Shown: positions 1-64,000 of the stretch, piece after piece
Numbering within the stretch: position 1 is the first letter of the stretch
Layout of the letters: every line of letters starts with the position of its first letter
DNA from: Asanoa sp. WMMD1127
GTDB lineage: Bacteria; Actinomycetota; Actinomycetes; Mycobacteriales; Micromonosporaceae
Assembly (NCBI RefSeq): GCF_029626225.1
Contig: NZ_JARUBP010000001.1
Location: 1,860,001-1,924,000, forward strand
Reading direction: 5' to 3'
DNA length: 64,000 bases
Notes under the pieces: generated by a model
Seen by the model: only the letters and a program-made list of their open reading frames with translations
Databases searched by the model: none
Told to the model about the DNA's origin: nothing
Translations under genes and position numbers: made by a program

Positions 1-1728
1 GTCTTCGCCGCCGGCGCGGGCCCGCTCGTACTCGTGGCGAGAGACGTAGTTGCCCGACGACCGCAACAGCTCCTGCCGGCGCTGCAGCTCACCGGCGATC
101 GCGTCGTGCATGCGGTCGACCAGGGGCAGCTCGTCGGCCAGGTTGGTGATCACGGCGCTGGTGTGCGGCAAGGCGTCGAGCGACGCGAACGTCGCGCCAC
201 CCTTGAAGTCGACCAGCACGAAGTTGAGCTCTTCGGACGAGTGGGTGATCGCCAGCGCCGCCACGATCGTGCGCAGCAGCTCCGACTTGCCGGAGCCGGT
301 GGCGCCGATGATCAGGCCGTGCGGGCCCATGCCCTCGAGCGCCGACTCCTTGAGGTCGAGCTCGACGACCGCGCCGTCGGGGCCGAGGCCCAGCGGGATG
401 CGCAGCGTCTCGCGCACGGGTCGCGGTCGCCAGTTGCGGCGCGGGTCGACCGACGCCGCGTCGCCGACACCGACCAGTTCGGGCAGCTCAGGGCTGCGAG
501 ACAGCGGCTCTTCGCTGGTGGTCTGATGTGACAGCCGGTACGGCGCGAGCTGGCGGGCCACCGCCTCGGCCGCAGGCAGAGCGAGGGTGTCGGCCCGGCC
601 GAGCGAGGTGCTCCGGTTGCCCTGGTTGACCTCGATGCGGTCGCCGTTGACGGTCAGCGCCAGCAGCCACCGGCCCGCCTCCCGCGGCACCGCGCCGGAC
701 AGGTCGAAGACCGTGGTGCCGAGCAGGCCCGGGCCGGTCAGCTGGGCCGCGGCCGGCGCCTCACCGCCGTCGAGGATCACCACCAGGTGCGCCTGGGTGG
801 TCAACGCCTTGGCCGACGGGTTGAACCGCGGCCGGCTGCTCAGCTCCTCGTCGAGCGCGTCCTCCAGCTCGATCATCGACTCGAACACCATGCGGATCGG
901 CCCGGCGCCGTCGACCTTGCGATCGATCTGCACATGCGGCAGCCACTTGAGCCAGTCCCAGTCGGCGACCCGCTCGGGCGGAGCGACCAAGGCGATGCGT
1001 ACGTCCTCCGGCGAATGGAACGTGACCAGCTGCGCGATGGCGGCGCGGGTCACCTCGAGCACCCGGGCCCGCTCGCCGCGCAGCGAGACCCGGCCGAAGG
1101 CCCGCAACGACAGCGCGATCGGCAGGTCGGGCACGGCCTTGAAGGTGTTCATGAACCGGCGCAGCGCGATCGCCGACATCGGTTCGAGGTCTTCCACGGG
1201 CTTGGTCTCGGGCGGAGTCACGTCGACGGCGAGCTGCTGCGGACCGACCGCGATGCGGATCTGGCCGAAGTCCTCGTCGGTCGATCGCCGTTCCCACATG
1301 CGTCGCGAAGCGGCCAGCGACCACAGCGCGTCGGGCGCCGGGTGGACCCACATCGCGGCGGCCCGCTGCTGCTCGGCCGCACGGCGTACGCGTTTGCGGA
1401 TCTGGGCCAGATAGCGCATGTAGTCGCGGCGCTCGGCGTCGAGCTCGGCCTTCTTGTTGCCGCCGCCGCCCATGGTGCCGATCGCCATGCCGAGCATCGA
1501 GACGCCGAACAGGCCGCCGGCGATCCAGGTGACGGCACCGCCGCCACGGCCGGCGTAGAGGAACGCCATCGCGCCCACGCCACAGACCATGGGCAGCACC
1601 ATCAGCAGCTGGCCGAACCCCTTGGGCAGCACCTCGGGCAGCTCGGGCGGCGACTCGACGAGCAACTCGCCGCGTGGCATGGCGGGGCCCGGCCGGCGCG
1701 GCGGCCGACGGAACAGGACGGTACTCAA
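1..1728 (-). CDS. eccC: Type VII secretion ATPase EccC, N-terminal part (runs off the left edge)
   Basis: This is the FtsK/SpoIIIE-type motor ATPase of an ESX secretion system, which acts at the cytoplasmic membrane. The 576 visible codons hold an Arg/Pro-rich N-terminus, two hydrophobic segments at about residues 36-75, a linker domain, and the first ATPase domain with Walker [10 protein letters not shown] near residue 475. The remaining ATPase domains lie outside the window. An ATG at 1734 lies one base from a GGAGG at 1736-1740, which is too close. A TTG at 1728 has normal spacing and gives [13 protein letters not shown], the N-terminus usual for actinobacterial EccC, so I chose it. It is divergent from eccD with a short shared promoter region. 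The family call is secure; the start is inferred. Confidence 0.93.
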
Positions 1729-1857
1729 CGCCATTCCTCCCCAGGGCGGCGCTCACGGACCGGGTGGACACCGGACCGTGGCCATCGTATGTACTCTGCC
1801 GGAAGCGGTGGCGCCCGCGATACGCCCGGGCGCGACCTGTGGACAAGGAGGGCGATC
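1729..1857. promoter_or_regulatory. Divergent eccC/eccD promoter region
   Basis: About 130 bp separate the start of eccC (minus) from eccD (plus), so both promoters must lie here or further upstream. I see Shine-Dalgarno sequences at each end (GGAGGA on the minus strand at 1735-1740 and AAGGAGG at 1845-1851) but no convincing -35/-10 pair. Confidence 0.4.
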
Positions 1858-3255
1858 GTGGCGGGCACGATGACGGCCGGATCGAGTCGCGTGACGATAG
1901 TCGCGCCCAAGACCCGGGTCGACCTTGCCCTACCGTCCGATGTGCCCCTCGCGGACGTGTTGCCGACGCTGCTGCGGTTCGCCGGCGATCGGCTCGCCGA
2001 CGACCCGGACGGCCGTTATGGCTGGTCCCTGGCCAGGCTCGCGGGTCCGGCGCTCGACATCGCACAGTCACCGGCCCAGCTGGAGATCCGCGACGGCGAG
2101 CTGCTCTACCTGCGCCCGCGCGGCGGTGAGGAGCCGGAGCCCGTCTTCGACGACGTGGTCGACGCCATCGCCACCGCGACCCGCATGCGGCCCGGCCGCT
2201 GGTCGACCGCCACGACCAAGGTCTTCGGGCTCGGTCTCGGCGCGGCCGCGCTGGTCGGTGGTGCCGTCGCGCTCGCGCTGACCGGCCCGCCGCGCGGTGT
2301 GGCCCCCGCCGTCGCCCTGGTCCTCGCGCTGCTCCTGCTGGCCGGCGCCGCCGTCGCCGCCCGCGGCTTCGGCGACCACCGCAACGGGTTGCTGCTGGCG
2401 GTCGTGTCCATGGTGTACGCCGCGGTCGGTGGCCTCACGCTCTTCGCCGGCAGCCGTGGCTTGGACGACCTCGCCGCACCTGACCTGCTGGTCTGCGCGG
2501 CCGCGGTGCTGTTCGTCTCCGCCGTCGCCGGCAGTGCCGCGGTCGCCGCGTACGGCCAGATCTTCCTCGCCGCCAGCGCCGGCGCCCTCGCGCTCGGGGT
2601 GGCCGCCGCGATCTGCATGATCTTCGGTGCCACTCCCGCCGGCGCCGCCGCGGTCGTGCTCGCGATCGCGCTGGTCATGGTGCCGGCGATGCCGATGATG
2701 TCCTACCGGCTCGCCGGGCTCCCGGTGCCGACCGTGCCGTCGGGCACCGAGGACCTGCGCACCGACACCGAGACCGTCGACGGGGCGCGGGTGCTGCGCC
2801 TCGCCGAACGCGCCGACGACCTGCTCGCCGGCATGCTCGGCGCGGTCGGTCTGATCGCGGCCGGTTCGGCGATCGCGCTGGTCACGACCGGTGGCACGGC
2901 GGGGTACGCGCTGTGCGCCGCCCTCGGCCTCCTGCTGTTCATGCGGGCCCGCTGGTTCATCTCCACCGCGCAGCGCCTGCCGTTGCTCGGCGCCGGCGTG
3001 GTCGCCCTCGCCGCGCTCGCGGTCGGCGGCTTCGTGACCATGGACATGCTGGGCCGGCTCACGCTGGTCATCGCGGGCCTGCTGGTAGTGGCCGCGATCA
3101 GCGTCGGCGCGGCCCTCGGCGCCGGCGGCCGCCGTTCGCCGATGCTCGGCCGCACCGTCGACATCCTGGAGATCCTGCTGATCCTCGGCATCCTGCCGCT
3201 GGTCGTCTGGGTCAGCGGCCTCTACGCCTGGATCCGCGCCATCCGGGAAAGCTAG
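1858..3255 (+). CDS. eccD: Type VII secretion integral membrane protein EccD
   Basis: EccD forms the membrane channel part of the ESX core complex. The 465-residue product has an N-terminal ubiquitin-like (YukD-like) domain (about residues 8-90), a linker, and a C-terminal half made almost entirely of hydrophobic helices, about eleven, from residue 125 onward. The GTG start at 1858 follows AAGGAGG at good spacing; an in-frame ATG lies four codons later. The stop codon TAG at 3253-3255 takes its G from the palindromic element at 3254-3418. Without that insertion the frame would read on into the neighbouring convergent gene, so the present C-terminus may have been set by the element. Confidence 0.93.
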   Translation: MAGTMTAGSSRVTIVAPKTRVDLALPSDVPLADVLPTLLRFAGDRLADDPDGRYGWSLARLAGPALDIAQSPAQLEIRDGELLYLRPRGGEEPEPVFDDVVDAIATATRMRPGRWSTATTKVFGLGLGAAALVGGAVALALTGPPRGVAPAVALVLALLLLAGAAVAARGFGDHRNGLLLAVVSMVYAAVGGLTLFAGSRGLDDLAAPDLLVCAAAVLFVSAVAGSAAVAAYGQIFLAASAGALALGVAAAICMIFGATPAGAAAVVLAIALVMVPAMPMMSYRLAGLPVPTVPSGTEDLRTDTETVDGARVLRLAERADDLLAGMLGAVGLIAAGSAIALVTTGGTAGYALCAALGLLLFMRARWFISTAQRLPLLGAGVVALAALAVGGFVTMDMLGRLTLVIAGLLVVAAISVGAALGAGGRRSPMLGRTVDILEILLILGILPLVVWVSGLYAWIRAIRES

Positions 3256-3418
3256 GGTCTGTCTCGATGCGGGGGCCGGAGCGAGGCGAGGCCCAGACGT
3301 CGGCTGGGGCCGCGCCGGGCGCGGCCGGATACCGGTGTCGTATCCGGGTGTGACCGACGCGGCTCCAGCCGACGTCTGGGTCCGCCGCAGCCCGGTCAGC
3401 GCATCGAGACAGGCCCTA
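3254..3418. repeat. MITE-like 165-bp palindromic element between eccD and its convergent neighbour
   Basis: The two ends are inverted copies: TAGGGTCTGTCTCGATGC on the left and, on the opposite strand, TAGGGCCTGTCTCGATGC on the right, 17 of 18 bases matching. An inner pair around CCCAGACGTCGGCTGG is also inverted, and the centre is GGATAC...GTATCC, so almost the whole length can fold into one hairpin. A TA flanks each end. There is no open reading frame of its own. These are the features of a non-autonomous IS-derived element (MITE). The outermost TAGGG..TGTC resembles the ends of the IS5-family element at 8533-9462. It could also act as a bidirectional terminator for the two convergent genes. 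Confidence 0.75.
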
Positions 3419-4081
3419 CAGACGGCCGGGCGGGCCGAACATCTGTTGTTCGATGTCGGTCGCCGAGATCCAGGCCAGGCGGACCTGGCCGTCGCTGAGC
3501 AGGGCCACCGTGTCGTCGGGCAGACTCTCCACTTCGGACGCCGCGTCAGGGTCGACGCCGAGGCGGGCCGCGACGTAGACCGCCTGCTGCGCCCACATCC
3601 GTTGCACCAGCGCCGCGTCGGCGACCGCGAGCGCGTCGGCGGCGGTGTCGGTGAGCTGCGCGGAGATCGTCAACGTGGTCTGCCACGCCTCGCCGGGTTG
3701 CAGGTCGAAGCCGCGCTGGCCCTCGATGTCGTGCACGTGCAGCACCGGCTCCCCGACCCAGCCCGCGACGGCCGGGCGGCCGCCGGTGACCACGCGGACC
3801 CGCTCGTGGTTGCCGACCGCGACCTCGCCCAGGCCGTGCCAGCGCCGCTCGTCGGAGGTGCGGACGAACACCTGGGCACCTAGCGCCAGGGCGCGGAAGA
3901 CGGCGACCCGCGCGAGCCACAGCCCGCCGATCAAGGCGATCCGGGTGGGTTGGGGCCGGAACATCCGCAGGAGTACGGCGTTGCCGTCGGCGCCGCGGCC
4001 GAGCAGCAGGCCGGTGTGCTCGGCCAGCATGCCGATCGCGCCGGCGTCGGCCGGGGACATGGGCTGACCGGTGCGGGTCAC
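3416..4081 (-). CDS. T7SS-linked accessory protein, function unknown
   Basis: The product is 221 residues and begins MTRTGQPMSPADAG. Its GTG start overlaps the eccE stop in a GTGA arrangement, which implies translational coupling, so it probably works with EccE. It is soluble, with a moderately hydrophobic stretch IALIGGLWLARVAVFRALALG near residues 45-65 that may bind a membrane or a partner, then a beta-rich half and an acidic C-terminus ending EQQMFGPPGRL. I do not recognise a named domain. It is not simply a frameshifted end of EccE, because it has its own start and EccE already has a normal length. It is convergent to eccD across the palindromic element. Confidence 0.7.
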   Translation of the reverse strand: MTRTGQPMSPADAGAIGMLAEHTGLLLGRGADGNAVLLRMFRPQPTRIALIGGLWLARVAVFRALALGAQVFVRTSDERRWHGLGEVAVGNHERVRVVTGGRPAVAGWVGEPVLHVHDIEGQRGFDLQPGEAWQTTLTISAQLTDTAADALAVADAALVQRMWAQQAVYVAARLGVDPDAASEVESLPDDTVALLSDGQVRLAWISATDIEQQMFGPPGRL

Positions 4082-5178
4082 CACGGGCCACCTCCGGTCG
4101 GTGCGGACGCGTAGGCGGCCGGCCCCTGCCAGCCGTCGAGCCGCCGTAGCTTGAGGCCGAGCTGCCCGGCGTGGCCGGCCAGCGTGCGCGCGACCTCGGG
4201 CAGGCGCGGGGCCGGCGCGGCCATCCGCACGACCGTGCGGGTGAGGACGGCGGCCTGCCCGCGCTCGGACCGCGGTCGCATCTCGACGGACAGCACCATC
4301 TGGGCCGCGGGCGCCCGCAGCAACGACGACAGCGGCGCCTCGCGCGGCGGCAGGCCCTGCACCTCGAAAGCCAGGTGATGTAGGCCCGAGGCGTAGAAGG
4401 TGGTCCAGTCCTCGGCGGGCGCGCTGTCGTCGCGCCGCCGGCCGTCGACGCCCGCGCAGAGCCGGACGGCGGCCGCGAGCTGTTGCGGACCGAGGATCTC
4501 GGTCACCACGCCGGCGCTGTTGAGCGCCTTGCTGACCCGGCCGAGGGCGGCGGCGACCGCACGGTGCACGCCTTCGACACCACCGCCGCGCCGGTGGGCC
4601 GCGACCGCGGCGTCGGCGACGTCGAGCCGGACCGCGACCCAGTCGCGCTGGTCGACGGGCGCCGGCCCGGAGGCCAGGAGGTCGGTGGCCAGTTGCTGGT
4701 AGGAGGCGACGCTGGGGACCTGGCTCGGCAGCAGGTGGTGCGGCGCGGGGGCGGCCCAGCTGACCACCTGGACTCCGCTGAGCGGCAGGCTCGGGTCGTC
4801 GAGCAGCTCGGCCAGCTTGGACACCGGGACCGGGACCCCTCGGGCGCCGGACACGCCGAGCGGAGGCGCGATCGCGACCGCGGCGAACCAACCGCCCTCG
4901 TCGCAGCCGATGCCGACGCTGGTGCCGCGGTCGTCGTACCCGTTGATCGAATGGTTCTGCAGCGCCGCGCCCGCACCGCGCCGGCGACGCCAGCGACGGC
5001 GGGCGAGCAGACCGTCCATCCACCATCGACCGTCGCGGCGCGCGTAGACGAAGCCCGCCACCAGGACCGCCGCGGCGGCCGCGACGCCCAGCCCGATGGG
5101 CGATCTGCTGAACGCGGCGAGCGCGATGGCCACGATGGCGATCTCGGCGACAACCAGCCGCCACACAGCCGTTCGCAT
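4078..5178 (-). CDS. eccE: Type VII secretion protein EccE
   Basis: EccE is a peripheral component of the ESX membrane complex. The 366-residue protein starts MRTAVWRL, has two N-terminal membrane helices (about residues 5-22 and 25-42), then basic residues and a soluble domain of about 300 residues. The ATG at 5178 is preceded by GGAGGAGG six bases upstream, which fixes the start against a longer in-frame possibility. It is divergent from eccB, with 98 bp between the starts, and is co-transcribed with the downstream accessory gene through a 4-bp overlap. Identification rests on the two-helix architecture and the eccB/C/D context. Confidence 0.82.
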   Translation of the reverse strand: MRTAVWRLVVAEIAIVAIALAAFSRSPIGLGVAAAAAVLVAGFVYARRDGRWWMDGLLARRRWRRRRGAGAALQNHSINGYDDRGTSVGIGCDEGGWFAAVAIAPPLGVSGARGVPVPVSKLAELLDDPSLPLSGVQVVSWAAPAPHHLLPSQVPSVASYQQLATDLLASGPAPVDQRDWVAVRLDVADAAVAAHRRGGGVEGVHRAVAAALGRVSKALNSAGVVTEILGPQQLAAAVRLCAGVDGRRRDDSAPAEDWTTFYASGLHHLAFEVQGLPPREAPLSSLLRAPAAQMVLSVEMRPRSERGQAAVLTRTVVRMAAPAPRLPEVARTLAGHAGQLGLKLRRLDGWQGPAAYASAPTGGGPW

Positions 5179-5276
5179 GCGCGTCCTCCTCCCCAGGGGC
5201 ACGGCGGGGACAGCGTACGACGAGTCGCCTATCGTAGGGTGGCCGCGTCGCGGAAAGCGGTTCCTGGAGGGTCGTC

Positions 5277-6683
5277 ATGCGCAGCCGGCAAGAGCAGGTG
5301 CAGGCGCACCGGTTCATCACCCGGCGCATCATCTCCGGGCTGCTCAGCGGCGAGCCGGAGACCAACGAGCTCCCCATGCGACGGTTCGGTCTGGCGCTGT
5401 TCGGCAGTGTCATGGTCGCCGCGATCGTGTTCGCCATCATCGGCGTGATCGGCCTGGTCAACCCCGGTGGCGGCAAGCCCGGCACCGGTGAGCTGATCAT
5501 CATGCGGGAGACCGGCGCGCGGTACGTGCTGGTCGACGACACGCTGCATCCGGTGCTCAACTGGAGTTCGGCGTTGCTCTTCGCGGGCACCGAAAATCCC
5601 GCCATTCGCCAGATGTCGCGCGATTCTCTTTCCGCGTACGCCGTGGGTGAGCCGATCGGCATCCCTGGCGCGCCCGACCCGCCGCCGGCCCGCGGCGCCC
5701 TGCTCCGGCTGCCGTGGAGCGTCTGCAGCACGCCACCCGACGGCGGCGGCGCACCGACCACCACGCTGTTCGTCGGTCGCGAGCCGGCCACCGGTGAGCC
5801 GCTCGGCGCCGAGTCGGCGCTGCTGGTGGTGACGCCGCCCGACGACAGCGGCGCCGCGGAGACCTATGTGGTCTATCGCGACCGGCGCCACCGCGTCGTC
5901 GACGAGACCACGCTGACCGCGCTCGAGCTCGCCGCGATCACACCGGTCGTCGTCGGCAAGGCCCTGCTCAATGGCATCGCCGGCGGCCCTGACCTGCGGC
6001 AACCGCGCATCGACGGGCTCGGACAGACGAGCTCGCGTGAGGTGGGCGGCGAGGAAGGCGAAATTGGCCAGGTCTATCGCGCGGGTCAGCAGCGCTACGT
6101 GCTGACGCAGGAAGGGCTCGTCACCATCGGCGACGTCTCGGCGAAGCTGTTGCTCGCCGACGACCCGCGGGAGATCGAGATTTCCGCCGCCGAGGCCGCG
6201 GACGCGCTGGTCCGGGGCGCGACGGTCGAGCCCAAGGACTTCCCGCGGACGCTGCCGGCGATCCCGACGGGCCAGGCCGCCGATCCGATGGTGTGCGCGG
6301 TGCACGGTGCGAGCGGCGAAGCGGCGGCGGTGCACCGCTATGCCGCGGCGCCGCCGGGTCCGGCGGGCGGCGCCGGCGCCGTCGGGGGTCCGGGTTCCGG
6401 TGGCGTGGGTACGGCCGACCGCGTGATCGTCGCCAGCGGAAAGGGCGCACTGGTGCGGGTCGAACCGGCACCCGGGGTCAACGTGGACACCACGACCTAT
6501 CTGATCACCGATCAGGGCTACAAGTATCCGTTGCGTAACGAAGGCAACGTCAACGCGCTGGTGGCGCTGGGCTACGGCGGTGTCGAGCCGCTGCCGGTGC
6601 CGTCGTCGTTGCTGGCCCTGGTGCCCAACGGTCCGGTGCTCGACCCGATCGCGGCGCAGCGATTCGTGCGTCCGGCCACATGA
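5277..6683 (+). CDS. eccB: Type VII secretion protein EccB
   Basis: EccB is the ESX core component with one membrane helix and a large periplasmic-side domain. The 468-residue product begins MRSRQEQVQAHRFITRRI, which closely fits the conserved EccB N-terminus, with a membrane helix at about residues 38-60 and a repeat-type extracytoplasmic domain after it. Two Cys, in SVCSTPP and MVCAVHG, probably form a disulfide as in other EccB proteins. The ATG at 5277 has GGAGGG five bases upstream. A Gly/Ala-rich insert occurs near residues 355-385. No mycosin protease gene is visible on this side of the locus. Confidence 0.93.
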   Translation: MRSRQEQVQAHRFITRRIISGLLSGEPETNELPMRRFGLALFGSVMVAAIVFAIIGVIGLVNPGGGKPGTGELIIMRETGARYVLVDDTLHPVLNWSSALLFAGTENPAIRQMSRDSLSAYAVGEPIGIPGAPDPPPARGALLRLPWSVCSTPPDGGGAPTTTLFVGREPATGEPLGAESALLVVTPPDDSGAAETYVVYRDRRHRVVDETTLTALELAAITPVVVGKALLNGIAGGPDLRQPRIDGLGQTSSREVGGEEGEIGQVYRAGQQRYVLTQEGLVTIGDVSAKLLLADDPREIEISAAEAADALVRGATVEPKDFPRTLPAIPTGQAADPMVCAVHGASGEAAAVHRYAAAPPGPAGGAGAVGGPGSGGVGTADRVIVASGKGALVRVEPAPGVNVDTTTYLITDQGYKYPLRNEGNVNALVALGYGGVEPLPVPSSLLALVPNGPVLDPIAAQRFVRPAT

Positions 6684-6819
6684 CCATGGTTACCGGCCAG
6701 TGACGGGTCGAAAAGTGTCGCTGCCTACCGCTAGTCTCGACTGTGGACGACGTGCAGTGAGCTAGCCACCGGCGACCCCGGCATCCGGGGCCACCCAGAC
6801 AAGACTGGACATCTGATCG

Positions 6820-7182
6820 ATGGGGAACGAACAGACCAAGGTCGACATTCTGTCGCTGGAAGACTTCCGTCGGGCGCTCAACGCGCGACTGACCGAGGCC
6901 GAGACGCTGCTCAAGACGGTGACCGGCTCGGCCGCCGCCCGTCCGCCGCTGGGCGGGTTCGTCGACGCCAAGCAGATCACCGACGCCCATGACACCCGGC
7001 AGGACGAGCAGGTCGCCCGCGTACGCCGGCTGATCGACGCCATCCGGGCGGCGCAATCGGCGACCGACACGATCATCAGCAACTACCGCACGACCGAGGC
7101 GCGCAACGCGGCCAACTCGGCCGACATCGCCAACGTGCTCGGTGGGGTCCAGAAGGCACTGGGGGGTTCCAGCAATGGGTGA
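6820..7182 (+). CDS. Small helical ESX-associated protein, WXG100-like
   Basis: The 120-residue product starts MGNEQTKVDILSLEDFRRAL and is predicted mostly alpha-helical, two long helices around a GG-containing turn near residues 45-50, which is the general plan of ESX substrates. It has no clear WxG motif. It lies directly downstream of eccB and overlaps the next gene by 8 bp, so the two are probably translated and exported as a pair, like EsxA/EsxB or PE/PPE. No strong ribosome binding site is visible before the ATG. The fold is inferred from composition and context only. Confidence 0.65.
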   Translation: MGNEQTKVDILSLEDFRRALNARLTEAETLLKTVTGSAAARPPLGGFVDAKQITDAHDTRQDEQVARVRRLIDAIRAAQSATDTIISNYRTTEARNAANSADIANVLGGVQKALGGSSNG

Positions 7183-8536
7183 CGGGGGCCGCTACGCGGG
7201 GATGAGCCACCGCGAGCTCTACGACCAGTTGATGGCCGGCAACCCGTGCGTCGTCGAGAACACGGTGGCGGCGTGGAAGTCCGCCGAGCGCCAGGCCGAC
7301 ACCCTGGCCGGCGCCATCGACCGCGACCTCGAGCGCGTCCGCGCGGGTTGGGAAGGCGCGGCCGGCACCGAGTTCAACGAGCGGGTCGGCAAGATCTCGA
7401 CCTACTCGCGCCAGCTGTCCGGCGACTTCCTCGCGACGCACAGCGGCCTGAGCCAGATGAGCGCGGCCCTGGCCGACGCGCAGGCCAAGGCCGAGACGCC
7501 CGAGGAGCACGACGACAACGACAAGATGTGGAGCGGCGCCGCCTCCGGCGCGGCCAAGGGCGCGATCCTCGGCCCCGCGGGCGCGGCCGGCGGCGCGCTG
7601 ATCGGCGGCATCTTCGGGCACAACCAGGACGAGGAAGAGAAGGAACGCGCCCGCGAGCGCATGGCGGCCCTGGTCGCCGGCGTGGCGACGCAATACGAGG
7701 TGGCCGACCGGTCTGACTGGCGGCCCGTCACCGCGCCGCCGCCCGGCCTGCCCGAGGGCGACCCCAACCGCCGCACGACCCCAGCCGGCGGCCCGCGCGT
7801 CGGCGCGCCCGCCATCGACCCCGGCACCGGCGTCGCCGGCACGGCCCCGACCGGCTCGGTCGGCACTCCAGGCCACGTCGCAGCCGACCCGGGCCTGACC
7901 GGCGGCCCGGCCACCACGGGCGCGGGCACGACCGACGCCGGCACCCAGGTCGGCTCGCAGCTCACCGGCAGCGGCGACGGCGCGATCGCGGCCGGCGCGG
8001 CCACGGTGGGCGCCGCAGGCGCCCTGACGGGCCTCGTCGGCGCGCCGGGCGGCCCGGGCGGGACCGGCACCGGTCTGACGGCAGGCTCGCTGCCGCCGGG
8101 CGGGGTGTTGGGCCAGACGGGCAAGCCGGGCGCCACCCCGGGCGGGTCGGGCACGTCGGCGTCGGCTGGCGGCAAGGGCGCCAACGCGCCCAAGCCGACG
8201 ACGGCTGGTGGGCAGTCGGCGGCCGGCCCCCGCGGGGCCGGTGGGCGGACGACCGGGGTGGGCGGCACGCAGTCGGCCTCGGGACGGGCGGGCGCGAACG
8301 CCGCCAACAACGCGGCGGGCACGCGGGGCGGTGGTCGGCCGACGACCGCAACGGGTCAGACCCCGGACGGCCGCAACACGACCTCGTCGGCGGCCCGCTC
8401 CTCGCAGGCGGCGGCCGGCGCCCGGTCGAACAATGCCACCGACGAAGAGCCCGACGAGCACACCACCTGGCTGACAGAAGACGACCTGGTCTGGCGCAAC
8501 GCGGACGACGTCCCGCCGCCGGTGCTGGGCAGCTAG
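7175..8536 (+). CDS. WXG100/PPE-like ESX substrate candidate with Gly/Ala-rich tail
   Basis: The 453-residue product starts at the ATG at 7175, behind GGGGG, and overlaps the preceding gene by 8 bp. Residues 1-115 are helical with a WEG motif in RAGWEGAAGTEF near residue 55, matching the WXG turn. A glycine-zipper-like segment GAAKGAILGPAGAAGGALIG follows at about 130-150, then a long low-complexity Gly/Ala/Pro/Thr tail. The last 20 residues are acidic and contain LTEDDLVWRNADD. That end pattern (hydrophobic, Trp, acidic) is common in actinobacterial ESX partners and may be a secretion or interaction signal. It is probably a T7SS substrate. An IS element sits exactly on its stop codon, which is retained. 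Confidence 0.7.
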   Translation: MGDGGRYAGMSHRELYDQLMAGNPCVVENTVAAWKSAERQADTLAGAIDRDLERVRAGWEGAAGTEFNERVGKISTYSRQLSGDFLATHSGLSQMSAALADAQAKAETPEEHDDNDKMWSGAASGAAKGAILGPAGAAGGALIGGIFGHNQDEEEKERARERMAALVAGVATQYEVADRSDWRPVTAPPPGLPEGDPNRRTTPAGGPRVGAPAIDPGTGVAGTAPTGSVGTPGHVAADPGLTGGPATTGAGTTDAGTQVGSQLTGSGDGAIAAGAATVGAAGALTGLVGAPGGPGGTGTGLTAGSLPPGGVLGQTGKPGATPGGSGTSASAGGKGANAPKPTTAGGQSAAGPRGAGGRTTGVGGTQSASGRAGANAANNAAGTRGGGRPTTATGQTPDGRNTTSSAARSSQAAAGARSNNATDEEPDEHTTWLTEDDLVWRNADDVPPPVLGS

Positions 8537-9462
8537 GGCGTGTCCTGCCGATCATGAGAGCCAGATGATGGTGGCGATTAGAAGCAGGCTTGCCCGGTAG
8601 ATAGCGGCCCGTTTGGCGAAGCGGGTGGCTAGGTCACGCCATTGTTTGAGGCGGTTGAAGCAACGTTCGACGACGTTGCGCTGCCGGTAGATCTGCGGGT
8701 CGAACGCGGGCGGGCGTCCGCCGCGGCTGCCACGCTGCCCGCGGCGGACGATCTGGTCGCTGCGTTCCGGGATCGTGTGCCGGATCCGGCGGCTGCGTAA
8801 CGCCTGCCGGGTCGAGTCGTGGGCGTAACCCTTGTCCGCGATGAGCATGTCCGGGCGTTGACGCGTCCGGCCCGGCCCGCGCCGCACGGTGATCGCGTCG
8901 AGCAGGTTGAGCAGTTGCGGGTTGTCACCGGCCTGGCCACCGGTCAGCAGGATCGACAACGGCCGACCACGGCGGTCCACCGCAAGATGGATCTTGGTGC
9001 TCAGTCCGCCGCGGGAGCGACCCAGCGCCTCACCCTCTTGCGCTGCCACGGCACCGCCGCCGGCACCCCCTTTTTCCGGGCTCCAGCGGCGTGCTGGTGC
9101 GCCCGGACAATCGAGGAGTCCACGCTGACGATCCATTCGACCGGCTGGCCATCATCGAACACCTGCGCATGGGCCAGGATCCGGTCCCACGTGCCGTCAG
9201 CGGTCCACCGTCGTAGCCGTTCATGACAGGTCTTCCACGGCCCATACCGTTCGGGAAGGTCCCGCCATGGCGCGCCTGTGCGTAGCTTCCACAGGATCCC
9301 GTTGATCACCTGCCGGTGATCACGCCACCTGCCCGACCGCGTACCCGGCTCGGGCAACAACGGCTCGATCACCGCCCACGCCCTGTCCGTCAGCTCACCG
9401 CGACCCACCACCACGGCATATTGGACGACCAACCCCTACATGATCGGCAGGACACGCCCTAG
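8533..9462 (-). mobile_element. IS5-family insertion sequence (IS427-like organisation)
   Basis: A 930-bp element is bounded by perfect 24-bp inverted repeats at 8533-8556 and 9439-9462, which read CTAGGGCGTGTCCTGCCGAT at the left end. The outer CTAG (or TA) is probably the target duplication. It carries one transposase gene split over two frames. The insertion lies on the TAG stop of the upstream ESX gene; duplication of the target keeps that stop, so the gene is intact. The element appears complete and may be active. Confidence 0.92.
8552..9432 (-). CDS. IS5-family DDE transposase made by -1 frameshifting
   Basis: The N-terminal frame (9432 down to 9001) encodes the DUF4096-like DNA-binding part (LTDRAWAVIEPLLPEPGTRSGRW) and the first catalytic Asp in VSVDSSIVRAHQ. 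The second frame (from about 9136 down to 8552) encodes GRSRGGLSTKIHLA, the second Asp in LIADKGYAHD and the Glu in RNVVERCFNRLKQWRDLAT. The overlap contains a minus-strand slippery run, AAAAAGGGGG at 9066-9075. A -1 slip there joins ARKKG to GAGGGAVAAQEGEALGRS, as in other two-frame IS5 members. No stop interrupts either part, so this is programmed frameshifting rather than decay. Confidence 0.9.
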
Positions 9463-9471
9463 GACAACCGC

Positions 9472-9675
9472 GCCGGTCCGGGCCGTAGGCCGGTCCGGGC
9501 CGCTCGCCGGTCCGGGCCGCTCGCCGGTCCGGGCCGCTCGCCGGTCCGGGCCGCTCGCCGGTCCGGGCCGCTCGCCGGTCCGGGCCGCTCGCCGGTCCGG
9601 GCTTTAGGCCGGCCAGGACCGTAGACCCGTCCGGGCCGCGCCCCGGTCCAAGCCGCACCCGGTTCGGCCCGGGTC
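9472..9675. repeat. 17-bp tandem repeat (minisatellite)
   Basis: The unit GCCGGTCCGGGCCGCTC repeats with a strict 17-bp period. Units start at 9472 and every 17 bases after; six are identical (9489-9590), the flanking ones end in GTAG or TTTAG, and the last four, to about 9675, are degenerate. The period is not a multiple of three and there are no spacers, so it is neither coding nor CRISPR. It starts ten bases after the IS element and lies just upstream of ligC. Confidence 0.9.
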
Positions 9676-9790
9676 GCAATCGCATTCGTCCGCGCGGCTG
9701 CGTGGGCAGGACCCGGATCGAACGGACCCTGCGCCGGCCCGCCACCGGGGACGGGGCGGTTTTGTCGGCCGGGCGGGACAGAATGGGGGC

Positions 9791-10912
9791 GTGCAGCTGC
9801 CCGTGATGCCGCCTGTGCAGCCGATGTTGGCCAAGTCGGTGGCGGAGATACCGGATGACCGGTTCTATGAGCCCAAGTGGGACGGGTTCCGGTCGATCGT
9901 TTTCCGTGACGGTGACGAGGTCGAGGTCGGGAGTCGCAATGAGCGGCCGATGACTCGCTACTTTCCTGAGATCGTGGCCGCGGTCAAGGAGAGTCTGCCG
10001 CCTCGATGCGTGATTGACGGCGAGATCGTCATTGCCAGCACCGACACGCAGGGGCTCGACTTCGGGGCCTTGCAGCTCCGGCTCCACCCCGCGGCCAGTC
10101 GGGTGCGGCTGCTGGCCGAGCAGACACCGGCCAGCTTCATCGCGTTCGATCTGCTGGCGCTCGGAGACGAGGACTACACCGGGCGGCCGTTCCGGGAGCG
10201 GCGGGCCGCGCTCGAGCACGCGCTGCGGGACGCGCGGCCGCCGGTGCATCTCACGCCGATCACCACTGATCGGGGCATCGCGCGGCAGTGGTTCGACCTG
10301 TTCGAGGGGGCCGGGCTCGACGGGCTGATCGCCAAGAGCGGCGACGAGCCGTACCAGCCCAACAAGCGGATCATGGCGAAGGTCAAGCATGAGCGGACCG
10401 CGGATTGTGTGGTCGCCGGCTACCGCCTGCACAAGACCGAGCCCGAGGCGATCGGGTCGCTGCTGTTGGGCCTCTACGACGATCCGGCCAACCCGGTGCT
10501 GCCCGCGGCCTGGCGTGAATGGAACGGCGGCACCAACCTCAGCTCCGTCGGTGTCATCGGCGCCTTCCCGATGGCCCGCCGCAAGGAACTCTTCCAAGAC
10601 TTGCAGCCGCTGGTCACCGACTTCGCCAGCCATCCGTGGAACTGGGCGGCCGCCTTCGAGGGCGCGGCCGACAGCAACAACGCCAGTCGGTGGAACCCTG
10701 ACAAGGACCTTTCGTTCGTGCCGCTGCGACCCGAGCGGGTGGTCGAGGTCCGCTACGACCATCTCGAAGGGCACCGCTTCCGGCACACCGCGCAGTTCGT
10801 CCGCTGGCGGCCCGACCGGAACCCGGAATCCTGCGGGTACGACCAGCTTGACCAGCCCGTACGCTTCGATGTCGCCGATGTGCTGGCTGGCCGCATCGCA
10901 CCGGAGGCGTAG
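9791..10912 (+). CDS. ligC: ATP-dependent DNA ligase, LigC type
   Basis: It seals nicks in DNA using ATP and is thought to act in repair. The 373-residue protein has the adenylation domain with motif I EPKWDGFR near residue 28 (the Lys is adenylated), a DGEIV motif near 77, LDGLIAK near 180, and motif V MAKVKHERTADC near 200, then an OB-fold domain. There is no polymerase or nuclease domain, so it matches stand-alone LigC rather than LigD. The GTG start at 9791 follows a GGGGG run. No ku gene is adjacent. Confidence 0.92.
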   Translation: MQLPVMPPVQPMLAKSVAEIPDDRFYEPKWDGFRSIVFRDGDEVEVGSRNERPMTRYFPEIVAAVKESLPPRCVIDGEIVIASTDTQGLDFGALQLRLHPAASRVRLLAEQTPASFIAFDLLALGDEDYTGRPFRERRAALEHALRDARPPVHLTPITTDRGIARQWFDLFEGAGLDGLIAKSGDEPYQPNKRIMAKVKHERTADCVVAGYRLHKTEPEAIGSLLLGLYDDPANPVLPAAWREWNGGTNLSSVGVIGAFPMARRKELFQDLQPLVTDFASHPWNWAAAFEGAADSNNASRWNPDKDLSFVPLRPERVVEVRYDHLEGHRFRHTAQFVRWRPDRNPESCGYDQLDQPVRFDVADVLAGRIAPEA

Positions 10913-10937
10913 CCACCACCGGCGGCGGTGGGGTTTT
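10913..10937 (+). terminator. Probable intrinsic terminator after ligC
   Basis: CCACCACC...GGCGGTGG forms an eight-pair stem with one mismatch, followed by GGGGTTTTCC. It begins two bases after the ligC stop. Confidence 0.55.
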
Positions 10938-11043
10938 CCCGACCCTGAGCGGTAGGCCCGTTGATTTCCCCGAGATGATTCGAGGGGTCGACCGGGGCGC
11001 TTCCCGATATCGGCGACGAGGCCGCGGCGGAAGCCTTGATGGC

Positions 11044-11919
11044 ATGACAAAAACCGCCGCCGCCCGCGCTTTCGGAGTCGTTTCGATCCTCGGACTGCTG
11101 ACCGCTGTCGTGGCCACGGTGGTCGGACACATCGGACTCGGCCCTGGGTACGACCCGCTGAAGCTCACGATCAGCGACTACGCGCTGTCCAACCGGGGCG
11201 TGACGATCGAGATCGCGATGGTCGCCCTCGCGCTCGGCGCGCCCGCCCTGCTCGCCGGCCTCCGCGCGGTCGGGGTCGCGATCCGGGGGCTGCCGACCGT
11301 ACTCCTGTCGATCTGGTCCGTCGGAATGCTGATCGCCGCGATCATCCCGACCGACCCGCCCGGCATGGAGGTCATGTCGACCGCCGCGTTGATCCACCGG
11401 TACGCGTCGGTGGCCGCGTTCGTCGTCCTGCCGGTGGCGGCCGTGCTAATCGCCAGCCGGTTCGCCGGTCTCGGCCGCGGGCTGGCCTCGACCGTCCGCC
11501 GCCTCGCCGTCAGCTGCGCGGTCGGCGTCGCGGTGCTCTGGTACGTAGCCTTTCCCGGCGGCCGCGTCATGATGGGCCTGGTCGAGCGCGGCCTGGTCGG
11601 CATCGAGATCGCCATCCTCGCCGTCCTCTCGATCGGCCTCCTGCGCGCCACCCGGACGGGCAAGCCCGCAAGCGCCGAGCCGGCGCCCGTGATCACGACC
11701 CCCACGACCACCGGTGCCGCGGCCGAACCGGCGCTCGCGTCGCCGCGAGCGACCGCCCCGAACTCCGAGGCCGCGATCGCGTCGCCCAAGGCGGGAGCGG
11801 CAGTGCCCGCGGGCGTCGGGGCGGAGATCACGGCCGGCCCGCGACGGGCCGACGCGGCCGGTCGCGCGCTGGTCGGAGCGGTTAGCAGCCCCGCACACCG
11901 GGGTAGTCCGCGGGCATGA
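11044..11919 (+). CDS. DUF998 family membrane protein with Ala/Pro-rich tail
   Basis: The 291-residue product begins MTKTAAARAFGVVS. Residues 1-200 form about six membrane helices, with the DUF998 hallmark GPGYDPLKLTISDYALS in the first loop. Members of this family are integral membrane proteins of unknown function. Residues 205-291 are a low-complexity Ala/Pro/Thr region that runs through the promoter of the next gene. The protein may truly end there, or the original stop may have been lost and the frame extended. The ATG at 11044 has only a weak GGAAG upstream; an alternative start at 10975 adds a basic 23-residue extension. Confidence 0.75.
   Translation: MTKTAAARAFGVVSILGLLTAVVATVVGHIGLGPGYDPLKLTISDYALSNRGVTIEIAMVALALGAPALLAGLRAVGVAIRGLPTVLLSIWSVGMLIAAIIPTDPPGMEVMSTAALIHRYASVAAFVVLPVAAVLIASRFAGLGRGLASTVRRLAVSCAVGVAVLWYVAFPGGRVMMGLVERGLVGIEIAILAVLSIGLLRATRTGKPASAEPAPVITTPTTTGAAAEPALASPRATAPNSEAAIASPKAGAAVPAGVGAEITAGPRRADAAGRALVGAVSSPAHRGSPRA
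11881..11906 (+). promoter_or_regulatory. SigB/SigF-type promoter of the first small acidic gene
   Basis: GTTAGC (11881-11886), 14 bases, then GGGTAG (11901-11906). This fits the general-stress sigma consensus of actinobacteria (GTTT or GNNT, 14-16 bases, GGGTA). The same pair at the same spacing precedes the duplicated gene. The start codon is ten bases past the -10 element, so the transcript should be almost leaderless. Confidence 0.65.
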
Positions 11920-12122
11920 CCGACGACCGCACCCAGTCCGGCGCCGACCGCGAGCCGCCTCAGGGCGACGTGCTCGGCAGCGACGACTACCAGGAACAGG
12001 GCGAAGCCATCCTCATGGAAACGGACATCCGGGACGAGGAGCCCGAGGCCACCGAAGAGGAGGTCCTCCAGCACCGCACTCCCGAGGTGATCGAGGAGCG
12101 GCTCGACGAGGACCCGGAGTAA
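11916..12122 (+). CDS. Small acidic protein, first copy of a tandem pair
   Basis: The 68-residue product starts MTDDRTQSGADREPPQGD and continues GSDDYQEQGEAILMETDIRD. It is strongly acidic, has no Cys or membrane segment and is probably disordered or helical. It shares N-terminus and core with the gene at 12161, and the homology extends into the promoter, so the unit was duplicated. Its ATG overlaps the stop of the DUF998 gene in an ATGA, but it also has its own SigB-type promoter, so a role under stress or in stationary phase is likely. I do not recognise a named family. Confidence 0.75.
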   Translation: MTDDRTQSGADREPPQGDVLGSDDYQEQGEAILMETDIRDEEPEATEEEVLQHRTPEVIEERLDEDPE

Positions 12123-12124
12123 CG

Positions 12125-12150
12125 GTTAGCGAAAGATCCGACCGGGGTAG
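12125..12150 (+). promoter_or_regulatory. SigB/SigF-type promoter of the second small acidic gene
   Basis: GTTAGC (12125-12130), 14 bases, then GGGTAG (12145-12150), identical in sequence and spacing to the element at 11881. The ATG at 12161 again lies ten bases past the -10, leaving little or no untranslated leader. Confidence 0.65.
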
Positions 12151-12160
12151 TCCCGGATGC

Positions 12161-12355
12161 ATGACCGACGACCGCACGCAGGCCCGGGCCGAATATCCGC
12201 TTCCTGAAGAGGAGCGGGTGGGCAGCGACGACTTCCAGGAACAAGCCGAGGCGATCCTGCTGGAATCGGACATCCGGGAGGGAGAAGCCGAGGCCAACGT
12301 CCGAGGCGCAGATCCGCCGGTCGAGCGCCGTACGTCCGAGGAAGCAGCCGAATAG
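12161..12355 (+). CDS. Small acidic protein, second copy of the tandem pair
   Basis: The 64-residue product starts MTDDRTQARAEYPLPEEE and continues GSDDFQEQAEAILLESDIRE, clearly paralogous to the 68-residue protein just upstream. The C-terminal third has diverged and lacks the EEVLQHRTPEVIEERLDED segment of copy one. A strong terminator follows one base after the stop. It is probably a general-stress protein given the promoter; the biochemical role is unknown. Confidence 0.75.
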   Translation: MTDDRTQARAEYPLPEEERVGSDDFQEQAEAILLESDIREGEAEANVRGADPPVERRTSEEAAE

Positions 12356-12387
12356 CGAAGATCCCGGCAGCGATGCCGGGATCTTCG
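12356..12387. terminator. Strong bidirectional terminator
   Basis: CGAAGATCCCGGCA, loop GCGA, then the exact complement: a perfect 14-bp stem between the second small gene and the convergent oxidoreductase gene that ends at 12403. Confidence 0.85.
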
Positions 12388-12402
12388 TCTGTGCGCGGGG
12401 GG

Positions 12403-13254
12403 TCAGGGTCGCAGCGGCGCCTGCGAGACGGCGGTCCGCATCTCGTCGGGCGTGCCGGGCGGCACCCACTCCATCCACCACGTCGCGCCCGCCTCGGCCA
12501 CGGTCGCCACGTGCAGCCGCTCCGCCGACCAGTCCGCCCGCCGCCGCCGGCCGCCGACCACCAGATCGAAGCCCTCGACCGCACCCCGGTCGGCCCGCAC
12601 CCGCTCGAGGATCGCCGTCACGTCGGCGGCCGACAGCTCCTCCGGGGCGTCGGAGTAGCGATCATCCGACGACCGCCGGTACGGCAGGAAGCCGTCGTGC
12701 CGCGCCGCCCGGGACACCGCCGCGCGACCCGGCCAGCCGCCGCCGATCCAGATGGGCACCCGTACCGGTGCGGGTTGGAACAGCACGTCGTCGACGCGGA
12801 AGTGGGCGCCGGCGAAGCTGAACCGCTCCCCCGAGAACAAACCGACGAGGATCCGCAGCGACTCGTCGAGCAACTGGGCCCGCACCCGGGGATCAGAGAC
12901 ACCGCCGAACCGGGCGTACGCGTCGTCCTTAGGATCGCCGACCCCGAGGCCCAGCACCACCCGCCCGCCGCTGAGCTGGTCGAGCGTGGCGACCCGGCGA
13001 GCCAGCTCCCACGGTAGGTGCCGGGCCCCGCCGGTCACCGTCGTGCCGAGCCGCACCGACGACGTCGCGGCGGCCATCGCCGCCAGGGCCACCCACACGT
13101 CGGCCGTCGGACAGTCGGGTTCCGCGTTGTAGACGAGGTAGTCCTCGAGGAAGACACCGTCCCAACCGGCGTCCTCGGCGCGGCGGGCGAGCTCGGCCAG
13201 CAGTCGGGGATCGGCACACGCGGCGCCGCAGGGCAGTTCCAGTCCACAGAGCAT
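12403..13254 (-). CDS. LLM-class (luciferase-like) flavin-dependent oxidoreductase
   Basis: The 283-residue protein is a TIM-barrel luciferase-like monooxygenase that would use FMN or F420. Family features are GWDGVFLEDYL near residue 30, the SVRLGTTVTGGARHLPWELAR segment near 70, DQLSGGRVVLGLGVG near 95, and VPIWIGGGWPG near 170. It starts 26 bp after the stop of the B12-binding protein gene on the same strand, so it is probably the third gene of the phosphatase/B12 operon. The substrate is unknown. The ATG at 13254 abuts a GGCGGG, so the start is uncertain. Confidence 0.82.
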   Translation of the reverse strand: MLCGLELPCGAACADPRLLAELARRAEDAGWDGVFLEDYLVYNAEPDCPTADVWVALAAMAAATSSVRLGTTVTGGARHLPWELARRVATLDQLSGGRVVLGLGVGDPKDDAYARFGGVSDPRVRAQLLDESLRILVGLFSGERFSFAGAHFRVDDVLFQPAPVRVPIWIGGGWPGRAAVSRAARHDGFLPYRRSSDDRYSDAPEELSAADVTAILERVRADRGAVEGFDLVVGGRRRRADWSAERLHVATVAEAGATWWMEWVPPGTPDEMRTAVSQAPLRP

Positions 13255-13280
13255 CCCGCCGCTTTACCCAGCGGGCAGGC

Positions 13281-14273
13281 TCAGCTCACGGCGGCGCCGC
13301 GCAGGAAGGCGTGGGCGCGCGGGAAGTCCCGCAGCCGATCGGCCAGGACGTCGAACGTCCGCCCGACGGTGTGCAGCGGCACGCCGCGGCTGTCCAGCAC
13401 CTCGCAAAGCCAGCCGACGAACTCGCCGAACAGCGTCGCGTCGTCGACGTAGACCGCGGCCGCCAGCGAGTCCACGATGTAGCCCAGGTCCGCGACCGTG
13501 GCGTCGACCTGAGCGGGCGAATAGCGCGACAGGTCCAGCCGGTCCAGCGCGAGGTCGATCAGCTCGACGCGGGCGGCGACCAGGCCGGCGTACTCGGTGT
13601 CGTCGACGAGCGACGGTGCGGACGCGCTGTCGAACGCGGCCGTCGCCAGCACCGACGAGGCGGCCCGGGCGTCGGTGGCGTAGGCGACGCCTAGCTTGCT
13701 CGCCCACCGGCCGTCGGCACCGAAACCACGGCCGCCGACCAGCACGGGTACGTCGGTGCGCCGGCACGCCTCGATCGCCTGGAACGCGAGCGGCAGCCGC
13801 ATCGGCAGCGCGCAGGCGAGCAGCACCGCGCGCGGGTCGTGGCGGTGCAGGTAGGAGACGAGGTGCGGGGACGGCACGCTGGCGCCGAGGAAGGTGACGT
13901 CCCACCCGTCGAGCCGCAGCACCTCGGACACGAGGCGGGCCGGCAACGCGTGCCATTCGCCGTCCATGCAGGCCACCACGACCCGGTCGCGGGTCGCGCG
14001 CGGCCGGACCGCGACCGACACCGCCGCCACCACCCGCTCGCTGACGTGGGTGGCGGCGTGCTCCTGGGCGACGCTCCACTCGTTGCGCTGCCACCACTCG
14101 CCGACCTGGGCCTGGGCGGGGGCGACCAGCGAAAGCAGCACCTCGTCGGCCGGCACCCCGTCGTCGAGCAACGCCAGGGCGATGTCGATCGCGCCGTGCT
14201 CGTCGGCCGCGTCGAGGCAGCGCAGGTAGTCCGGGTAGGCGCTCTCCAGGGTCGGCGAAAGCACCGCGGTCAC
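13281..14273 (-). CDS. B12-binding photosensor-like protein without a DNA-binding domain
   Basis: The 330-residue protein has a helical domain (about residues 10-90) and a cobalamin-binding Rossmann domain (about 95-205). It keeps the CarH/LitR photosensor motif W-x9-E-H (W61, E71, H72), which caps the upper face of adenosylcobalamin, and GEWH with His108 as the candidate lower axial ligand, followed by DGWDVTFLGASVPSP. CarH has a MerR-type HTH in front; here there is none. A helical C-terminal domain of about 115 residues is present instead. Its ATG overlaps the stop of the PP2C phosphatase gene (ATGA), so the two are translationally coupled. It is probably a light or cobalamin sensor that controls the phosphatase; this is inferred. 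Confidence 0.82.
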   Translation of the reverse strand: MTAVLSPTLESAYPDYLRCLDAADEHGAIDIALALLDDGVPADEVLLSLVAPAQAQVGEWWQRNEWSVAQEHAATHVSERVVAAVSVAVRPRATRDRVVVACMDGEWHALPARLVSEVLRLDGWDVTFLGASVPSPHLVSYLHRHDPRAVLLACALPMRLPLAFQAIEACRRTDVPVLVGGRGFGADGRWASKLGVAYATDARAASSVLATAAFDSASAPSLVDDTEYAGLVAARVELIDLALDRLDLSRYSPAQVDATVADLGYIVDSLAAAVYVDDATLFGEFVGWLCEVLDSRGVPLHTVGRTFDVLADRLRDFPRAHAFLRGAAVS

Positions 14274-15970
14274 GAAGCCGACCGCCGATCAGGGACGGCG
14301 TGCAGGTGCCGAGCCGGCGAGCCGGGCGAGACGGCGCGCACCGCGAACACGGCGATGTCGTCGTGGTTGCGACCGCCGAGCCAGTCGCCGATGACCTGCT
14401 CGACCCGTTCGGCGAGCGCGGGCGCCGGCATCCGCTGGCAGCCGCCGAGCGCGTCGACGAGCCGCGCGGCGCCGAACTGCTCGCCCCGGATGCCGCCACG
14501 GGCCTCGGTCACGCCGTCGCTGAACAGCAGGCAGGTCTCCCCCGCCGCGAGCTGGACGGTGATCGACGCGATCCGCGGGTCGGGCACCACGCCGATCAGC
14601 ATGCCGCGCAGGTCGACCGTCTCCACCGCGCCGTCGGCGCGGACCACGATCGGCGGGAGGTGGCCGCCGCTGGCCAGGGTGAGCGACAAACCGCCGCCGT
14701 GCACGGGGTTGGCCCGGCCCAGCACCATGGTGGCGAAGCGGCCGTGGCCGTGTGCTCGGGTCGTCTCCAGGACGGAGTCGTTGAGCAGGGTCAGCAGCCG
14801 GGCCGGGTCGGACTCGATCCGCCGCAGCGCCTGCAGGCCCTGCCGGATCTGGCCGGTGAAGACGGCCGCGTCGACGCCCTTGCCGGACACGTCGCCGAGG
14901 TAGAAGAGCGCGCCGCCGTCGGGCAGCTCGTGGGCGCCGTAGAAGTCGCCGCCGATCCGCAGCGAGCTCTGCGCCGGCCGGTAGGCGGCGCCCCACTGCA
15001 CGCCGCCGACGCTGGGCGGCTCGGTCGGGGCGAGGCTGGCCTGCAGCGTCTCGGCCACCTCGGCCTGGTCGCGGTAGAGGACAGCGGCGTCGAGCGCGGC
15101 GCCGGCCCGGGCGGCGAACCCGCGCAGCATCTGCATGTCGTGTTCGTCGAGGTCGGCGGACCGCACGACGACCAGCGCGCCGGTCGCGGCCGAGCTGCCG
15201 GGCAGCGGGACCACCCGGACCGCGACGGTGCCGGGGTCGCGGTCACCCAGCCAGCCGGCCTCGGCCAACTGCTCGGCGAGCCAGTCGGCCTCGGAAGGCT
15301 CGGTGCCCCGCAACGCGTCCTCGACCCCGGGTGGCAGGTCGTCGGCGTTCAGCACGCCGCCGTCGACGAGCGCCGGGCCCTCGGCGTCACCGCCGGCGGC
15401 GCGCCACCACCGGGCCCGGCCGCGGCGCGGCGCGAGCACGACGACCGCGACCTCACCCAGCGTGGGTACGGCCAACCGCACGGCCGCCCGGGCCGCCCGG
15501 TCCTCGTGCAGCGGGTTGCCGAGCTTCTGGCTGGCGGTGGCCAGGAACCGCGCCCGCCCGCGCTCGGCGAGCAGGGCATCGGAGCGGGCGATGGCGTCGG
15601 TGACGTCCTCGACGTACCACGCGATGCTGGTGGCGCCCCCGACCGTGAGGTCGACGCGGCGGCAGCGCACCCGGCGCTCGCCGATGGTCAACTCACCCGG
15701 TTCCAGTGGGGCGATGCCGCAACCGGCCAGCGTGCGGCCGACGGCCAGGCCGGGCATCAGCTCGAGCGCGGGCTGGCTGAACTCGCGGACCACGCCGGTC
15801 GGATCGGTGACGACGACGCCTTCACGGAAATGGTCGACCAGCGTGGTTTCGGTCAGGACGGGAGAGATGCGACGTGGCGCGGATGGTGCCACGGCGGACC
15901 GGCCGGGCGCCGCCGTTGCCGGGACCTGGCGACCGCCCGACTCCGAACCTGCCAGGTCGGCGGTACTCAC
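14270..15970 (-). CDS. PAS-GAF-PP2C (SpoIIE-type) serine phosphatase
   Basis: The 566-residue protein should dephosphorylate an anti-sigma antagonist (STAS protein) in a partner-switching pathway. Residues 40-130 form a PAS-like domain (VDHFREGVVVTDPTGVVREF), about 135-300 a GAF-like domain, and 315-550 the PP2C catalytic domain. The metal-binding Asp motifs are present: GGDFYG, LGDVSGKGVDAA, SDGVTEARGG and NHDDIAVFAV. It therefore looks active. The GTG start at 15970 has AGGGAG upstream at a slightly long distance. It is first in an operon with the B12 sensor and flavin oxidoreductase and divergent from the STAS gene, its likely substrate. There is no anti-sigma kinase in the cluster. Confidence 0.9.
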   Translation of the reverse strand: MSTADLAGSESGGRQVPATAAPGRSAVAPSAPRRISPVLTETTLVDHFREGVVVTDPTGVVREFSQPALELMPGLAVGRTLAGCGIAPLEPGELTIGERRVRCRRVDLTVGGATSIAWYVEDVTDAIARSDALLAERGRARFLATASQKLGNPLHEDRAARAAVRLAVPTLGEVAVVVLAPRRGRARWWRAAGGDAEGPALVDGGVLNADDLPPGVEDALRGTEPSEADWLAEQLAEAGWLGDRDPGTVAVRVVPLPGSSAATGALVVVRSADLDEHDMQMLRGFAARAGAALDAAVLYRDQAEVAETLQASLAPTEPPSVGGVQWGAAYRPAQSSLRIGGDFYGAHELPDGGALFYLGDVSGKGVDAAVFTGQIRQGLQALRRIESDPARLLTLLNDSVLETTRAHGHGRFATMVLGRANPVHGGGLSLTLASGGHLPPIVVRADGAVETVDLRGMLIGVVPDPRIASITVQLAAGETCLLFSDGVTEARGGIRGEQFGAARLVDALGGCQRMPAPALAERVEQVIGDWLGGRNHDDIAVFAVRAVSPGSPARHLHAVPDRRSAS

Positions 15971-16152
15971 GTGCGTCGACTACTCCCTGATCAGTCGGCC
16001 TTGGAAGCCCACCCTACGCGCTTGTTTGCCATGCGGCATGCGACGCCTTCCGGAGCTGATCACCCGATCGACCGTACCCCCACGTCCAACCGGGCGGACC
16101 AGGCGCGGGTGTCCTACAGTGGAGCGGACGTTACGGCACGGAGGTGGCAACG

Positions 16153-16515
16153 GTGAGTCGGCTGGTACCTGACCCGACACCGCTTGTCGTCGATGTCGCC
16201 GACGGTGCCGATGCCGTCGTCACTGTGCGAGGTGACCTCGACTTCCCGTGCGCCGACGTCCTGCGGGTCGCGCTGACCACCGCCCTCGATCGCGAGCCGG
16301 CCAGCCTGACCATCGATGTCGAGCGACTGACGTTCATCGACAGCACCGGCCTGGCCGTGCTCGTGCACGCCTGGCGGCGCGGCAGCGAGGCCGGCGTCCC
16401 CGTCAGCCTGCGGTCGGTCCCGTCGTTCCTGGCATCGATCCTCGACATCACCGGCGTGGGCGAGCTGCTCTCCCGCCCGGCGTCCGCGGCCACCTCCGAC
16501 GCCGCCACCGCCTGA
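16153..16515 (+). CDS. STAS-domain anti-sigma factor antagonist
   Basis: The 120-residue protein is a single STAS domain of the SpoIIAA/RsbV type. The motif FIDSTGLAVLV near residue 62 contains the Ser that an anti-sigma kinase phosphorylates and a PP2C enzyme dephosphorylates. An upstream GTG at 16144 overlaps the GGAGG ribosome binding site (16140-16144); the GTG at 16153 has eight-base spacing and is chosen. It is divergent from the PP2C/B12 operon across 182 bp, which suggests it is that phosphatase's substrate. Its partner kinase must be encoded elsewhere. Confidence 0.9.
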   Translation: MSRLVPDPTPLVVDVADGADAVVTVRGDLDFPCADVLRVALTTALDREPASLTIDVERLTFIDSTGLAVLVHAWRRGSEAGVPVSLRSVPSFLASILDITGVGELLSRPASAATSDAATA

Positions 16516-16557
16516 GACCGTCGTTCGCCGATGGCGAACCTTTGCGTAATTCGGTTG

Positions 16558-16576
16558 TGAGTGAGTCACTCACTCA
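16558..16576. promoter_or_regulatory. TetR operator inside the promoter of the exporter operon
   Basis: TGAGTGAGTCACTCACTCA is a perfect 19-bp palindrome around a central C. It lies between a TTGTGA (16555-16560) and a TTAACC (16578-16583) separated by 17 bases, so a bound repressor would block RNA polymerase directly. The predicted transcript begins near 16590, at the GTG of the tetR gene, which has no ribosome binding site; the message may be leaderless. Confidence 0.75.
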
Positions 16577-16590
16577 GTTAACCTCGCGAC

Positions 16591-17214
16591 GTGATGACGT
16601 CCAGTGCCACCGGCCGGGCCCGCCCGCTGCCGCCCGAGGAGCGACGCGCCGCCCTGGTCGCGGCGACGCTGCCGCTCGTCGTGCAACACGGCACCAAGGT
16701 CACGACGAAACAGATCGCCGAGGCCGCCGGTGTCGCCGAGGGCACGATCTTCCGCGTCTTCCCTGACAAGGAGACGCTGGTCCGCGAGGCCATCGCGACC
16801 GTCCTCGACCCGCTGCCGACCGTGGCGGCACTCAACGCCATCGACCTCGACCTGCCGGTCCGCGAGCGGATGGCCGAGGCGGTCGACATCCTGCGCAAGC
16901 GGCTGGAGACGGCCTTCGCGGTGATGTCGGCGCTGCGGATGGACGGCCCGCAGCATCACAAGCCCGAGGACCGGCCGAGCCATCAGCCGATGCTCGACGC
17001 GATCGAGCGGCTCGTCGCGCCCGACGAGGACCAGTTCCGGCTGCCCGCGACCGAGGTCGCGCGGATGCTGCGGCTGCTCACCTTCGCCGGCACCCACCGG
17101 ATCATCACCGACAACCACCCGCTCACCACCGAAGAAGTCGTCTCCGTGCTGCTCGACGGCGTGCTCCGCCGTCCGGGCGACGAGACCGCAAGCAACCCGG
17201 GGGAACGTTGCTGA
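16591..17214 (+). CDS. TetR family repressor of the downstream ABC exporter
   Basis: The 207-residue protein has an N-terminal HTH (about residues 18-62; TTKQIAEAAGVAEGTIFRVF followed by DKETLVREAI) and a helical ligand-binding domain. The palindrome 15 bp upstream is a typical autoregulatory site. Its stop overlaps the TTG start of the first ABC gene, so repressor and exporter form one operon, as expected for an efflux pump induced by its substrate. Start choices are GTG 16591 and ATG 16594; no Shine-Dalgarno sequence supports either. Confidence 0.88.
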   Translation: MMTSSATGRARPLPPEERRAALVAATLPLVVQHGTKVTTKQIAEAAGVAEGTIFRVFPDKETLVREAIATVLDPLPTVAALNAIDLDLPVRERMAEAVDILRKRLETAFAVMSALRMDGPQHHKPEDRPSHQPMLDAIERLVAPDEDQFRLPATEVARMLRLLTFAGTHRIITDNHPLTTEEVVSVLLDGVLRRPGDETASNPGERC

Positions 17215-18941
17215 TCAGACTCCTGCGGCGCTACCTGCGCCCGTACTCGAAACCGCTTCTGGCGGTCGTCGCCTTCCAGTTCGTCGGCACGCTGGCGTCG
17301 CTCTACCTGCCGAGCCTCAACGCCGACATCATCGACAACGGCATCGCGCGCGGCGACACCGGCTACATCGTGCGGATCGGCGGCTGGATGCTCGCCGTGA
17401 CGATCGTCCAGATGGCGTGCTCGATCTTCGCCGTCTACTTCGGGGCGCGCACCGCGATGAGCTTCGGCCGTGACGTGCGCGGCGCGATCTTCCACCGGGT
17501 GCAGCTCTTCTCGGCCCGCGAGGTCAACCAGTTCGGCGCGCCGTCGTTGATCACCCGCACGACCAACGACACCCAGCAGGTGCAGATGCTGGTCGTGATG
17601 ACCTGCACGTTGCTGGTCACCGCGCCGATCACCGCGGTCGGCGGCGTCATCCTGGCCCTGCGCGAAGACGTCGGCCTGTCCTGGCTGATGGTCGTCTGCG
17701 TGCCGGTGCTGGCCATCGCGATCGGCTTGATCATCCGCAGGATGGTGCCGACGTTCCGGTCGATGCAGACCCGGATCGACGGCGTCAACCGGGTGCTGCG
17801 CGAGCAGATCACCGGCGTACGGGTGGTCCGGGCGTTCGTCCGCGAGCCCTACGAGACCGAGCGGTTCGACGGCGCCAACGGGGCGCTGACCGAGACCGCG
17901 CTGCGCGCCGGCCGACTGATGGCGTTGATCTTCCCCACGGTCATGCTCGTGCTCAACGTGTCGAGCGTCGGCGTGCTCTGGTTCGGCGCCAGCCGGGTCG
18001 ACTCGGGCCAGATCGAGATCGGCGCGCTGACCGCGTTCCTCAACTATCTCGTGCTGATCCTGATGTCGGTCATGATGGCGACGTTCATGTTGATCATGGT
18101 GCCGCGGGCCGCCGTGGCGGCCGAACGGATCACCGAAGTGCTCGACACCGACAGCACCGTGGTCGCGCCGACCGAGCCGGTCACCAGCGTGACCGAGCGG
18201 GCCAGCCTGGAGTTCCGCGACGTGACGTTCCAATACCCCGGCGCCGCCGCGCCGGTGCTGCGGGGCATCGACCTCAAGGCCGAGGCGGGCCGCACGACGG
18301 CCATCATCGGCAGCACGGGCGCCGGCAAGACCACGCTGATCTCGATGGCGCCGCGGCTGTTCGACGTGACCTCGGGCGCCGTGCTGGTCGACGGCGTCGA
18401 CGTCCGTGACCTCGACCCCGACCTGCTCTGGAGCAAGATCGGGTTGGTGCCGCAGCGGCCCTACCTGTTCACCGGCACGGTCGCCAGCAACCTGCGCTAC
18501 GGCAACCCGGACGCCACCGACGAGGAGCTGTGGGCGGCGCTGGAGATCGCCCAGGCCAGGGACTTCGTGGAAGAGATGCCCGAAGGGCTCGACGCGCCGA
18601 TCGCCCAGGGCGGCACCAACGTCTCCGGCGGCCAGCGGCAACGGCTGGCCATCGCCCGGGCGCTGGTCCGCCAACCCGAGATCTACCTGTTCGACGACTC
18701 GTTCTCCGCGCTCGACCTCGGCACCGACGCCCGGTTGCGGGCCGCTCTGCGCCCCGTCACCGCCGACGCCGCCGTGGTCGTCGTGGCCCAACGCGTGTCC
18801 ACGATCATCGATGCCGACGAGATCGTCGTGCTCGAGGACGGCGCGGTGGTCGGCCGCGGCCGGCACGCCGAACTGCTGGACACCTGCCCGACGTACGCCG
18901 AGATCGTCGAGTCGCAGCTCACCGTGGGAGCCGCCGCATGA
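17208..18941 (+). CDS. ABC exporter half-transporter, degenerate-site subunit
   Basis: The 577-residue protein has six membrane helices (about residues 15-300) and a C-terminal ATPase domain with Walker A GSTGAGKTT near 370 and signature NVSGGQRQR. The Walker B reads YLFDDSFSALD, with Asp instead of the catalytic Glu, and the switch position reads VVAQRVST, with Gln instead of His. It is therefore the ATPase-poor half of a heterodimeric exporter like TM287/288 or TmrAB. The TTG start at 17208 follows GGGGGAAC and overlaps tetR; the stop overlaps the second subunit (ATGA). The substrate is unknown, probably a drug or lipid. Confidence 0.92.
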   Translation: MLIRLLRRYLRPYSKPLLAVVAFQFVGTLASLYLPSLNADIIDNGIARGDTGYIVRIGGWMLAVTIVQMACSIFAVYFGARTAMSFGRDVRGAIFHRVQLFSAREVNQFGAPSLITRTTNDTQQVQMLVVMTCTLLVTAPITAVGGVILALREDVGLSWLMVVCVPVLAIAIGLIIRRMVPTFRSMQTRIDGVNRVLREQITGVRVVRAFVREPYETERFDGANGALTETALRAGRLMALIFPTVMLVLNVSSVGVLWFGASRVDSGQIEIGALTAFLNYLVLILMSVMMATFMLIMVPRAAVAAERITEVLDTDSTVVAPTEPVTSVTERASLEFRDVTFQYPGAAAPVLRGIDLKAEAGRTTAIIGSTGAGKTTLISMAPRLFDVTSGAVLVDGVDVRDLDPDLLWSKIGLVPQRPYLFTGTVASNLRYGNPDATDEELWAALEIAQARDFVEEMPEGLDAPIAQGGTNVSGGQRQRLAIARALVRQPEIYLFDDSFSALDLGTDARLRAALRPVTADAAVVVVAQRVSTIIDADEIVVLEDGAVVGRGRHAELLDTCPTYAEIVESQLTVGAAA

Positions 18942-20980
18942 CCGCACAGCAGAACAGCCCGGCCCGCCCGACACCGGGCCGGCTCCCCGCCGCCGGGCGG
19001 CGACCCGCGGGCGGCGGCCCACCGTGGATGTCCGCGGGCATGCCGGTCGAAAAGTCGATGACGTTCGTCCCCTCGGCCAAGCGCCTGCTCCGCCGGCTCA
19101 GCCCGTACCGCGCCCAGTTGGTCCTGATCGTGTTTCTCGCGGTCGCCAGCGTGGCGCTGTCGGTGATCGGTCCGAAGATCCTCGGGCACGCCACCGACGT
19201 CATCTTCCGCGGCGTGCTCGGCCGCCGGCTGCCCGCCGGGACCACCCTCGACCAGGCGGCCGCCGCGGCCCGGGCCGCCGGCCAGAACAACTTCGCCGAC
19301 CTGCTGCTCAAGACCAGGCCGATCCCGGGCGTCGGCATCGACTTCCACCGGCTCGGCCAGATCCTGCTGCTGGTGCTGGGCATCTACGTGCTGGCCAGCC
19401 TGCTGTCCTGGCTGCAGGGTTGGGTGCTCAACGGGGTCGTGCAGAGCGCGATCCGCAAGCTGCGCGCCGACGTCGAGGACAAGCTCAACCGGTTGCCGCT
19501 GCCCTACTTCGACCAGCAGCCGCGCGGTGAGCTGCTCAGCCGGGTCACCAACGACATCGACAACATCTCGCAGAGCCTGTCGCAGACGCTCAGCCAGCTG
19601 TTGACCTCGCTGCTCACGGTGATCGGCGTGGTCACGCTGATGTTCGTCATCTCGCCGCTGCTCGCGGTCGTCGCGCTGGTCGCGGTGCCGTTGTCGGTCC
19701 TGGTCACCCAGCAGATCGGCAAGCGGTCGCAGAAGAAGTTCATCGCGCAGTGGACGCACACCGGCCGGCTCAACGCGCACATCGAGGAGGCCTTCACCGG
19801 CCACGAGCTGGTCAAGGTGTTCGGCCGGCAGCGGGAGGTCGAGAACGACTTCGCCGAGAAGAACGACCAACTGTTCAAGGCCGCGTTCGGGGCGCAGTTC
19901 ATCTCCGGGATCATCATGCCGGCGATGTTCTTCATCGGGAACCTGAGCTACGCGGTGATCGCGGTGCTCGGTGGCCTGCGGGTCGCCTCGGGCACGATGA
20001 CGCTGGGCGACGTGCAGGCGTTCATTCAGTATTCGCGCCAGTTCACCCAGCCGCTCACCCAGGTCGCGTCGATGGCCAACCTGCTGCAGTCGGGTGTCGC
20101 CTCGGCGGAGCGGGTGTTCGACCTGCTCGACGCCGACGAGCAGGTGCCCGACCCGTCCCCGGCGGTCGAGGTGCGCCAGCCGCACGGCCGGGTCGAGTTC
20201 GAGCACGTCTCGTTCCGCTACACGCCCGACACTCCGCTGATCGACGACCTGTCGCTGGTCGCCGAGCCCGGGCACACGGTGGCGATTGTCGGGCCGACGG
20301 GGGCCGGCAAGACCACGCTGGTCAACCTGATCATGCGGTTCTACGAGCTGGACGGTGGGCGGATCACGCTCGACGGCGTCGACATCACCACGATGAAGCG
20401 CGAGACCCTGCGCGGCGAGATCGGCATGGTGCTGCAGGACACCTGGCTGTTCGGGGGCACGATCCGGGACAACATCGCGTACGGGAACCCGTCCGCGACT
20501 GACGCCGACATCCACGCGGCGGCCGAGGCGACGTTCGTCGACCGGTTCGTGCGCAGCCTGCCGGACGGCTACGACACCGTGATCGACGAGGAGGGCAGCA
20601 ACGTCAGCGCGGGTGAGCGGCAGCTCATCACGATCGCGCGGGCGTTCCTGTCCAACCCGTCGCTGCTCATCCTCGACGAGGCGACCAGCTCGGTCGACAC
20701 GCGCACCGAGGCGTTGCTGCAGCGGGCGATGGCGGCGCTGCGCTCCGACCGGACGAGCTTCGTGATCGCCCACCGGCTTAGCACGATCCGGGACGCCCAT
20801 CTCATCCTGGTGATGGAGAAGGGCCGGATCGTCGAGCAGGGCACGCACGAGGAGCTGCTGGCGGCGAACGGCGCGTACCGGCGGCTGCACGACGCGCAGT
20901 TCACGCAGGCGGCCGTCGACCTCGACGAGGGTCCCGCGGCCGGGGGAATCGCGCTCGCGGGGGCGCCGGGGCAACGTTAG
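18938..20980 (+). CDS. ABC exporter half-transporter, catalytic subunit
   Basis: The 680-residue partner of the upstream subunit has a Pro/Gly-rich cytoplasmic N-terminus of about 45 residues, six membrane helices and an ATPase domain with Walker A GPTGAGKTT, Walker B LLILDEATSSVD with the catalytic Glu, and an intact switch His in VIAHRLST. Its signature is NVSAGERQL rather than SGGQ. In a heterodimer this signature faces the partner's degenerate Walker site, so the pair has one consensus and one defective ATP site. An insertion of about 45 residues lies in the first external loop (near 100-140). Confidence 0.92.
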   Translation: MTAQQNSPARPTPGRLPAAGRRPAGGGPPWMSAGMPVEKSMTFVPSAKRLLRRLSPYRAQLVLIVFLAVASVALSVIGPKILGHATDVIFRGVLGRRLPAGTTLDQAAAAARAAGQNNFADLLLKTRPIPGVGIDFHRLGQILLLVLGIYVLASLLSWLQGWVLNGVVQSAIRKLRADVEDKLNRLPLPYFDQQPRGELLSRVTNDIDNISQSLSQTLSQLLTSLLTVIGVVTLMFVISPLLAVVALVAVPLSVLVTQQIGKRSQKKFIAQWTHTGRLNAHIEEAFTGHELVKVFGRQREVENDFAEKNDQLFKAAFGAQFISGIIMPAMFFIGNLSYAVIAVLGGLRVASGTMTLGDVQAFIQYSRQFTQPLTQVASMANLLQSGVASAERVFDLLDADEQVPDPSPAVEVRQPHGRVEFEHVSFRYTPDTPLIDDLSLVAEPGHTVAIVGPTGAGKTTLVNLIMRFYELDGGRITLDGVDITTMKRETLRGEIGMVLQDTWLFGGTIRDNIAYGNPSATDADIHAAAEATFVDRFVRSLPDGYDTVIDEEGSNVSAGERQLITIARAFLSNPSLLILDEATSSVDTRTEALLQRAMAALRSDRTSFVIAHRLSTIRDAHLILVMEKGRIVEQGTHEELLAANGAYRRLHDAQFTQAAVDLDEGPAAGGIALAGAPGQR

Positions 20981-20990
20981 TGTCCTTCGC

Positions 20991-21551
20991 ATGATTCACG
21001 TGGAACGGGCGACGGCGGCCGACCGCCAGCAGGTGGTCGAGACCGTCGTCGCCGCGTTCGACCAGGATCCGGCGTTCCGGTTCTTCTTCCGCGACCCGGT
21101 CACCCGCGACGCGGAGGCGGCCGAGTTCGCCGGGCACCTGTTCGACCAGCGGGTGGCGCCGGGCACGACCTGGGTCATCGAGGGCGGCCGGTCGCTGGCC
21201 ATGTGGGACGCGCCTCGCGGGTGGTCGTCGTCTGAAGGCGAGCCGAAGCTGGCTGTCTCCGACGAGGCGCTCGCCCGGCTCGACGACTACCACCGCGCGG
21301 TGCAGGGTTTCTTTCCGCGCCGCCAGCCCTTCTGGTACCTCGGGGTGCTCGCGACCCACCCGTCCCACGCGGGGCGCCGGCTGGGCCGCGAGGTGATGAA
21401 ACCCGGCCTGGCCGCGGCCGCCGCCGCCGGCCTCCCGGCCTATCTGGAGACGACCAACCCGCACAACGTCGGCGTCTACGAGCGCGCGGGCTGGCGGGTG
21501 AGCGGCAGCACACACCTCGATGATCTTCCGATCTGGGTGCTGACCCAGTAG
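20991..21551 (+). CDS. GNAT family N-acetyltransferase
   Basis: The 186-residue protein has the GNAT fold. The acetyl-CoA-binding segment is LGVLATHPSHAGRRLGREVM (about residues 115-135), and the C-terminal ETTNPHNVGVYERAGW is typical of the family. It starts ten bases after the ABC exporter stop and may be co-transcribed, so it could modify the same compound the pump exports; that link is inference. Confidence 0.85.
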   Translation: MIHVERATAADRQQVVETVVAAFDQDPAFRFFFRDPVTRDAEAAEFAGHLFDQRVAPGTTWVIEGGRSLAMWDAPRGWSSSEGEPKLAVSDEALARLDDYHRAVQGFFPRRQPFWYLGVLATHPSHAGRRLGREVMKPGLAAAAAAGLPAYLETTNPHNVGVYERAGWRVSGSTHLDDLPIWVLTQ

Positions 21552-21555
21552 ATTT

Positions 21556-21725
21556 GGGCTCTGCGAAGGGGAGTAGCTCCCAACGTGGTGGTCGACACAC
21601 TGGTGCCCTCGGGCGCCCGGCCACCCGACCTCCGGCCTCGGCCATGAGGTGAGCGAGACCTTCGGCTACGGCAACGACCACCGTTGCCGGGTCGAAGTCT
21701 CGCGTTCTCCGACCCGGTGACCACA
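21556..21725 (+). promoter_or_regulatory. yybP-ykoY (Mn2+) riboswitch
   Basis: The leader of the UPF0016 gene holds the two conserved halves of the yybP-ykoY motif: GCGAAGGGGAGTAGCTCCC at about 21561-21579 and GAGCGAGACCTTCGGC at about 21651-21666. A GC-rich variable hairpin lies between them and another (ACGGCAACGACCACCGTTGCCG) after. This class binds Mn2+ and switches on Mn exporters. It ends shortly before the GGGGAGGA ribosome binding site at about 21730, so control of translation is plausible. Confidence 0.88.
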
Positions 21726-21742
21726 TCCCGGGGAGGACATTC

Positions 21743-22330
21743 GTGGGAGGCTTTCTCGCCGCGCTCGTCATCAGCTTCGGCGTCATCTTCGTGGCCGAGC
21801 TCGGCGACAAGTCCCAGCTGATGGCGATGACGTTCGCCACCCGCTACCGCGCGCTGACGGTGCTGATCGGCATCACGGCCGCCACGGCCGTCGTACACCT
21901 GGTGTCGGTCGCGGTCGGCTACGGCCTCGGCGCGACCCTGCCGACGGGCTGGATCGGCCTGGCCGCCGGCGTCGCGTTCCTCGCCTTCGCCGCCTGGACG
22001 CTACGCGGCGACAGCCTCACCGAGGCCGAGAAGTCGAAGGCCCAACGCTCCCAACGGTCGGCGGTGCTCGCCGTCGGCGGTGCGTTCTTCCTGGCGGAAC
22101 TCGGCGACAAGACCATGCTGGCCACAATCACCCTGGCCACCCAACACGGCTGGTTCGGCGTCTGGATCGGCTCCACGATCGGCATGGTGGCCGCGGACGC
22201 CCTGGCCATCGTGGTCGGTCGCATGCTGGGCCGCCGCCTGCCGGAAAAGGCCATCAAGTGGGGCGCCGCGGCCCTGTTCGTCATCTTCGGCATCTGGCTG
22301 ATCGCGGACTCGCTGGTCGAACTGACCTGA
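21743..22330 (+). CDS. GDT1/UPF0016 (TMEM165) family manganese transporter
   Basis: The 195-residue protein has six membrane helices in two homologous halves, each with the family signature E-x-G-D-(K)-(S/T): AELGDKSQ near residue 19 and AELGDKTM near 116. Members exchange Mn2+ or Ca2+ for H+ across membranes; with an Mn2+ riboswitch in front, Mn efflux is the likely job. The GTG at 21743 has GGGGAGGA upstream. Confidence 0.93.
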   Translation: MGGFLAALVISFGVIFVAELGDKSQLMAMTFATRYRALTVLIGITAATAVVHLVSVAVGYGLGATLPTGWIGLAAGVAFLAFAAWTLRGDSLTEAEKSKAQRSQRSAVLAVGGAFFLAELGDKTMLATITLATQHGWFGVWIGSTIGMVAADALAIVVGRMLGRRLPEKAIKWGAAALFVIFGIWLIADSLVELT

Positions 22331-22338
22331 GGCTCGCA

Positions 22339-22857
22339 CTACCTCCCAGATCGCACCCTTCGGGAATCGATTTGGTCCACCACTCGCTGCGCCGATGCCT
22401 GGAGAGGATCATGTTCCCAGAAGCGGAGGACGATCCAGCCATCTTCCTTCAAATCTCTGTTCGTCAGCATGTCGCGTTCAACTGTGCGAGCCAGCTTTGG
22501 CGCCCAATACCATTCATTCGCCGATGGCACCCTGCCGTGCTGTGGACATGAATGCCAGAAACAGGAATCGTAGAAAACCGCCACACGCTGACGGGTAAAG
22601 ACGATATCTGGTCTTACGCGACGGCCGCTACTTAGCCGCAACGACAAGTCCTTTCGAAAGCGAAGGCCCGCTCGATGCAAAGCCGATCGTAACACCCTCT
22701 CAGGTTTGGTATCAGACCTTCGGATAGCCTGCATATTCCGAGATCGCCCCTCGGACGACGGCTCGGGAGTAGTCCCATTACGACGTGCGCGCAACCTTCT
22801 CTCCACGGCACGTTCGACCTGGACGGGACGGATTAGCCTGCGATCGCCGTCAGCCAC
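22339..22857 (-). CDS. vsr: Very short patch repair endonuclease (Vsr)
   Basis: It nicks DNA 5' of the T in T:G mismatches that arise by deamination of 5-methylcytosine, protecting the host from its own methyltransferase. The 172-residue protein has RSRNMQAIRRSDTKPE near residue 38, the catalytic segment RVRPDIVF, SCFWHSCPQHG (zinc and active-site residues), and VLRFWEHD near the end. The N-terminal 35 residues are extra. Its GTG start lies 25 bp inside the end of the restriction gene. G+C is well below the neighbours. Confidence 0.9.
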   Translation of the reverse strand: MADGDRRLIRPVQVERAVERRLRARRNGTTPEPSSEGRSRNMQAIRRSDTKPERVLRSALHRAGLRFRKDLSLRLSSGRRVRPDIVFTRQRVAVFYDSCFWHSCPQHGRVPSANEWYWAPKLARTVERDMLTNRDLKEDGWIVLRFWEHDPLQASAQRVVDQIDSRRVRSGR

Positions 22858-23930
22858 TTCTCAACGCCAATCAATCGACCCGAGGTAACGTGCCCCTTCG
22901 CACGCTCGATGCCGCGGCCAGGAGCCTGAACCGCACCGTCGTAGGCAGCCAGCGGTCCGCTGGGATTAACATGCACCACGGAAGAAAAAAGCTGGTTGGC
23001 CCCTTCCATCACTTCGCAAGCAGCGGCCAACCGCGCCGGATCAAACTCATTTGTGATGAGAACATAATCGAACCTCTGCCTCGAGGATTCGAGGCGAGAG
23101 TATGCATTAAAATCGGTGGCGAACTGCTCTTCGCGGTCAGATCTGATGGACCACTTACAAGTCACTAGTATCCGGTGATTATCAGTTCTTCGTATAAGCG
23201 CAAGATCGACCTGGCGGGTTTTGTCGCCTTGCCTTGGTGGGTAAAACCCAGGCAGGTCATGCAGATTGGGCCTAATGTATATCTTATACAGAAGTTGCAG
23301 TCCTTCGATCTTGGACAAAATGGCCGCGAGGGTGTCCTCGAAGCCTTCACCGACTAGATTTTTCCTCTTGTTTTCTTGGCCGATATAGGCACGCGTTCGC
23401 CGTGAAAGATGTTGCCAAGCGTCAGTGGAGGGTTCATGCCTCAGCCAAGGTCCTAGAACGCTGGTAATGATCTCTCTCAACTCTGGGTCATCACCTGGCA
23501 TAGGTACTGAGCCATCGGCATGACGCGCGCGCTGAAGCTGCGCTTGGATACGATACCGCCGCTCGCGTGCTTCTGTTGCGCGAGTGAGATCGAGCGTTGC
23601 ACGCTTAAACAAATAGTCAATATGGCTACCAAGATCCATGGCCGTCACGCCAAGAGAATGCGCTACCCATGTGTGGAACGCGAGAGATCGTGCATACCAC
23701 GGGCGCCCAGGCTGACATTTGTCTGACTCATAACAATGCGCTAGGCCAGTCGTGGGATCGAGCCACATCAGCAAATGATAGATATGGCGCCAGGCACTTG
23801 CTGGCGTAACGCTCACATGATCCGTGAAGTACTCGTCCAGCAAAAGCTGTCGATTGGCCTCTCCGAATGGCCTCTCGACCAGCGACTGAAGATTAGTTTG
23901 TTCGAGGGGTAGCTCCGTCAACGCTTGCAT
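22833..23930 (-). CDS. Type II restriction endonuclease, probably CCGG-family
   Basis: The 365-residue product lies between and overlaps the methyltransferase (38 bp) and Vsr (25 bp) genes, so the three are one operon. The active site appears to be VDLALIRR followed by VTCKWSIRSDREEQF. An Asp, then (S/T)CK with the second acidic residue moved into the next helix, is the arrangement of NgoMIV, Cfr10I, BsaWI and related enzymes that cut at a CCGG core. The N-terminal 200 residues are helical and unrecognised. The restriction role is strongly suggested by context; the exact family and site are inferred. Base composition is low in GC (roughly 50%). Confidence 0.75.
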   Translation of the reverse strand: MQALTELPLEQTNLQSLVERPFGEANRQLLLDEYFTDHVSVTPASAWRHIYHLLMWLDPTTGLAHCYESDKCQPGRPWYARSLAFHTWVAHSLGVTAMDLGSHIDYLFKRATLDLTRATEARERRYRIQAQLQRARHADGSVPMPGDDPELREIITSVLGPWLRHEPSTDAWQHLSRRTRAYIGQENKRKNLVGEGFEDTLAAILSKIEGLQLLYKIYIRPNLHDLPGFYPPRQGDKTRQVDLALIRRTDNHRILVTCKWSIRSDREEQFATDFNAYSRLESSRQRFDYVLITNEFDPARLAAACEVMEGANQLFSSVVHVNPSGPLAAYDGAVQAPGRGIERAKGHVTSGRLIGVEKWLTAIAG

Positions 23931-25248
23931 CCTCCAACGCTGATTCTCGTATGCGATCGGCTATGCTCCTGGCTGCCGCGTGAGCGAGTAACGGGGGTAC
24001 AGCATTGCCGACTTGGCGATAGCGCGAGTGGGCCGCACCGCCGTCGATGCGGCCCTCGATGGCCCCCTTTCGGTCATCAGTGGTGAATGTGAATTTGTCA
24101 GGGAAAGACTGTATCCGTGCGAACTCGCGGACGCTCAAACACCTGGCTTGCGAATAGTGATAGACCGAGTCAGCCTTGGTGTTCAAGGTCCATGCCCACA
24201 TGTCTGGGTGCAAACGGCGATATGCATAATAATGCCGTCGACTCATCCGACCGGTGCCGTTGTGTGGTCCCCACTTTGCCCCGGAAATGTAACGTTGAAG
24301 CAGCTCGTCAGGAAGATCTCGGTGGTTGCCGCCTGCTGGAATGCCAGCGAGACGCAACGCTGTATCGGCTAGAACTTTGGGAACACTGACGTTGTTGACA
24401 AGCGCCTCGTCCGAGAGACCTCGGCGCATTAGCTCTTGGTACGCGGATTCCGCCGGGGGAAGCCCTTCGCTTAGCAGGTCATCTTGACGCCCAGCTGTCA
24501 GTTTGATTAAGTCGCTGATAGCTTGCGAAGCAGTTACGGCTGCGGTGTCAAACGGGTCAGCAAGAACGTCCGCGAGATTTTGTCCAAGGTGCTCACGGCT
24601 AGAAACGACATACCGTATGGCCTTGCCGTCGTAACGATTGAGCGTTACCAACGATGTCACACCAGAGCCAGCGAGCGTAGGCGGAGCAACCCCGAGGGAT
24701 CGATGGACGCCTAGGAATAGGAGCCGTTTACGAGTTTGCGGAACCCCGAAGTCCGCAGCGTCACATAATTGCGGCTCAACTAAGTACTCTCCGTTTAGGG
24801 ATAGATCCTGCGCGACCTGTTCCTTGACGCCCATTTGCGCCATACCCGGAACATTCTCCATCAAGAATGCCTTCGGTCGAACCTCGCCAACGATGTTAAC
24901 GAACTCTCGATATAGCGAATTTCTAGGGTCATCGATAATTCGGCTATGATTCCGTACCTGGGAGAACGCTTGACACGGAGGCCCACCGACGACCACGTCC
25001 GCACCTCGCGCTACGCCGAGGATGGCTTCGCGGACGATCGGATCTCGCACGTCACCAACGATGGTCTTCGCCCGCGGAAAGTTTCGCCTGTAGGTAGCGG
25101 CTGCGTCTGGGTCATAATCGCTACCAGCCTTGACCACGAATCCCGCTTGACGAAACCCCTCAGACAGACCACCGGCCCCTGCAAACAAGTCCACAATTGT
25201 CAATGCCCGGCGCGATCTCGTGATCATTCGACCGCTCGACACTGCCAT
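23893..25248 (-). CDS. DNA (cytosine-5) methyltransferase of the restriction-modification system
   Basis: The 451-residue protein has all main C5-methyltransferase motifs in order: FAGAGGLSEGF (SAM binding, near residue 21), GGPPCQAFSQ with the catalytic Cys near 90, MENVPG near 130, PQTRKRLLF near 170, a target-recognition region at about 200-370, and RQVGNAVPPLLA near 420. The ATG at 25248 has AGGGGG five bases upstream. It is the first gene of the M-R-Vsr operon. Composition is clearly lower in GC than the chromosome, a sign of recent transfer. The recognition sequence cannot be read from the sequence. Confidence 0.93.
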   Translation of the reverse strand: MAVSSGRMITRSRRALTIVDLFAGAGGLSEGFRQAGFVVKAGSDYDPDAAATYRRNFPRAKTIVGDVRDPIVREAILGVARGADVVVGGPPCQAFSQVRNHSRIIDDPRNSLYREFVNIVGEVRPKAFLMENVPGMAQMGVKEQVAQDLSLNGEYLVEPQLCDAADFGVPQTRKRLLFLGVHRSLGVAPPTLAGSGVTSLVTLNRYDGKAIRYVVSSREHLGQNLADVLADPFDTAAVTASQAISDLIKLTAGRQDDLLSEGLPPAESAYQELMRRGLSDEALVNNVSVPKVLADTALRLAGIPAGGNHRDLPDELLQRYISGAKWGPHNGTGRMSRRHYYAYRRLHPDMWAWTLNTKADSVYHYSQARCLSVREFARIQSFPDKFTFTTDDRKGAIEGRIDGGAAHSRYRQVGNAVPPLLAHAAARSIADRIRESALEDASVDGATPRTN

Positions 25249-25641
25249 GGTTACCCCCTGCTTCCTGGACCACTACGTTCAGCGAAGGGGCCCGTGCATT
25301 TCTTCCGCACGGTAGTCGATTCGAGCTGATTGCGTCGACATCGACTAGCGCCGCGGGGGTATGGGCCAAGCCTTCACGACGTTCGCACGAGCGTACGACA
25401 ACCACATGTCGATTCTTCCCGACGCGCCGAAGACGGTCTCGACGCCTGCCGCGATCTGCCCTATAAGGCCGGTATGTTACCAGGCCTTGGTTGAAGCGAC
25501 GACGTCTGACTCACCGCCCAACGCTTATAGATAACAGAGCGTTGCTCGCCCAAATACGGACGGCGTCTTGGTCACGGCGGTGCGGCACGGCGCTTCGAGG
25601 GGTTCCGGTTCGCGGGAGCGCGGCCCGGGTAGACGGGCTTC
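25249..25641. other. Intergenic region at the right edge of the restriction-modification island
   Basis: This stretch of 393 bp has no convincing gene. It contains the promoter of the methyltransferase operon (minus) and, at the far end, that of the thiamine-pyrophosphate enzyme (plus). Composition changes from about 50-55% GC to the local norm near 25,560. I found no integrase, tRNA or clear direct repeat that would mark an attachment site. Confidence 0.5.
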
Positions 25642-27420
25642 ATGGGTGACAAGACGGTCTCCGATCTGGTTGTCGAGCGGCTTACCGAGTGGGGTGTGCC
25701 GCGGGTGTTCGGGTACTCCGGTGACGGCATCGACGGGGTGATGGGCGCGCTGCGGCGGGCCGGGAAGCCCGAGTTCGTGCAGGCCCGGCACGAGGAGACG
25801 GCGGCGTTCATGGCTGTCGGGCATGCGAAGTACACCGGGGGTGTCGGGGTCTGTCTGTCCACCCAGGGGCCCGGCGCCGTGCATCTGCTCAACGGGCTCT
25901 ATGACGCCAAGCTCGACTCGAAGCCCGTGGTGGCGATCGTCGGGCAGCAGGTGTCGACGGTGCTCGGGAGCGCGTACCAGCAGGAGATCGATCTCGTGCG
26001 GTTGTTCGGCGACGTCTGCGCGCAGTTCGTGCAGGCCGCCCACACGCCCGAGCAGGTGCCGCTGCTGCTCGACAAGGCGTTTCGCACGGCGCTCGCCACC
26101 CGCAGCCCGACCTGTGTGGTGCTGCCGCAGGACGTGCAGACCGCACCCGCGCCGGATCCGACCGCCCAGTCCCACGGCGTGCTGGTCACGGCGCCGGGTC
26201 TGCGGCCGGCGCGGGTGGTGCCGTACGACGACGACGTGCGCGCCGCCGCCGAGCTCCTCCAGGCCGGCGAGCGGGTCGCGATCCTGGTCGGGCAGGGCGC
26301 GTACGGCGCGGCCGACGAGCTCACCGAACTGGCCGAGCGGCTCGGCGCGGGCGTGGCGGCGTCGCTGCTCGGCAAGCCGGTTCTGGACGAGCGCCTGCCG
26401 TTCCACACCGGCGTGATGGGCCACCTGGGCACCACCGCGAGCGCCGAGCTCATGCGCGGCTGCGACACGCTGCTGATCGTCGGCAGCAACGATCCGTGGA
26501 CCGAGTTCTATCCGGCGCCGGGGCAGGCGCGGGCCGTGCAGATCGACGTCGACGGGCGGCGGCTCGGCGTGCGCTACCCGGTCGAGGTGCCGCTGCTCGG
26601 TGACGCGGCCGCGACGCTGCGGGCCCTGCTGGCGGTGGTCGAGCGGCGCGCCGACCGGTCCTGGCGGGACCAGGTGACCCGGTGGGTGACCCGGTGGCAC
26701 GAGATCGCCGACGCGCGGGCCGACGCGGCGGCCGAGCCGATCAACCCACAGCAGGTGGTACGCGCGCTGTCCGACCGGCTGCCCGCGGACGCGCAGGTGG
26801 CCGTGGACGTCGGCTCGGTGACCTACTGGTACGCGCGACACCTGCGGCTGCCCGTCGGTGCGCCGGCACACCTGTCGAGCACGCTGGCCTCGATGGGCTC
26901 GGCGCTGCCCTACGGCCTGGCGGCGAAGCTGGCCCACCCCGACCGGCCGCTGGTGGCGCTGGCCGGCGACGGTGCGATGCAGATGAACGGGCTCGCCGAG
27001 CTGATCACCGTGGCCGCGCGGTGGCGGGACTGGGCCGACCCGCGGTTCGTCGTGTGCGTGCTCAACAACCGCGATCTGGCCGAGGTCAGCTGGGAGCAGC
27101 GGGAGACGGAAGGCGAGCCGCGGTTCGAGACGTCGCAGGAGCTGCCCGACGTGCCGTACGCCGGGTGGGCCTCGCTCCTCGGTCTGCACGGGATTCGGGC
27201 GAGCACGCCGCAGGAGGTCGAGGCGGCGTGGGACGAGGCCTTGCGGGCTGACCGGCCGGTGGTGATCGACGCGGTCACGGACCCGGCGGTGCCGCTGCTG
27301 CCGCCGTTGCAACCGGAAGAGAAAGTCTCCCCGATGTACGAGGGCCTGAGCGCCGAGGACACCGACCTCGCCCGCCGCGCCGAGGAGCACCTGCGGCGCG
27401 AGCGGGCGAGCGAGGGGTAG
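25642..27420 (+). CDS. Thiamine pyrophosphate-dependent enzyme, pyruvate oxidase/acetolactate synthase-like
   Basis: The 592-residue protein has the three-domain fold of the ThDP family. The N-terminal PYR domain has the activating Glu in ARHEETAAFMAVG near residue 51. The middle domain contains VAILVGQGA. The C-terminal PP domain has the ThDP/Mg motif GDGAMQMNGLAELITVA ending in VLNN (about 435-475). It is closest to PoxB-type pyruvate dehydrogenases, which decarboxylate pyruvate to acetate at the membrane, but acetolactate synthase-like activity cannot be excluded. It stands alone, convergent with the next gene three bases away. Confidence 0.85.
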   Translation: MGDKTVSDLVVERLTEWGVPRVFGYSGDGIDGVMGALRRAGKPEFVQARHEETAAFMAVGHAKYTGGVGVCLSTQGPGAVHLLNGLYDAKLDSKPVVAIVGQQVSTVLGSAYQQEIDLVRLFGDVCAQFVQAAHTPEQVPLLLDKAFRTALATRSPTCVVLPQDVQTAPAPDPTAQSHGVLVTAPGLRPARVVPYDDDVRAAAELLQAGERVAILVGQGAYGAADELTELAERLGAGVAASLLGKPVLDERLPFHTGVMGHLGTTASAELMRGCDTLLIVGSNDPWTEFYPAPGQARAVQIDVDGRRLGVRYPVEVPLLGDAAATLRALLAVVERRADRSWRDQVTRWVTRWHEIADARADAAAEPINPQQVVRALSDRLPADAQVAVDVGSVTYWYARHLRLPVGAPAHLSSTLASMGSALPYGLAAKLAHPDRPLVALAGDGAMQMNGLAELITVAARWRDWADPRFVVCVLNNRDLAEVSWEQRETEGEPRFETSQELPDVPYAGWASLLGLHGIRASTPQEVEAAWDEALRADRPVVIDAVTDPAVPLLPPLQPEEKVSPMYEGLSAEDTDLARRAEEHLRRERASEG

Positions 27421-27423
27421 GTC

Positions 27424-29554
27424 CTACCTGAACACCTTCTTGGCCTGGCCCAGGCGCATGAAGACGGTCTCGCCGGTCGCGTCGTCGACGCCGTCGTTGT
27501 CGGTGACCGCGAACACCTCGCCGTTGCCGGCGATGGTCAGGCCCTCGACCTTGTCCTGCACCCAACCGTTGTCGGCCTCGAGCAGCGGCAGCAGGTCGAC
27601 CGCCAGGGTCTTCCGTGCCGCGGGCAGGGCCTCGGTCCCGAAGCCGGCCGGCACATCGAAGGTGTAGACCTTCTTGACCGTCGCCTTCAGGCCACGCTGG
27701 TTGTCGCGCTCGATCACCGCGAAGGTGTCGTTGTCGACCGGCACGAGCTCCGACAGGCCGATCCAGGCGCCGGCCGGTGCGGCGTCGAGCTGGTAGCCCA
27801 GCCACGCCCACCTCTTGTCGGCCACCGAGTAGCGACCGATCCGCACGGTGCCCTTCGGGTCACCCTTGAGCTCGCGCTGCACGGCGACCCAGACCTGCTC
27901 GCCGTTGCCGACGCCGGTCACCGCCACACCCTCGAAGCCGTTGCTCGTCACGTTGGCCGCGACGTCGGCCGGCAGCGGGATCTCCTCCTGCACGGCGCCC
28001 TTGGCGTCGAGTCGCACGATCAGGTTGGGCTTGGCGGCGGTGCCGTCGCCCTCGATCGCGATCCAGTAGCCGCCGGCGGCCCGGGCCGCGACACCCTCGG
28101 CGTCGTACCCGACGGGCTCGCCGCCCTTGGTCACGGTCAGCTCGCCCTTGACCAGCGCCGGCTGCTGCGCGGTGTCGATGGTCAGCAGGCGCGTCGGCGT
28201 GTAGACGCTGTCGGTGATCGACACGACCTGGGCCGGCTGCCCCGGGACGGCGGACAGGCCGCTCAGGGCACCCCAGGCGATCGGGGCCTTCTGCTCACCC
28301 GGCTCGTACGCCGAGCGGATCGTCGGGAACGCGCCCTTCTTGTCGCCGTAGCGGAAGATCGTCACCGACGCCCGGATGCCGTCGTCGGGCAGGTCCTCCT
28401 CGCTGGAGACCACGAGCAGGCCGCGGGACGGCACGGTGGTGACGCCTTCGGGGCCGTTCGTGGTCGGCAGGATCTGCAGGAAATCGGGCTTCTTCGGCTT
28501 GCTGATGTCGTACGCGGCGACGAAGTTGCCCCGCTCGGAGTTGACGAACAGCACCGGCTTGCCGCCGAACCTGCCGTACGCGACGCCCTCGGGCTCGGTG
28601 CCCTTGGCGTCGGAGCGACCCTCCGGGTAGAGGCCGTGCGCGGCCGCCAGCCGGTCGAACGAGTTGCCGGCGTCGAACAGGACGTCGCCGTTGCGCTTCC
28701 ACACGGTGAAACCGCGCGAGCCGCCGACGTAGTCGCCCTCGTTGGCCGTGGCGAACGTGTTGTCGTCGATCCAGACGACGCCGTCGGGCTCGCGGCGGAC
28801 GGTCACCGAGTCGTCCTGTGCGATCGTGCCGTCGTCCTCGGTGTCCACACCGGACAGTTTGACCTGGCCGGCGCTGAAGTCCTTGACGACCTTCTTCTTC
28901 GCCAGGTCGACGATCGCGATGTGGTTGTTCTCCTGGAGCGTGACGACGGCCTCGTCCTTGCCGTTGATCGAAACGTACTCCGGCTCGGGGTCCTTCGGCG
29001 CCACCTTGGCCAGGCCCGTGAGCTCGACCCGCGTGAGCGCCCACTTCTTGAGGTCGACGACCTGCAGGAAGCCGGCCGGCTGCTGCGGGAGCTCACCGTC
29101 GTTGAGGTCCTCGTCGCGCTCGTTCTCGATGGCGATCGTCGCGTACTTACCGCTCGGCGCGACCGCGATGGAGTCGGGCTGGCCGCCGAGCGCGATCGTG
29201 CGTACCTCCTTGCGGGTGGCAAGGTCGATGACCACGAGCACGCCGGAGGTGTCGACGAAGTCCTCGCTGGTGTTGACGACCGCCAGCACGAGGTTCTTGT
29301 GCACGGCCACCGACGTCGGCTCGCGAGATCACCGTCTTGCCGTCGGTGCTGACGGCGCTGATCTCGGCGACGGTCTCCTGGTCCTCGGCGCTGTTGAGAT
29401 AGACCGGCACGGTGGCGAGCCGGGCGAAGCCGGCGTCCTTTGCGGACGGTGCGGCGGCGGCATGCGTCGCCGGGCCGACCAGAGCCGGGACCGTTATGAG
29501 GCCGGCGACCATGGCCGTGCGGACGAACCGGCCGGTCGCGCGTGGAACGGGCAT
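27424..29554 (-). pseudogene. Secreted phytase/esterase-like beta-propeller protein, frameshifted
   Basis: The N-terminal part, from the ATG at 29554, encodes a signal peptide (basic start, hydrophobic core, ATHAAAA) and FARLATVPVYLNSAEDQETV. The frame then breaks near 29321-29330: ISAVSTDGKTVIS is followed in another frame by EPTSVAVHKNLVLAVVNTSE. Intact relatives have, from memory, roughly 25 residues between these points, so a short deletion plus frame change is likely. The rest, about 625 codons, is open and ends in a phytase-like domain (WIGLSELVPVDNDTFAVIER, KVEGLTIAGNGEVFAVTDND). As written, the export signal is separated from the mature domain, so the gene is inactive unless the break is a sequencing error. 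Confidence 0.8.
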
Positions 29555-29723
29555 GCTGTGACTCCCTGGTTGCGTGGACCTGACCTGCCTAATGGCTCGC
29601 GTTGACGGGCGCACGACCGGAAAGCCAACGACCGGTGTCCTACGGGATGCGGAATCGTCGTGTGAGCCGCCGGGCGTTAGGCTGGGGTGATCTTCCCGAT
29701 TAGCCTGGTTCGAGGAGTAGGTC

Positions 29724-30515
29724 GTGGCAGACGGTGGTTCGTCCTGGTCGCCCGCTGAGATCGATCGGGACAAGCCCAACGCGGCGCGGGTGTACGACTA
29801 CTACCTCGGCGGCGCCCACAACTTCGCGGCCGACCGGACCATGGCCGAGCAGGCGATGGCCGACTGGCCGGAGCTGCCGGCGCTCATGCGGGCCAACCGC
29901 GCGTTCCTGCGCCGGGTGACCCGGTTCATGGTCCGCTGCGGGATCCGGCAGTTCCTCGACCTGGGGGCCGGGCTGCCGACCGCGGGCAGCGTCGTGGAGA
30001 CCGCGCAGGCCGTCGAGCCGTCGTGCCGGGTGGTGTGTGTCGACATCGACCCAGTCGCGGTCATCCACGCCCGGGCCATGCTCGCCGACACCCCGCTGGT
30101 CACCGTTCTCCAGGGCGACCTCCGTGACCCCGCCGCGGTGCTGGCCCAGGCCCCGTTCGATCCGTCGGCGCCGGTGGGCGTGCTGCTGGTGGCGGTGCTG
30201 CACTTCGTCCCGGACGCCGACGATCCCGCCGGGATCATGGCTGGCTACCGGGACGCCGTGTCGCCGGGGAGCATGTTCGCGGTCACGCACGCCACCGCCG
30301 ACGCGCAGCCAACCCGGGCCGCCACCCACCAACAGCTCTACCGGCGCACGGCGACACCGATGACGATGCGTACGCGGGCCGAGGTCACCGCCCTGTTCGC
30401 GGGGCTCGAGCTCGTGCCGCCCGGTGTCGTCGACATGACGCGCTGGCAGCCGGACGCCGACGCCGACCAGTCCCTCGTCCTGGCCGGGTACGGCGCGGTC
30501 GGGCTCAAACCTTGA
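29724..30515 (+). CDS. SAM-dependent methyltransferase, DUF574 family
   Basis: The 263-residue protein begins MADGGSSWSPAEIDRDKPNA and has the family signature ARVYDYYLGGAHNFAADR near residue 22, the SAM-binding FLDLGAGLPT near 77, CVDIDPVAV near 108 and LLVAVLHFVPD near 155. Genomes of filamentous actinomycetes carry many copies; the substrate is unknown. The GTG at 29724 follows GAGGAG. It overlaps the convergent reductase gene by 11 bp. Confidence 0.9.
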   Translation: MADGGSSWSPAEIDRDKPNAARVYDYYLGGAHNFAADRTMAEQAMADWPELPALMRANRAFLRRVTRFMVRCGIRQFLDLGAGLPTAGSVVETAQAVEPSCRVVCVDIDPVAVIHARAMLADTPLVTVLQGDLRDPAAVLAQAPFDPSAPVGVLLVAVLHFVPDADDPAGIMAGYRDAVSPGSMFAVTHATADAQPTRAATHQQLYRRTATPMTMRTRAEVTALFAGLELVPPGVVDMTRWQPDADADQSLVLAGYGAVGLKP

Positions 30516-31122
30516 GCGTGCGGCGCAGCGCCGGCTGGTCGAGGTCGGTCAGGTAGACCGGGGTGCCCGGCTGCTGGCGCCAGCTCGCGTCGAGCGTGCC
30601 GGCGTCGACCGGGTCGAAGCCGAGCTCGTCGACGAGGCCTTCGACCACCTGCTTGGCCGCGGTGTCGTCGCCGGCGATCGGCAGGGCGATCCGGCCGTTC
30701 TCGCCATAGGGCTTGCCGTTGCGGCCGAGGTGGCTCGCGGAGATGTTGTTGAACGCCTTGACCACGCGCGAGTCGGGCAGGTGGTCGGCGATCCACCGGC
30801 TCGACGTGACGGCGCGGTCGGCGATCGGCTCGATCTCGCCGTCGCGCTCGGCGTAGTAGTTGTTCGCGTCGATGACGATCTTGCCGTCGAACGCCTGCTT
30901 CGGGAGGTCCTCGACGGCACGGACGGGGATGGCGAGCACCACGAGGTCCGCGTCCTTGGCGGCGTCCGCGACGGTGGCGGCGGTCGCGCCCGTCTGGTCC
31001 GCGAGCGGTCGCAGCGACTCGGGGCCGCGCCGGTTCGCGACGGAGACGTCGTACCCGAGTTCGCGGAAGCGCCTGGTGAGCGTGCCGCCTACCTTGCCGG
31101 AGCCAACGATGCCGATCCTCAT
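30505..31122 (-). CDS. NADPH-dependent F420 reductase-like oxidoreductase
   Basis: The 205-residue protein has an N-terminal Rossmann fold MRIGIVGSGKVGGTLTRRF and a second-strand VANRRGPESL, typical of NADP-binding F420:NADPH oxidoreductase-like proteins, then DLVVLAIPV, VIDANNYYAERDG and VKAFNNISASHLG. The last three segments match the NPD-type reductase family, which lacks the C-terminal dimerisation domain of ketopantoate reductases. Cofactor specificity (F420 or other) cannot be decided here. A longer upstream frame exists but the ATG at 31122 starts exactly at the fold. Confidence 0.85.
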   Translation of the reverse strand: MRIGIVGSGKVGGTLTRRFRELGYDVSVANRRGPESLRPLADQTGATAATVADAAKDADLVVLAIPVRAVEDLPKQAFDGKIVIDANNYYAERDGEIEPIADRAVTSSRWIADHLPDSRVVKAFNNISASHLGRNGKPYGENGRIALPIAGDDTAAKQVVEGLVDELGFDPVDAGTLDASWRQQPGTPVYLTDLDQPALRRTLKV

Positions 31123-31376
31123 GACGGTGGTTGCTTCCCGTTTTTCGGCCGCTCTCCCGTGTTGGCCCGGGCCTCTGTCGGATTTCGGCGTTTTCACGCT
31201 AGGCGGTTAAGCCGGTTCGGTGGGGCCTGTCGGACGTGTTCCCGATGGGGCCATCCGCCCCGATCTGGCACGGTTGTACCTGTCTTCAGAAGTGTGGTCG
31301 TTTCGCTGGGGGTAGGTGGCCGCCCCCGCAGCTCGTCCCGGGGCTGCGGGGGCCGGCCGTGGCACGCTTCTTCCTG

Positions 31377-31772
31377 ATGAGCATCATCGGGATCGGGTAC
31401 GAAGGCCTGTCGCTCTCTTCTTTCCTCGAGCGCCTGTCCTCCCTCGGCGTGACACACGTGGTCGATGTCCGGTTCGCGGCGCGGTCGCGGAAGCGTGGCT
31501 TTGCCAAGACCGTGCTGTCTTCAGGGCTGGCTGCTGTTGGTGTGGGCTACACGCACCTTCCCGCGCTCGGCAATCCGCCCTGGAACCGGCCCGGGTTCGC
31601 CGGCTCCGCAGCGGAGTTGGCGGCGGCCCGGGCGGCGTACGCCGCGCTGATGCCCGCCGCCTCGCTGTCGTCGGTGGCTTCGCTGGCCCGTTCGTCCTCG
31701 GTCGCACTGCTGTGTTTCGAGGCGGACCAGTCGCGGTGCCATCGTGATGTGATCCTGTCGGCGTTGTCGTGA
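31377..31772 (+). CDS. DUF488 family protein
   Basis: The 131-residue protein starts MSIIGIGYEGLSLSSFLERL and has DUF488 features: THVVDVRFAARSRKRGFAK near residue 30, YTHLPALGNP near 58, and ALLCFEADQSRCHRDVI near the end, where the Cys-His cluster is conserved. The biochemical role of the family is unknown. It overlaps the DUF429 gene by four bases (GTGA), which implies joint translation. Confidence 0.85.
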   Translation: MSIIGIGYEGLSLSSFLERLSSLGVTHVVDVRFAARSRKRGFAKTVLSSGLAAVGVGYTHLPALGNPPWNRPGFAGSAAELAAARAAYAALMPAASLSSVASLARSSSVALLCFEADQSRCHRDVILSALS

Positions 31773-32506
31773 TCACTGTCGGGGTGGATCTGGCTGCGGC
31801 CGATGAACGGTCGGGCCTGGCCGTCGTCTCGTGGTCGCCGGGCCGGGCCGTCGTGACATCGGCCTCGCTCGGCGCCTCGGACGCCGCGATCGTGGCGGCG
31901 ATCGAAGGGTCCGACAAAGCCGGGATCGACTGCCCGCTGGGCTGGCCGTCGGCGTTCGTGTCATTCGTGGCGGCGCACTCGTCCGGTCTCGTCTCACCGC
32001 CGTCCCCCGGCGCCGGCGCCGCGTGGCGGCGGCGGCTCGCATATCGGATGACCGACGAGGTGGTCCGTTCTTCGACCGGGCTGATCCCGATGAGCGTGTC
32101 GGCGGACCGGATCGGGCATGCGGCTTTCCGGGCGGCGGGATTGCTCGCTCTGCTGGCGCCGCCATCCGGGCGTCCGCTGTCGCGGGCTGGCGACGATGTG
32201 GTCGTCGAGGTCTATCCGGCGGCGTCGCTGTTCGGCTGGGGCCTGGCCCACCGCGGCTACAAACGCCCGGGCCAGGCGTCGGACCTGGTGACGTCGTTAC
32301 TGGCGGCGGCGCCGTGGCTGTCGCTGGGTGAATTCGAGCCGCTGTGCCGCCGAAGCCATGACGCCTTGGACGCGGTGATCGCGGCCCTTGCGGCGCGGGC
32401 GGCGGCGATCTGCCGGGCGACGGTTCCGACGGCGGCACAGCTGCCGGCGGCGCGGGTCGAGGGGTGGATCGCGTTGCCCACCTGCGCGTTGGCGGATCTT
32501 GTCTAG
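31769..32506 (+). CDS. DUF429 family protein (predicted RNase H-like fold)
   Basis: The 245-residue protein begins MITVGVDLAAADERSGLAVV, the family's first strand with conserved Asp, followed by AGIDCPLGWPSAF with the second Asp, RMTDEVVR, and VVEVYPAASLFGWG. DUF429 proteins are predicted nucleases of the RNase H/YqgF superfamily but have no assigned role. Translation is coupled to DUF488. The end overlaps the Imm1 gene by four bases in convergent orientation. Confidence 0.85.
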   Translation: MITVGVDLAAADERSGLAVVSWSPGRAVVTSASLGASDAAIVAAIEGSDKAGIDCPLGWPSAFVSFVAAHSSGLVSPPSPGAGAAWRRRLAYRMTDEVVRSSTGLIPMSVSADRIGHAAFRAAGLLALLAPPSGRPLSRAGDDVVVEVYPAASLFGWGLAHRGYKRPGQASDLVTSLLAAAPWLSLGEFEPLCRRSHDALDAVIAALAARAAAICRATVPTAAQLPAARVEGWIALPTCALADLV

Positions 32507-32904
32507 AGCTCGACCCAGTCACCGAGCTGGCTGGGCGATCCTTTGTGGAGGAGGGCCCGCAATCGGTCCCAGGCGCTGCCTGTGCGGCGCACGTAGTCGC
32601 CGGTGAACGGGGCGATCTCGTCCATCGCCGGGACCTCGATCACCTCGTCCGCTCGCGCGCTGCCGTCGCCGGCGAGCAGCAACACCTGCTCGACGTCGCG
32701 GAACAGGTGGATGACCGCCCGGTCGCCCTCGAAGCCGAGGGTGAGCTGAGGGTATTCGCTGCCCGGCAGCCGCACCTCGAGGTAGCCGGCGCCGCGCGAT
32801 CGCAGCGCGTTGAAGCGACCTTCGAGTGCGGCGGTCGTCGTGGTGCGCTCGCTTCCGTCGAACCGTCCCGTCTCCGGCGACGTGGCCGCCCAGGTCACGC
32901 TCAT
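32503..32904 (-). CDS. Imm1 family immunity protein
   Basis: The 133-residue protein fits the Imm1 family: LEVRLPGSEYPQLTLGFEGDRAVIHLF in the centre, then VEVPAMDEIAPFTGDYV, which recalls the conserved 'pxe' segment of Imm1. Such proteins neutralise deaminase-type polymorphic toxins. It is the last gene of the array that follows the Rhs toxin, and its start overlaps the preceding immunity-like gene by four bases. No matching deaminase tip is present in the window. Confidence 0.75.
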   Translation of the reverse strand: MSVTWAATSPETGRFDGSERTTTTAALEGRFNALRSRGAGYLEVRLPGSEYPQLTLGFEGDRAVIHLFRDVEQVLLLAGDGSARADEVIEVPAMDEIAPFTGDYVRRTGSAWDRLRALLHKGSPSQLGDWVEL

Positions 32905-33308
32905 CTCTGCGCCTCGCCGCCGATCGCCTTCGTCAGCAGCTCGTAGCCGCTCCGGCCGCCCAGCAAAGGGGCGACATCCCGCAACGCCGTTGCCTGCTTC
33001 GTCAACGACGCAGCCATGCCGGCACGTGTCTGCGCGCTCGTCGGAGCCCGCTGGGCGCCGCCCAGCCCCGCTGCCTTGACGACCTCTCCGAGCGGGGCGT
33101 GCACGTCCACGTCGCCTTCACAGAAGCGGATGTTGGCGTCTACCGTCTTGTTGCGCACGTCGAGCCCCAACCAGACCTGCCACGGTCCCCGCGTGTAGCC
33201 GACCAGCTCGTCGTGGTCGACGTCCGGGCCGGTGAACCCGAACTCGGCCACGAGATAACCGAACCGCTCGATGACGTCCTGGGCGAAGTGCTCAATGCGC
33301 GCGTCCAT
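32901..33308 (-). CDS. Immunity-like protein related to the toxin-adjacent gene
   Basis: The 135-residue protein starts MDARIEHFAQDVIERFGYLV. The pattern of a helical start, EFGFTG, GYTRGPWQVWLGLDV and a Cys-containing strand CEGDVDVHAPL resembles the protein encoded at 35875-36360 right behind the toxin, and also the decayed fragment at 35605-35874. It probably belongs to the same immunity superfamily. Four-base overlap with the Imm1 gene. The ATG at 33308 is the first good start, though the frame is open further upstream. Confidence 0.65.
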   Translation of the reverse strand: MDARIEHFAQDVIERFGYLVAEFGFTGPDVDHDELVGYTRGPWQVWLGLDVRNKTVDANIRFCEGDVDVHAPLGEVVKAAGLGGAQRAPTSAQTRAGMAASLTKQATALRDVAPLLGGRSGYELLTKAIGGEAQR

Positions 33309-33312
33309 CGCG

Positions 33313-33690
33313 TCACGAGGCCGTCGGCTTGCCGTAGGGCGGCTCCCCCAGGGCGTGCGCCAGTCGGTTGCGCACCTCGTCGACCGTGAAGTCCCACCCG
33401 GTGAGTTCGGGCCCACTCCAGTTGATCCCGACCCGAACGTTGTCGGCCGCGAGGTCGGGAAGCGCCGCGTTCCGCCAGTGGTCGAGCGGCATCGAGACGA
33501 CGCGGAACTCGGGCCCCCAGCGTTCCGCGGCCTGTTGGGCGCGCGCCTTGGTGGACCAGTAGGGAAACGTCGGCTCACCACAGTCGGACGTGGGTGTCGG
33601 GCTGCCACGGTCGTCCCGCACCCACCACACGACGCCATGCCTGACGATGTCGCGAAAGAACGCCGCGGTCCGGGCTCCACTGCTGCTCAA
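33313..33690 (-). CDS. DUF2750 family protein, probable immunity protein
   Basis: The 125-residue protein contains GVVWWVRDDRGSPT near residue 19, FPYWSTKARAQQAAERWG near 42, VSMPLDHWRN near 66 and DNVRVGINW near 82, the DUF2750 arrangement. Members often sit next to polymorphic toxins. The TTG start overlaps the stop of the upstream gene (TTGA), which implies coupling. The cognate toxin is not in the window. Confidence 0.75.
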   Translation of the reverse strand: MSSSGARTAAFFRDIVRHGVVWWVRDDRGSPTPTSDCGEPTFPYWSTKARAQQAAERWGPEFRVVSMPLDHWRNAALPDLAADNVRVGINWSGPELTGWDFTVDEVRNRLAHALGEPPYGKPTAS

Positions 33691-34037
33691 CGCGCACCCG
33701 CTCCTGCCGAACGCACCTCGACCGTCGCGGGAGACAGGTCGTCGCGGCTCATGACGGCGTCGAAACCGCCAGCCACAAGGATCTCGAGAATGGCGTCGGC
33801 CATGATGTGCTGGATGCGCCCCATCTTGAACACCGACGGATGGTCGGTCTCCCCATTGGAGAGCAGTTCCAGCGCAACGGTCGACAACCGGTCCGAGGCA
33901 GACCAGACGACATAGATGACCTCGACATCGGGTTGCACCGCGAATCCACCGTCTGATGGTCCGTCGAGCGGAAGCTCGCGCAGACCTGACTGCCGCAACT
34001 CCCGCGACACGGCCTCAACCAAGGCGCCCTCGATCAT
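33687..34037 (-). CDS. Hypothetical protein of the immunity array
   Basis: The 116-residue protein starts MIEGALVEAVSRELRQSGL and is a mix of helices and strands with no membrane segment (VEVIYVVWSASDRLSTVALELL in the middle). I do not recognise a family. It lies within a run of same-strand immunity-type genes and is translationally coupled to the DUF2750 gene, so an immunity role is likely by context only. Confidence 0.65.
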   Translation of the reverse strand: MIEGALVEAVSRELRQSGLRELPLDGPSDGGFAVQPDVEVIYVVWSASDRLSTVALELLSNGETDHPSVFKMGRIQHIMADAILEILVAGGFDAVMSRDDLSPATVEVRSAGAGAR

Positions 34038-34218
34038 GCGTCCATCCTATTCGGGCCAATCGATGTCAGTCCGCCTCGAGTTCGTCTCGCCAGCGACCGG
34101 CAGGCCCCGGCCCCGAACGTCGCCCGAGCCGTTTGTCAGCGGTGTAACGAAATTGGTCTTGACGAAGCCCAACGCAGGTCTCGGCGGAGAACACTCGTCC
34201 GGTCGACCGGTTCCGCGG

Positions 34219-34650
34219 TCAAGGCCATCGCCCGGCGAAGACGAACTCGATCTCGGGCTGACCGTCCGAGGTGCGCTGCAGCAGATAGACGATTTCGGCG
34301 AACAACGCCGGCGAGGCGGCAACCAGGCGATCCACCCGCTCGACGAGCACCAGGACGCGCCGTGGAAGGTCGTCGAGGTAACCGCTCAGGATGTCGTCCC
34401 ACGCGTCCCAGTTGCTGCCCCACTCAGCGAACCCCAACGCACGACCGAGGCCGTCGAGCACGACGCGCCTGGACGGCCGTTCGGGAACGACCAGTGACAC
34501 AACCGTCATCCCCATGCTTCGAGCGGTATGCCGGATGCGCTGAAGGTCGCCCTCCGACACCACGTAAGGAGGACCGGCCAACCGCGGCCGCATCCGCCCG
34601 ATCGACGTCTCAGCCATTCTCGTCATCCGACGCGTAGAAGGCGGCGCCAT
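34219..34650 (-). CDS. Barstar family ribonuclease inhibitor
   Basis: The 143-residue protein has the barstar signature ALGFAEWGSNWDAWDDILSGYL (about residues 75-96), compared with the usual FPxxGxNWDAxxD. Barstars bind and inactivate barnase-type RNases, here presumably a former Rhs toxin tip. The first in-frame ATG is at 34650; later ATGs (MTRMAETS, MAETS) are also possible and no ribosome site decides. No barnase domain is visible in the window. Confidence 0.82.
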   Translation of the reverse strand: MAPPSTRRMTRMAETSIGRMRPRLAGPPYVVSEGDLQRIRHTARSMGMTVVSLVVPERPSRRVVLDGLGRALGFAEWGSNWDAWDDILSGYLDDLPRRVLVLVERVDRLVAASPALFAEIVYLLQRTSDGQPEIEFVFAGRWP

Positions 34651-34687
34651 CCTGGAGACTTGCGATCGTCATCTCGTTCCGCTCCGC

Positions 34688-35275
34688 TCAGGAACCCGGG
34701 CCATTCGGCGTTTGGCTGGTCGTTGAGCTGAATCGGTGCTCCAGCACGGCTTTCGCCGCTTCGCGGACTTCCAGTCGCCCGGACGCCGCCGCCTCACGCA
34801 GGACCGGCTCAGCCTGCGGGATACCGCCAAGCGCATACACGGCTTTGACGCCGATCGCGTGGGCTTCATCCCACTCGGGATCCCATGCCAACGTCTGCTT
34901 GAGCACGTCGAACGCCTCCGCGTCCTCCAAGATCGTCAGCAGGTCCAGGATGTCTTCGTTCGGCGCCCTCTCGTCGCGTCGGCGCAACGCCTCGATCAGC
35001 ACGGGCGTCATGTCGGGCCGCGGGCGTAGGAACGCCGCCCAGAGATAGGCCTCGTAGTTCCTCCAGTCACCCTCCACGCCGGCCCGCCGCAGACCCTCCA
35101 GGATGCACACGTCTATCCCTGAAATGGCATCGAGCCGCTCCCGAAGCACGTCATGATCGATCCCCGCGTCTGCCAGCGGCGGGTGATCGAGGATCTGCTG
35201 CAGTGCGTCACACGGGTCGGGCACCTCGGCTCCTTCGACAGCGCGGACCGCAGAATCGCCAATCAAACAGCCCAC
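34688..35275 (-). CDS. Hypothetical helical (HEAT-like) protein of the immunity array
   Basis: The 195-residue protein starts MGCLIGDSAVRAVEG and is rich in helices, with ILDLLTILEDAEAFDVLKQT, VKAVYALGGIPQAEPVLREA and VREAAKAVLEHRF spaced like HEAT repeats. HEAT-type proteins are found among immunity proteins of polymorphic toxin loci. The GTG start overlaps the preceding gene by 13 bp. The last residues (SSTTSQTPNGPGS) are disordered. Confidence 0.7.
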   Translation of the reverse strand: MGCLIGDSAVRAVEGAEVPDPCDALQQILDHPPLADAGIDHDVLRERLDAISGIDVCILEGLRRAGVEGDWRNYEAYLWAAFLRPRPDMTPVLIEALRRRDERAPNEDILDLLTILEDAEAFDVLKQTLAWDPEWDEAHAIGVKAVYALGGIPQAEPVLREAAASGRLEVREAAKAVLEHRFSSTTSQTPNGPGS

Positions 35276-35586
35276 GATCGCACCTGATTCGCATCGGCTG
35301 TGCTTTGCGCCGCCATGGCTCTCGCCTCGTCGCGGACGTGCCGCATCTGGTCAACGGTCAGACGTCGGACGTCGCAGATCAGCTCGGCCAGGTCGGCGAC
35401 CTCTGGAGCGAACTGTGGCAGCTCCGCGGGCAGTCCCAAGCCTCCCATGGCGGTCAGATCCTCGACCGGGATAGTCAGGAACGCCGCGAAGGCCGCCCAC
35501 AACTCGGGTGACGGCTTCTTGCGATCGTGGCCCACCGCGCCGACGGTCGCCGCCGACAACGGGCCGGTGCCGGTGAGCGCGAACAA
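35263..35586 (-). CDS. Hypothetical protein, probably N-terminally short XRE-like regulator
   Basis: The 107-residue frame begins with TTG at 35586. The segment GAVGHDRKKPSPELWAAFAAFLTIPVEDL looks like the second half of an XRE helix-turn-helix followed by its linker, and LAELICDVRRLTVDQMRHV is a helical tail. A complete HTH is missing, because a stop lies seven codons upstream in the same frame. Third-position GC is high, so it was or is coding. It could be the remains of a longer gene whose front was replaced during exchange in this array. Confidence 0.5.
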   Translation of the reverse strand: MFALTGTGPLSAATVGAVGHDRKKPSPELWAAFAAFLTIPVEDLTAMGGLGLPAELPQFAPEVADLAELICDVRRLTVDQMRHVRDEARAMAAQSTADANQVRSWAV

Positions 35587-35604
35587 CAGATGCGCAGAGT
35601 CGGT

Positions 35605-35874
35605 TCAGCCCAGGTTCCGGTTCCGAACCATTCCTGCCACCACGGCGACAAAGCTCGGCTCGTACCGTTCCAGGTCCGCGGTATGCCGGCCGAGTGCCGG
35701 TGCGATCTGTTGCGCGCGTCGAGCCCCCCACCCACACACCTGCCAAGCGCCGCAGGTGCCGCCGACGATCGTCGTTGTCGACCGCCAGCCCGTGAAACCG
35801 AAGTCGGTCACGAGACGGCAGAACTGTTCGACGACGTCGTGGGTGAAGTGCTCGACGCGCGCTTCCCAGCATCG
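35605..35874 (-). pseudogene. Remnant of an immunity-like gene
   Basis: Directly after the stop of the toxin-adjacent gene, the frame continues ARVEHFTHDVVEQFCRLVTD, then FGFTG and GAWQV. This matches the beginning of the 135-residue protein at 32901-33308 (IEHFAQDVIERFGYLVAEFGFTG, GPWQV), but there is no start codon before it. After WQV the similarity ends (CGWGARRAQQ) and a stop follows at 35605. It is best read as a truncated copy of that immunity gene. Confidence 0.6.
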
Positions 35875-36360
35875 CTACCAGCCCAGGCTTCTCGCGTACT
35901 CCTGTCCGTAGTGCGAGATCGTCACCTCGCGAGCGCGTCTCTTGACATGCTCCTGCAGCTCGTCGAACTGCCGGGTGTCGCCCGACAACAGCGACTCGCC
36001 GCAGGTCCGCAGGCTGCTGGCCAGGACGCGGGCATTCTCGGCGCTGGGTGCGTTGAGACTGCGCTGGTCCGTCTCCGGACAGCCGGCGACGGTTTCAAGA
36101 TCACCCAGGTCGAAGTAATGCAGTGTGGAGTCGGCCCGGATCTCCGTCTTTCCTTTCGGCGGGAACCCGCCGTCAACCAACCGGACGAGCCACACCGTCA
36201 GCGGGTCGCGCGGATACCAGTCGACCAAGACCCCCACGTCGTCCTTGGCGTAGCGCACCTCGAAACCGCCGTTGGCCCGGCGTTGCCCATCGCGGGTGAA
36301 CCCAAGTTCTGATTCGAGGAACTCGAAGGTTGCCTCCACCTCGGCCAGCGCGTCGCTCAT
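35875..36360 (-). CDS. Cognate immunity protein candidate of the Rhs toxin
   Basis: The 161-residue protein starts MSDALAEVEATFEFLESELG. Its ATG at 36360 overlaps the stop of the giant toxin gene (ATGA) and has GAGGTGG eight bases upstream. That position, immediately behind the toxin tip, is where the matching immunity gene is found in such systems. GFTRDGQRRANGGFEVRYAKDDVGVLVDWY and VWLVRLVDGGFPP suggest a small alpha/beta protein. It resembles the protein at 32901-33308, which may protect against a related toxin. I know no name for the family. Confidence 0.75.
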   Translation of the reverse strand: MSDALAEVEATFEFLESELGFTRDGQRRANGGFEVRYAKDDVGVLVDWYPRDPLTVWLVRLVDGGFPPKGKTEIRADSTLHYFDLGDLETVAGCPETDQRSLNAPSAENARVLASSLRTCGESLLSGDTRQFDELQEHVKRRAREVTISHYGQEYARSLGW

Positions 36361-39300
36361 GATGCCGGCCACCTCATCAGATGCTTGCTCCCGTACCCGG
36401 CCGTCTCCCTGGCCTCCATGCCGTAGAAGTCGCCGAACGGATCCTTGCGGCCGAGGTCAGGGCCGATATCCACGATCTCGTATCCCTCCCGCATCTTGTC
36501 CTTGATCCACCGTGTGTTCCGACGTAGGGCCAGGGCGTTGTCCCAAGGATCGTTCTTCCACGGCTTGTACGTCAGCACGTGCCCGACGCCTTCGGCCCGG
36601 AGCGCGGCGGCGGCGTCGTTCACACGGGTCATTGTGCGCCCGATCACCAGCACCTTGTAGGGACTACCAAGCGTACGGAGGTGATCGGCCACGCCTCTGG
36701 CGGACTGCGGCGTGCCGCAGTTGTGCACCAGCACCGAGGCCGCGCCGGCCGCCACGTAGTAGGTATGGATGCCGTTGACGGTCAGGTTGTGCACCGTCCT
36801 CGCCTCGGTCCACTGCCGCGTCGCGATCACGGTCAGCTCGCCACCGTCCGGCGTCGCGACGAGGTCACCGGGCCGCAGGTCCTTCGCGGCGACGAAGCGG
36901 CCTTGGTCGTCGACCCAGAACGGGTGACCATCGGTCGCCACCAACCGGCCCGTGTCGACCGTGATCTCCACCAGCCGCTTCTCACCCGTGCCGGTGATCA
37001 GGGCGTCGACGGGCCGCGCGGCGGAGACGCCGAGCTCGGGATCGGTAGCCAGCACCTCGTCGCCGACCCGCACTTCTTCGATGGCCTTGTAACTGCCGTC
37101 GGCCATGAGCACGGCGGTGCCGGGCACGAAGCTGTTGGAAAGGCAATTGCCGCCCCGCGATGCCGCGGTGTTCCCGCCCCCACCGCGGGCCGGTGTGCCG
37201 CCGCTCGCCTTGGCCGGGCCGCCACTGCCGCCGGCCTTGGCCGGACCCGCGCTACCTCCGCCGCCGGAAGCCCTCGCACCGCCGGTCGGGCCGCCACCGC
37301 CGGATGCCGCCTTGCCTGGGCTCGGTGCCGCCTTGCCCGCGCTGGTGGCCGTGTCAGCGGCCTTGGCGCCGGAGCGGGCACCGTCGGCCGCCTTCGCGGC
37401 TGACTGCGCCGCGTCGACGCCCTTGGCGGCGTACTTGGCGCCCTTGACGGCCGAGGCCGCGTAGCCGGCGAACGGGATCGCCGACGCTGCGGACAGTGCG
37501 GCGTTGGCATAGTCGCCCTCCGCCGCGTACCAGGCGGCGTTGGCCAGGTCGGCGACCTCACCGACGCCCGGCACCAGACCGGCAACGTCGAGTGCGGCGT
37601 GGCCGATGTCGGAGAGCGAGAAGTGTCCGTCGATCTCAACCTGGGAAACCGGGTTGCCGCCACCGAACGCGTACCGATTGTTGGTGAAGGGGTCGGTCGC
37701 CAGGTTCATGTCGTCCAGGGCGCCGTTGTAGTTGTCCTGGGTCAGGAACCTGTTGAGACCAGGGTCGTAGTCGCGGAAGCCCATGTCGTAGTCGCCGGAC
37801 GACTGGTCGAAGCGTTTGCCGTTGAACCGGTAGGCGTTGTACGGCTCGCGGTTCGGGTCCTCCGGGTTGCCCGCGTCGGGCTTGTCAACGCCGGTGAACT
37901 GTGGGCCGTCATTCTTGCCGTAGGCGGTGTAGCCGTAGGTCGCCCTGGAGTCGCCCTGCTCGTCAGTGAGCTGCTCCACGTCGGACTGCGCGTTGTAGCC
38001 CTGGTAGGACTCCTCGAAGCTGCCGTCGTCCTTGAACTTCTGCTGCGACAGGAGCTGGCCCTGAGCGTCGTAGTTGTAAGACTTGCGAAGCTTCCCGCCC
38101 TCCTCCTCGGCCAGCACCTGCTCGCTGAGACCGAGGTAGGACAGCGTCGTGGTCTTGTCGTTCTGCTTGCGGGTGAGCTGCCGGTCGAGCGGATCGTACG
38201 TGTATTCCGTGGTGCCGCCCGGCGTCCGCTTATGGGTCTTCGTCCGGTCGAACCCGTCGTAGGTGTAGCGCTCGATCTCGGTGTCCGCCGCGGTGACGCT
38301 CTCCAGCCGCCCGAAATCGTCGTAGCGGTACGTGGACCGGATGCCGGAGGTCGTGGACTCGTTCAGCCGGTTCCGGTCGTAGTCGAACGTCGTCCGGGTG
38401 CCCTTGATCGTTTGGTCGATGACGTTGTTGTTGGCGTCGTGCACGTACTTCTCGGTGCCGGCGCCGTGCCCGGTGGCGACCTGCTCCCGAATCCGGTCGC
38501 GGGGGTCGTACTTGTACGTGGTCGTCGTGTCCAGCATGGACGACTTGTTGTCGGCGTTCTGCTTCTTGCCGATGTCCTTGGTTCTGTTGCCGTTCGCGTC
38601 GTATTCGAGCGTGTGCTCGCTGACGACCGTGGTGTTCTGCTTCTTCTCCACCTGGTGACGCAGCGCCTGGTCGAGGAAGTACTCGTAGGTGACGGTGTTG
38701 TTGTTGCCCTTCTTCTCCGTCGCCACCTGCCGCCGCTTGGTGTAGGTGAAGGTCGTGGTCTTCTTCGCGGAGTCCGACTCGCTCTTACCGTTGGTTACGG
38801 TCTCGACCAGGTCACGGTTGTTGTACTTGTACTCGGCATAAGTCTTGTCGTGGAACCGCTTGAGCAGGTTGGAGTTGGTGTCGTACTCGAACCGCGTCGT
38901 GTTCTTAAGGCTGCCTCCGAACCGCTCCTCGATCCGGTCGACCCGGTTGAGCACGTCGTACGCGATGCTGTATTTGTCAATCTTCGCGTCGGCACTGTTG
39001 TCGAGCATCTCGGAGAGGTTGGCGTTGGCGTCGTAAGAGAACGCGAAGCTCTTGCGGGCCCCCCCGGTGGCGCCGTCGCCGTCGTCGGACTGGGTCTTCT
39101 GCTTCCCGTCCGGGAAGAAGGTCCAGTTCATCTGTCGGTTCTTGGAACCGCCCGTCACCTTGCGCGAGGTCTGGTTGCCGATCACGTCGTAGTCGTAGTC
39201 CGTGCGGATGTTCCAGGGATCGGTGCTGGTCTTGGTCCAGCTGTTGTCCCAGTAGGCGTAGCTCGTGACCGTGCGGTTGGACTCGCCCTCGGACGGCGGG

Positions 39301-42300
39301 GCCTCGACCGTCTTGATGTTGCCGAGCTTGTCGTACGTGTAGATCGTCGAGTCGGGCGTCGTGACCCGCTCGTCGTCGTCGTTGTACGGCTCGAGCTGCT
39401 CCTTGAGGCGGTTGAGCACGTCGTACTTGGATTCGGTCGCGAAGTCTCGGGTGTCCGTGGTCTCGGTGCCCCGCGGCGAAATGACCCGGGTCTGGTTGCC
39501 GACCTCGTCGTACTCGAAGGCGGTCGTGCGCACGACGGATCCGTTGTGCGGCACACGCTGTTCGATCAGCATGCCGCGCGGGTCGTATACCAGGACCGTC
39601 CGGTTGTTGTCCTGATCGATGACCGCTGTCGCGTTGCCGTCGCGGTCGAACTCCGTCTTGTTGGTGAACCCGTCGGCGTCGGTTACCACCGTCGCGCGCC
39701 GGTTCAGGTCGTAGTCGTACTTCTCGTTGAAGTCGTTCGGGTCGGTCGTGGCCGACTTGCGCTGGTCGGCGATCGACTTGAGGTTGCCGACGTTGTCGTA
39801 GTCGGCGGTGATGTTGCCGCCCTTAGGGTCGGTGCCCTCGACGAGCTGGTTCAGCTCGTCGTAGCGGTAGCGGGTGACGTAGTCGTTAGGGTCGGCGGTC
39901 AGTGTGCCCTTCGGCTCTGTCTCCGCGACGAGGTTGCCGACCGCGTCGTACTCGAGCGTCGTGGTGCGCTCCGGGCCCGTGGAGGTGTCCTTGGGCTCGG
40001 TGACGAATGCGAGCCGGTCCGCAGGGTCGTGTCCGGACTCCTTGACCGCCCCGTTGGCCTGCTCCTCGCGGATGACGTTGTCGTTGCCGTCGTAGGTAGG
40101 CCCGGGCGTGAAGATGTACACGTTGTTGGCGGCGTCCTTCGGGACGCGGGAGCTCAAGGGCCGTCCGAATGTGTCGTACGTGTACTGCGACGTCTTCGAG
40201 TTGGCATCCGTTATGGACACCACATTGCCGATGGCGTCGTATTCGTAGGTCTCGACCTGGTTGAGCGCGTCAGTGATCTTTCTCGGGTAGCCGACCGGGT
40301 CGTACTCGCTGTACTTCGTGGTGTTGTCGTTGGCGTCGGTGCTGGTCAGCTGCTGGCCCCACGTGTCGTACGTGTAGACCGACGTATAGTCGCCCGCGGT
40401 CGTGGTGGCGGTGCCGTTCGGGTCCGTGACCGAGGTCAGGTTGCCGTAGGTGTCGTAGCCGAAGGTGTATTTGCGACCCTCCGGGCTGGTCTTCTCAGTC
40501 AGTTCCGCGGTGTGGCCCTTGAGCCCGAACCGGTAGCCCAGCTTCTGGGGCGCCGTGTTGTTCTTGTTGGCCTCTGGGTCGCGGATCTCCAGCGGCAGGC
40601 CGGTGTTCTCGTCGTAGACCCAGGAGGTGACCGCGCCGTTGTCTTCCTGCATGCGGCGCACGTTGTTGTCGGCGTCCCAGGTCAGCTCGGTCTTCTGTTG
40701 CTTGGCGTTCGTCAGCAGCTCCGGCCGGCCGTAGCCGTCGATCTTGTAGGTCGAGGCGTGGCCGTTGGCGTCGGTGACCACGGACTCGATGTACGAGCCG
40801 GTGCTGCCGTCCGGGTCGGAGTAGTCGAACTCGGTGGCGTTGTCGACCCGGTCGGTGACCTTCTGCGCCCGCCACCGCAACAGGTCGCTGGACGACTGCG
40901 GGAAGTACGCGACCTTGGTGCCGTTGCCGCGCGGGTCGTCGACCCGGACGAGCTTGGGGTTCGTGATGCCCAGGGAGTCGTCGTAGTAGAAGCCGAACGG
41001 CTTCTCGTCGGGCGTGCCCTGGCCGTCGATGACCTGCCGCAGCGTGCCGCGGTCGCTGTAGGTGAGAGTGATCCGGCGGCCGGTGATGTCCACGATGGAC
41101 CGCAGCTGGTTGACGATCTGCGCGTTGGCCAGGTTGGTGCCGTTCTGCTTCGTGTTGCCGACGAAGTACTGGTAGCTGTCGCCGGTGTTGAAGTATTCGA
41201 AGGTGAGCGTGCGGCGCCCGGTGCTGTCCGTCAGGTACTTCAGGACGCCGGTGTTCCGGTTGCCGATGTTGGTCCGCTCGTAGGTGAACAGCAGGTCGTT
41301 GCCGTTCTTGTCGATGATCGCCGTCTGGTAGCCGTCGGCGTCGAAGTAGAACTGGCTGCGATCCGGCCGCGTCATCACCCACGTGCGCACCGGGTCGTTG
41401 GCCGGGTTGCGCTGCAGGTAAAGGTGCACGCCGGCCGGGTTGTCGTAGTCCCAGTCGGCCTCGTTCGTGCTGTTGTGCTTGTTGAGGTCGAAGAAGTGGC
41501 TCGTGCCGTCGCCGTCGGTCAGCGTGATCTTCGCTGGCCAGCGGGCGTCGCCGCCGGCGAACACCAGTGGCGAGCCGAGGCGTTGCACCGTCGAGGTCGA
41601 CAGCGACCAGCCATATCCGACGTACGAGTTCGAGCTGTCCTGGCTGTTGTAGGACAGCCGGACGAACGTGGAGGAGCCGCGGCTCGGGTTGCTGAACGCG
41701 TTGTAGCTGAACACCGCGTTGCCGGAGAACTGGTTGACCATCACGGTCGAGCCGGCGCCGGCGTTCTCACCGGTGTATTGGTAGAACTTCTCCAGACCGA
41801 GCTGGTCGGAGGTCGGGTCCTCCACCGCGATCCGTTGGGCCAGCGGCGGGATCTCCCACACCTGCGACAGCCACTGGCCGGTGGTCTTGTTGCGCAGGTC
41901 CCACTTGAGCACGAAGGCGCGGCGCTTGTTGCCCTGGTCCGTGCGTACCGGCGTCATGATCTTCGCCTGCACCGTGGTGACCGCGCCCGACGTGAGGTCG
42001 ACCGGCAGTGGCGTCTCGCGCTGGTTGTCGGGCGTCGTCACATCCGTGCCGTCGGCGAGCTCCCAGCGGTAGGAAAGCACCCAGTCGGCCTTGGCCAGCG
42101 TCGAGCTGACCGTGTTGGTGATGCTGACCGGCGAGGTGTATTCGTCGCCCGGGATCATCCGGGACGGCACGGTCGGCGCGTAGTAGGTGTTTTCCGTCGC
42201 CGGCGCCGTGTAGACCACCTCGAGGCGTGGCCGCTGCCGGATGTCGGGCACCTCGCCCGAGGTGAACAGGACCCGCTGCGTGGGGGTGGTCTCGTTGGCC

Positions 42301-45047
42301 AGGCGGAAGAGGACGCCCTTGTTGCTCGTCGGGTTGTTGACCCAGCCCTGCACGAGACTCGTCGCGTTCCAGTTCTGCCAGCGCGGGTCGAGGCCGATGT
42401 TGGTCACCGCGCTCGTCGCCGCGGCGGTGTAGTCACCGCCGGCCGTCGTCCAGGCGGTGGCTGTGCTCGCCCGGTTCCAGGAGGCGGTGGCTTCGTCGAA
42501 GTCCCGGGTCAGTCCGTGCATGTTGAACGTGGCGCCGGTGCCGCCCTCCGAGTACGCACCCCACAGGCCGACCTTGGCGCTCAGCACCTTGGTGCCTGCG
42601 GGTAGGCCGGCCATGCTCGGCCACTTCACGACCGTGCGACTCGTACCGAAGATCGAACCGTTGTTGCCGATCTGGACCAGGCCGCCGCCGTCGAGCACGT
42701 CGTGCCCGGTGGTCGGCTGCTTGCTGGTCAGCGTCGTGTCGGTCGAGTTGCCCTGCAGCACCCGCACGATGTGGCCGGCCTTGGGCAGCTGCACCTGCTC
42801 GGTCGGCGACGGGATGAGCTGACCGTCGCGGGTCTTGACGACGATCATGTAGTAGAACGGCGCCCCGAACTCGGTGGGGTTGTTGGCCGCCGTCGGTGTG
42901 CCGCTCGTGTCGCTGTAGTTGGTGCGTTCCTTGATAACCGGCGCCACCAGCGTCTTTGCCGACGGGATGAAGCTCTGGGCGTTGCTGCGGTGCACCTGGT
43001 ATTCGACGATGTCGTCGGGCGTGGTGGTGCCCGGCGACGGATCGGTGTAGGCGCTCCACGCCAGCTCAGCGCCGGTCGACCGGATGGTGGTCGGCATCTG
43101 CAGCGTCACGCCGGGCCGGCCCCAGGTCAGCAGCAGCGTCGGGAAGGTGTCGACCTCGCCGCCGTACGCGTTCTCGGCGCCCTCGTAACGTGGGCCGCTG
43201 AGCACGGTGGCTTCGTTTGCCGTCTTGACCATGAAGCCGTAGTTGGGCTGCTTGTTGTCGATCCAGTCCTGCACGATCGAGCGGACGCTGAAGTTGTGCC
43301 AGGCGTGCTGCTGCAGCGGCGTCTTCGTGTCGGCGGCCCGCTTGATCAACCGCACGCCGTCGCCCACCACGACCTTGTTGGCCACGTCGCCGAGGACGAC
43401 CTTGTGGGTGGTGCCGGCGTTGAAGGTGTACGAGCCGAGCGAGACCCACGCGCCGTTGCCCGAGCCGGTGGTCTGGTTGACCGTCTTCGGCGTGCTGCCG
43501 CCGGCGTGATGGATGGTGTAGGGCGCTGCCGTCGCGCGATCCGCTCCCGGCACATAGTGGACCTGGACCTCGTAGCTGCCGGTCTCGGTGACCCGCGGCA
43601 CCCAGGTGAACGTGTCGCCCGTGGTGGCACCGCTGTTGCTGCGGAAGGCGCCGTTGAGCGCGGCCGCGTTGCTGGTCGACGGCCACTCGCCGCCGGCGGC
43701 GGTCTTGCCGGAGTCGGCGTTGTCGACGAGTTCGGTGTTGCTGCCCTGCTCACCGAGCGCCGCCTGGATGTTGTTCCAGGTGACGGTGTTCTCCGCCCAG
43801 TTGGCCGTGACCCGGTGCGCCTGGATCGGGACGGTGTCCGGGTCGTTGGCGTTGACCATCGTCTGGTCGAAGTAGAGCTTCAGCTGGGCGGAGTCGAGCT
43901 TGGTCCCGGCCGGCACCTCGGTCATCGGGAACTTGACGAGACTGCGGAACGTCGCCTTGGTGGTGGTGTTGACCTGGTTGGTGCCGACCGACAGCCGCCA
44001 AAGCGAGTCGTAGTTGGTGGTCGGCTCGTACGAGTTGATCATCGCGTCCTGCGCCTGACCGACCTGTGGCTGCACCTTGATCGTCGGGTCGATCACGACC
44101 GGGTAGCGGCGGTCCGGGCTGCGCAGCCAGTCGGCGTCGGCGGTGATGGTGAGCCGGTCGCCGGTTAGGGTCTGCTTGACCGCGCTGCTCCAGCCGCTGC
44201 CGGTGGCGGTGCTCTTGTCGGCCGCGGCGTCGTACATGAACGGCTTCGGCAGGTAGAACACCGGAGTGTCGCCGGTGCTGGCACGGAAGGCGATCGAGCC
44301 ATCCGACTGCTGCTCGGCGACGACACCATCAAGATCGAGAGTGAACGTGTACGCGGCCGCGCCGGTCGGCGGCCGCTGCAGGACGATCTTCTCCTTGAGC
44401 AGGGTGGGCGTCACGTCGTAGACGAGGTCCGCCTGTGGGAACGCCGCCGGGAACCGGACCTCGCTCTTGCTGGCCTTCGGCTTGATCGCGCGCGGGGCGC
44501 CGTCGACGCCCATGGTGATCGAGCGGCCGCCGAGGTCGAAGCGGGCCAGCCGGTCACTGCGGTCACCGAAGGCGCTGCGGAAGGCGTTGCTGTTCACCTC
44601 GTACGGCCAGCCGGCGGTGTCGCTCTTCCGCACGGTGGTGTCGATGTCCTGCCAGCGGCCGTCGGCGTCGCGGTAGTGGACCGGGTGGGTGCTGACCTCG
44701 GACTGCCGGCGGCCGTCGGCGAGCTTGTAGACCTTGGCGTTGGCGGTGCGGGCGGCCTTGTCCTCAGCGACCCGCTTGACCGCGGCGATGGCTTTGCCGG
44801 CCGGGAGTCTCGCCGGGTGGGGCAGCATGCCGCCGGGGCCGGGTGGCGTCTCCGGGACCTCGCGGCCGCGTACCTGCGTCTGGGCTTGGGCTTGCTGCGC
44901 CCGCTCGGCTCGGTCCCGGCCGCCGCCTCCGGCCCCGCTCTCGCCGAGCCGAGGGATCAGTGACTGTCCGGTGGCTATCAGGACCAGGGCGAGCACCGCG
45001 GCCCCGAGCGCGGTCAGCAGGTAGCGGCGCCGTCGTGAATTGTCCAT
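36357..45047 (-). CDS. Giant Rhs-repeat polymorphic toxin with HINT domain and C-terminal toxin tip
   Basis: The 2,896-residue protein starts MDNSRRRRYLLTALGAAV with one membrane or signal segment (residues 8-28). In order: a DNRLRE-type domain with QDAMINSYEPTTNYDSLW near 325, a golvesin-like domain near 470-560, a second DNRLRE-like domain near 760-880, then the Rhs shell from about 1100 with many YD repeats (such as YTYDTWGQQL), and the Rhs core RFNGKRFDQSSGDYDMGFRDYDPGLNRFL near 2410. A helical pre-toxin segment and a Gly/Ala-rich linker follow, then a HINT peptidase from Cys2635 to HNC (Cys2777), and a 119-residue tip. The tip contains YKVLVIGRTMTRV, NTRWIKDKMREGYEIVDIGP and FYGMEARETAGYG; I do not know its activity. 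HINT probably releases it. Confidence 0.93.
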   Translation of the reverse strand: MDNSRRRRYLLTALGAAVLALVLIATGQSLIPRLGESGAGGGGRDRAERAQQAQAQTQVRGREVPETPPGPGGMLPHPARLPAGKAIAAVKRVAEDKAARTANAKVYKLADGRRQSEVSTHPVHYRDADGRWQDIDTTVRKSDTAGWPYEVNSNAFRSAFGDRSDRLARFDLGGRSITMGVDGAPRAIKPKASKSEVRFPAAFPQADLVYDVTPTLLKEKIVLQRPPTGAAAYTFTLDLDGVVAEQQSDGSIAFRASTGDTPVFYLPKPFMYDAAADKSTATGSGWSSAVKQTLTGDRLTITADADWLRSPDRRYPVVIDPTIKVQPQVGQAQDAMINSYEPTTNYDSLWRLSVGTNQVNTTTKATFRSLVKFPMTEVPAGTKLDSAQLKLYFDQTMVNANDPDTVPIQAHRVTANWAENTVTWNNIQAALGEQGSNTELVDNADSGKTAAGGEWPSTSNAAALNGAFRSNSGATTGDTFTWVPRVTETGSYEVQVHYVPGADRATAAPYTIHHAGGSTPKTVNQTTGSGNGAWVSLGSYTFNAGTTHKVVLGDVANKVVVGDGVRLIKRAADTKTPLQQHAWHNFSVRSIVQDWIDNKQPNYGFMVKTANEATVLSGPRYEGAENAYGGEVDTFPTLLLTWGRPGVTLQMPTTIRSTGAELAWSAYTDPSPGTTTPDDIVEYQVHRSNAQSFIPSAKTLVAPVIKERTNYSDTSGTPTAANNPTEFGAPFYYMIVVKTRDGQLIPSPTEQVQLPKAGHIVRVLQGNSTDTTLTSKQPTTGHDVLDGGGLVQIGNNGSIFGTSRTVVKWPSMAGLPAGTKVLSAKVGLWGAYSEGGTGATFNMHGLTRDFDEATASWNRASTATAWTTAGGDYTAAATSAVTNIGLDPRWQNWNATSLVQGWVNNPTSNKGVLFRLANETTPTQRVLFTSGEVPDIRQRPRLEVVYTAPATENTYYAPTVPSRMIPGDEYTSPVSITNTVSSTLAKADWVLSYRWELADGTDVTTPDNQRETPLPVDLTSGAVTTVQAKIMTPVRTDQGNKRRAFVLKWDLRNKTTGQWLSQVWEIPPLAQRIAVEDPTSDQLGLEKFYQYTGENAGAGSTVMVNQFSGNAVFSYNAFSNPSRGSSTFVRLSYNSQDSSNSYVGYGWSLSTSTVQRLGSPLVFAGGDARWPAKITLTDGDGTSHFFDLNKHNSTNEADWDYDNPAGVHLYLQRNPANDPVRTWVMTRPDRSQFYFDADGYQTAIIDKNGNDLLFTYERTNIGNRNTGVLKYLTDSTGRRTLTFEYFNTGDSYQYFVGNTKQNGTNLANAQIVNQLRSIVDITGRRITLTYSDRGTLRQVIDGQGTPDEKPFGFYYDDSLGITNPKLVRVDDPRGNGTKVAYFPQSSSDLLRWRAQKVTDRVDNATEFDYSDPDGSTGSYIESVVTDANGHASTYKIDGYGRPELLTNAKQQKTELTWDADNNVRRMQEDNGAVTSWVYDENTGLPLEIRDPEANKNNTAPQKLGYRFGLKGHTAELTEKTSPEGRKYTFGYDTYGNLTSVTDPNGTATTTAGDYTSVYTYDTWGQQLTSTDANDNTTKYSEYDPVGYPRKITDALNQVETYEYDAIGNVVSITDANSKTSQYTYDTFGRPLSSRVPKDAANNVYIFTPGPTYDGNDNVIREEQANGAVKESGHDPADRLAFVTEPKDTSTGPERTTTLEYDAVGNLVAETEPKGTLTADPNDYVTRYRYDELNQLVEGTDPKGGNITADYDNVGNLKSIADQRKSATTDPNDFNEKYDYDLNRRATVVTDADGFTNKTEFDRDGNATAVIDQDNNRTVLVYDPRGMLIEQRVPHNGSVVRTTAFEYDEVGNQTRVISPRGTETTDTRDFATESKYDVLNRLKEQLEPYNDDDERVTTPDSTIYTYDKLGNIKTVEAPPSEGESNRTVTSYAYWDNSWTKTSTDPWNIRTDYDYDVIGNQTSRKVTGGSKNRQMNWTFFPDGKQKTQSDDGDGATGGARKSFAFSYDANANLSEMLDNSADAKIDKYSIAYDVLNRVDRIEERFGGSLKNTTRFEYDTNSNLLKRFHDKTYAEYKYNNRDLVETVTNGKSESDSAKKTTTFTYTKRRQVATEKKGNNNTVTYEYFLDQALRHQVEKKQNTTVVSEHTLEYDANGNRTKDIGKKQNADNKSSMLDTTTTYKYDPRDRIREQVATGHGAGTEKYVHDANNNVIDQTIKGTRTTFDYDRNRLNESTTSGIRSTYRYDDFGRLESVTAADTEIERYTYDGFDRTKTHKRTPGGTTEYTYDPLDRQLTRKQNDKTTTLSYLGLSEQVLAEEEGGKLRKSYNYDAQGQLLSQQKFKDDGSFEESYQGYNAQSDVEQLTDEQGDSRATYGYTAYGKNDGPQFTGVDKPDAGNPEDPNREPYNAYRFNGKRFDQSSGDYDMGFRDYDPGLNRFLTQDNYNGALDDMNLATDPFTNNRYAFGGGNPVSQVEIDGHFSLSDIGHAALDVAGLVPGVGEVADLANAAWYAAEGDYANAALSAASAIPFAGYAASAVKGAKYAAKGVDAAQSAAKAADGARSGAKAADTATSAGKAAPSPGKAASGGGGPTGGARASGGGGSAGPAKAGGSGGPAKASGGTPARGGGGNTAASRGGNCLSNSFVPGTAVLMADGSYKAIEEVRVGDEVLATDPELGVSAARPVDALITGTGEKRLVEITVDTGRLVATDGHPFWVDDQGRFVAAKDLRPGDLVATPDGGELTVIATRQWTEARTVHNLTVNGIHTYYVAAGAASVLVHNCGTPQSARGVADHLRTLGSPYKVLVIGRTMTRVNDAAAALRAEGVGHVLTYKPWKNDPWDNALALRRNTRWIKDKMREGYEIVDIGPDLGRKDPFGDFYGMEARETAGYGSKHLMRWPAS

Positions 45048-45450
45048 AGCGCTGTCGGATCCCCCTCGGTAAACCAGCCGACAGCACATTTCCGCGCAGC
45101 ATCGAATGCCGCGCGGCCGTTATAGCGAAAATGGGCGCATCAATGCGCGCCAGGCTGCGGCGTGGCTTGTCTCTCGACGAATGAATGAACGCTCAACCGA
45201 CTCGGTGACTGTGTCTTGCGGCGCGCCGATGACGCGCCGGACCGAGCGGACCCGGCCCCCCGTGCTGCATGTCTGCCGTTCGCTGCGGGGAACATATCAG
45301 GGCGGTTGTCGACGGGCAATGAACTGCATGGATTTTGTGCGGTGCTAAATGTCCGTTCTTCAGATAAGCCGCAAGGCGCTTTTAGGGGTCAGCGAAAGAT
45401 GACGCGTAGCGATAGCGTGCGCCCGCATAGAACCGAAACGGGGAGGGCGA
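45048..45450. other. Divergent intergenic region between the Rhs toxin and a secreted propeller gene
   Basis: The 403 bp has no gene I can support. It must contain the promoters of the toxin (minus) and the propeller protein (plus). GC falls slightly and the stretch includes ATGAATGAACG at about 45180-45190 and a GGGGAGGG ribosome site at its right end. No clear sigma-factor motif or operator was found. Confidence 0.45.
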
Positions 45451-46587
45451 ATGAAACCGGTTCGAAATCGTATTATTGCGGGCGTGGCAGCCGGCGTTGC
45501 CACGCTCGCCGCGGTCGCTGTGGCCTCAGCCCCGGCCCGAGCGGACACCAACCTGGGCCTACCAGCCTTCGGCGACATGATCGTCGACGGCGAGTACGAC
45601 CACGTCTTCGTCACTGGCGGCCCAACCGCGAACGGCGTGGTGGTCCTCAACCTCAACGGCAACGTCGAGGAGACCATCGGCAACCAGTACGGAGCGACCG
45701 GCATGGCGCTCAGCGCCGACGGCAAGAAGCTCTGGGTGGCCCTGGCCGCCGGCGACGCCATCTCGGAGATCGACCCGCGCACCCACCGCGAGGTGGCCCG
45801 CTATTCGACCGGCACCCGCACCTGCCCGACCCACCTGGCCCGCACTGGCGACGTTTTGTGGTTCAGCCACGGCTGCGACGGCACCTGGAGCGGCGGCGTC
45901 GGCCGGGTGACGTTCCCGCCGCCACCGGAGCCCTGCCCGACCGCGTCGCCGTCGTCGCCGTCCTCACGGACGACCCCTTCCCCTACGCCGTGCCCGACCG
46001 CAACCCCCACCACACCGCCGAAGCCGAAGATCGACCTGCACCAGCAGGGCGACCTCCGCTTCCAGCGAGCTCCGTTGCTGGCGGCACACCCTGATCCCGC
46101 GGGCCCGCTGGTGGTCGGCCAGCCGAACCTGAGCCTGTCCACTGTCTACGTCTACAACGTCGGCACCAACAACGCCCTGTCGACGGCCGCCTCGAGCACG
46201 GCGCCCGGGAGCAACCTGCACGACGTCGCCCTGGACAAATACGGCCAGACCCTGTTCACCGCGGCTGGCTCGAAGAACGCGACGCAGGCGTACGCGACGG
46301 CAGACCTATCGGGCCGAGGCTCGTACTACACGGGCTACTACCCGCTAGCTGTCGCTCAGTCGCCGGACGGCTTCCACATCGCCAACGCCGTCCGCTCCAC
46401 CGGCGACGACGTCTACATCTACGAAATGGGCGGCGTAATCCCGGAGCAACGCCTGAACGTGAGCACCGACGTGGTCACGCCGCGCGGCATCGCGTGGTCG
46501 CCAGACAGCGACGACCTATATGTCATCACTCAGCCCCCGGCGGGCGGACCCCCGACCCTGCACGTGGAGCGCAACTCCACTGTCTAG
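45451..46587 (+). CDS. Secreted YncE-like beta-propeller protein
   Basis: The 378-residue protein begins MKPVRNRIIAGVAAGVATLA with a signal peptide ending near APARADT (residue 32). Propeller-type repeats follow: GDMIVDGEYDHVFVTGG, ATGMALSADGKKLWVAL, DVALDKYGQTLFTAAG and GIAWSPDSDDLYVITQ. A Pro/Ser/Thr-rich segment with PCPTASPSSPSS (about residues 152-190) splits the propeller and may be a flexible or glycosylated loop. ATG has GGGGAGGG five bases upstream. It is divergent from the Rhs gene; a joint role at the cell surface is possible but unproven. Confidence 0.75.
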   Translation: MKPVRNRIIAGVAAGVATLAAVAVASAPARADTNLGLPAFGDMIVDGEYDHVFVTGGPTANGVVVLNLNGNVEETIGNQYGATGMALSADGKKLWVALAAGDAISEIDPRTHREVARYSTGTRTCPTHLARTGDVLWFSHGCDGTWSGGVGRVTFPPPPEPCPTASPSSPSSRTTPSPTPCPTATPTTPPKPKIDLHQQGDLRFQRAPLLAAHPDPAGPLVVGQPNLSLSTVYVYNVGTNNALSTAASSTAPGSNLHDVALDKYGQTLFTAAGSKNATQAYATADLSGRGSYYTGYYPLAVAQSPDGFHIANAVRSTGDDVYIYEMGGVIPEQRLNVSTDVVTPRGIAWSPDSDDLYVITQPPAGGPPTLHVERNSTV

Positions 46588-46598
46588 TCACGACAGCA

Positions 46599-46632
46599 CG
46601 GCGCGCTCCAGCCCGCGAGCTGGAGCGCGCCG
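46599..46632 (+). terminator. Intrinsic terminator after the propeller gene
   Basis: CGGCGCGCTCCAGC, loop CCGCGA, then the exact complement: a perfect 14-bp stem 12 bases after the stop codon. Confidence 0.8.
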
Positions 46633-46745
46633 GTTCGTCGGCGATCGGGCGGGTTGGCTCGCCTCGGGCTACTCGGCGCAGCGCCCGAGCGGGCTTCCAC
46701 CACAGAGCGCTTGACTACGGCCCTTGCTGTCCCGCCTCCCGCGCT

Positions 46746-46832
46746 GCGGGCGCCGGGCCCCGGGCCACTGCGGGCGCCGGGCCCCGGGCCACTGCGGGCG
46801 CCGGGCCGCGCCACTGCGGGCGCCGGGCCGCG
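46746..46832. repeat. 24-bp tandem repeat
   Basis: The unit GCGGGCGCCGGGCCCCGGGC plus CACT occurs twice exactly (46746-46769, 46770-46793), followed by a 22-bp variant and a partial copy. It runs directly into the 7-bp array. No coding potential or spacers. Confidence 0.85.
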
Positions 46833-46880
46833 GCGGACTGCGGACTGCGGACTGCGGACTGCGGACTGCGGACTGCGGAC
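46833..46880. repeat. 7-bp tandem repeat
   Basis: GCGGACT is repeated six times without change from 46833, plus a partial seventh copy. The region 46633-46984 around the two arrays has no supported gene. Confidence 0.9.
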
Positions 46881-46984
46881 GATCGTGCGACCGTCGCCGA
46901 GCTCGATCTCGTTCTCGCGTGAAACCCGTTGTTTGGCCTACGCGAATCAACAGCGCGGACGCCCGGCCGACGACACCTAAGGGT

Positions 46985-47779
46985 TCAGGAAGGCTTGATG
47001 ACGCAGCCCGCGCAGAGCTTTGGCTGCGGGAGCGTGAAGGCTAGGCAGCACGTCTTGCGCTGGACGTTGATTTGGCCTCCTGGGCCGTCGACCAACTCGA
47101 TCAGGTCGTCGAGTTCCAGCGCCGTCAACAGCGTCGTGATGTTGTCGCGGGTCGAGCCCGGCAGCCAGTCCGCCGCGCGGAGCAGGCCGTAGGCGATGCC
47201 CGACGCCACCGAGCCCATCAACGTGCGGGCGCCGACCCGGACCTCGGTGTGGATCGCGTCCAGGAGCGGGTTGACGTGCTCGTCCAGCAGCGACCGACGG
47301 AACGCCTCCAGGAGGGCCGGCTCGTCGGGGACGACCACGACCTCCGGGAGGCCCGAGATGGCCAGCGGGTCCGAGGGGAGGACGGCGACATCAATGGTCC
47401 GGCGGTAGCCCAGGGTCAGCAGCGGGCGGTGGTCCTCGAAGTGGACCAGGACGTCCGACGAGCGCAGCAGCGGCACCCGGCGAGCCGAGGCCCAGCCCAG
47501 CACCGCCGGCAGGGTCAGCCAGTAGCTGTAGGACTTCCACGCCAGGGCCGCCGCGGCGTGGGGGGAGCCGCGCCAGCGGCGGGCGGCGGCGTCGAGCAGG
47601 TTTGGCAGGTGGGTGCCGTCGGCGAGGGACGCGGCGGGGATCCAGCCGGCCGGGTCGTGGACCAGGAGGCCGCGCGTCAGGCCCGGGAGGTCGTCCGTGC
47701 CGAACATTGAGCGCAGCGTTGCGCTGATCGGGTCGAAGGGGGCGCCGGCCATCGCGCGGAAGTCGATGGTCGCCGTCAC
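46985..47779 (-). CDS. FhuF-type ferric-siderophore reductase ([2Fe-2S])
   Basis: The 264-residue protein ends in KTCCLAFTLPQPKLCAGCVI, the C-C-x10-C-x2-C cluster that binds the [2Fe-2S] centre in FhuF-type reductases, which release iron from siderophores by reduction. The N-terminal part (about residues 25-200) is the matching helical domain with WIPAASLADG and AAAALAWKSYSYWLTLPAVL. The start at GTG 47779 is tentative; the ATG nine codons later is an alternative. An IdeR/DmdR1-like iron box lies 88 bp upstream, so expression should rise when iron is scarce. Confidence 0.85.
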   Translation of the reverse strand: MTATIDFRAMAGAPFDPISATLRSMFGTDDLPGLTRGLLVHDPAGWIPAASLADGTHLPNLLDAAARRWRGSPHAAAALAWKSYSYWLTLPAVLGWASARRVPLLRSSDVLVHFEDHRPLLTLGYRRTIDVAVLPSDPLAISGLPEVVVVPDEPALLEAFRRSLLDEHVNPLLDAIHTEVRVGARTLMGSVASGIAYGLLRAADWLPGSTRDNITTLLTALELDDLIELVDGPGGQINVQRKTCCLAFTLPQPKLCAGCVIKPS

Positions 47780-47866
47780 TCCGACCCCACCACCCTCCGC
47801 GTCAGTGCTACTAGGTCTGTCACGTGCGACTACCTCTAGTTCGCCAGCCGAAACACCATAGCGTGC

Positions 47867-47885
47867 TAAGGCTAGCCTAACCAGA
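47867..47885 (-). promoter_or_regulatory. Iron box (IdeR/DmdR1-type operator) of fhuF
   Basis: Read on the minus strand, TCTGGTTAGGCTAGCCTTA matches TTAGGTTAGGCTAACCTAA at 15 of 19 positions, with the core GGTTAGGCTA intact. It lies in the divergent region in front of fhuF and the deformylase fusion gene. Confidence 0.8.
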
Positions 47886-48079
47886 GAAACGCCACCCGGC
47901 GGGTGGACGACTCTTCTGGGCGGAAATCAACACTTCGTGCCGTGTCGGCTCGCTCGCACTCAGCGACGAATGTCAAGGCATTTGTCGGTAACGCGGCACT
48001 TCTGGCCGGGTTGCGGTTGGGCGACGCAGACTGGATTACCCGGCCCCAAGGGGAGTCCCGCCCCCAAAAGGGATGCGTG

Positions 48080-49705
48080 ATGCCGAGCCCGCCGCCGACT
48101 TCACCAATATCGCCGATAGAACGAGCTGCCGACTCGTTCGCGGCTGAGTTGTCGCGCTGGCGGGTCGAACGCGGGCTGACCAAGAAGCAGCTGGCGACGC
48201 AGATGGGCTTCGACCCGTCGTACGTCAGTCATGTCGAAGGTCGTCGTCACCGGCCCACCGAAGACTTCGCCCGGCGTGCGGAGGCGGTGCTCAGCGCGGG
48301 TGGGGCGATCTGGCTGCGTTTCCAGGACTACGACGACCTGCGGCATTCGCGCGGGGTCGCCCAGCCCGCCCGCAGCGACCCGCCCGTGCCCGAGCAGTGG
48401 ATGCCACCGGGCACCGGCTTGATCGTCGAGCAGGAGGTCGCGACGCTGGCGTTCGTCGGGGACGCGTACCGCTGTGTGATCCGCCGTTCCCTCTATAACG
48501 CGGGCACCGAGCCGGTGACGCGCTATTTGGTGCGGGTCGCGGTCGATCGCTACCCGGAGGACCCGGAGCGCTCCAACCAGCACCACCGCGACCACCCGCT
48601 GTCCTTCGAAGAGCTCGACCTGCAGGCATGGTGCGACGACCCGCCCGCGCGCGAGCCGATGGACTGGCGCAAGAAGCACGACCGCGACGCGTTCAAAGAG
48701 GTGTGGCTGCTCTTCGAGAACGCCGACGGCCGGTTCCCGCTATATCCCGGGGAACGGGTCACCATCGAGTACGCGTACACGGTGGGTCAGGAGAAGTGGG
48801 GTCGCTGGTTCCAGCGCGCGATCCGGCTGCCCACCCGCCGGCTGACCGTGCGGCTCGACTTCCCAGCGGAGCTCGACGCCCAGGTCTGGGGCGTGCAGAC
48901 GTCGCTGTCGTCCGAGGAGGCGCCACTGCGCACACCAGTGAGCCGGCGTACGGAGGACGACCGCACCTGGTTCGAGTGGAGCACCGACTCGCCGACGTTG
49001 AACGCGCGGTATCGGCTCGAGTGGCGGTTCCGGGCAACCGAGCCGCCCAGCCGCTCCGGCCTCAATGGACGCCATGTGGCGGCGCCACCTGACCCGGTTG
49101 TCATGCCGGAGTCCGCCGCGGTTCTCGTGCCGGCGCAACGCCACGCGCCGCGCACGCCGAGCGAACGGATGCGCTCCGTCGGCGTCGTCCAGCGTGGGAG
49201 TGCGCTGCTCGCCCACCCGGCGGTGCCGCTGCGCCTGCCCGCCGACGCGGACGCCGGGCGGGACGTGGTCGACCGGCTGTTCGCGGCCCTCGAGCGCATC
49301 GAGGAGCTGCACATCTTCACGAAAGGCGTGGGATTGGCGGCGCCGCAGATCGGGCTAGCGGTCGCGATCGCCGTCGTCCGGCCGCCGGACCCGGCCGCGG
49401 AGCCGCTCGTGCTGGTCAACCCGCGCATCGTCGACGCGTCGCCGCAGACCGACGAGCAGTACGAGGGGTGTCTGTCGTTCTTCGACGTGCGGGGGTTGGT
49501 GCCGCGGTCGCTGCGGATCGAGGTCGAGCACGCCGACTGGAGCGGTGCGCGGCGGTTGACGACGTTCGACCGCGGGTTGGCGCGGCTGGTCGCACACGAG
49601 ATCGACCACCTTGAAGGCCGGCTGTACGACGAGCGGATGCCGCCGGGGTCGTCGCTGGTGCCGCTGACGGAGTACCGCGAGACCGGCGTGCCCTGGAGCT
49701 ATTAG
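48080..49705 (+). CDS. XRE-type HTH protein fused to a peptide deformylase domain
   Basis: The 541-residue protein has an N-terminal XRE helix-turn-helix (about residues 20-75; WRVERGLTKKQLATQMGFDP, SYVSHVEGRRHRP). A middle region of about 290 residues without a name to me follows. The C-terminal peptide deformylase domain has all three active-site motifs: GVGLAAPQIG near 416, EGCLSF near 463 with the metal-binding Cys, and HEIDH near 505 with the two His and catalytic Glu. The deformylase removes N-formyl groups from new proteins; here it may act on special substrates or serve as a sensor. The ATG at 48080 has AAGGGA six bases upstream; the open frame upstream to 47903 is not needed. Confidence 0.87.
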   Translation: MPSPPPTSPISPIERAADSFAAELSRWRVERGLTKKQLATQMGFDPSYVSHVEGRRHRPTEDFARRAEAVLSAGGAIWLRFQDYDDLRHSRGVAQPARSDPPVPEQWMPPGTGLIVEQEVATLAFVGDAYRCVIRRSLYNAGTEPVTRYLVRVAVDRYPEDPERSNQHHRDHPLSFEELDLQAWCDDPPAREPMDWRKKHDRDAFKEVWLLFENADGRFPLYPGERVTIEYAYTVGQEKWGRWFQRAIRLPTRRLTVRLDFPAELDAQVWGVQTSLSSEEAPLRTPVSRRTEDDRTWFEWSTDSPTLNARYRLEWRFRATEPPSRSGLNGRHVAAPPDPVVMPESAAVLVPAQRHAPRTPSERMRSVGVVQRGSALLAHPAVPLRLPADADAGRDVVDRLFAALERIEELHIFTKGVGLAAPQIGLAVAIAVVRPPDPAAEPLVLVNPRIVDASPQTDEQYEGCLSFFDVRGLVPRSLRIEVEHADWSGARRLTTFDRGLARLVAHEIDHLEGRLYDERMPPGSSLVPLTEYRETGVPWSY

Positions 49706-50105
49706 CGCTCAGGGTTCGCAGCTGACGCGGCCCGGGAGGACGAAGAATGACCGCTGCTTGCGGCCGAGAGAGACGGACGCGCGTAAGCGTGCCCAACTGG
49801 AGTGGCCAGACGGCCCGTCGAGCGGGCCAGCGCCACCCACAGCGGCCCGGGCTAGGCATCGACGCAGCGGCCGACTCTGTCGCGCCCGGGTGGATCGCCG
49901 GCGCGCCGCGCCCGCCGACGTGGCTCAGCGCGTGGCTACATGAGACAACATGTAGCCATGGTCGAGGCCGACCCGTCGCAACGGGTCGGGGGTAAGGGCG
50001 ACCGGGCGCGGACATGGCAGCGAAGCGCTCCCTGGCGGGAGCAACGGCCGCGCCCACCGCGAACCCGAGCCACCCAGCCCTTGACCCTAGATCCAGCCTT
50101 TGACC
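49706..50105. other. Intergenic region between the deformylase fusion and flavohaemoglobin genes
   Basis: The two flanking genes converge on this 400-bp region. I see no supported gene in it. The only notable structure is the inverted repeat at 49933-49958. Confidence 0.45.
49933..49958. repeat. Perfect 10-bp inverted repeat
   Basis: TGGCTACATG, six bases, CATGTAGCCA. It could be a terminator-like hairpin between convergent genes or an operator; there is no T-run. Confidence 0.6.
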
Positions 50106-51221
50106 TCAGATATCGCCGAACGTGTCGTACTTGATCCGCACCGCCGGCACCTTCAGCTCGGCCAATGTGCGCAGGGTGTTCTTGACCATCGACGCCGAGC
50201 CCGAGACGAAGAAGTCGTGATCGCCCCAGGGCCCGTAGCGCGCCACGACTTCGCCGATGTTGCCCTGTTCGCCGACGAAGTTGCGGTCGTCGCTGCAGGC
50301 CGGCACGACCGACAGCCACGGGTAGCGGGCGGCGAGCTTGTTGAGTTCCGGCAGGTCGTAGAGGTCGTCGCGGTCCTTGGCGCCGAAGAACACGTGGACC
50401 CAGCGCGTGCGGTTGTAGCGGGTCAGTTCCTCGATCAGCGCCTTGATCGGCGCCAGGCCCGTGCCGCCGGCGACGCAGACCACGTCTCGGGTCGACTTGC
50501 GGTCGAGGGTCATCGTGCCCATCGGGGCCGCGACTCGCAGCAGGTCGCCCACCTGGACGCGGCGGACCAGCGCGCTCGAGACCCAACCGGCGCCCAACGC
50601 GCGTACGTGAAACTCGATCGTGCCCTCTTTGTTGGGGGCGTTGGCCATCGAATAGGTGCGCCACAGTCGGGGCTGATAGCGCGGGGCCTCGACGCTGACG
50701 TACTGGCCGGCGCGGTATTCGAGTGGATATTGCAGCGGTCGGCAGGTCAGCACCGCGATGTCGTTGGCGCGGCGCTCGTGGGTGAGCACCTCGGCGTGCC
50801 AATAGGCCGGGTTCGGGTCGGCCTCCGCCCCGGCGATCATCTTTTTCGCGATCACGTTGTACGCGTCGCCCCACGCCTGGTCGTATTCGATGCTCCACTC
50901 CTCGCCCGCGAACGTGCGCAGGGCCTCGAGCAGCGCGCTGCCGACGACGTCGTAGTGCTCCGGTTCCACGTGGAACTTCCGGTGGTCGCGGCCGAGCTGG
51001 CGGAGATATTCCTCGAACCGGTCCGGATCGTCGAGGGTCTGCACCGCGGTGACGATGGCGCCGAGCAGCCGTGCACGCTGCACGTCCATGGTCACCGGGA
51101 AGAGGTTCCGTAGGTGCGGGTTGGACAGGAAAATGCGTGCGTAGAAGTAACCGGCGACCTTGTCCTGCTGCTCCTCGACGAGGGTCCAGCTTTCCTTCAG
51201 TAGCCGTGAAAGGTTCCCCAT
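50106..51221 (-). CDS. hmp: Flavohaemoglobin (nitric oxide dioxygenase type)
   Basis: The 371-residue protein combines an N-terminal globin domain (about residues 5-135, starting LSRLLKESWTLVEEQQDKVA) with an FAD-binding domain (RTYSMANAPNKEG near 200) and an NAD-binding domain (VVCVAGGTGLAPIKALIEEL near 255). This architecture oxidises nitric oxide to nitrate. The stretch FHVEPEHYDVVGSALLEALR in the globin places the proximal His region. The ATG at 51221 follows AAAGGG. The neighbouring divergent PNPOx-like protein may be another redox enzyme of the same response. Confidence 0.9.
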   Translation of the reverse strand: MGNLSRLLKESWTLVEEQQDKVAGYFYARIFLSNPHLRNLFPVTMDVQRARLLGAIVTAVQTLDDPDRFEEYLRQLGRDHRKFHVEPEHYDVVGSALLEALRTFAGEEWSIEYDQAWGDAYNVIAKKMIAGAEADPNPAYWHAEVLTHERRANDIAVLTCRPLQYPLEYRAGQYVSVEAPRYQPRLWRTYSMANAPNKEGTIEFHVRALGAGWVSSALVRRVQVGDLLRVAAPMGTMTLDRKSTRDVVCVAGGTGLAPIKALIEELTRYNRTRWVHVFFGAKDRDDLYDLPELNKLAARYPWLSVVPACSDDRNFVGEQGNIGEVVARYGPWGDHDFFVSGSASMVKNTLRTLAELKVPAVRIKYDTFGDI

Positions 51222-51471
51222 TGACGCCCTTTTCGCTTGTCTGACGCGCCTCGGCCTCCACCCGGCCCGCCGTGCCTCTGGTTGATCAGGGTGTGTGTGG
51301 TCGCGCTGTGCACGTCTGACCAGCCTGCGCACTCTGCGTCGAGGTCTATCGCACAGAATGTGCGACGAACGCGATCCGGCCCTGTCTATGGATCTACCGT
51401 TGTGGAACCCTGAACTGCGTGTGGTGAGGCGCTGCGCGTTCCGGCTGGTCGTTTTCGGTTCTGGAGTTCGC

Positions 51472-51975
51472 ATGGAGCGCACCGTTATTTCTGCCCAAAC
51501 GGGTTCCGTCGCTCGCGGCCGGCGGTCAGCCGGTCGGCGATCGGTCGCGCCGGTCGGACGGCCCGGAACGGTGGACCCGCCGCGCGCGGACAGCCAGCGA
51601 CTGGACGACCGCATGGTCGACTTCATCCGCCGCCAAGAGATGATCTTCGTGACGATGGCCGCGGGCGGGCGGACCGCGCGGCGCGGCCCGGTCGGCTTCC
51701 TCCAGGTCCCGGCCCGCCGAATGATCACGTGGCCCGAGTTCGGCGAGATCCGCGCCCCGGTGACCGGCGGGGTGCGGCTGCTCATGCTCGACCTGCTCGA
51801 GGAGCGCACCGGTCTGCACGTGACGGGCCGCGCGTCGGTCGCGCCGTTCGGTCCGCCGCAGCTATGCGGCTCCGCTCCGGCTCGTACCGCGGGCCCGCCA
51901 CCCGACCGATGGGTGCGGGTGCGCGTCGACCAGGCCTGGTTCGCCGACCAGGGGCCGCTGGTGCCGAGACTTTGA
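51472..51975 (+). CDS. Pyridoxamine 5'-phosphate oxidase-like (split barrel) protein
   Basis: The 167-residue protein begins MERTVISAQTGSVARG. The core RMVDFIRRQEMIFVTMAAGG, GPVGFLQVPARRMITWPEFG, LLMLDLLEERTGLHVTGRAS and VRVRVDQAWF matches the FMN-binding split-barrel family. The basic N-terminal 35 residues are extra. The ATG at 51472 has GGAG five bases upstream; the frame is open further upstream but without a good start. It is divergent from flavohaemoglobin, and a flavin-dependent role in redox or nitrosative stress is likely. Confidence 0.72.
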   Translation: MERTVISAQTGSVARGRRSAGRRSVAPVGRPGTVDPPRADSQRLDDRMVDFIRRQEMIFVTMAAGGRTARRGPVGFLQVPARRMITWPEFGEIRAPVTGGVRLLMLDLLEERTGLHVTGRASVAPFGPPQLCGSAPARTAGPPPDRWVRVRVDQAWFADQGPLVPRL

Positions 51976-52011
51976 TGCGCGCCCTCAGCTTCATCCGGCA
52001 CAGTTAGGCGC

Positions 52012-52794
52012 GTGACAGTCGATCTCGAGCAAGGGCAACAGCAGCCGGTACGCGCCCGGAGTGGGCTGCGGCCGGAGATCCTGATCGTGCTCGGGCTGTC
52101 GCTGGGCCAGTCGGCGATCTATTCGCTGGTGACGATCGTGGCGCGGCTCACCGCCGACCGACCGCTTTCACAGCAGACGGCGACGTTGAACGCTTCACAG
52201 TCGGCGCGGCCGTACCTGGATCTCACGTACCAACTGCTCGGGATCTTCTTCGCGCTCATCCCGGTCGCGCTCGCGCTCTATCTCCTGTCGCGCGACCACT
52301 CGCCCCGATCGCTGCTCGGCCTGGACGTCCGGCGGCCCTGGTTCGACGTCGGCTGGGGCGTCGGGCTGGCGGCCATGATCGGCCTGCCGGGCCTCGGCCT
52401 CGTGTTCGTCGCGGCGCAGCTCGGGATCAACGCCAACCTCGTGCCGGCCGCGCTGCCGCACCTGTGGTGGGCGGTGCCGGTGCTGATCTTGTCGGCCGTC
52501 CAGAACGCGGTGCTCGAAGAGATCGTGGTCGTCGGCTACCTGGTCACCCGGCTACGCGACCTCGGCTGGCGGCTGCCCGGGGTGGTGGCGGCCTCCGCGG
52601 TGCTGCGCGGCTCGTACCACCTCTATCAAGGCTTCGGCGCCTTCCTCGGCAACGCGGTGATGGGCGTGGTGTTCGCCCTGTTCTTCATCCGTACGCGGCG
52701 CGTGCTGCCACTGGTGATCGCCCACACGCTGCTGGACGTGGTGGCGTTCGTCGGCTACTCGCTGTTGCCGCGCGACTGGTTCAGCTGGCTCTGA
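52012..52794 (+). CDS. CPBP family intramembrane metalloprotease
   Basis: The 260-residue protein has about seven membrane helices. The family's catalytic Glu pair is in VLEEIVVVGYLVTRL (near residue 165), the second motif is RGSYHLYQGFGAFLGN (His near 203), and the third is VIAHTLLDVVAF (His and Asp near 242). CPBP proteins process prenylated proteins or confer self-resistance to peptides in other bacteria; the substrate here is unknown. GTG start at 52012. Confidence 0.88.
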   Translation: MTVDLEQGQQQPVRARSGLRPEILIVLGLSLGQSAIYSLVTIVARLTADRPLSQQTATLNASQSARPYLDLTYQLLGIFFALIPVALALYLLSRDHSPRSLLGLDVRRPWFDVGWGVGLAAMIGLPGLGLVFVAAQLGINANLVPAALPHLWWAVPVLILSAVQNAVLEEIVVVGYLVTRLRDLGWRLPGVVAASAVLRGSYHLYQGFGAFLGNAVMGVVFALFFIRTRRVLPLVIAHTLLDVVAFVGYSLLPRDWFSWL

Positions 52795-54559
52795 ACCGCT
52801 GCACCGCCCGCGCCGCGACCCGCTCGGTGTGGAGACTCGCCGCCGCCGCGCCGCCGGCGGCCGCCAGCCCGGGCCACCACCTCGTCAGGATCTTCAGCGC
52901 GGCCCAGGTCGCCGTCTTCCCGGCCGCCGCGATGGGCGCCCGACTGGCGCTGTGACCGGGCGTGTCATCGATCGCGGCCTGAGCGGATTCAAGATCCTGG
53001 TGTACGCCGGTCAGCACCAGAATGTCGGCCGGCGTGGCGTGCTTGCCGTACGCGGCGGCGATGTGGGCGATCAGTTCGGCATTGACCCAGCCGGTCCCCG
53101 CGAGGTCGGCAGCGGCCGACCAACCGGTAGCGAAGCTGGCAGCGGCGCCGGTGGCGGCTGACCGGCGGGTGAAGCGCTGCTGGGCCAGGCGGGCGATGCC
53201 GTCCGGAGTGGCGGCGGGGTAGGTGGCGCGGATCTCGCGCGCCCACTGCTCTGCCTGCGGACCGAACCGCCTGGCCGCCGCCAATGCGGCCTGCTCGGGC
53301 AGGCGCCGCAACGCGCTGGTGGGAGACGTCGTGCCGGTCGCCGACACTGCTTCCTTGGCTTCCCCGCGCGTGCTGGTGGTCTGTCCCTTTGCCACTGCCG
53401 CTGTTGCGGCGGCCGAGGGCTGATTCGGAGCCTGCTGGCTCGCGCCGACCAGCGCTGATGGCACGGCCGGAGTCTTGACGGTTGCGGCCGCGCCGGGCTC
53501 GCTCTGAGCGGGCTCACCTGGGCCGCCGACCGATGCCGGCGACGCGGCAGTGGTCTGCGCAGCCTTCGCGGCGTGGGACTCGTGCGGCGTGTCTCCACGA
53601 GTGGGCTCCGGGACGGCGGGCGCGCTGACGGCGTCGGAGGTCTCGACTGGCTCGGTCGCGGCGTTGGCCGACTCGTTCGGCCCCGACTGGGACACGTCGC
53701 CGGCCGGCGTCGCGCCGGCGGCGGGGGCGGCCTTGGCTGGTGCGGCCTTGGCTGGTGCGGTCTTGGCTGGTGCGGTCTTGGCTGGCGTGGCCTTGGCTGG
53801 CGTGGCCTTGGTGGCCTTCTTCGCCGCGGTCGCCTTCTTGGCGGTCTTCTTCGCCGGAACTGGAGCTGGAGCCGGAACTGGAGCTGGAGCCGGAACTGGA
53901 GCTGGAGCCGGAACTGACTCGCTCGCGGTGATGGCCTCCCGCCGTGCCGGGACCCTCGCGGAGGTGTCGCCTGGCGCGGGATCCTTCACCGCGTCGGCCT
54001 GCTGATCCGGCTTGCGGGCAGCAGGGGTCCGCTTGGCCGCCGTGGCCTTCTTCGGCGCGGCCTTCTTTGCAACCGCCGTCTCCTGGGTGCCGGCCTCCGC
54101 TGATGTCGCGGTGGCATCCTGCGGCGCGGCCGCCTCTGGCGCCGGCGGACGAGCCCCGGCCGACTTGGCCGGCGCCTTCTTCGCCGCCTTCGACGCCGCC
54201 TTCTTCGCGGTCGCCGGTGCGCTCGGCTGGGCGGGGACGTCGGCCCCGGACTGCGCCGCAGCCTTCTTCCGTGGCCGCGGCGTGCTGACCGGAGTGGCGT
54301 CTGTCACCTCACCGCCGTCACGCCCTGCGGCCGCCGACGCCCGAGGCGCCGGCGGTCGTCCGCCACCGGACTCGGCAGGAGGCTGAAAGAGCACGGCCGG
54401 CGGCAGCTTGGCCGGCCGGTCGCCACCGTCACCCGTCCGCGGTTGCGGCGCCCGCCGCTCGTCTTCCTGGTTGGGCGGCGCCGCGAAGGCCGCCTCGGCA
54501 GGCCGAGCAGGCCGCCGACCACGGGCGGACCGCTCCGGCTCATCGGCACCGGTTCCCAT
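52781..54559 (-). CDS. Histone H1-like Lys/Ala/Pro-rich protein with EcsC-like C-terminal domain
   Basis: The 592-residue protein has a long disordered N-terminal region. Repeats of PAPVPAPA (about residues 210-235) are followed by KKTAKKATAAKKATKATPAK and PAK-rich units (about 236-280), the composition of actinobacterial histone H1-like tails that bind DNA. The C-terminal 170 residues are different: AQQRFTRRSAATGAAASFATG, WSAAADLAGTGWVNAELIAHIAAAYG and ADILVLTGVHQDLESAQAA recall the EcsC family of membrane-associated proteins. Its end overlaps the convergent CPBP gene by 14 bp. Whether it binds DNA at the membrane is speculation. Confidence 0.75.
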   Translation of the reverse strand: MGTGADEPERSARGRRPARPAEAAFAAPPNQEDERRAPQPRTGDGGDRPAKLPPAVLFQPPAESGGGRPPAPRASAAAGRDGGEVTDATPVSTPRPRKKAAAQSGADVPAQPSAPATAKKAASKAAKKAPAKSAGARPPAPEAAAPQDATATSAEAGTQETAVAKKAAPKKATAAKRTPAARKPDQQADAVKDPAPGDTSARVPARREAITASESVPAPAPVPAPAPVPAPAPVPAKKTAKKATAAKKATKATPAKATPAKTAPAKTAPAKAAPAKAAPAAGATPAGDVSQSGPNESANAATEPVETSDAVSAPAVPEPTRGDTPHESHAAKAAQTTAASPASVGGPGEPAQSEPGAAATVKTPAVPSALVGASQQAPNQPSAAATAAVAKGQTTSTRGEAKEAVSATGTTSPTSALRRLPEQAALAAARRFGPQAEQWAREIRATYPAATPDGIARLAQQRFTRRSAATGAAASFATGWSAAADLAGTGWVNAELIAHIAAAYGKHATPADILVLTGVHQDLESAQAAIDDTPGHSASRAPIAAAGKTATWAALKILTRWWPGLAAAGGAAAASLHTERVAARAVQRFRAS

Positions 54560-54699
54560 GGTTTGGCAGCGTAGTCCCGCGACCGGCGGTTCACCCGTTA
54601 CGAGAGCCGCAAGTCTGCTCGATCGAGCCGAGGAGGTCGCTTTGCCCGGTCCACCAGGTGCCCTGTATCCTCGACCGGCGGTGGTCTGCTGGCCGCCGG

Positions 54700-54789
54700 G
54701 GAGACTTCGCCTAGTCTGGTCTATGGCGCCGCACTGCTAATGCGGTTGGGGTTTATCGCCCCTCCCGGGTTCGAATCCCGGAGTCTCCG
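54700..54789 (+). tRNA. tRNA-Ser (GCT)
   Basis: Acceptor stem GGAGACT pairs with AGTCTCC. The anticodon loop is CTGCTAA with anticodon GCT. A long variable arm and the T-loop GGTTCGAATCC are present, as expected for a class II serine tRNA. CCA is not encoded. Confidence 0.95.
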
Positions 54790-54823
54790 CGCCAAACCCG
54801 GCGTGTATGCTGGCGTGGCACCT

Positions 54824-54896
54824 GCGCCCGTAGCTCAACGGATAGAGCATCTGACTACGGATCAGAAGGTTAGGGGTTCGAGTCCCTTCGGGCGCG
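54824..54896 (+). tRNA. tRNA-Arg (ACG)
   Basis: Acceptor stem GCGCCCG pairs with CGGGCGC. The anticodon stem TCTGA/TCAGA holds loop CTACGGA with anticodon ACG, and the T-loop is GGTTCGAGTCC. It lies 34 bases after tRNA-Ser, so the two are probably co-transcribed. Confidence 0.95.
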
Positions 54897-54905
54897 CAAG
54901 ATCGA

Positions 54906-54944
54906 GAAGGCGCTTGACATGCGGAGACGCGGTCAAGCGCCTTC
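54906..54944 (+). terminator. Terminator of the tRNA pair
   Basis: GAAGGCGCTTGAC and its exact complement form a 13-bp stem around a 13-base loop, ten bases after tRNA-Arg. Confidence 0.8.
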
Positions 54945-55173
54945 GTCGTCTCGTCTACATGCGACGCCGACGCAGGCCCGGCCGAGCATCGGGCACCCGC
55001 CAGACCGCCGTCGACCGACCGGGGCGACCGGCCTCTAGTCGGAATCCGGGGACGCTGGCAGCGCGTCGGCGCCCCCGCCCGAGTGGCAGAACATTCACGC
55101 AATCGCATGCAGCGATCTAAAGGCGGCACCGCTGGATCTGTAGCATGGAAGGCAACTTGGCGTTGATCGATAT

Positions 55174-55929
55174 ATGAGATGCCGGGAGTGCGACGTGCGG
55201 CCAGTTTCTATCGCGAAGATAATCTCGATTGCAGTCGCATGTGCGGGCGCAGCTCTGCTGTTCCTTGCCTCCCCCTGGCTGATCCGATCTGCCAATGTGG
55301 CGCTGTTCGGCTCACCGCCTAGCGAGCTAGGGCTCATCGGGGAGTCCTATGGAGGCATCGGTGCCGCTCTTTCGGGCCTCGCCGTGCTGGCGGTGGCGGC
55401 AGCACGGGTGGTCCAGATCAGACAGGTACGCACCAGTCAGGCCCATGGCGTGCGGTTGCTCCAGCTGGAACTGATGCGAATGTTGATCGACGATCTGAAG
55501 CTTCGTCCGCTGACTTCCGACGACGGCAGGACACGTCCCGCCGATGTGCGGCGGCGGAATATCTATACGAACTTGATCTTCAAGTACATGGAACTCGGTT
55601 ACGAGATCGGCTATTTCTCTTCCGACTCTCTTCAGGTAGACCTGCACGAGCAGCTCGCTGTGGAACATGTACGCAAGTTCTGGGAGGTGCATCGGATCAA
55701 CCGCCTCGAGACGGCGTCGAACAAGGCCCAACGTCGCTTCTTCGAGATGGTGGATCAGGTCTACCGCAACACCGCTTCACTGGCGGCGCGAGATGCGGCG
55801 CCGCAGCCCGCACGGTCCAGCAGATGGGGTCCGGCACTGGGCGCCGCTCTCGGCTTCATAGTGGTCGTCGCGGTCAGCCGCTCCGGTTCGGTTAGACGTG
55901 GGACCCGGCGGACAGCGCGCCGGACTTAA
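55174..55929 (+). CDS. DUF6082-like membrane protein
   Basis: The 251-residue protein has two membrane helices near the N-terminus (about residues 14-37 and 55-80), separated by GESYGGIGAALSGLAVLAVA. A soluble domain follows with RLLQLELMRMLIDDL, NLIFKYMELGYEIGYFS and FWEVHRINR, the features of DUF6082 proteins of unknown function common in filamentous actinomycetes. A third hydrophobic stretch is at the end. Start options are ATG 55174 and GTG 55195. GC is lower than average. The end overlaps the convergent DUF397 gene by 38 bp. Confidence 0.72.
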   Translation: MRCRECDVRPVSIAKIISIAVACAGAALLFLASPWLIRSANVALFGSPPSELGLIGESYGGIGAALSGLAVLAVAAARVVQIRQVRTSQAHGVRLLQLELMRMLIDDLKLRPLTSDDGRTRPADVRRRNIYTNLIFKYMELGYEIGYFSSDSLQVDLHEQLAVEHVRKFWEVHRINRLETASNKAQRRFFEMVDQVYRNTASLAARDAAPQPARSSRWGPALGAALGFIVVVAVSRSGSVRRGTRRTARRT

Positions 55930-56116
55930 CCGCGTGCAAGAAGGCGTCGTAGGAAGAGCGCGTCAGCTCCAGAACCTGATGAGAACGGTCCCTGATGACC
56001 ACGCGATCTCCGATCGCGACCTCCACGCATTGGTTGCTTTCACAACGGCTGGACCGCTTGAAGATCAACTGTTCCCTACGGGGGTTGGAACCTGCGACGC
56101 TCACGAACACTCCCAA
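55892..56116 (-). CDS. DUF397 domain protein
   Basis: The 74-residue product contains LIFKRSSRCESNQCVEVAIG and VVIRDRSHQVLELTRSSYDAF, the DUF397 core. Such small proteins normally follow an XRE regulator gene of the WhiJ/BldB-associated type and act with it in development. Here no partner HTH gene is adjacent upstream, so it is an orphan. Confidence 0.8.
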   Translation of the reverse strand: MGVFVSVAGSNPRREQLIFKRSSRCESNQCVEVAIGDRVVIRDRSHQVLELTRSSYDAFLHAVKSGALSAGSHV

Positions 56117-56306
56117 GATGGCGATTCAGCGTTTAGGACAGGCGGACACCGACCGCCACCAACACGGGTCTAGCAGGGCCGATGTCGAAAACGTCGCCGG
56201 GTGGGGCGACGTGGATCCGTCCGGCAACGGCTGAAGAGCCTAATGATTGCCATGGCCCATGCGAAAGTGGACACTCGTGCGCGCGTCGCCCAAACGGATT
56301 CCGCTG

Positions 56307-56537
56307 TCATCGAGCGTCCAGCACGAACCGGGACCAGCCCCGGGCCGCGACCTCGTTCCCGGTGGCTGGTCGCAGTGCCTCATCCAGGTCTTCAACTCGG
56401 AACGGCTCGAGATCCGCCGGCGACCGATAACCGGTCAGGCACTCCTCGCACTCCAGGAACACACCGGAGACCGCGCCCATCGTGAACACGACCAGGCCGT
56501 TCGCGCAGACTTGGCAGTTGATCGACGCCACCAGCAT
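56307..56537 (-). CDS. Small hypothetical protein with two CxxC motifs
   Basis: The 76-residue product starts MLVASINCQVCANGLVVFTM and has CQVC and CEEC pairs about 23 residues apart, enough for a zinc-ribbon-like fold, then an acidic and hydrophobic half. No family is recognised. It lies between the DUF397 gene and an SDR pseudogene on the same strand. Confidence 0.55.
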   Translation of the reverse strand: MLVASINCQVCANGLVVFTMGAVSGVFLECEECLTGYRSPADLEPFRVEDLDEALRPATGNEVAARGWSRFVLDAR

Positions 56538-56556
56538 GGCGGTGGGAGTACCCCGG

Positions 56557-56878
56557 TCAGTTGGCCAGGACTCCGCCGTCGACGTAGAGCTCCTGGGCGT
56601 TCACGCCCGTGTTGCGGAGGAGGAAGTCGACCACCTCAGACACCTACACCAGGCGACCCAGCGGCGTACGGGCCAGGTCTGGGTGGTTCGGGACCTCGCG
56701 CCACTTCAGGCGTCGACGGTGGCGCCAGGTCGACCGCCAGGCCGCGGGCACCGGCGCCCAGCGCCGCCGCCTCCTCCGCCCGCGCCGATTCGCGGCCGGT
56801 GCCCACCACCTCGTCAGATGCGCGACCAGGGCCAGGGCCGAGCCCGCCCGTGCCACCGACCACTACTGCCGTTCCCAT
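56557..56878 (-). pseudogene. Remnant of a short-chain dehydrogenase/reductase
   Basis: Start and end of an SDR survive in different frames. From the ATG at 56878: MGTAVVVGGTGGLG, the NAD(P)-binding start, then broken frames of VVGTGRESARAEEAAALGAG. Near 56650: ARTPLGRLV and, after a frame break, VSEVVDFLLRNTGVNAQELY ending VDGGVLAN with stop at 56557, the usual SDR C-terminus. About 107 codons remain of a normal 240-250, so the catalytic middle with the Ser-Tyr-Lys residues is gone. Confidence 0.82.
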
Positions 56879-56918
56879 GCGGCAAGCTGTGCCACCAGCT
56901 AGAACGCCACCGCGGTGA

Positions 56919-58685
56919 TCAACGCCTCAGCGCCGCCGCGTCCCACAACCAGACATCGCCGACCTGCTGGGGTGGTACGCCGTACAGCGCGGTCATGGTC
57001 TTGATCCACAGCGACGAGTCCCGGCGCTTGGGGATCACCACGGCACCCGCGTTCCAGTACGACAGGTCGGCCAGGGCGTTCGTCCGGGTTTCCGGAGAGA
57101 CCGGCGGGATGCGGCCCGTGCGGCTCACGTAGCGCAGGTAGTAGTTGGTCGGCCGGAACTCCGACGTGAAGCTCGCGATCCGGTCCGGGCCGACCGGCGC
57201 CAGGAAGTAGCCACCGGCCAACGGCATCCGGGTCATCGTCATGGCGGACCAGCGGATCGGGTCGTTGACGCCCGAGGTGGGCATCGGCACGAAGACGATG
57301 CTGCGACCACCGGAGGCGAAATCAGCCCAGGTGCCCGACGAGACGAACGAAGGCGTGTTGGACAGCTTGGTCGCCGGCAGGGCGGTCGGCGCGATCGGCA
57401 CCAGCGCCACGGCCACGAAGACGGCAGCGAAAGCCCGGAAAGGAGCAGAAGACACCCGGGAAGCCGCCGCCACGCCGTACGCCAGCAGGAGGCCGACCAC
57501 CGGCGTCACCGCCAGCGCCCATCGGGTCGGCACCGCCGAGCTCAGCACCGGCACGTCGTGCAGCGACGACCACAGCGACGGCAGCCCGGTCGGCGAGCCG
57601 TGCAGCCGCACCACCGGCCCCAGCGACAGGTAGGCGAACAGCACGCCGACCACGAACAGGCCCAGCACGGCCGCGCTGCGCCGCAGGGCGATCACCACCA
57701 GGAGGACGAGCACCACCAGCGGCCAGCCGAAGAACGAGTTCTCCTCGGCCGCGTTCTGGGCCAGACCCCGGGCCGACTCCATGCTGCCGAGCAGGGACTC
57801 CCGCGACAGCGCCACATAGGCACCGAGGTCGGCACCGTAGCCACGGACCTCGTACGGCAGGCCGCTGTAGGACTGGGGTCCGAAGAGCAGCAGTCCGATG
57901 GGATACCAGAGCGCCGCCGCCGCGACCCCGACGGCCACCAGGCCGCCGCCGACGAAGGGCCGCCAGCACCCCAACGCGGAGCGCCAACGCAATGCACCCG
58001 CCACGACCACGAACAGCACCAGGCCGACCGCGGTCATGAACAGGATCTCCAGGTTGATGAAGGCCTGCCAGACGACGACGAGGCCCAGCAGCACACCGTT
58101 GCGCAGCCACGGCCCCCGGCGGAGCTCGAGCGTCCGCCAGATCAGCACCGGCACGAGGAACTGGGCGACCAGGTTGGGGTGGCCGTTGGCCTGGGAGATC
58201 ATCCCCGGCGCGAAGGCGCAGAAGCCGGCCCCGATCCAGGCGGCCAGCCGGTTGTGCAGGAGATAGCGGGAGAGCAGCAGGTACCAGCTCACGGCGGTCA
58301 GGATCAGCGCGCCGGTGAGGAAGACGTTGAAGGCGACGTGCGGCCCCAACAGCAGGGTCACGGGCGCCAGCGGCAGCGAGATGCCGAGCACCGACGTGTT
58401 GGCCATCAGGTTGATGCCGAGCGGCACGTTCATCTGCTCGGAGAAGAACGGCGCGGTCTGGCCCGTGGCGACCAGCGCCCCGTGGCCCAACATCCACTCG
58501 AAGAAGGCCTGATCGGCCCGGTTGGCGGCGAGACCCCAGGAGGGATGCAGCCAGATCCGCCAGGTCACCCAGAAGGCCAGCACGACGTAGCTGGCCACCG
58601 CGCCCAGGTCGCGGATCCACAGCCGGCGGGTCGCAGGCGCCTCGGCAGCGACATGAGACCCAACAGCAACATCGCCCAGCGCCAT
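56919..58685 (-). CDS. Polytopic membrane protein, GT-C glycosyltransferase-like
   Basis: The 588-residue protein has about 10-12 membrane helices. After the first helix comes an external loop with NRADQAFFEWMLGHGA, an acidic motif in the position of the catalytic Asp of GT-C glycosyltransferases, and QMNVPLGINLMANTS. The C-terminal 150 residues are an extracellular domain. Function is probably transfer of a sugar from a polyprenyl carrier at the outer face of the membrane. The ATG at 58685 has GGAGGG upstream; an in-frame GTG at 58718 is possible. It is divergent from a SAM methyltransferase. Confidence 0.75.
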   Translation of the reverse strand: MALGDVAVGSHVAAEAPATRRLWIRDLGAVASYVVLAFWVTWRIWLHPSWGLAANRADQAFFEWMLGHGALVATGQTAPFFSEQMNVPLGINLMANTSVLGISLPLAPVTLLLGPHVAFNVFLTGALILTAVSWYLLLSRYLLHNRLAAWIGAGFCAFAPGMISQANGHPNLVAQFLVPVLIWRTLELRRGPWLRNGVLLGLVVVWQAFINLEILFMTAVGLVLFVVVAGALRWRSALGCWRPFVGGGLVAVGVAAAALWYPIGLLLFGPQSYSGLPYEVRGYGADLGAYVALSRESLLGSMESARGLAQNAAEENSFFGWPLVVLVLLVVIALRRSAAVLGLFVVGVLFAYLSLGPVVRLHGSPTGLPSLWSSLHDVPVLSSAVPTRWALAVTPVVGLLLAYGVAAASRVSSAPFRAFAAVFVAVALVPIAPTALPATKLSNTPSFVSSGTWADFASGGRSIVFVPMPTSGVNDPIRWSAMTMTRMPLAGGYFLAPVGPDRIASFTSEFRPTNYYLRYVSRTGRIPPVSPETRTNALADLSYWNAGAVVIPKRRDSSLWIKTMTALYGVPPQQVGDVWLWDAAALRR

Positions 58686-58838
58686 CGGCCCTCCAAGCGG
58701 CCTGTCAAGGGAATCCACAGAAGACCGGCAAATAACTGGATCTCTGGCACATCCGACCTAGGTTTCCATACCGTAACTAATAGGGAAGGGCTCTCACGTT
58801 CCATCGCGGTAACTGTCCCTACCGGGGGGAGGCGGCAG

Positions 58839-59549
58839 ATGGCCGAGATCACCGGGGATCAGCGGGTTCAGTCCGAGGTGCTGGAAGGTCTGGCGGCGGC
58901 GGTCAACCACCGGCACTGGTTCGCCGAGTTGGCCCTGCCCTACCTGGGCAGCAACCCGATCGAGATCGGCAGCGGCTTGGGCGACTACGCCCTCGAGTGG
59001 GCGCCGCACACGGCTCGGTTCACGGCCACCGAGGCCGACCCGGACCGGCTGATCGCGCTCAAGGAGCGGCTCGCCGGCCACCCCGACATCGAGGTGCGCC
59101 AGATGCTCCTGCCGAGCCAGGAGGACGGCGCGTACACGGCGGCGGTCTCCTACAACGTGCTCGAGCACATCGAGGACGACCGGCGGGCGCTGCAGACCAT
59201 GGGCCGGCTGGTCCGCCCGGGCGGCGCCGTGATCATCATCGTGCCGGCGTTCCCGTTCGCCATGAGTCCGGTGGACATCGCGACCGGTCACGTGCGCCGC
59301 TACACGATCAGGTCCCTGGCCCGGGTGATGAGCCGGGCCGACCTGCGGGTGGAACGGATCAACTACACCAACGCGCTCGGCCTGATCGGCTACTACATGG
59401 CGACGAGCGTCTTCCGGCTCACGCCCAAGGAAGGCGCGATGGTCAAGTTGTACGACAAGCTGGTGCTGCCCGCGACGAAAGCGGTCGAGCAGCGGGTCCG
59501 CCCGCCGTTCGGGCAGTCGGTCTTCGCGGTCGCCCGCCGGCCGCGGTAG
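58839..59549 (+). CDS. SAM-dependent methyltransferase (class I)
   Basis: The 236-residue protein has the Rossmann-type motif PIEIGSGLGDYALEW near residue 40, TATEADPDRL near 62, AAVSYNVLEHIEDDRRAL near 100 and LVRPGGAVIIIVPAFPF near 125, as in methyltransferase type 11/12 families. GHVRRYTIRSLARVM matches homologues that sit with polyprenol-sugar synthesis genes. The ATG at 58839 follows GGGGGAGG. With the divergent membrane glycosyltransferase and the GT2 enzyme nearby it may belong to a cell-surface glycan pathway; this is inferred. Confidence 0.85.
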   Translation: MAEITGDQRVQSEVLEGLAAAVNHRHWFAELALPYLGSNPIEIGSGLGDYALEWAPHTARFTATEADPDRLIALKERLAGHPDIEVRQMLLPSQEDGAYTAAVSYNVLEHIEDDRRALQTMGRLVRPGGAVIIIVPAFPFAMSPVDIATGHVRRYTIRSLARVMSRADLRVERINYTNALGLIGYYMATSVFRLTPKEGAMVKLYDKLVLPATKAVEQRVRPPFGQSVFAVARRPR

Positions 59550-59563
59550 GAGCGAGCAGAAAG

Positions 59564-59650
59564 CGGAGGGTGTGGGATTCGAACCCACGAGGACGTTGCC
59601 GCCCTACCGGTTTTCAAGACCAGCGCCATCGGCCACTAGGCGAACCCTCC
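59564..59650 (-). tRNA. tRNA-Ser (TGA)
   Basis: On the minus strand the acceptor GGAGGGT pairs with ACCCTCC. The loop CTTGAAA holds anticodon TGA. The long variable arm and T-loop GGTTCGAATCC are typical of class II tRNA-Ser. CCA is not encoded. Confidence 0.94.
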
Positions 59651-59701
59651 TGGACGCGGGGTCAAGTCTGCCATGCGCGCCGGTACGGGGTAAGAAAGGG
59701 C

Positions 59702-60634
59702 ATGCGCGCGATAACGATCCCCAAGCCGGGCGGACCCGAGGTGCTCACCTGGACGGAGGTGCCGGATCCGGTGCCGGGCCCGGGCGAGGTGCTGGTCGAG
59801 GTCGTCGCCTCCGCCGTCAACCGCGCCGACCTGCTGCAACGCCAGGGCCGTTACACACCACCGCCGGGCGCCTCGCCCTATCCGGGACTGGAATGCGCCG
59901 GCCTGGTCGACGGCGATCCGGTGTGCGCGTTGCTGGCTGGCGGCGGGTACGCCCAGCAGGTCGCGGTGCCGGCCGACCACCTGCTACCGGTGCCCGCCGG
60001 CGTTGCCTTGGAGGAAGCGGCCGGCCTGCCCGAGGTGGCCTGCACGGTGTGGTCCAACGTGGTCCACATCGGACGGCTCGCTGCGGGCGAGACGCTGCTC
60101 GTCCACGGCGGCTCCAGCGGCATCGGAACATTCGCCATCCAGCTGGGCAAGGCGTTGGGTGCTCGCGTGATCACCACCGCCCGCAAGGTGAAGCACGAGG
60201 CGTTGCTGGCCTTGGGCGCCGACCACGTCATCGACTACTCCACAGAGGACTTCTCGGCGATCGCGCAGGACCTGGGCGGTGCCGACGTCATCCTGGACTT
60301 CGTCGGAGCGTCCTATCTGGACCGAAACATCGCGGCGCTCGCCCGCAACGGCCGGCTGGCCATCATCGGCACCCAGGGCGGCCGGCACACGGAGTTCGAC
60401 CTGGCGAAGGTGATGGCCAAGCAGGCATCGATCTCGGCGACCCTGCTCCGACCCCGGTCCGTGGCGGAGAAGGCCGAGATCATCGATGGCGTACGCGCCA
60501 CCGTCTGGCCGCTGATCGAGCAGGGCCGGATCCGCCCGGTGATCGACCGCCGCTTCCCGATGCCCGAGGCGGCGGCGGCTCACCGAGTTGTCGAGGAGAG
60601 CACGCACGTCGGAAAGGTGCTGCTGGTCAATTAG
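59702..60634 (+). CDS. NAD(P)H:quinone oxidoreductase, zinc-less MDR family
   Basis: The 310-residue protein begins MRAITIPKPGGPEVLTWTEV and has NRADLLQRQGRYTPPPG near residue 42 and the NADPH-binding LLVHGGSSGIGTFAIQLGKA near 137, as in the PIG3/QorA group that reduces quinones. After YPGLECAGL the usual segment of about 14 residues (GxVxxVGxxVxxWxVGD) is missing: the protein goes directly to VDGDPVCALLAGGGYA. This is an internal shortening that may alter the substrate pocket. AAAGGG precedes the ATG. It overlaps the convergent soxR gene by eight bases. Confidence 0.88.
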   Translation: MRAITIPKPGGPEVLTWTEVPDPVPGPGEVLVEVVASAVNRADLLQRQGRYTPPPGASPYPGLECAGLVDGDPVCALLAGGGYAQQVAVPADHLLPVPAGVALEEAAGLPEVACTVWSNVVHIGRLAAGETLLVHGGSSGIGTFAIQLGKALGARVITTARKVKHEALLALGADHVIDYSTEDFSAIAQDLGGADVILDFVGASYLDRNIAALARNGRLAIIGTQGGRHTEFDLAKVMAKQASISATLLRPRSVAEKAEIIDGVRATVWPLIEQGRIRPVIDRRFPMPEAAAAHRVVEESTHVGKVLLVN

Positions 60635-61088
60635 CGGCCCGGCGCGCGGCTCGCCGCATCAGCAGCTGCGGGCCGCTGCCGTCGGCCGACAGCCGGTCGC
60701 CGGCGTTGTAGAGCTGGCAGCGCTGCATCGACAGGCAGCCGCAGCCGATGCACTCCGAGAGGTCGTCGCGCAGCTCCTCGAGCAGCGCGATGCGCTCGTC
60801 GAGCCGGGTCCGCCAGTGCGCGGAGAGGCGGCTCCAGTCGGCGCGGGTCGGGGTGCGGTTGTCGGGCAGCTCGGCGAGCGCGGCGGCGATCTCGTCGAGC
60901 GCGACGCCGACCTGCTGCGCGATCCGGATGAAGGCCACCCGGCGCAGCTCGGCCCGGTCGTAGCGGCGCTGGTTGCCACTGGTGCGGCCGGCGCGGATCA
61001 GCCCCAGCCGCTCGTAGTAGCGCAGCGCGGACGGCGCGACGCCGGACCGCGCGGAAAGCTCACCGATGGTGAGGGTGTCGGTGCTCAG
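60627..61088 (-). CDS. soxR: SoxR, redox-sensing MerR-family regulator
   Basis: The protein (about 153 residues) has an N-terminal MerR HTH (LTIGELSARSGVAPSALRYY) and the SoxR cluster CIGCGCLSMQRC near residue 118, whose four Cys bind a [2Fe-2S] centre that senses redox-cycling compounds. In actinomycetes SoxR controls a few oxidoreductases and transporters; the convergent quinone oxidoreductase is a fitting target. There is no ATG/GTG/TTG at the expected position. A CTG at 61088 that overlaps the GT2 stop (CTGA) gives MSTDTLTIGE, the normal N-terminus, so I use it. An in-frame GTG 39 bases upstream (61127) is the alternative. Confidence 0.88.
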   Translation of the reverse strand: MSTDTLTIGELSARSGVAPSALRYYERLGLIRAGRTSGNQRRYDRAELRRVAFIRIAQQVGVALDEIAAALAELPDNRTPTRADWSRLSAHWRTRLDERIALLEELRDDLSECIGCGCLSMQRCQLYNAGDRLSADGSGPQLLMRRAARRAAN

Positions 61089-61771
61089 CGCTTGCGGGCG
61101 CGCTCGCGGCCCAGGATCCACAGTGCCTCGACGCCGTCTTTCCACGTGATCTTCTTGCCCTCTTCGCGACCGCGGGCCCGGTAGCTGATCGGCACCTCGT
61201 AGGGGCGAATCTTGCGCCGCAGCAGCTTGCCGGTGACCTCGGCCTCCATGCCGAAGCCGCGCGACTTGATCTCCAGCGACCGGTAGAGCGAGACCGGGAG
61301 CAGCTTGAAGCAGGTCTCCAGGTCGCCGATGTAGGAGTTGAACAGCACGTTGGCGGCGGTGGTGACGGCCTTGTTGCCCATCACGTACCAGAAGCTGTAG
61401 GCGCTGTGGCTGCCGAACGTGCGGTTGCCGTAGACCACCTTGGCGCGCCCGTCGAGCACCGGGTCGAGCAGCCGCGGGATGTCCAGCGGGTCGTATTCGA
61501 GGTCGGCGTCGAGGATGACCATGTAGTCGCCCTCGGCGCTGTCGACGGCCGTCTTGATCGCGGCGCCCTTGCCGGCGTTGCGCTGGTGGGTGATGACCCG
61601 CAGCCGGGAGTCGTCGGCGGCGTCGAGGATCGCGCCGGTGCCGTCACGGCTGCCGTCGTTGACCACGACCAGCTCGATCTCGCACGGGTATTCCACCGCG
61701 AGCGCCTGCTTGAGCGCTTCCGCGATGCGTTCTTCCTCGTTGTAGACCGGCATGAGGATCGAGAGCTTCAC
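61085..61771 (-). CDS. Family 2 glycosyltransferase, polyprenol-phosphate type
   Basis: The 228-residue protein begins MKLSILMPVYNEEERIAEAL and has VVNDGSRDGT near residue 37, KGAAIKTAVDSAEGDYMVIL near 68 with DADLEYDP, and GFGMEAEVTGKLLRR, all typical of dolichol/polyprenol-phosphate sugar synthases. No C-terminal membrane helices are present, so it is the soluble type. It would charge a lipid carrier for membrane glycosyltransferases such as the one at 56919-58685. The GTG at 61771 follows AGGAGA. It is coupled to soxR by overlap. Confidence 0.9.
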   Translation of the reverse strand: MKLSILMPVYNEEERIAEALKQALAVEYPCEIELVVVNDGSRDGTGAILDAADDSRLRVITHQRNAGKGAAIKTAVDSAEGDYMVILDADLEYDPLDIPRLLDPVLDGRAKVVYGNRTFGSHSAYSFWYVMGNKAVTTAANVLFNSYIGDLETCFKLLPVSLYRSLEIKSRGFGMEAEVTGKLLRRKIRPYEVPISYRARGREEGKKITWKDGVEALWILGRERARKR

Positions 61772-61924
61772 CGGGACATCTCCTGGGCAGGCGACAAATC
61801 CGCATCAGCGTACCGGCTGCGCTTGAAGATCGTGTTTCACCGTCCGCCGCTGTCGCCCGGACGGGCTCGGCCAATCACCTGAGGAGTATTCACATATGTC
61901 CCTCCATCAGGCTACTCTCCAGTA

Positions 61925-61950
61925 ACTCGATCGATACCTTCCGATCGAGT
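61925..61950. promoter_or_regulatory. Inverted repeat in front of the SGNH hydrolase gene
   Basis: ACTCGATCG, eight bases, CGATCGAGT: a perfect 9-bp inverted repeat ending just before the GGAAGGAG ribosome site. It may be an operator or a hairpin that affects translation. Confidence 0.5.
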
Positions 61951-61965
61951 GGAAGGAGTGCGTCG

Positions 61966-63576
61966 ATGCTCGTCTCCCCCACGGGGACCGGCAACGCGCT
62001 CCGGGCGTCGATGCGGCGTACCCTCGCCGCCGCGGCGCTCGTCGCGGGCCTCGTCCTCCCGTCCCTCGCCGCGCCGGGTTCACCCGCCGCCGCGGCCGAC
62101 CGTCCCCCCGTCCAGCCGCTGCCGGCCAACCTCGAGGCGATCCGCGCCGCCGAGGCGACCGCCCTCTACGGCAGCCCAGCCGTCCGCCCTCTCGAAGAAC
62201 GCCGGACCGCGCTGGTCACCATGGGTGACAGCGAGATCTCCGGCGAAGGGGTCGGCAACTACGTCCCCGGCACGCACCAGGACGGCAACTGGTGCGACCG
62301 CTCGTACGACCAGGCGGTGTTCCGCACCGGCATCGCAGCCGACACGCAGTACAACATCGCCTGCTCCGGCGCCACACCGTGGAACCTCATCGCCGGCGGC
62401 CCGGCCCAGTGGAACGAGCTCAACCAGGGCGACCACCTGGCGATCAAGGCCCGGAACACGCGGATCAAGCTGATCTGGGTCGTCATCGGCGCCAACGGTG
62501 ACGGCACGATCCAGTTCGGCCCGGTGGCCACCGACTGCGCGATCCGCCGGGTGTTCTTCCAAGGCCCCTGCTACCCGACCTACACCGACGTGTGGACGAC
62601 CCGGGTCGAGGGCTCGCGGGTGGCGGTCGAGGACGCGCTGCGCAGCATCCGGTCGACGATGACCGCCGCCGGCTACCTGGCGGCGGACTACGAGCTCGTG
62701 CTGCAGTCCTACCCGAGCCCGGGCAGCCCCGACGTCGAGGACAACCCCGACTTCCCCGGCTGGTACTCCGGCGGCTGCCTGCTCTACCTCGCCGACCAGG
62801 CGTTCGCCCGCAACAAGGCGGTGCCGCTGTTCGAGCGGGCCCTGCGCCAGGCGGCGGCCAACACCGGCACCCGCTACCTCGACGCGAGCCGGCTCTTCCA
62901 CGGTCACGAGGTGTGCACCGACTCGACCAGCGTGCGCGGCCTGTACATCGAGGTCGGGATCTGGAACGAGAACGCCGCCCGCCAGTCGTTCCACCCGAAC
63001 GCACGCGGTCACGGCATGTTCGCCGAGTGCATGACGGCCTTCTGGAACTCCGGGCTGCCCCAGGCCACCTGCGTCGACCAGGCCAGCACCGGCCGGGGCA
63101 CGCTGGTCGGCGGGTTGCTGGAGTTCAAGCAGCTGCGCAACGCGGGCACCGGCAAGTGCGTCGACGGCAAGGGCTACGACTCGCGAAACGGCACGATTCA
63201 GCAGTCGTACGCCTGTCATGGCGGCCGAAACCAGGGCTTCTGGTACGACCCGGCGCGCCAGTCCCTGCACAGTGAGCTGTCCCATGACCGCTGCCTGGAC
63301 GTCTCCGGCGGCTCGCTGACGGCGAACACGGCGGTCAACATCTACAACTGCACGGGCGGCGCCAACCAGAAGTGGATCTTCGCCGGCAACCAGCTCAAGA
63401 CGGCCGGCAACCAGGCGCTCTGCCTGGCGTTCGACAACCCGCTGCTGGGCACGCCCCGGCTGCGGCTGGCCACCTGCGGTTCGAGCGCCCGGCAACAGTG
63501 GTCGTTCGAGTCCCGCGCGTTCGCCAACCCGGTCGGCTACGGCCACGACGACTTCATCGGCAGCCGAGTCTACTGA
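61966..63576 (+). CDS. Secreted SGNH/GDSL hydrolase with C-terminal ricin-type lectin domain
   Basis: The 536-residue protein has a signal peptide (basic start MRRTLAAAALVAGLVLPSLA, cleavage near SPAAAAD, residue 45). The SGNH hydrolase has MGDSEISGEGVGNY with the nucleophile Ser near residue 88, SGATPWNL, VIGANGDG, and SFHPNARGHGMF with the catalytic His near 343. A ricin B-type lectin domain (about 385-520) has the QxW-like repeats QGFW, NQKWIF and RQQWSF and paired Cys. It probably deacylates a polysaccharide or lipid while the lectin holds the substrate. The ATG at 61966 has GGAAGGAG in front. A terminator follows. Confidence 0.9.
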   Translation: MLVSPTGTGNALRASMRRTLAAAALVAGLVLPSLAAPGSPAAAADRPPVQPLPANLEAIRAAEATALYGSPAVRPLEERRTALVTMGDSEISGEGVGNYVPGTHQDGNWCDRSYDQAVFRTGIAADTQYNIACSGATPWNLIAGGPAQWNELNQGDHLAIKARNTRIKLIWVVIGANGDGTIQFGPVATDCAIRRVFFQGPCYPTYTDVWTTRVEGSRVAVEDALRSIRSTMTAAGYLAADYELVLQSYPSPGSPDVEDNPDFPGWYSGGCLLYLADQAFARNKAVPLFERALRQAAANTGTRYLDASRLFHGHEVCTDSTSVRGLYIEVGIWNENAARQSFHPNARGHGMFAECMTAFWNSGLPQATCVDQASTGRGTLVGGLLEFKQLRNAGTGKCVDGKGYDSRNGTIQQSYACHGGRNQGFWYDPARQSLHSELSHDRCLDVSGGSLTANTAVNIYNCTGGANQKWIFAGNQLKTAGNQALCLAFDNPLLGTPRLRLATCGSSARQQWSFESRAFANPVGYGHDDFIGSRVY

Positions 63577-63582
63577 GTCAGT

Positions 63583-63611
63583 GTCGGGGGCCCGTCGCGC
63601 GGGCCCCCGAC
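63583..63611. terminator. Bidirectional terminator
   Basis: GTCGGGGGCCCG, loop TCGCG, then the exact complement: a perfect 12-bp stem between the hydrolase gene and the convergent gene that ends at 63617. Confidence 0.85.
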
Positions 63612-63616
63612 CGTCC

Positions 63617-64000
63617 TTACTTCGTCCGCGGGATCACGATCAGCCGGGCGTCTCCGCCGTCGCCGTCCTTGGTGCCGGCCACCCCGACCTGGTCGCCCGC
63701 GGCCAGCTCGTCAGGCTGGATCGAGCTGCGGCGCTCGACCACCCGCAGGTCGTCGGCGAACTGCCAGGTGATCGTGAAGCCGTCGGTGCTCTTGACGGTG
63801 ATCGAGTCGCTGTCGACGGCCGTCACCGCGCCCCGCTGCACCAGCACGGTCTGCGTACCGCCGTCCTTGGTTCGCACGACCGCCTCGCCGTGCAGCGTGT
63901 TCTTGCGCAGCAGCACCCGCGCCTTGAGCCGCTTGCCGCGCTCCCGGTCCTTGTGCGGCGCGGCCGACGGGCTGGCCGACGGCGATGGCGCCCCCAACGC
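63617..64000 (-). CDS. DUF5666-like protein, C-terminal part (runs off the right edge)
   Basis: The visible 127 codons begin in a Ser/Ala/Pro-rich linker (APSPSASPSAAPHKD), then a basic turn and a small beta-barrel-like region LHGEAVVRTKDGGTQTVLVQ, GAVTAVDSDSITVKSTDGFT and DELAAGDQVGVAG. This resembles DUF5666 domains of secreted proteins. The N-terminus, probably with a signal peptide or membrane helix, lies beyond the window. The function is unknown. Confidence 0.65.
   Translation of the reverse strand, partial: ALGAPSPSASPSAAPHKDRERGKRLKARVLLRKNTLHGEAVVRTKDGGTQTVLVQRGAVTAVDSDSITVKSTDGFTITWQFADDLRVVERRSSIQPDELAAGDQVGVAGTKDGDGGDARLIVIPRTK

Follow-up and report, generated by a model that had tools for sequence, protein, structure and literature searches.

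On the minus strand of the window, that is, the whole 64,000-nt stretch of the genome of Asanoa sp. WMMD1127 (7.97 Mb, 3 contigs) that was analysed, a gene for a SpoIIE-type PP2C phosphatase is followed by one for a 330-aa B12 protein, and a STAS gene is divergent from the PP2C gene. The genes, predicted domains and other features of the locus are as follows, with numbering from the first letter of the window.

13281..14273 (-): standalone photocobilin, 330 aa, as assigned by phmmer, AF2 and Foldseek
13284..13592 (-): predicted C-terminal globin (photoglobin) of the photocobilin, residues about 228-330, with D262 and W288 (AF2 and alignment)
13677..13985 (-): Rossmann B12-binding domain of the photocobilin, residues 97-199, with the E106-x-H108 lower-ligand motif (Pfam PF02310, E 6.8e-16)
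14022..14228 (-): four-helix B12-binding_2 domain of the photocobilin, residues 16-84, with W61-x9-E71-H72 (Pfam PF02607, E 3.4e-12)
14270..14273 (-): GTGA overlap between the PP2C stop and the GTG start of the photocobilin, read from the sequence
14270..15970 (-): PP2C/SpoIIE-type phosphatase, 566 aa (Pfam PF07228, E 3.5e-42)
14333..15001 (-): PP2C catalytic domain, residues 324-546 (AF2)
15035..15145 (-): long linker helix from the GAF-like domain to the phosphatase, residues 276-312, the proposed switch (AF2)
15161..15505 (-): GAF-like domain of the PP2C, residues 156-270 (AF2; sub-threshold Pfam GAF match, E 0.033)
15605..15850 (-): PAS-like domain of the PP2C, residues 41-122 (AF2 secondary structure and confidence)
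16012..16040 (no strand): conserved intergenic element at the divergent PP2C and STAS genes, containing the inverted repeat CATGC-G-GCATG and, facing the PP2C gene, a -10-like TAGGGT
16144..16515 (+): STAS anti-sigma-factor antagonist, 123 aa, the candidate substrate, with DSTG at 16339-16350

The photocobilin gene starts with the GTG at 14273, directly downstream of the PP2C gene. An earlier note on this DNA had the four-nucleotide overlap of the two genes right but misread its letters as ATGA. A start codon yielding a four-nucleotide overlap is available in 94 of 118 homologous pairs, in a tally for which the start nearest to -4 was chosen by script, and photocobilin and PP2C are separate reading frames in the pairs tallied. 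The divergent STAS antagonist and its DSTG motif, both described in that note, are confirmed, with Pfam STAS_2 at E 3.4e-14, NCBIfam ant_ant_sig at 53.9 bits (cut-off, 53.45) and the serine codon at 16342-16344. The nearest named kin are Asanoa species, whose B12 proteins are 83-85 % identical to that of the window among the matches listed. The noted interval also includes an F420-type luciferase-like oxidoreductase (12403-13254), which was rejected as a member of the system, being present in the regions of three of the six nearest relatives (L039, L040 and L043, and not L041, L042 or L044); it is probably no part of the photocobilin/PP2C system. The pattern of the intergenic element, derived from an alignment of the loci of seven genomes (G000-G005 and G036), has one match per genome in all seven of those same genomes, each adjoining the PP2C gene. 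Since it occurs once per genome and at this locus, it names no regulon, and its candidacy as a regulon mark was rejected; a 9-mer of the element recurs upstream of 31 of 108 PP2Cs and looks like an ordinary promoter.

The B12 protein and its chromophore sites

The B12 protein had been taken for a CarH-type sensor, a reading that is here replaced. In a phmmer search of the PDB, the top match is the standalone photocobilin SasPcob of Saccharothrix syringae (8J2W and 8J2X; E 1.1e-91, residues 15-323), with AbPcob second (E 8.5e-43) and CarH at 5e-11; among the entries listed by Foldseek, identity is 52-53 % to SasPcob and 25-29 % to TtCarH. The NCBIfam CarH model scores 62.7 bits, its cut-off being 400, and no helix-turn-helix domain is found by Pfam or NCBIfam, in agreement with the earlier observation that a DNA-binding domain is lacking. 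The AF2 model of the protein alone (pLDDT 92.3) has the SasPcob fold, fitting 8J2X along the chain in Foldseek (TM 0.93/0.91, rmsd 1.7, 53 % identity). Residues about 200-330 match no Pfam family, and the model places helices between residues 228 and 328; because that model fits 8J2X along the chain, this Pfam-blank stretch is, on the predicted structure, a bilin-type globin domain, which had previously been missed. The comparison of the AF2 model with 8J2X puts this globin packed on the B12 domain, the arrangement by which a photocobilin is recognized. CarH was thus rejected as the family of the protein, given both the far better match to SasPcob and the globin, and by homology and modelling the protein is assigned as a standalone photocobilin. 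A study by Schneider in 2022 reportedly dealt with photoglobin.

The likeness to known B12 photosensors is graded. With CarH and LitR, the window protein shares the core (W-x9-EH and ExH); however, CarH carries a MerR domain for DNA binding and lacks a globin, and the window protein is the reverse. The genome also has, about 100 kb away, a distinct MerR-B12 gene of CarH/LitR type, adjoining genes for a polyprenyl synthetase and an amine-oxidase-type flavoprotein. AbDPcob, a photocobilin-diguanylate cyclase fusion (8J2Y), has the same photocobilin fold at 34 % identity, whereas its output is the fused cyclase and its counterpart of the biliverdin aspartate is a histidine (PMC10979010). SasPcob is closest, with the same standalone domain order and the chromophore residues that were checked.

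Photocobilins are known to use both adenosylcobalamin and biliverdin, and the window protein retains each of the eight chromophore-site residues that were checked: W61, E71, H72, E106, H108, H137, D262 and W288. The W-x9-E-H motif and the candidate axial His108 had both been read correctly before. In an alignment of 124 distinct proteins, 111 of them PP2C-paired and the window protein included, H108 is present in every one, and W61, E71, H72, H108 and W288 each occur in 111/111 of the PP2C-paired photocobilins, E106 in 110/111, H137 in 104/111 and D262 in 101/111. SasPcob numbering equals that of the window to about residue 195 and is higher by eight in the globin, in an alignment anchored on His108, such that D262 corresponds to SasPcob Asp270 and W288 to Trp296 in the phmmer alignment. 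The biliverdin contact residues of SasPcob (Asp270, Trp296 and His137) thereby have their counterparts in D262, W288 and H137, and the window photocobilin is predicted from its sequence to sense, via biliverdin, red light in addition to green.

A source of biliverdin is encoded in the same genome by a heme oxygenase (E 1.7e-53). Across 61 genomes, heme oxygenase is found in 17 of the 21 that have a photocobilin (weakly in G048, at E 7.9e-5) versus 14 of the 40 that lack one; within the organism's own family the tallies are 15/17 and 11/20, so that the co-occurrence is partly kinship. Its apparent lack in 4 of the 21 photocobilin genomes was counted against a light switch built on both chromophores. 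The same four genomes fit an alternative in which the protein is a CarH-like, cobalamin-only switch that senses green light or the level of adenosylcobalamin, its globin binding no bilin in vivo. This alternative could also draw on a biliverdin occupancy of only about 20 % reported for AbDPcob (PMC10979010) and on three Streptomyces loci (L183, L126 and L136) in which a CbiZ-type gene and a HATPase gene stand just upstream of the PP2C-photocobilin pair. It is nevertheless improbable, as D262 is kept in the window and in those 101 paired proteins, W288 is invariant among them, and the window genome has its heme oxygenase; in AbPcob, biliverdin is said to be bound less well once the residue equivalent to SasPcob Asp270 is replaced (PMC10979010).

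Pairing of photocobilin and PP2C in the class Actinomycetes

The association of the photocobilin with an upstream PP2C gene recurs in each of several surveys. Among 61 genomes, PP2C is directly upstream in 19 of 20 close relatives whose contexts were fetched and, with the window genome included, for 23 of 24 full-length photocobilin genes. Although the window genome has 18 SpoIIE genes in 8 Mb, this pairing is more than chance. For relatives in named genomes, PP2C is upstream in 80/80 when the 80 best of 503 are taken, a sample that is biased in being the nearest by similarity and that includes seven genomes already seen; in one of these loci (L137), PP2C lies upstream of a tandem photocobilin. 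A phylum-wide draw of 396 genomes, in which at most five candidates were scored per genome, gave 118 genomes with a match at E 1e-15 and, among the matches listed, 33 full-length genes, defined as those whose listed match reaches model position 300 or beyond from the N-terminal part. Among those matches, PP2C is beside 21/21 full-length photocobilins in the organism's own class (counting the window and three more that had come up in the other surveys) and beside 0/12 outside it. The earlier note had named rarity of this adjacency among relatives as its own refuting test; rarity was not seen, as 118 of the 131 photocobilin genes fetched altogether have a PP2C upstream on their own strand, seven genomes being counted twice.

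The relationship also holds when read from the phosphatase. A search of the 61 genomes with a PP2C profile returned 25 matches above 400 bits and the next at 298. The profile was built from 67 paired PP2Cs, which score high by construction, and therefore the telling part of the result is the gap down to 298 bits together with the absence of this PP2C type from genomes that lack a photocobilin: it occurs in 20 of 21 photocobilin genomes, the window genome included, versus 0 of 40 without. Of the 25, 23 adjoin a photocobilin and two (L178 and L179) do not. In a tree of 84 photocobilins, the PP2C label needs a single change (support 88), a value as low as which was reached in 0/500 shuffles, with several unpaired rows on long branches whose placement is unsure. 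The PP2C-photocobilin pairing is a clade trait.

There are counterexamples within the class. A diverged photocobilin in G057 (L057) has no upstream PP2C gene, the PP2C there being convergent, and a plasmid copy in Streptomyces SGAir0924 (L180) lies without PP2C beside gas-vesicle genes. A photocobilin relative at E 1e-20 is present in six plasmid-collection records, five of them with PP2C; the record from Nonomuraea is chromosome-sized.

The architecture of the phosphatase bears on whether the two proteins work together. Its AF2 model (pLDDT 90.3) joins the PAS-like and GAF-like domains by a helix at residues 124-150, and Foldseek matches of the catalytic domain include the phosphatase domains of SiaA, Rv1364c, RssB and SpoIIE. 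The metal-binding and catalytic aspartates 342, 360, 485, 537 and 538 are found in 110/110 homologues. Outside the catalytic domain, the best conserved segment is the linker helix, which is present in 110/110 and in which 11 of 37 columns reach at least 90 % conservation across the 110 sequences; the PAS-like segment has no such column. That segment is aligned in 91/110 homologues, a lower bound because the rows were trimmed to the profile match. Of the 19 rows without it, two are cut by contig ends, one is split and two have a long unaligned N-terminus, and in the other 14 no more than 78 residues remain for a PAS domain.

It could be argued that the genes are co-transcribed and uncoupled, the PP2C answering ligands of its own PAS-like and GAF-like domains and the photocobilin acting on something else, a scenario in keeping with the possession of those domains, the two PP2Cs of the same type that have no photocobilin, and the plasmid photocobilin that has no PP2C. 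Nonetheless, the near-perfect reciprocal co-occurrence across several families and plasmids, and a linker helix that is universal among the 110 PP2Cs when the PAS-like domain is unaligned in 19 (14 of these with little room for it), make such independence improbable.

A candidate two-gene light switch

The locus is probably a two-gene light switch, in which the photocobilin would set the PP2C, the PP2C would act on STAS, and a sigma factor would be freed. Adenosylcobalamin would be held between the helical and Rossmann domains, with biliverdin in the C-terminal globin. By analogy with SasPcob, in which light turns a dark dimer into a monomer (PMC10979010), the photocobilin would be a head-to-tail dimer in the dark, and green or red light would break the Co-C bond to give the monomer. 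Translationally coupled with the PP2C, it would bind that protein, the likeliest site being the GAF-like domain and linker helix, and would set the phosphatase in much the way that RsbT does RsbU. The active PP2C would then dephosphorylate the divergent STAS protein at its DSTG serine, and in that form STAS may bind a distant anti-sigma kinase and so free the sigma factor. The linker helix is put forward as the likeliest contact for the photocobilin because photocobilins have a trans effect on a cyclase (PMC10979010) and because the coiled-coil linkers that gate RsbU-type phosphatases are proposed to follow the same logic in cyclases (PMC12143880). In RsbU, the partner protein orders the linker and dimerizes the phosphatase (PMC12143880). 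As to direction, dark off and light on is mildly favoured; it is uncertain, as is the dimer-monomer step, because the effect of SasPcob in trans reverses its sign without biliverdin and the full-length photocobilin-cyclase fusion is dimeric even in light by SAXS (PMC10979010).

The downstream half of the scheme depends on the STAS genes, which occur close to 78 of the 109 paired loci, a count in favour of the two-gene light switch, and were not found in the fetched stretch of the other 31, a count against it. DS[ST]G is present in 125 of 147 STAS matches. In the Micromonosporaceae, a divergent STAS gene occurs in 36/52 named loci and a downstream one in 35/52, many loci having both, while in the Streptosporangiaceae, Streptomyces and Pseudonocardiaceae STAS, where found, is downstream. 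No HATPase anti-sigma kinase was found in the window, the nearest PF13581 match in the genome being about 92 kb away, and none of the 95 Sigma70_r2 matches in the genome falls inside it. A nearby HATPase at E 1e-4 is seen in 10/130 homologous loci (five Asanoa seeds). On a Streptomyces plasmid (L182), a STAS-HATPase-STAS set, its HATPase being an HATPase_c_2 protein, is divergent from PP2C-photocobilin-STAS, and another plasmid locus (L185) has an annotated ATP-binding protein and STAS.

Given this mixed neighbourhood, the PP2C may be light-gated and yet have a substrate other than the adjacent STAS protein, or the STAS protein may control a non-sigma target, e.g. an enzyme. The pairs with no STAS gene nearby and the lack of a sigma factor or kinase in the window would suit that possibility, which is on the whole unlikely but carries some weight; the many pairs that do have STAS, in two arrangements and mostly with DS[ST]G, speak against it, as do the plasmid loci, with an HATPase_c_2 protein and two further STAS genes in L182 and the ATP-binding protein and STAS in L185. 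The most likely output of the pair, though unproven, is a sigma-factor partner switch. That the phosphatase 'releases a sigma factor', as the earlier note put it, is something we infer, since neither an anti-sigma kinase nor a sigma factor was found in the window. The proposal in that note of a cluster of B12 photosensor, PP2C and STAS holds for the conserved PP2C neighbour and for a STAS gene that is often near, and fails in its CarH framing.

Known systems and the place of the pair

The photocobilin family, PP2C/STAS partner switching and a suggested link between them are already in print. Section 9 of PMC10979010 gives STAS, SpoIIE and PP2C phosphatases as the predicted partners of SasPcob, based on STRING; the present analysis rests instead on counts of adjacency, of reciprocal presence and of the limits of the clade. 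No measured PP2C-photocobilin link was found in the literature searched. What is new is the near-invariant pair, its limit to the class, the reciprocal presence, the counterexamples and a concrete mechanism. For AbDPcob, activation by light has been measured (PMC10979010); for the window pair, we infer it. The RsbU/RsbT system of Bacillus subtilis likewise has a PP2C with a partner-set linker helix and a STAS substrate (PMC12143880), features that are predicted for the present pair; however, RsbT is released by the stressosome (PMC12143880), and the partner here would be a photoreceptor.

The counted pairing turns a STRING network prediction into a directly testable claim. The function of standalone photocobilins is described as less clear (PMC10979010), and a strict class-wide gene pair offers them one named partner. 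There is about an even chance that standalone photocobilins throughout the class Actinomycetes have this one dedicated PP2C as their natural output, with the photocobilin as a light-driven stand-in for RsbT on the linker, yielding a green/red sigma partner switch. Were that the case, a bilin-type globin related to the globin of RsbR, which has been used as a homologous outgroup (PMC10151467), would have entered stress signalling a second time. If the switch is real, it would furnish a light-controlled protein phosphatase usable as a tool, and in soil actinomycetes red and green light would act, via B12 and biliverdin, on a sigma switch of the stress or developmental type.

Surroundings of the pair in Asanoa

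Within the window, and elsewhere in the genome of the same strain, the following were noted besides the pair formed by the SpoIIE-type PP2C phosphatase gene and the photocobilin (predicted light sensor) gene:

Window 16012-16040: conserved intergenic element of 29 bases, flanked by the PP2C gene and the STAS gene divergent from it
Window 11918-12121 and 12161-12355: adjacent paralogues encoding small acidic proteins (~68 and 64 aa)
Window 8552-9432: IS4/IS5-type transposase in two overlapping reading frames
Own-genome locus L146, 5359-6270: CarH/LitR-type MerR-B12 gene, located ~100 kb ahead of the pair

The intergenic element contains an 11-base inverted repeat and occurs once per genome in seven of seven genomes. 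The small acidic paralogues are without a match in Pfam or NCBIfam, and their relatives lie close to the pair in five Asanoa regions. The first transposase frame is DUF4096 and the second DDE_Tnp_1. The MerR-B12 gene adjoins genes for a polyprenyl synthetase and an amine-oxidase-type flavoprotein.

Departures from one-to-one pairing

Microbispora triticiradicis locus L137, 4850-6957: two tandem photocobilins behind a single PP2C

In genomes G008 and G027, a PP2C profile search recovered photocobilin-type PP2Cs (loci L178 and L179; 597 and 520 bits, respectively) for which no adjoining photocobilin was found; each genome also carries a PP2C-photocobilin pair.

Plasmid loci and B12 salvage

Streptomyces xanthophaeus plasmid locus L182, 1588-7002: partner-switch gene group
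Streptomyces sp. SGAir0924 plasmid locus L180, 4938-8907: photocobilin and gas-vesicle stretch
Streptomyces loci L183, 1911-6017, L126, 2892-6960, and L136, 2887-6957: CbiZ-type gene, HATPase gene and pair

The L182 genes, ordered PP2C-photocobilin-STAS-MarR with STAS, HATPase and STAS divergent from them, are most of a partner switch, and the plasmid is typed as mobilizable. At L180, gvpJ, gvpK and gvpL/F lie downstream of a photocobilin that keeps the checked chromophore residues, with no PP2C found within the fetched stretch; among the photocobilin loci examined, gas-vesicle neighbours were seen here alone. Light control of gas vesicles is possible, as is coincidence. Immediately 5′ of the pair at L183, L126 and L136 are the HATPase gene and the CbiZ-type (adenosylcobinamide amidohydrolase) gene, the latter of which would tie the sensor to B12 salvage.
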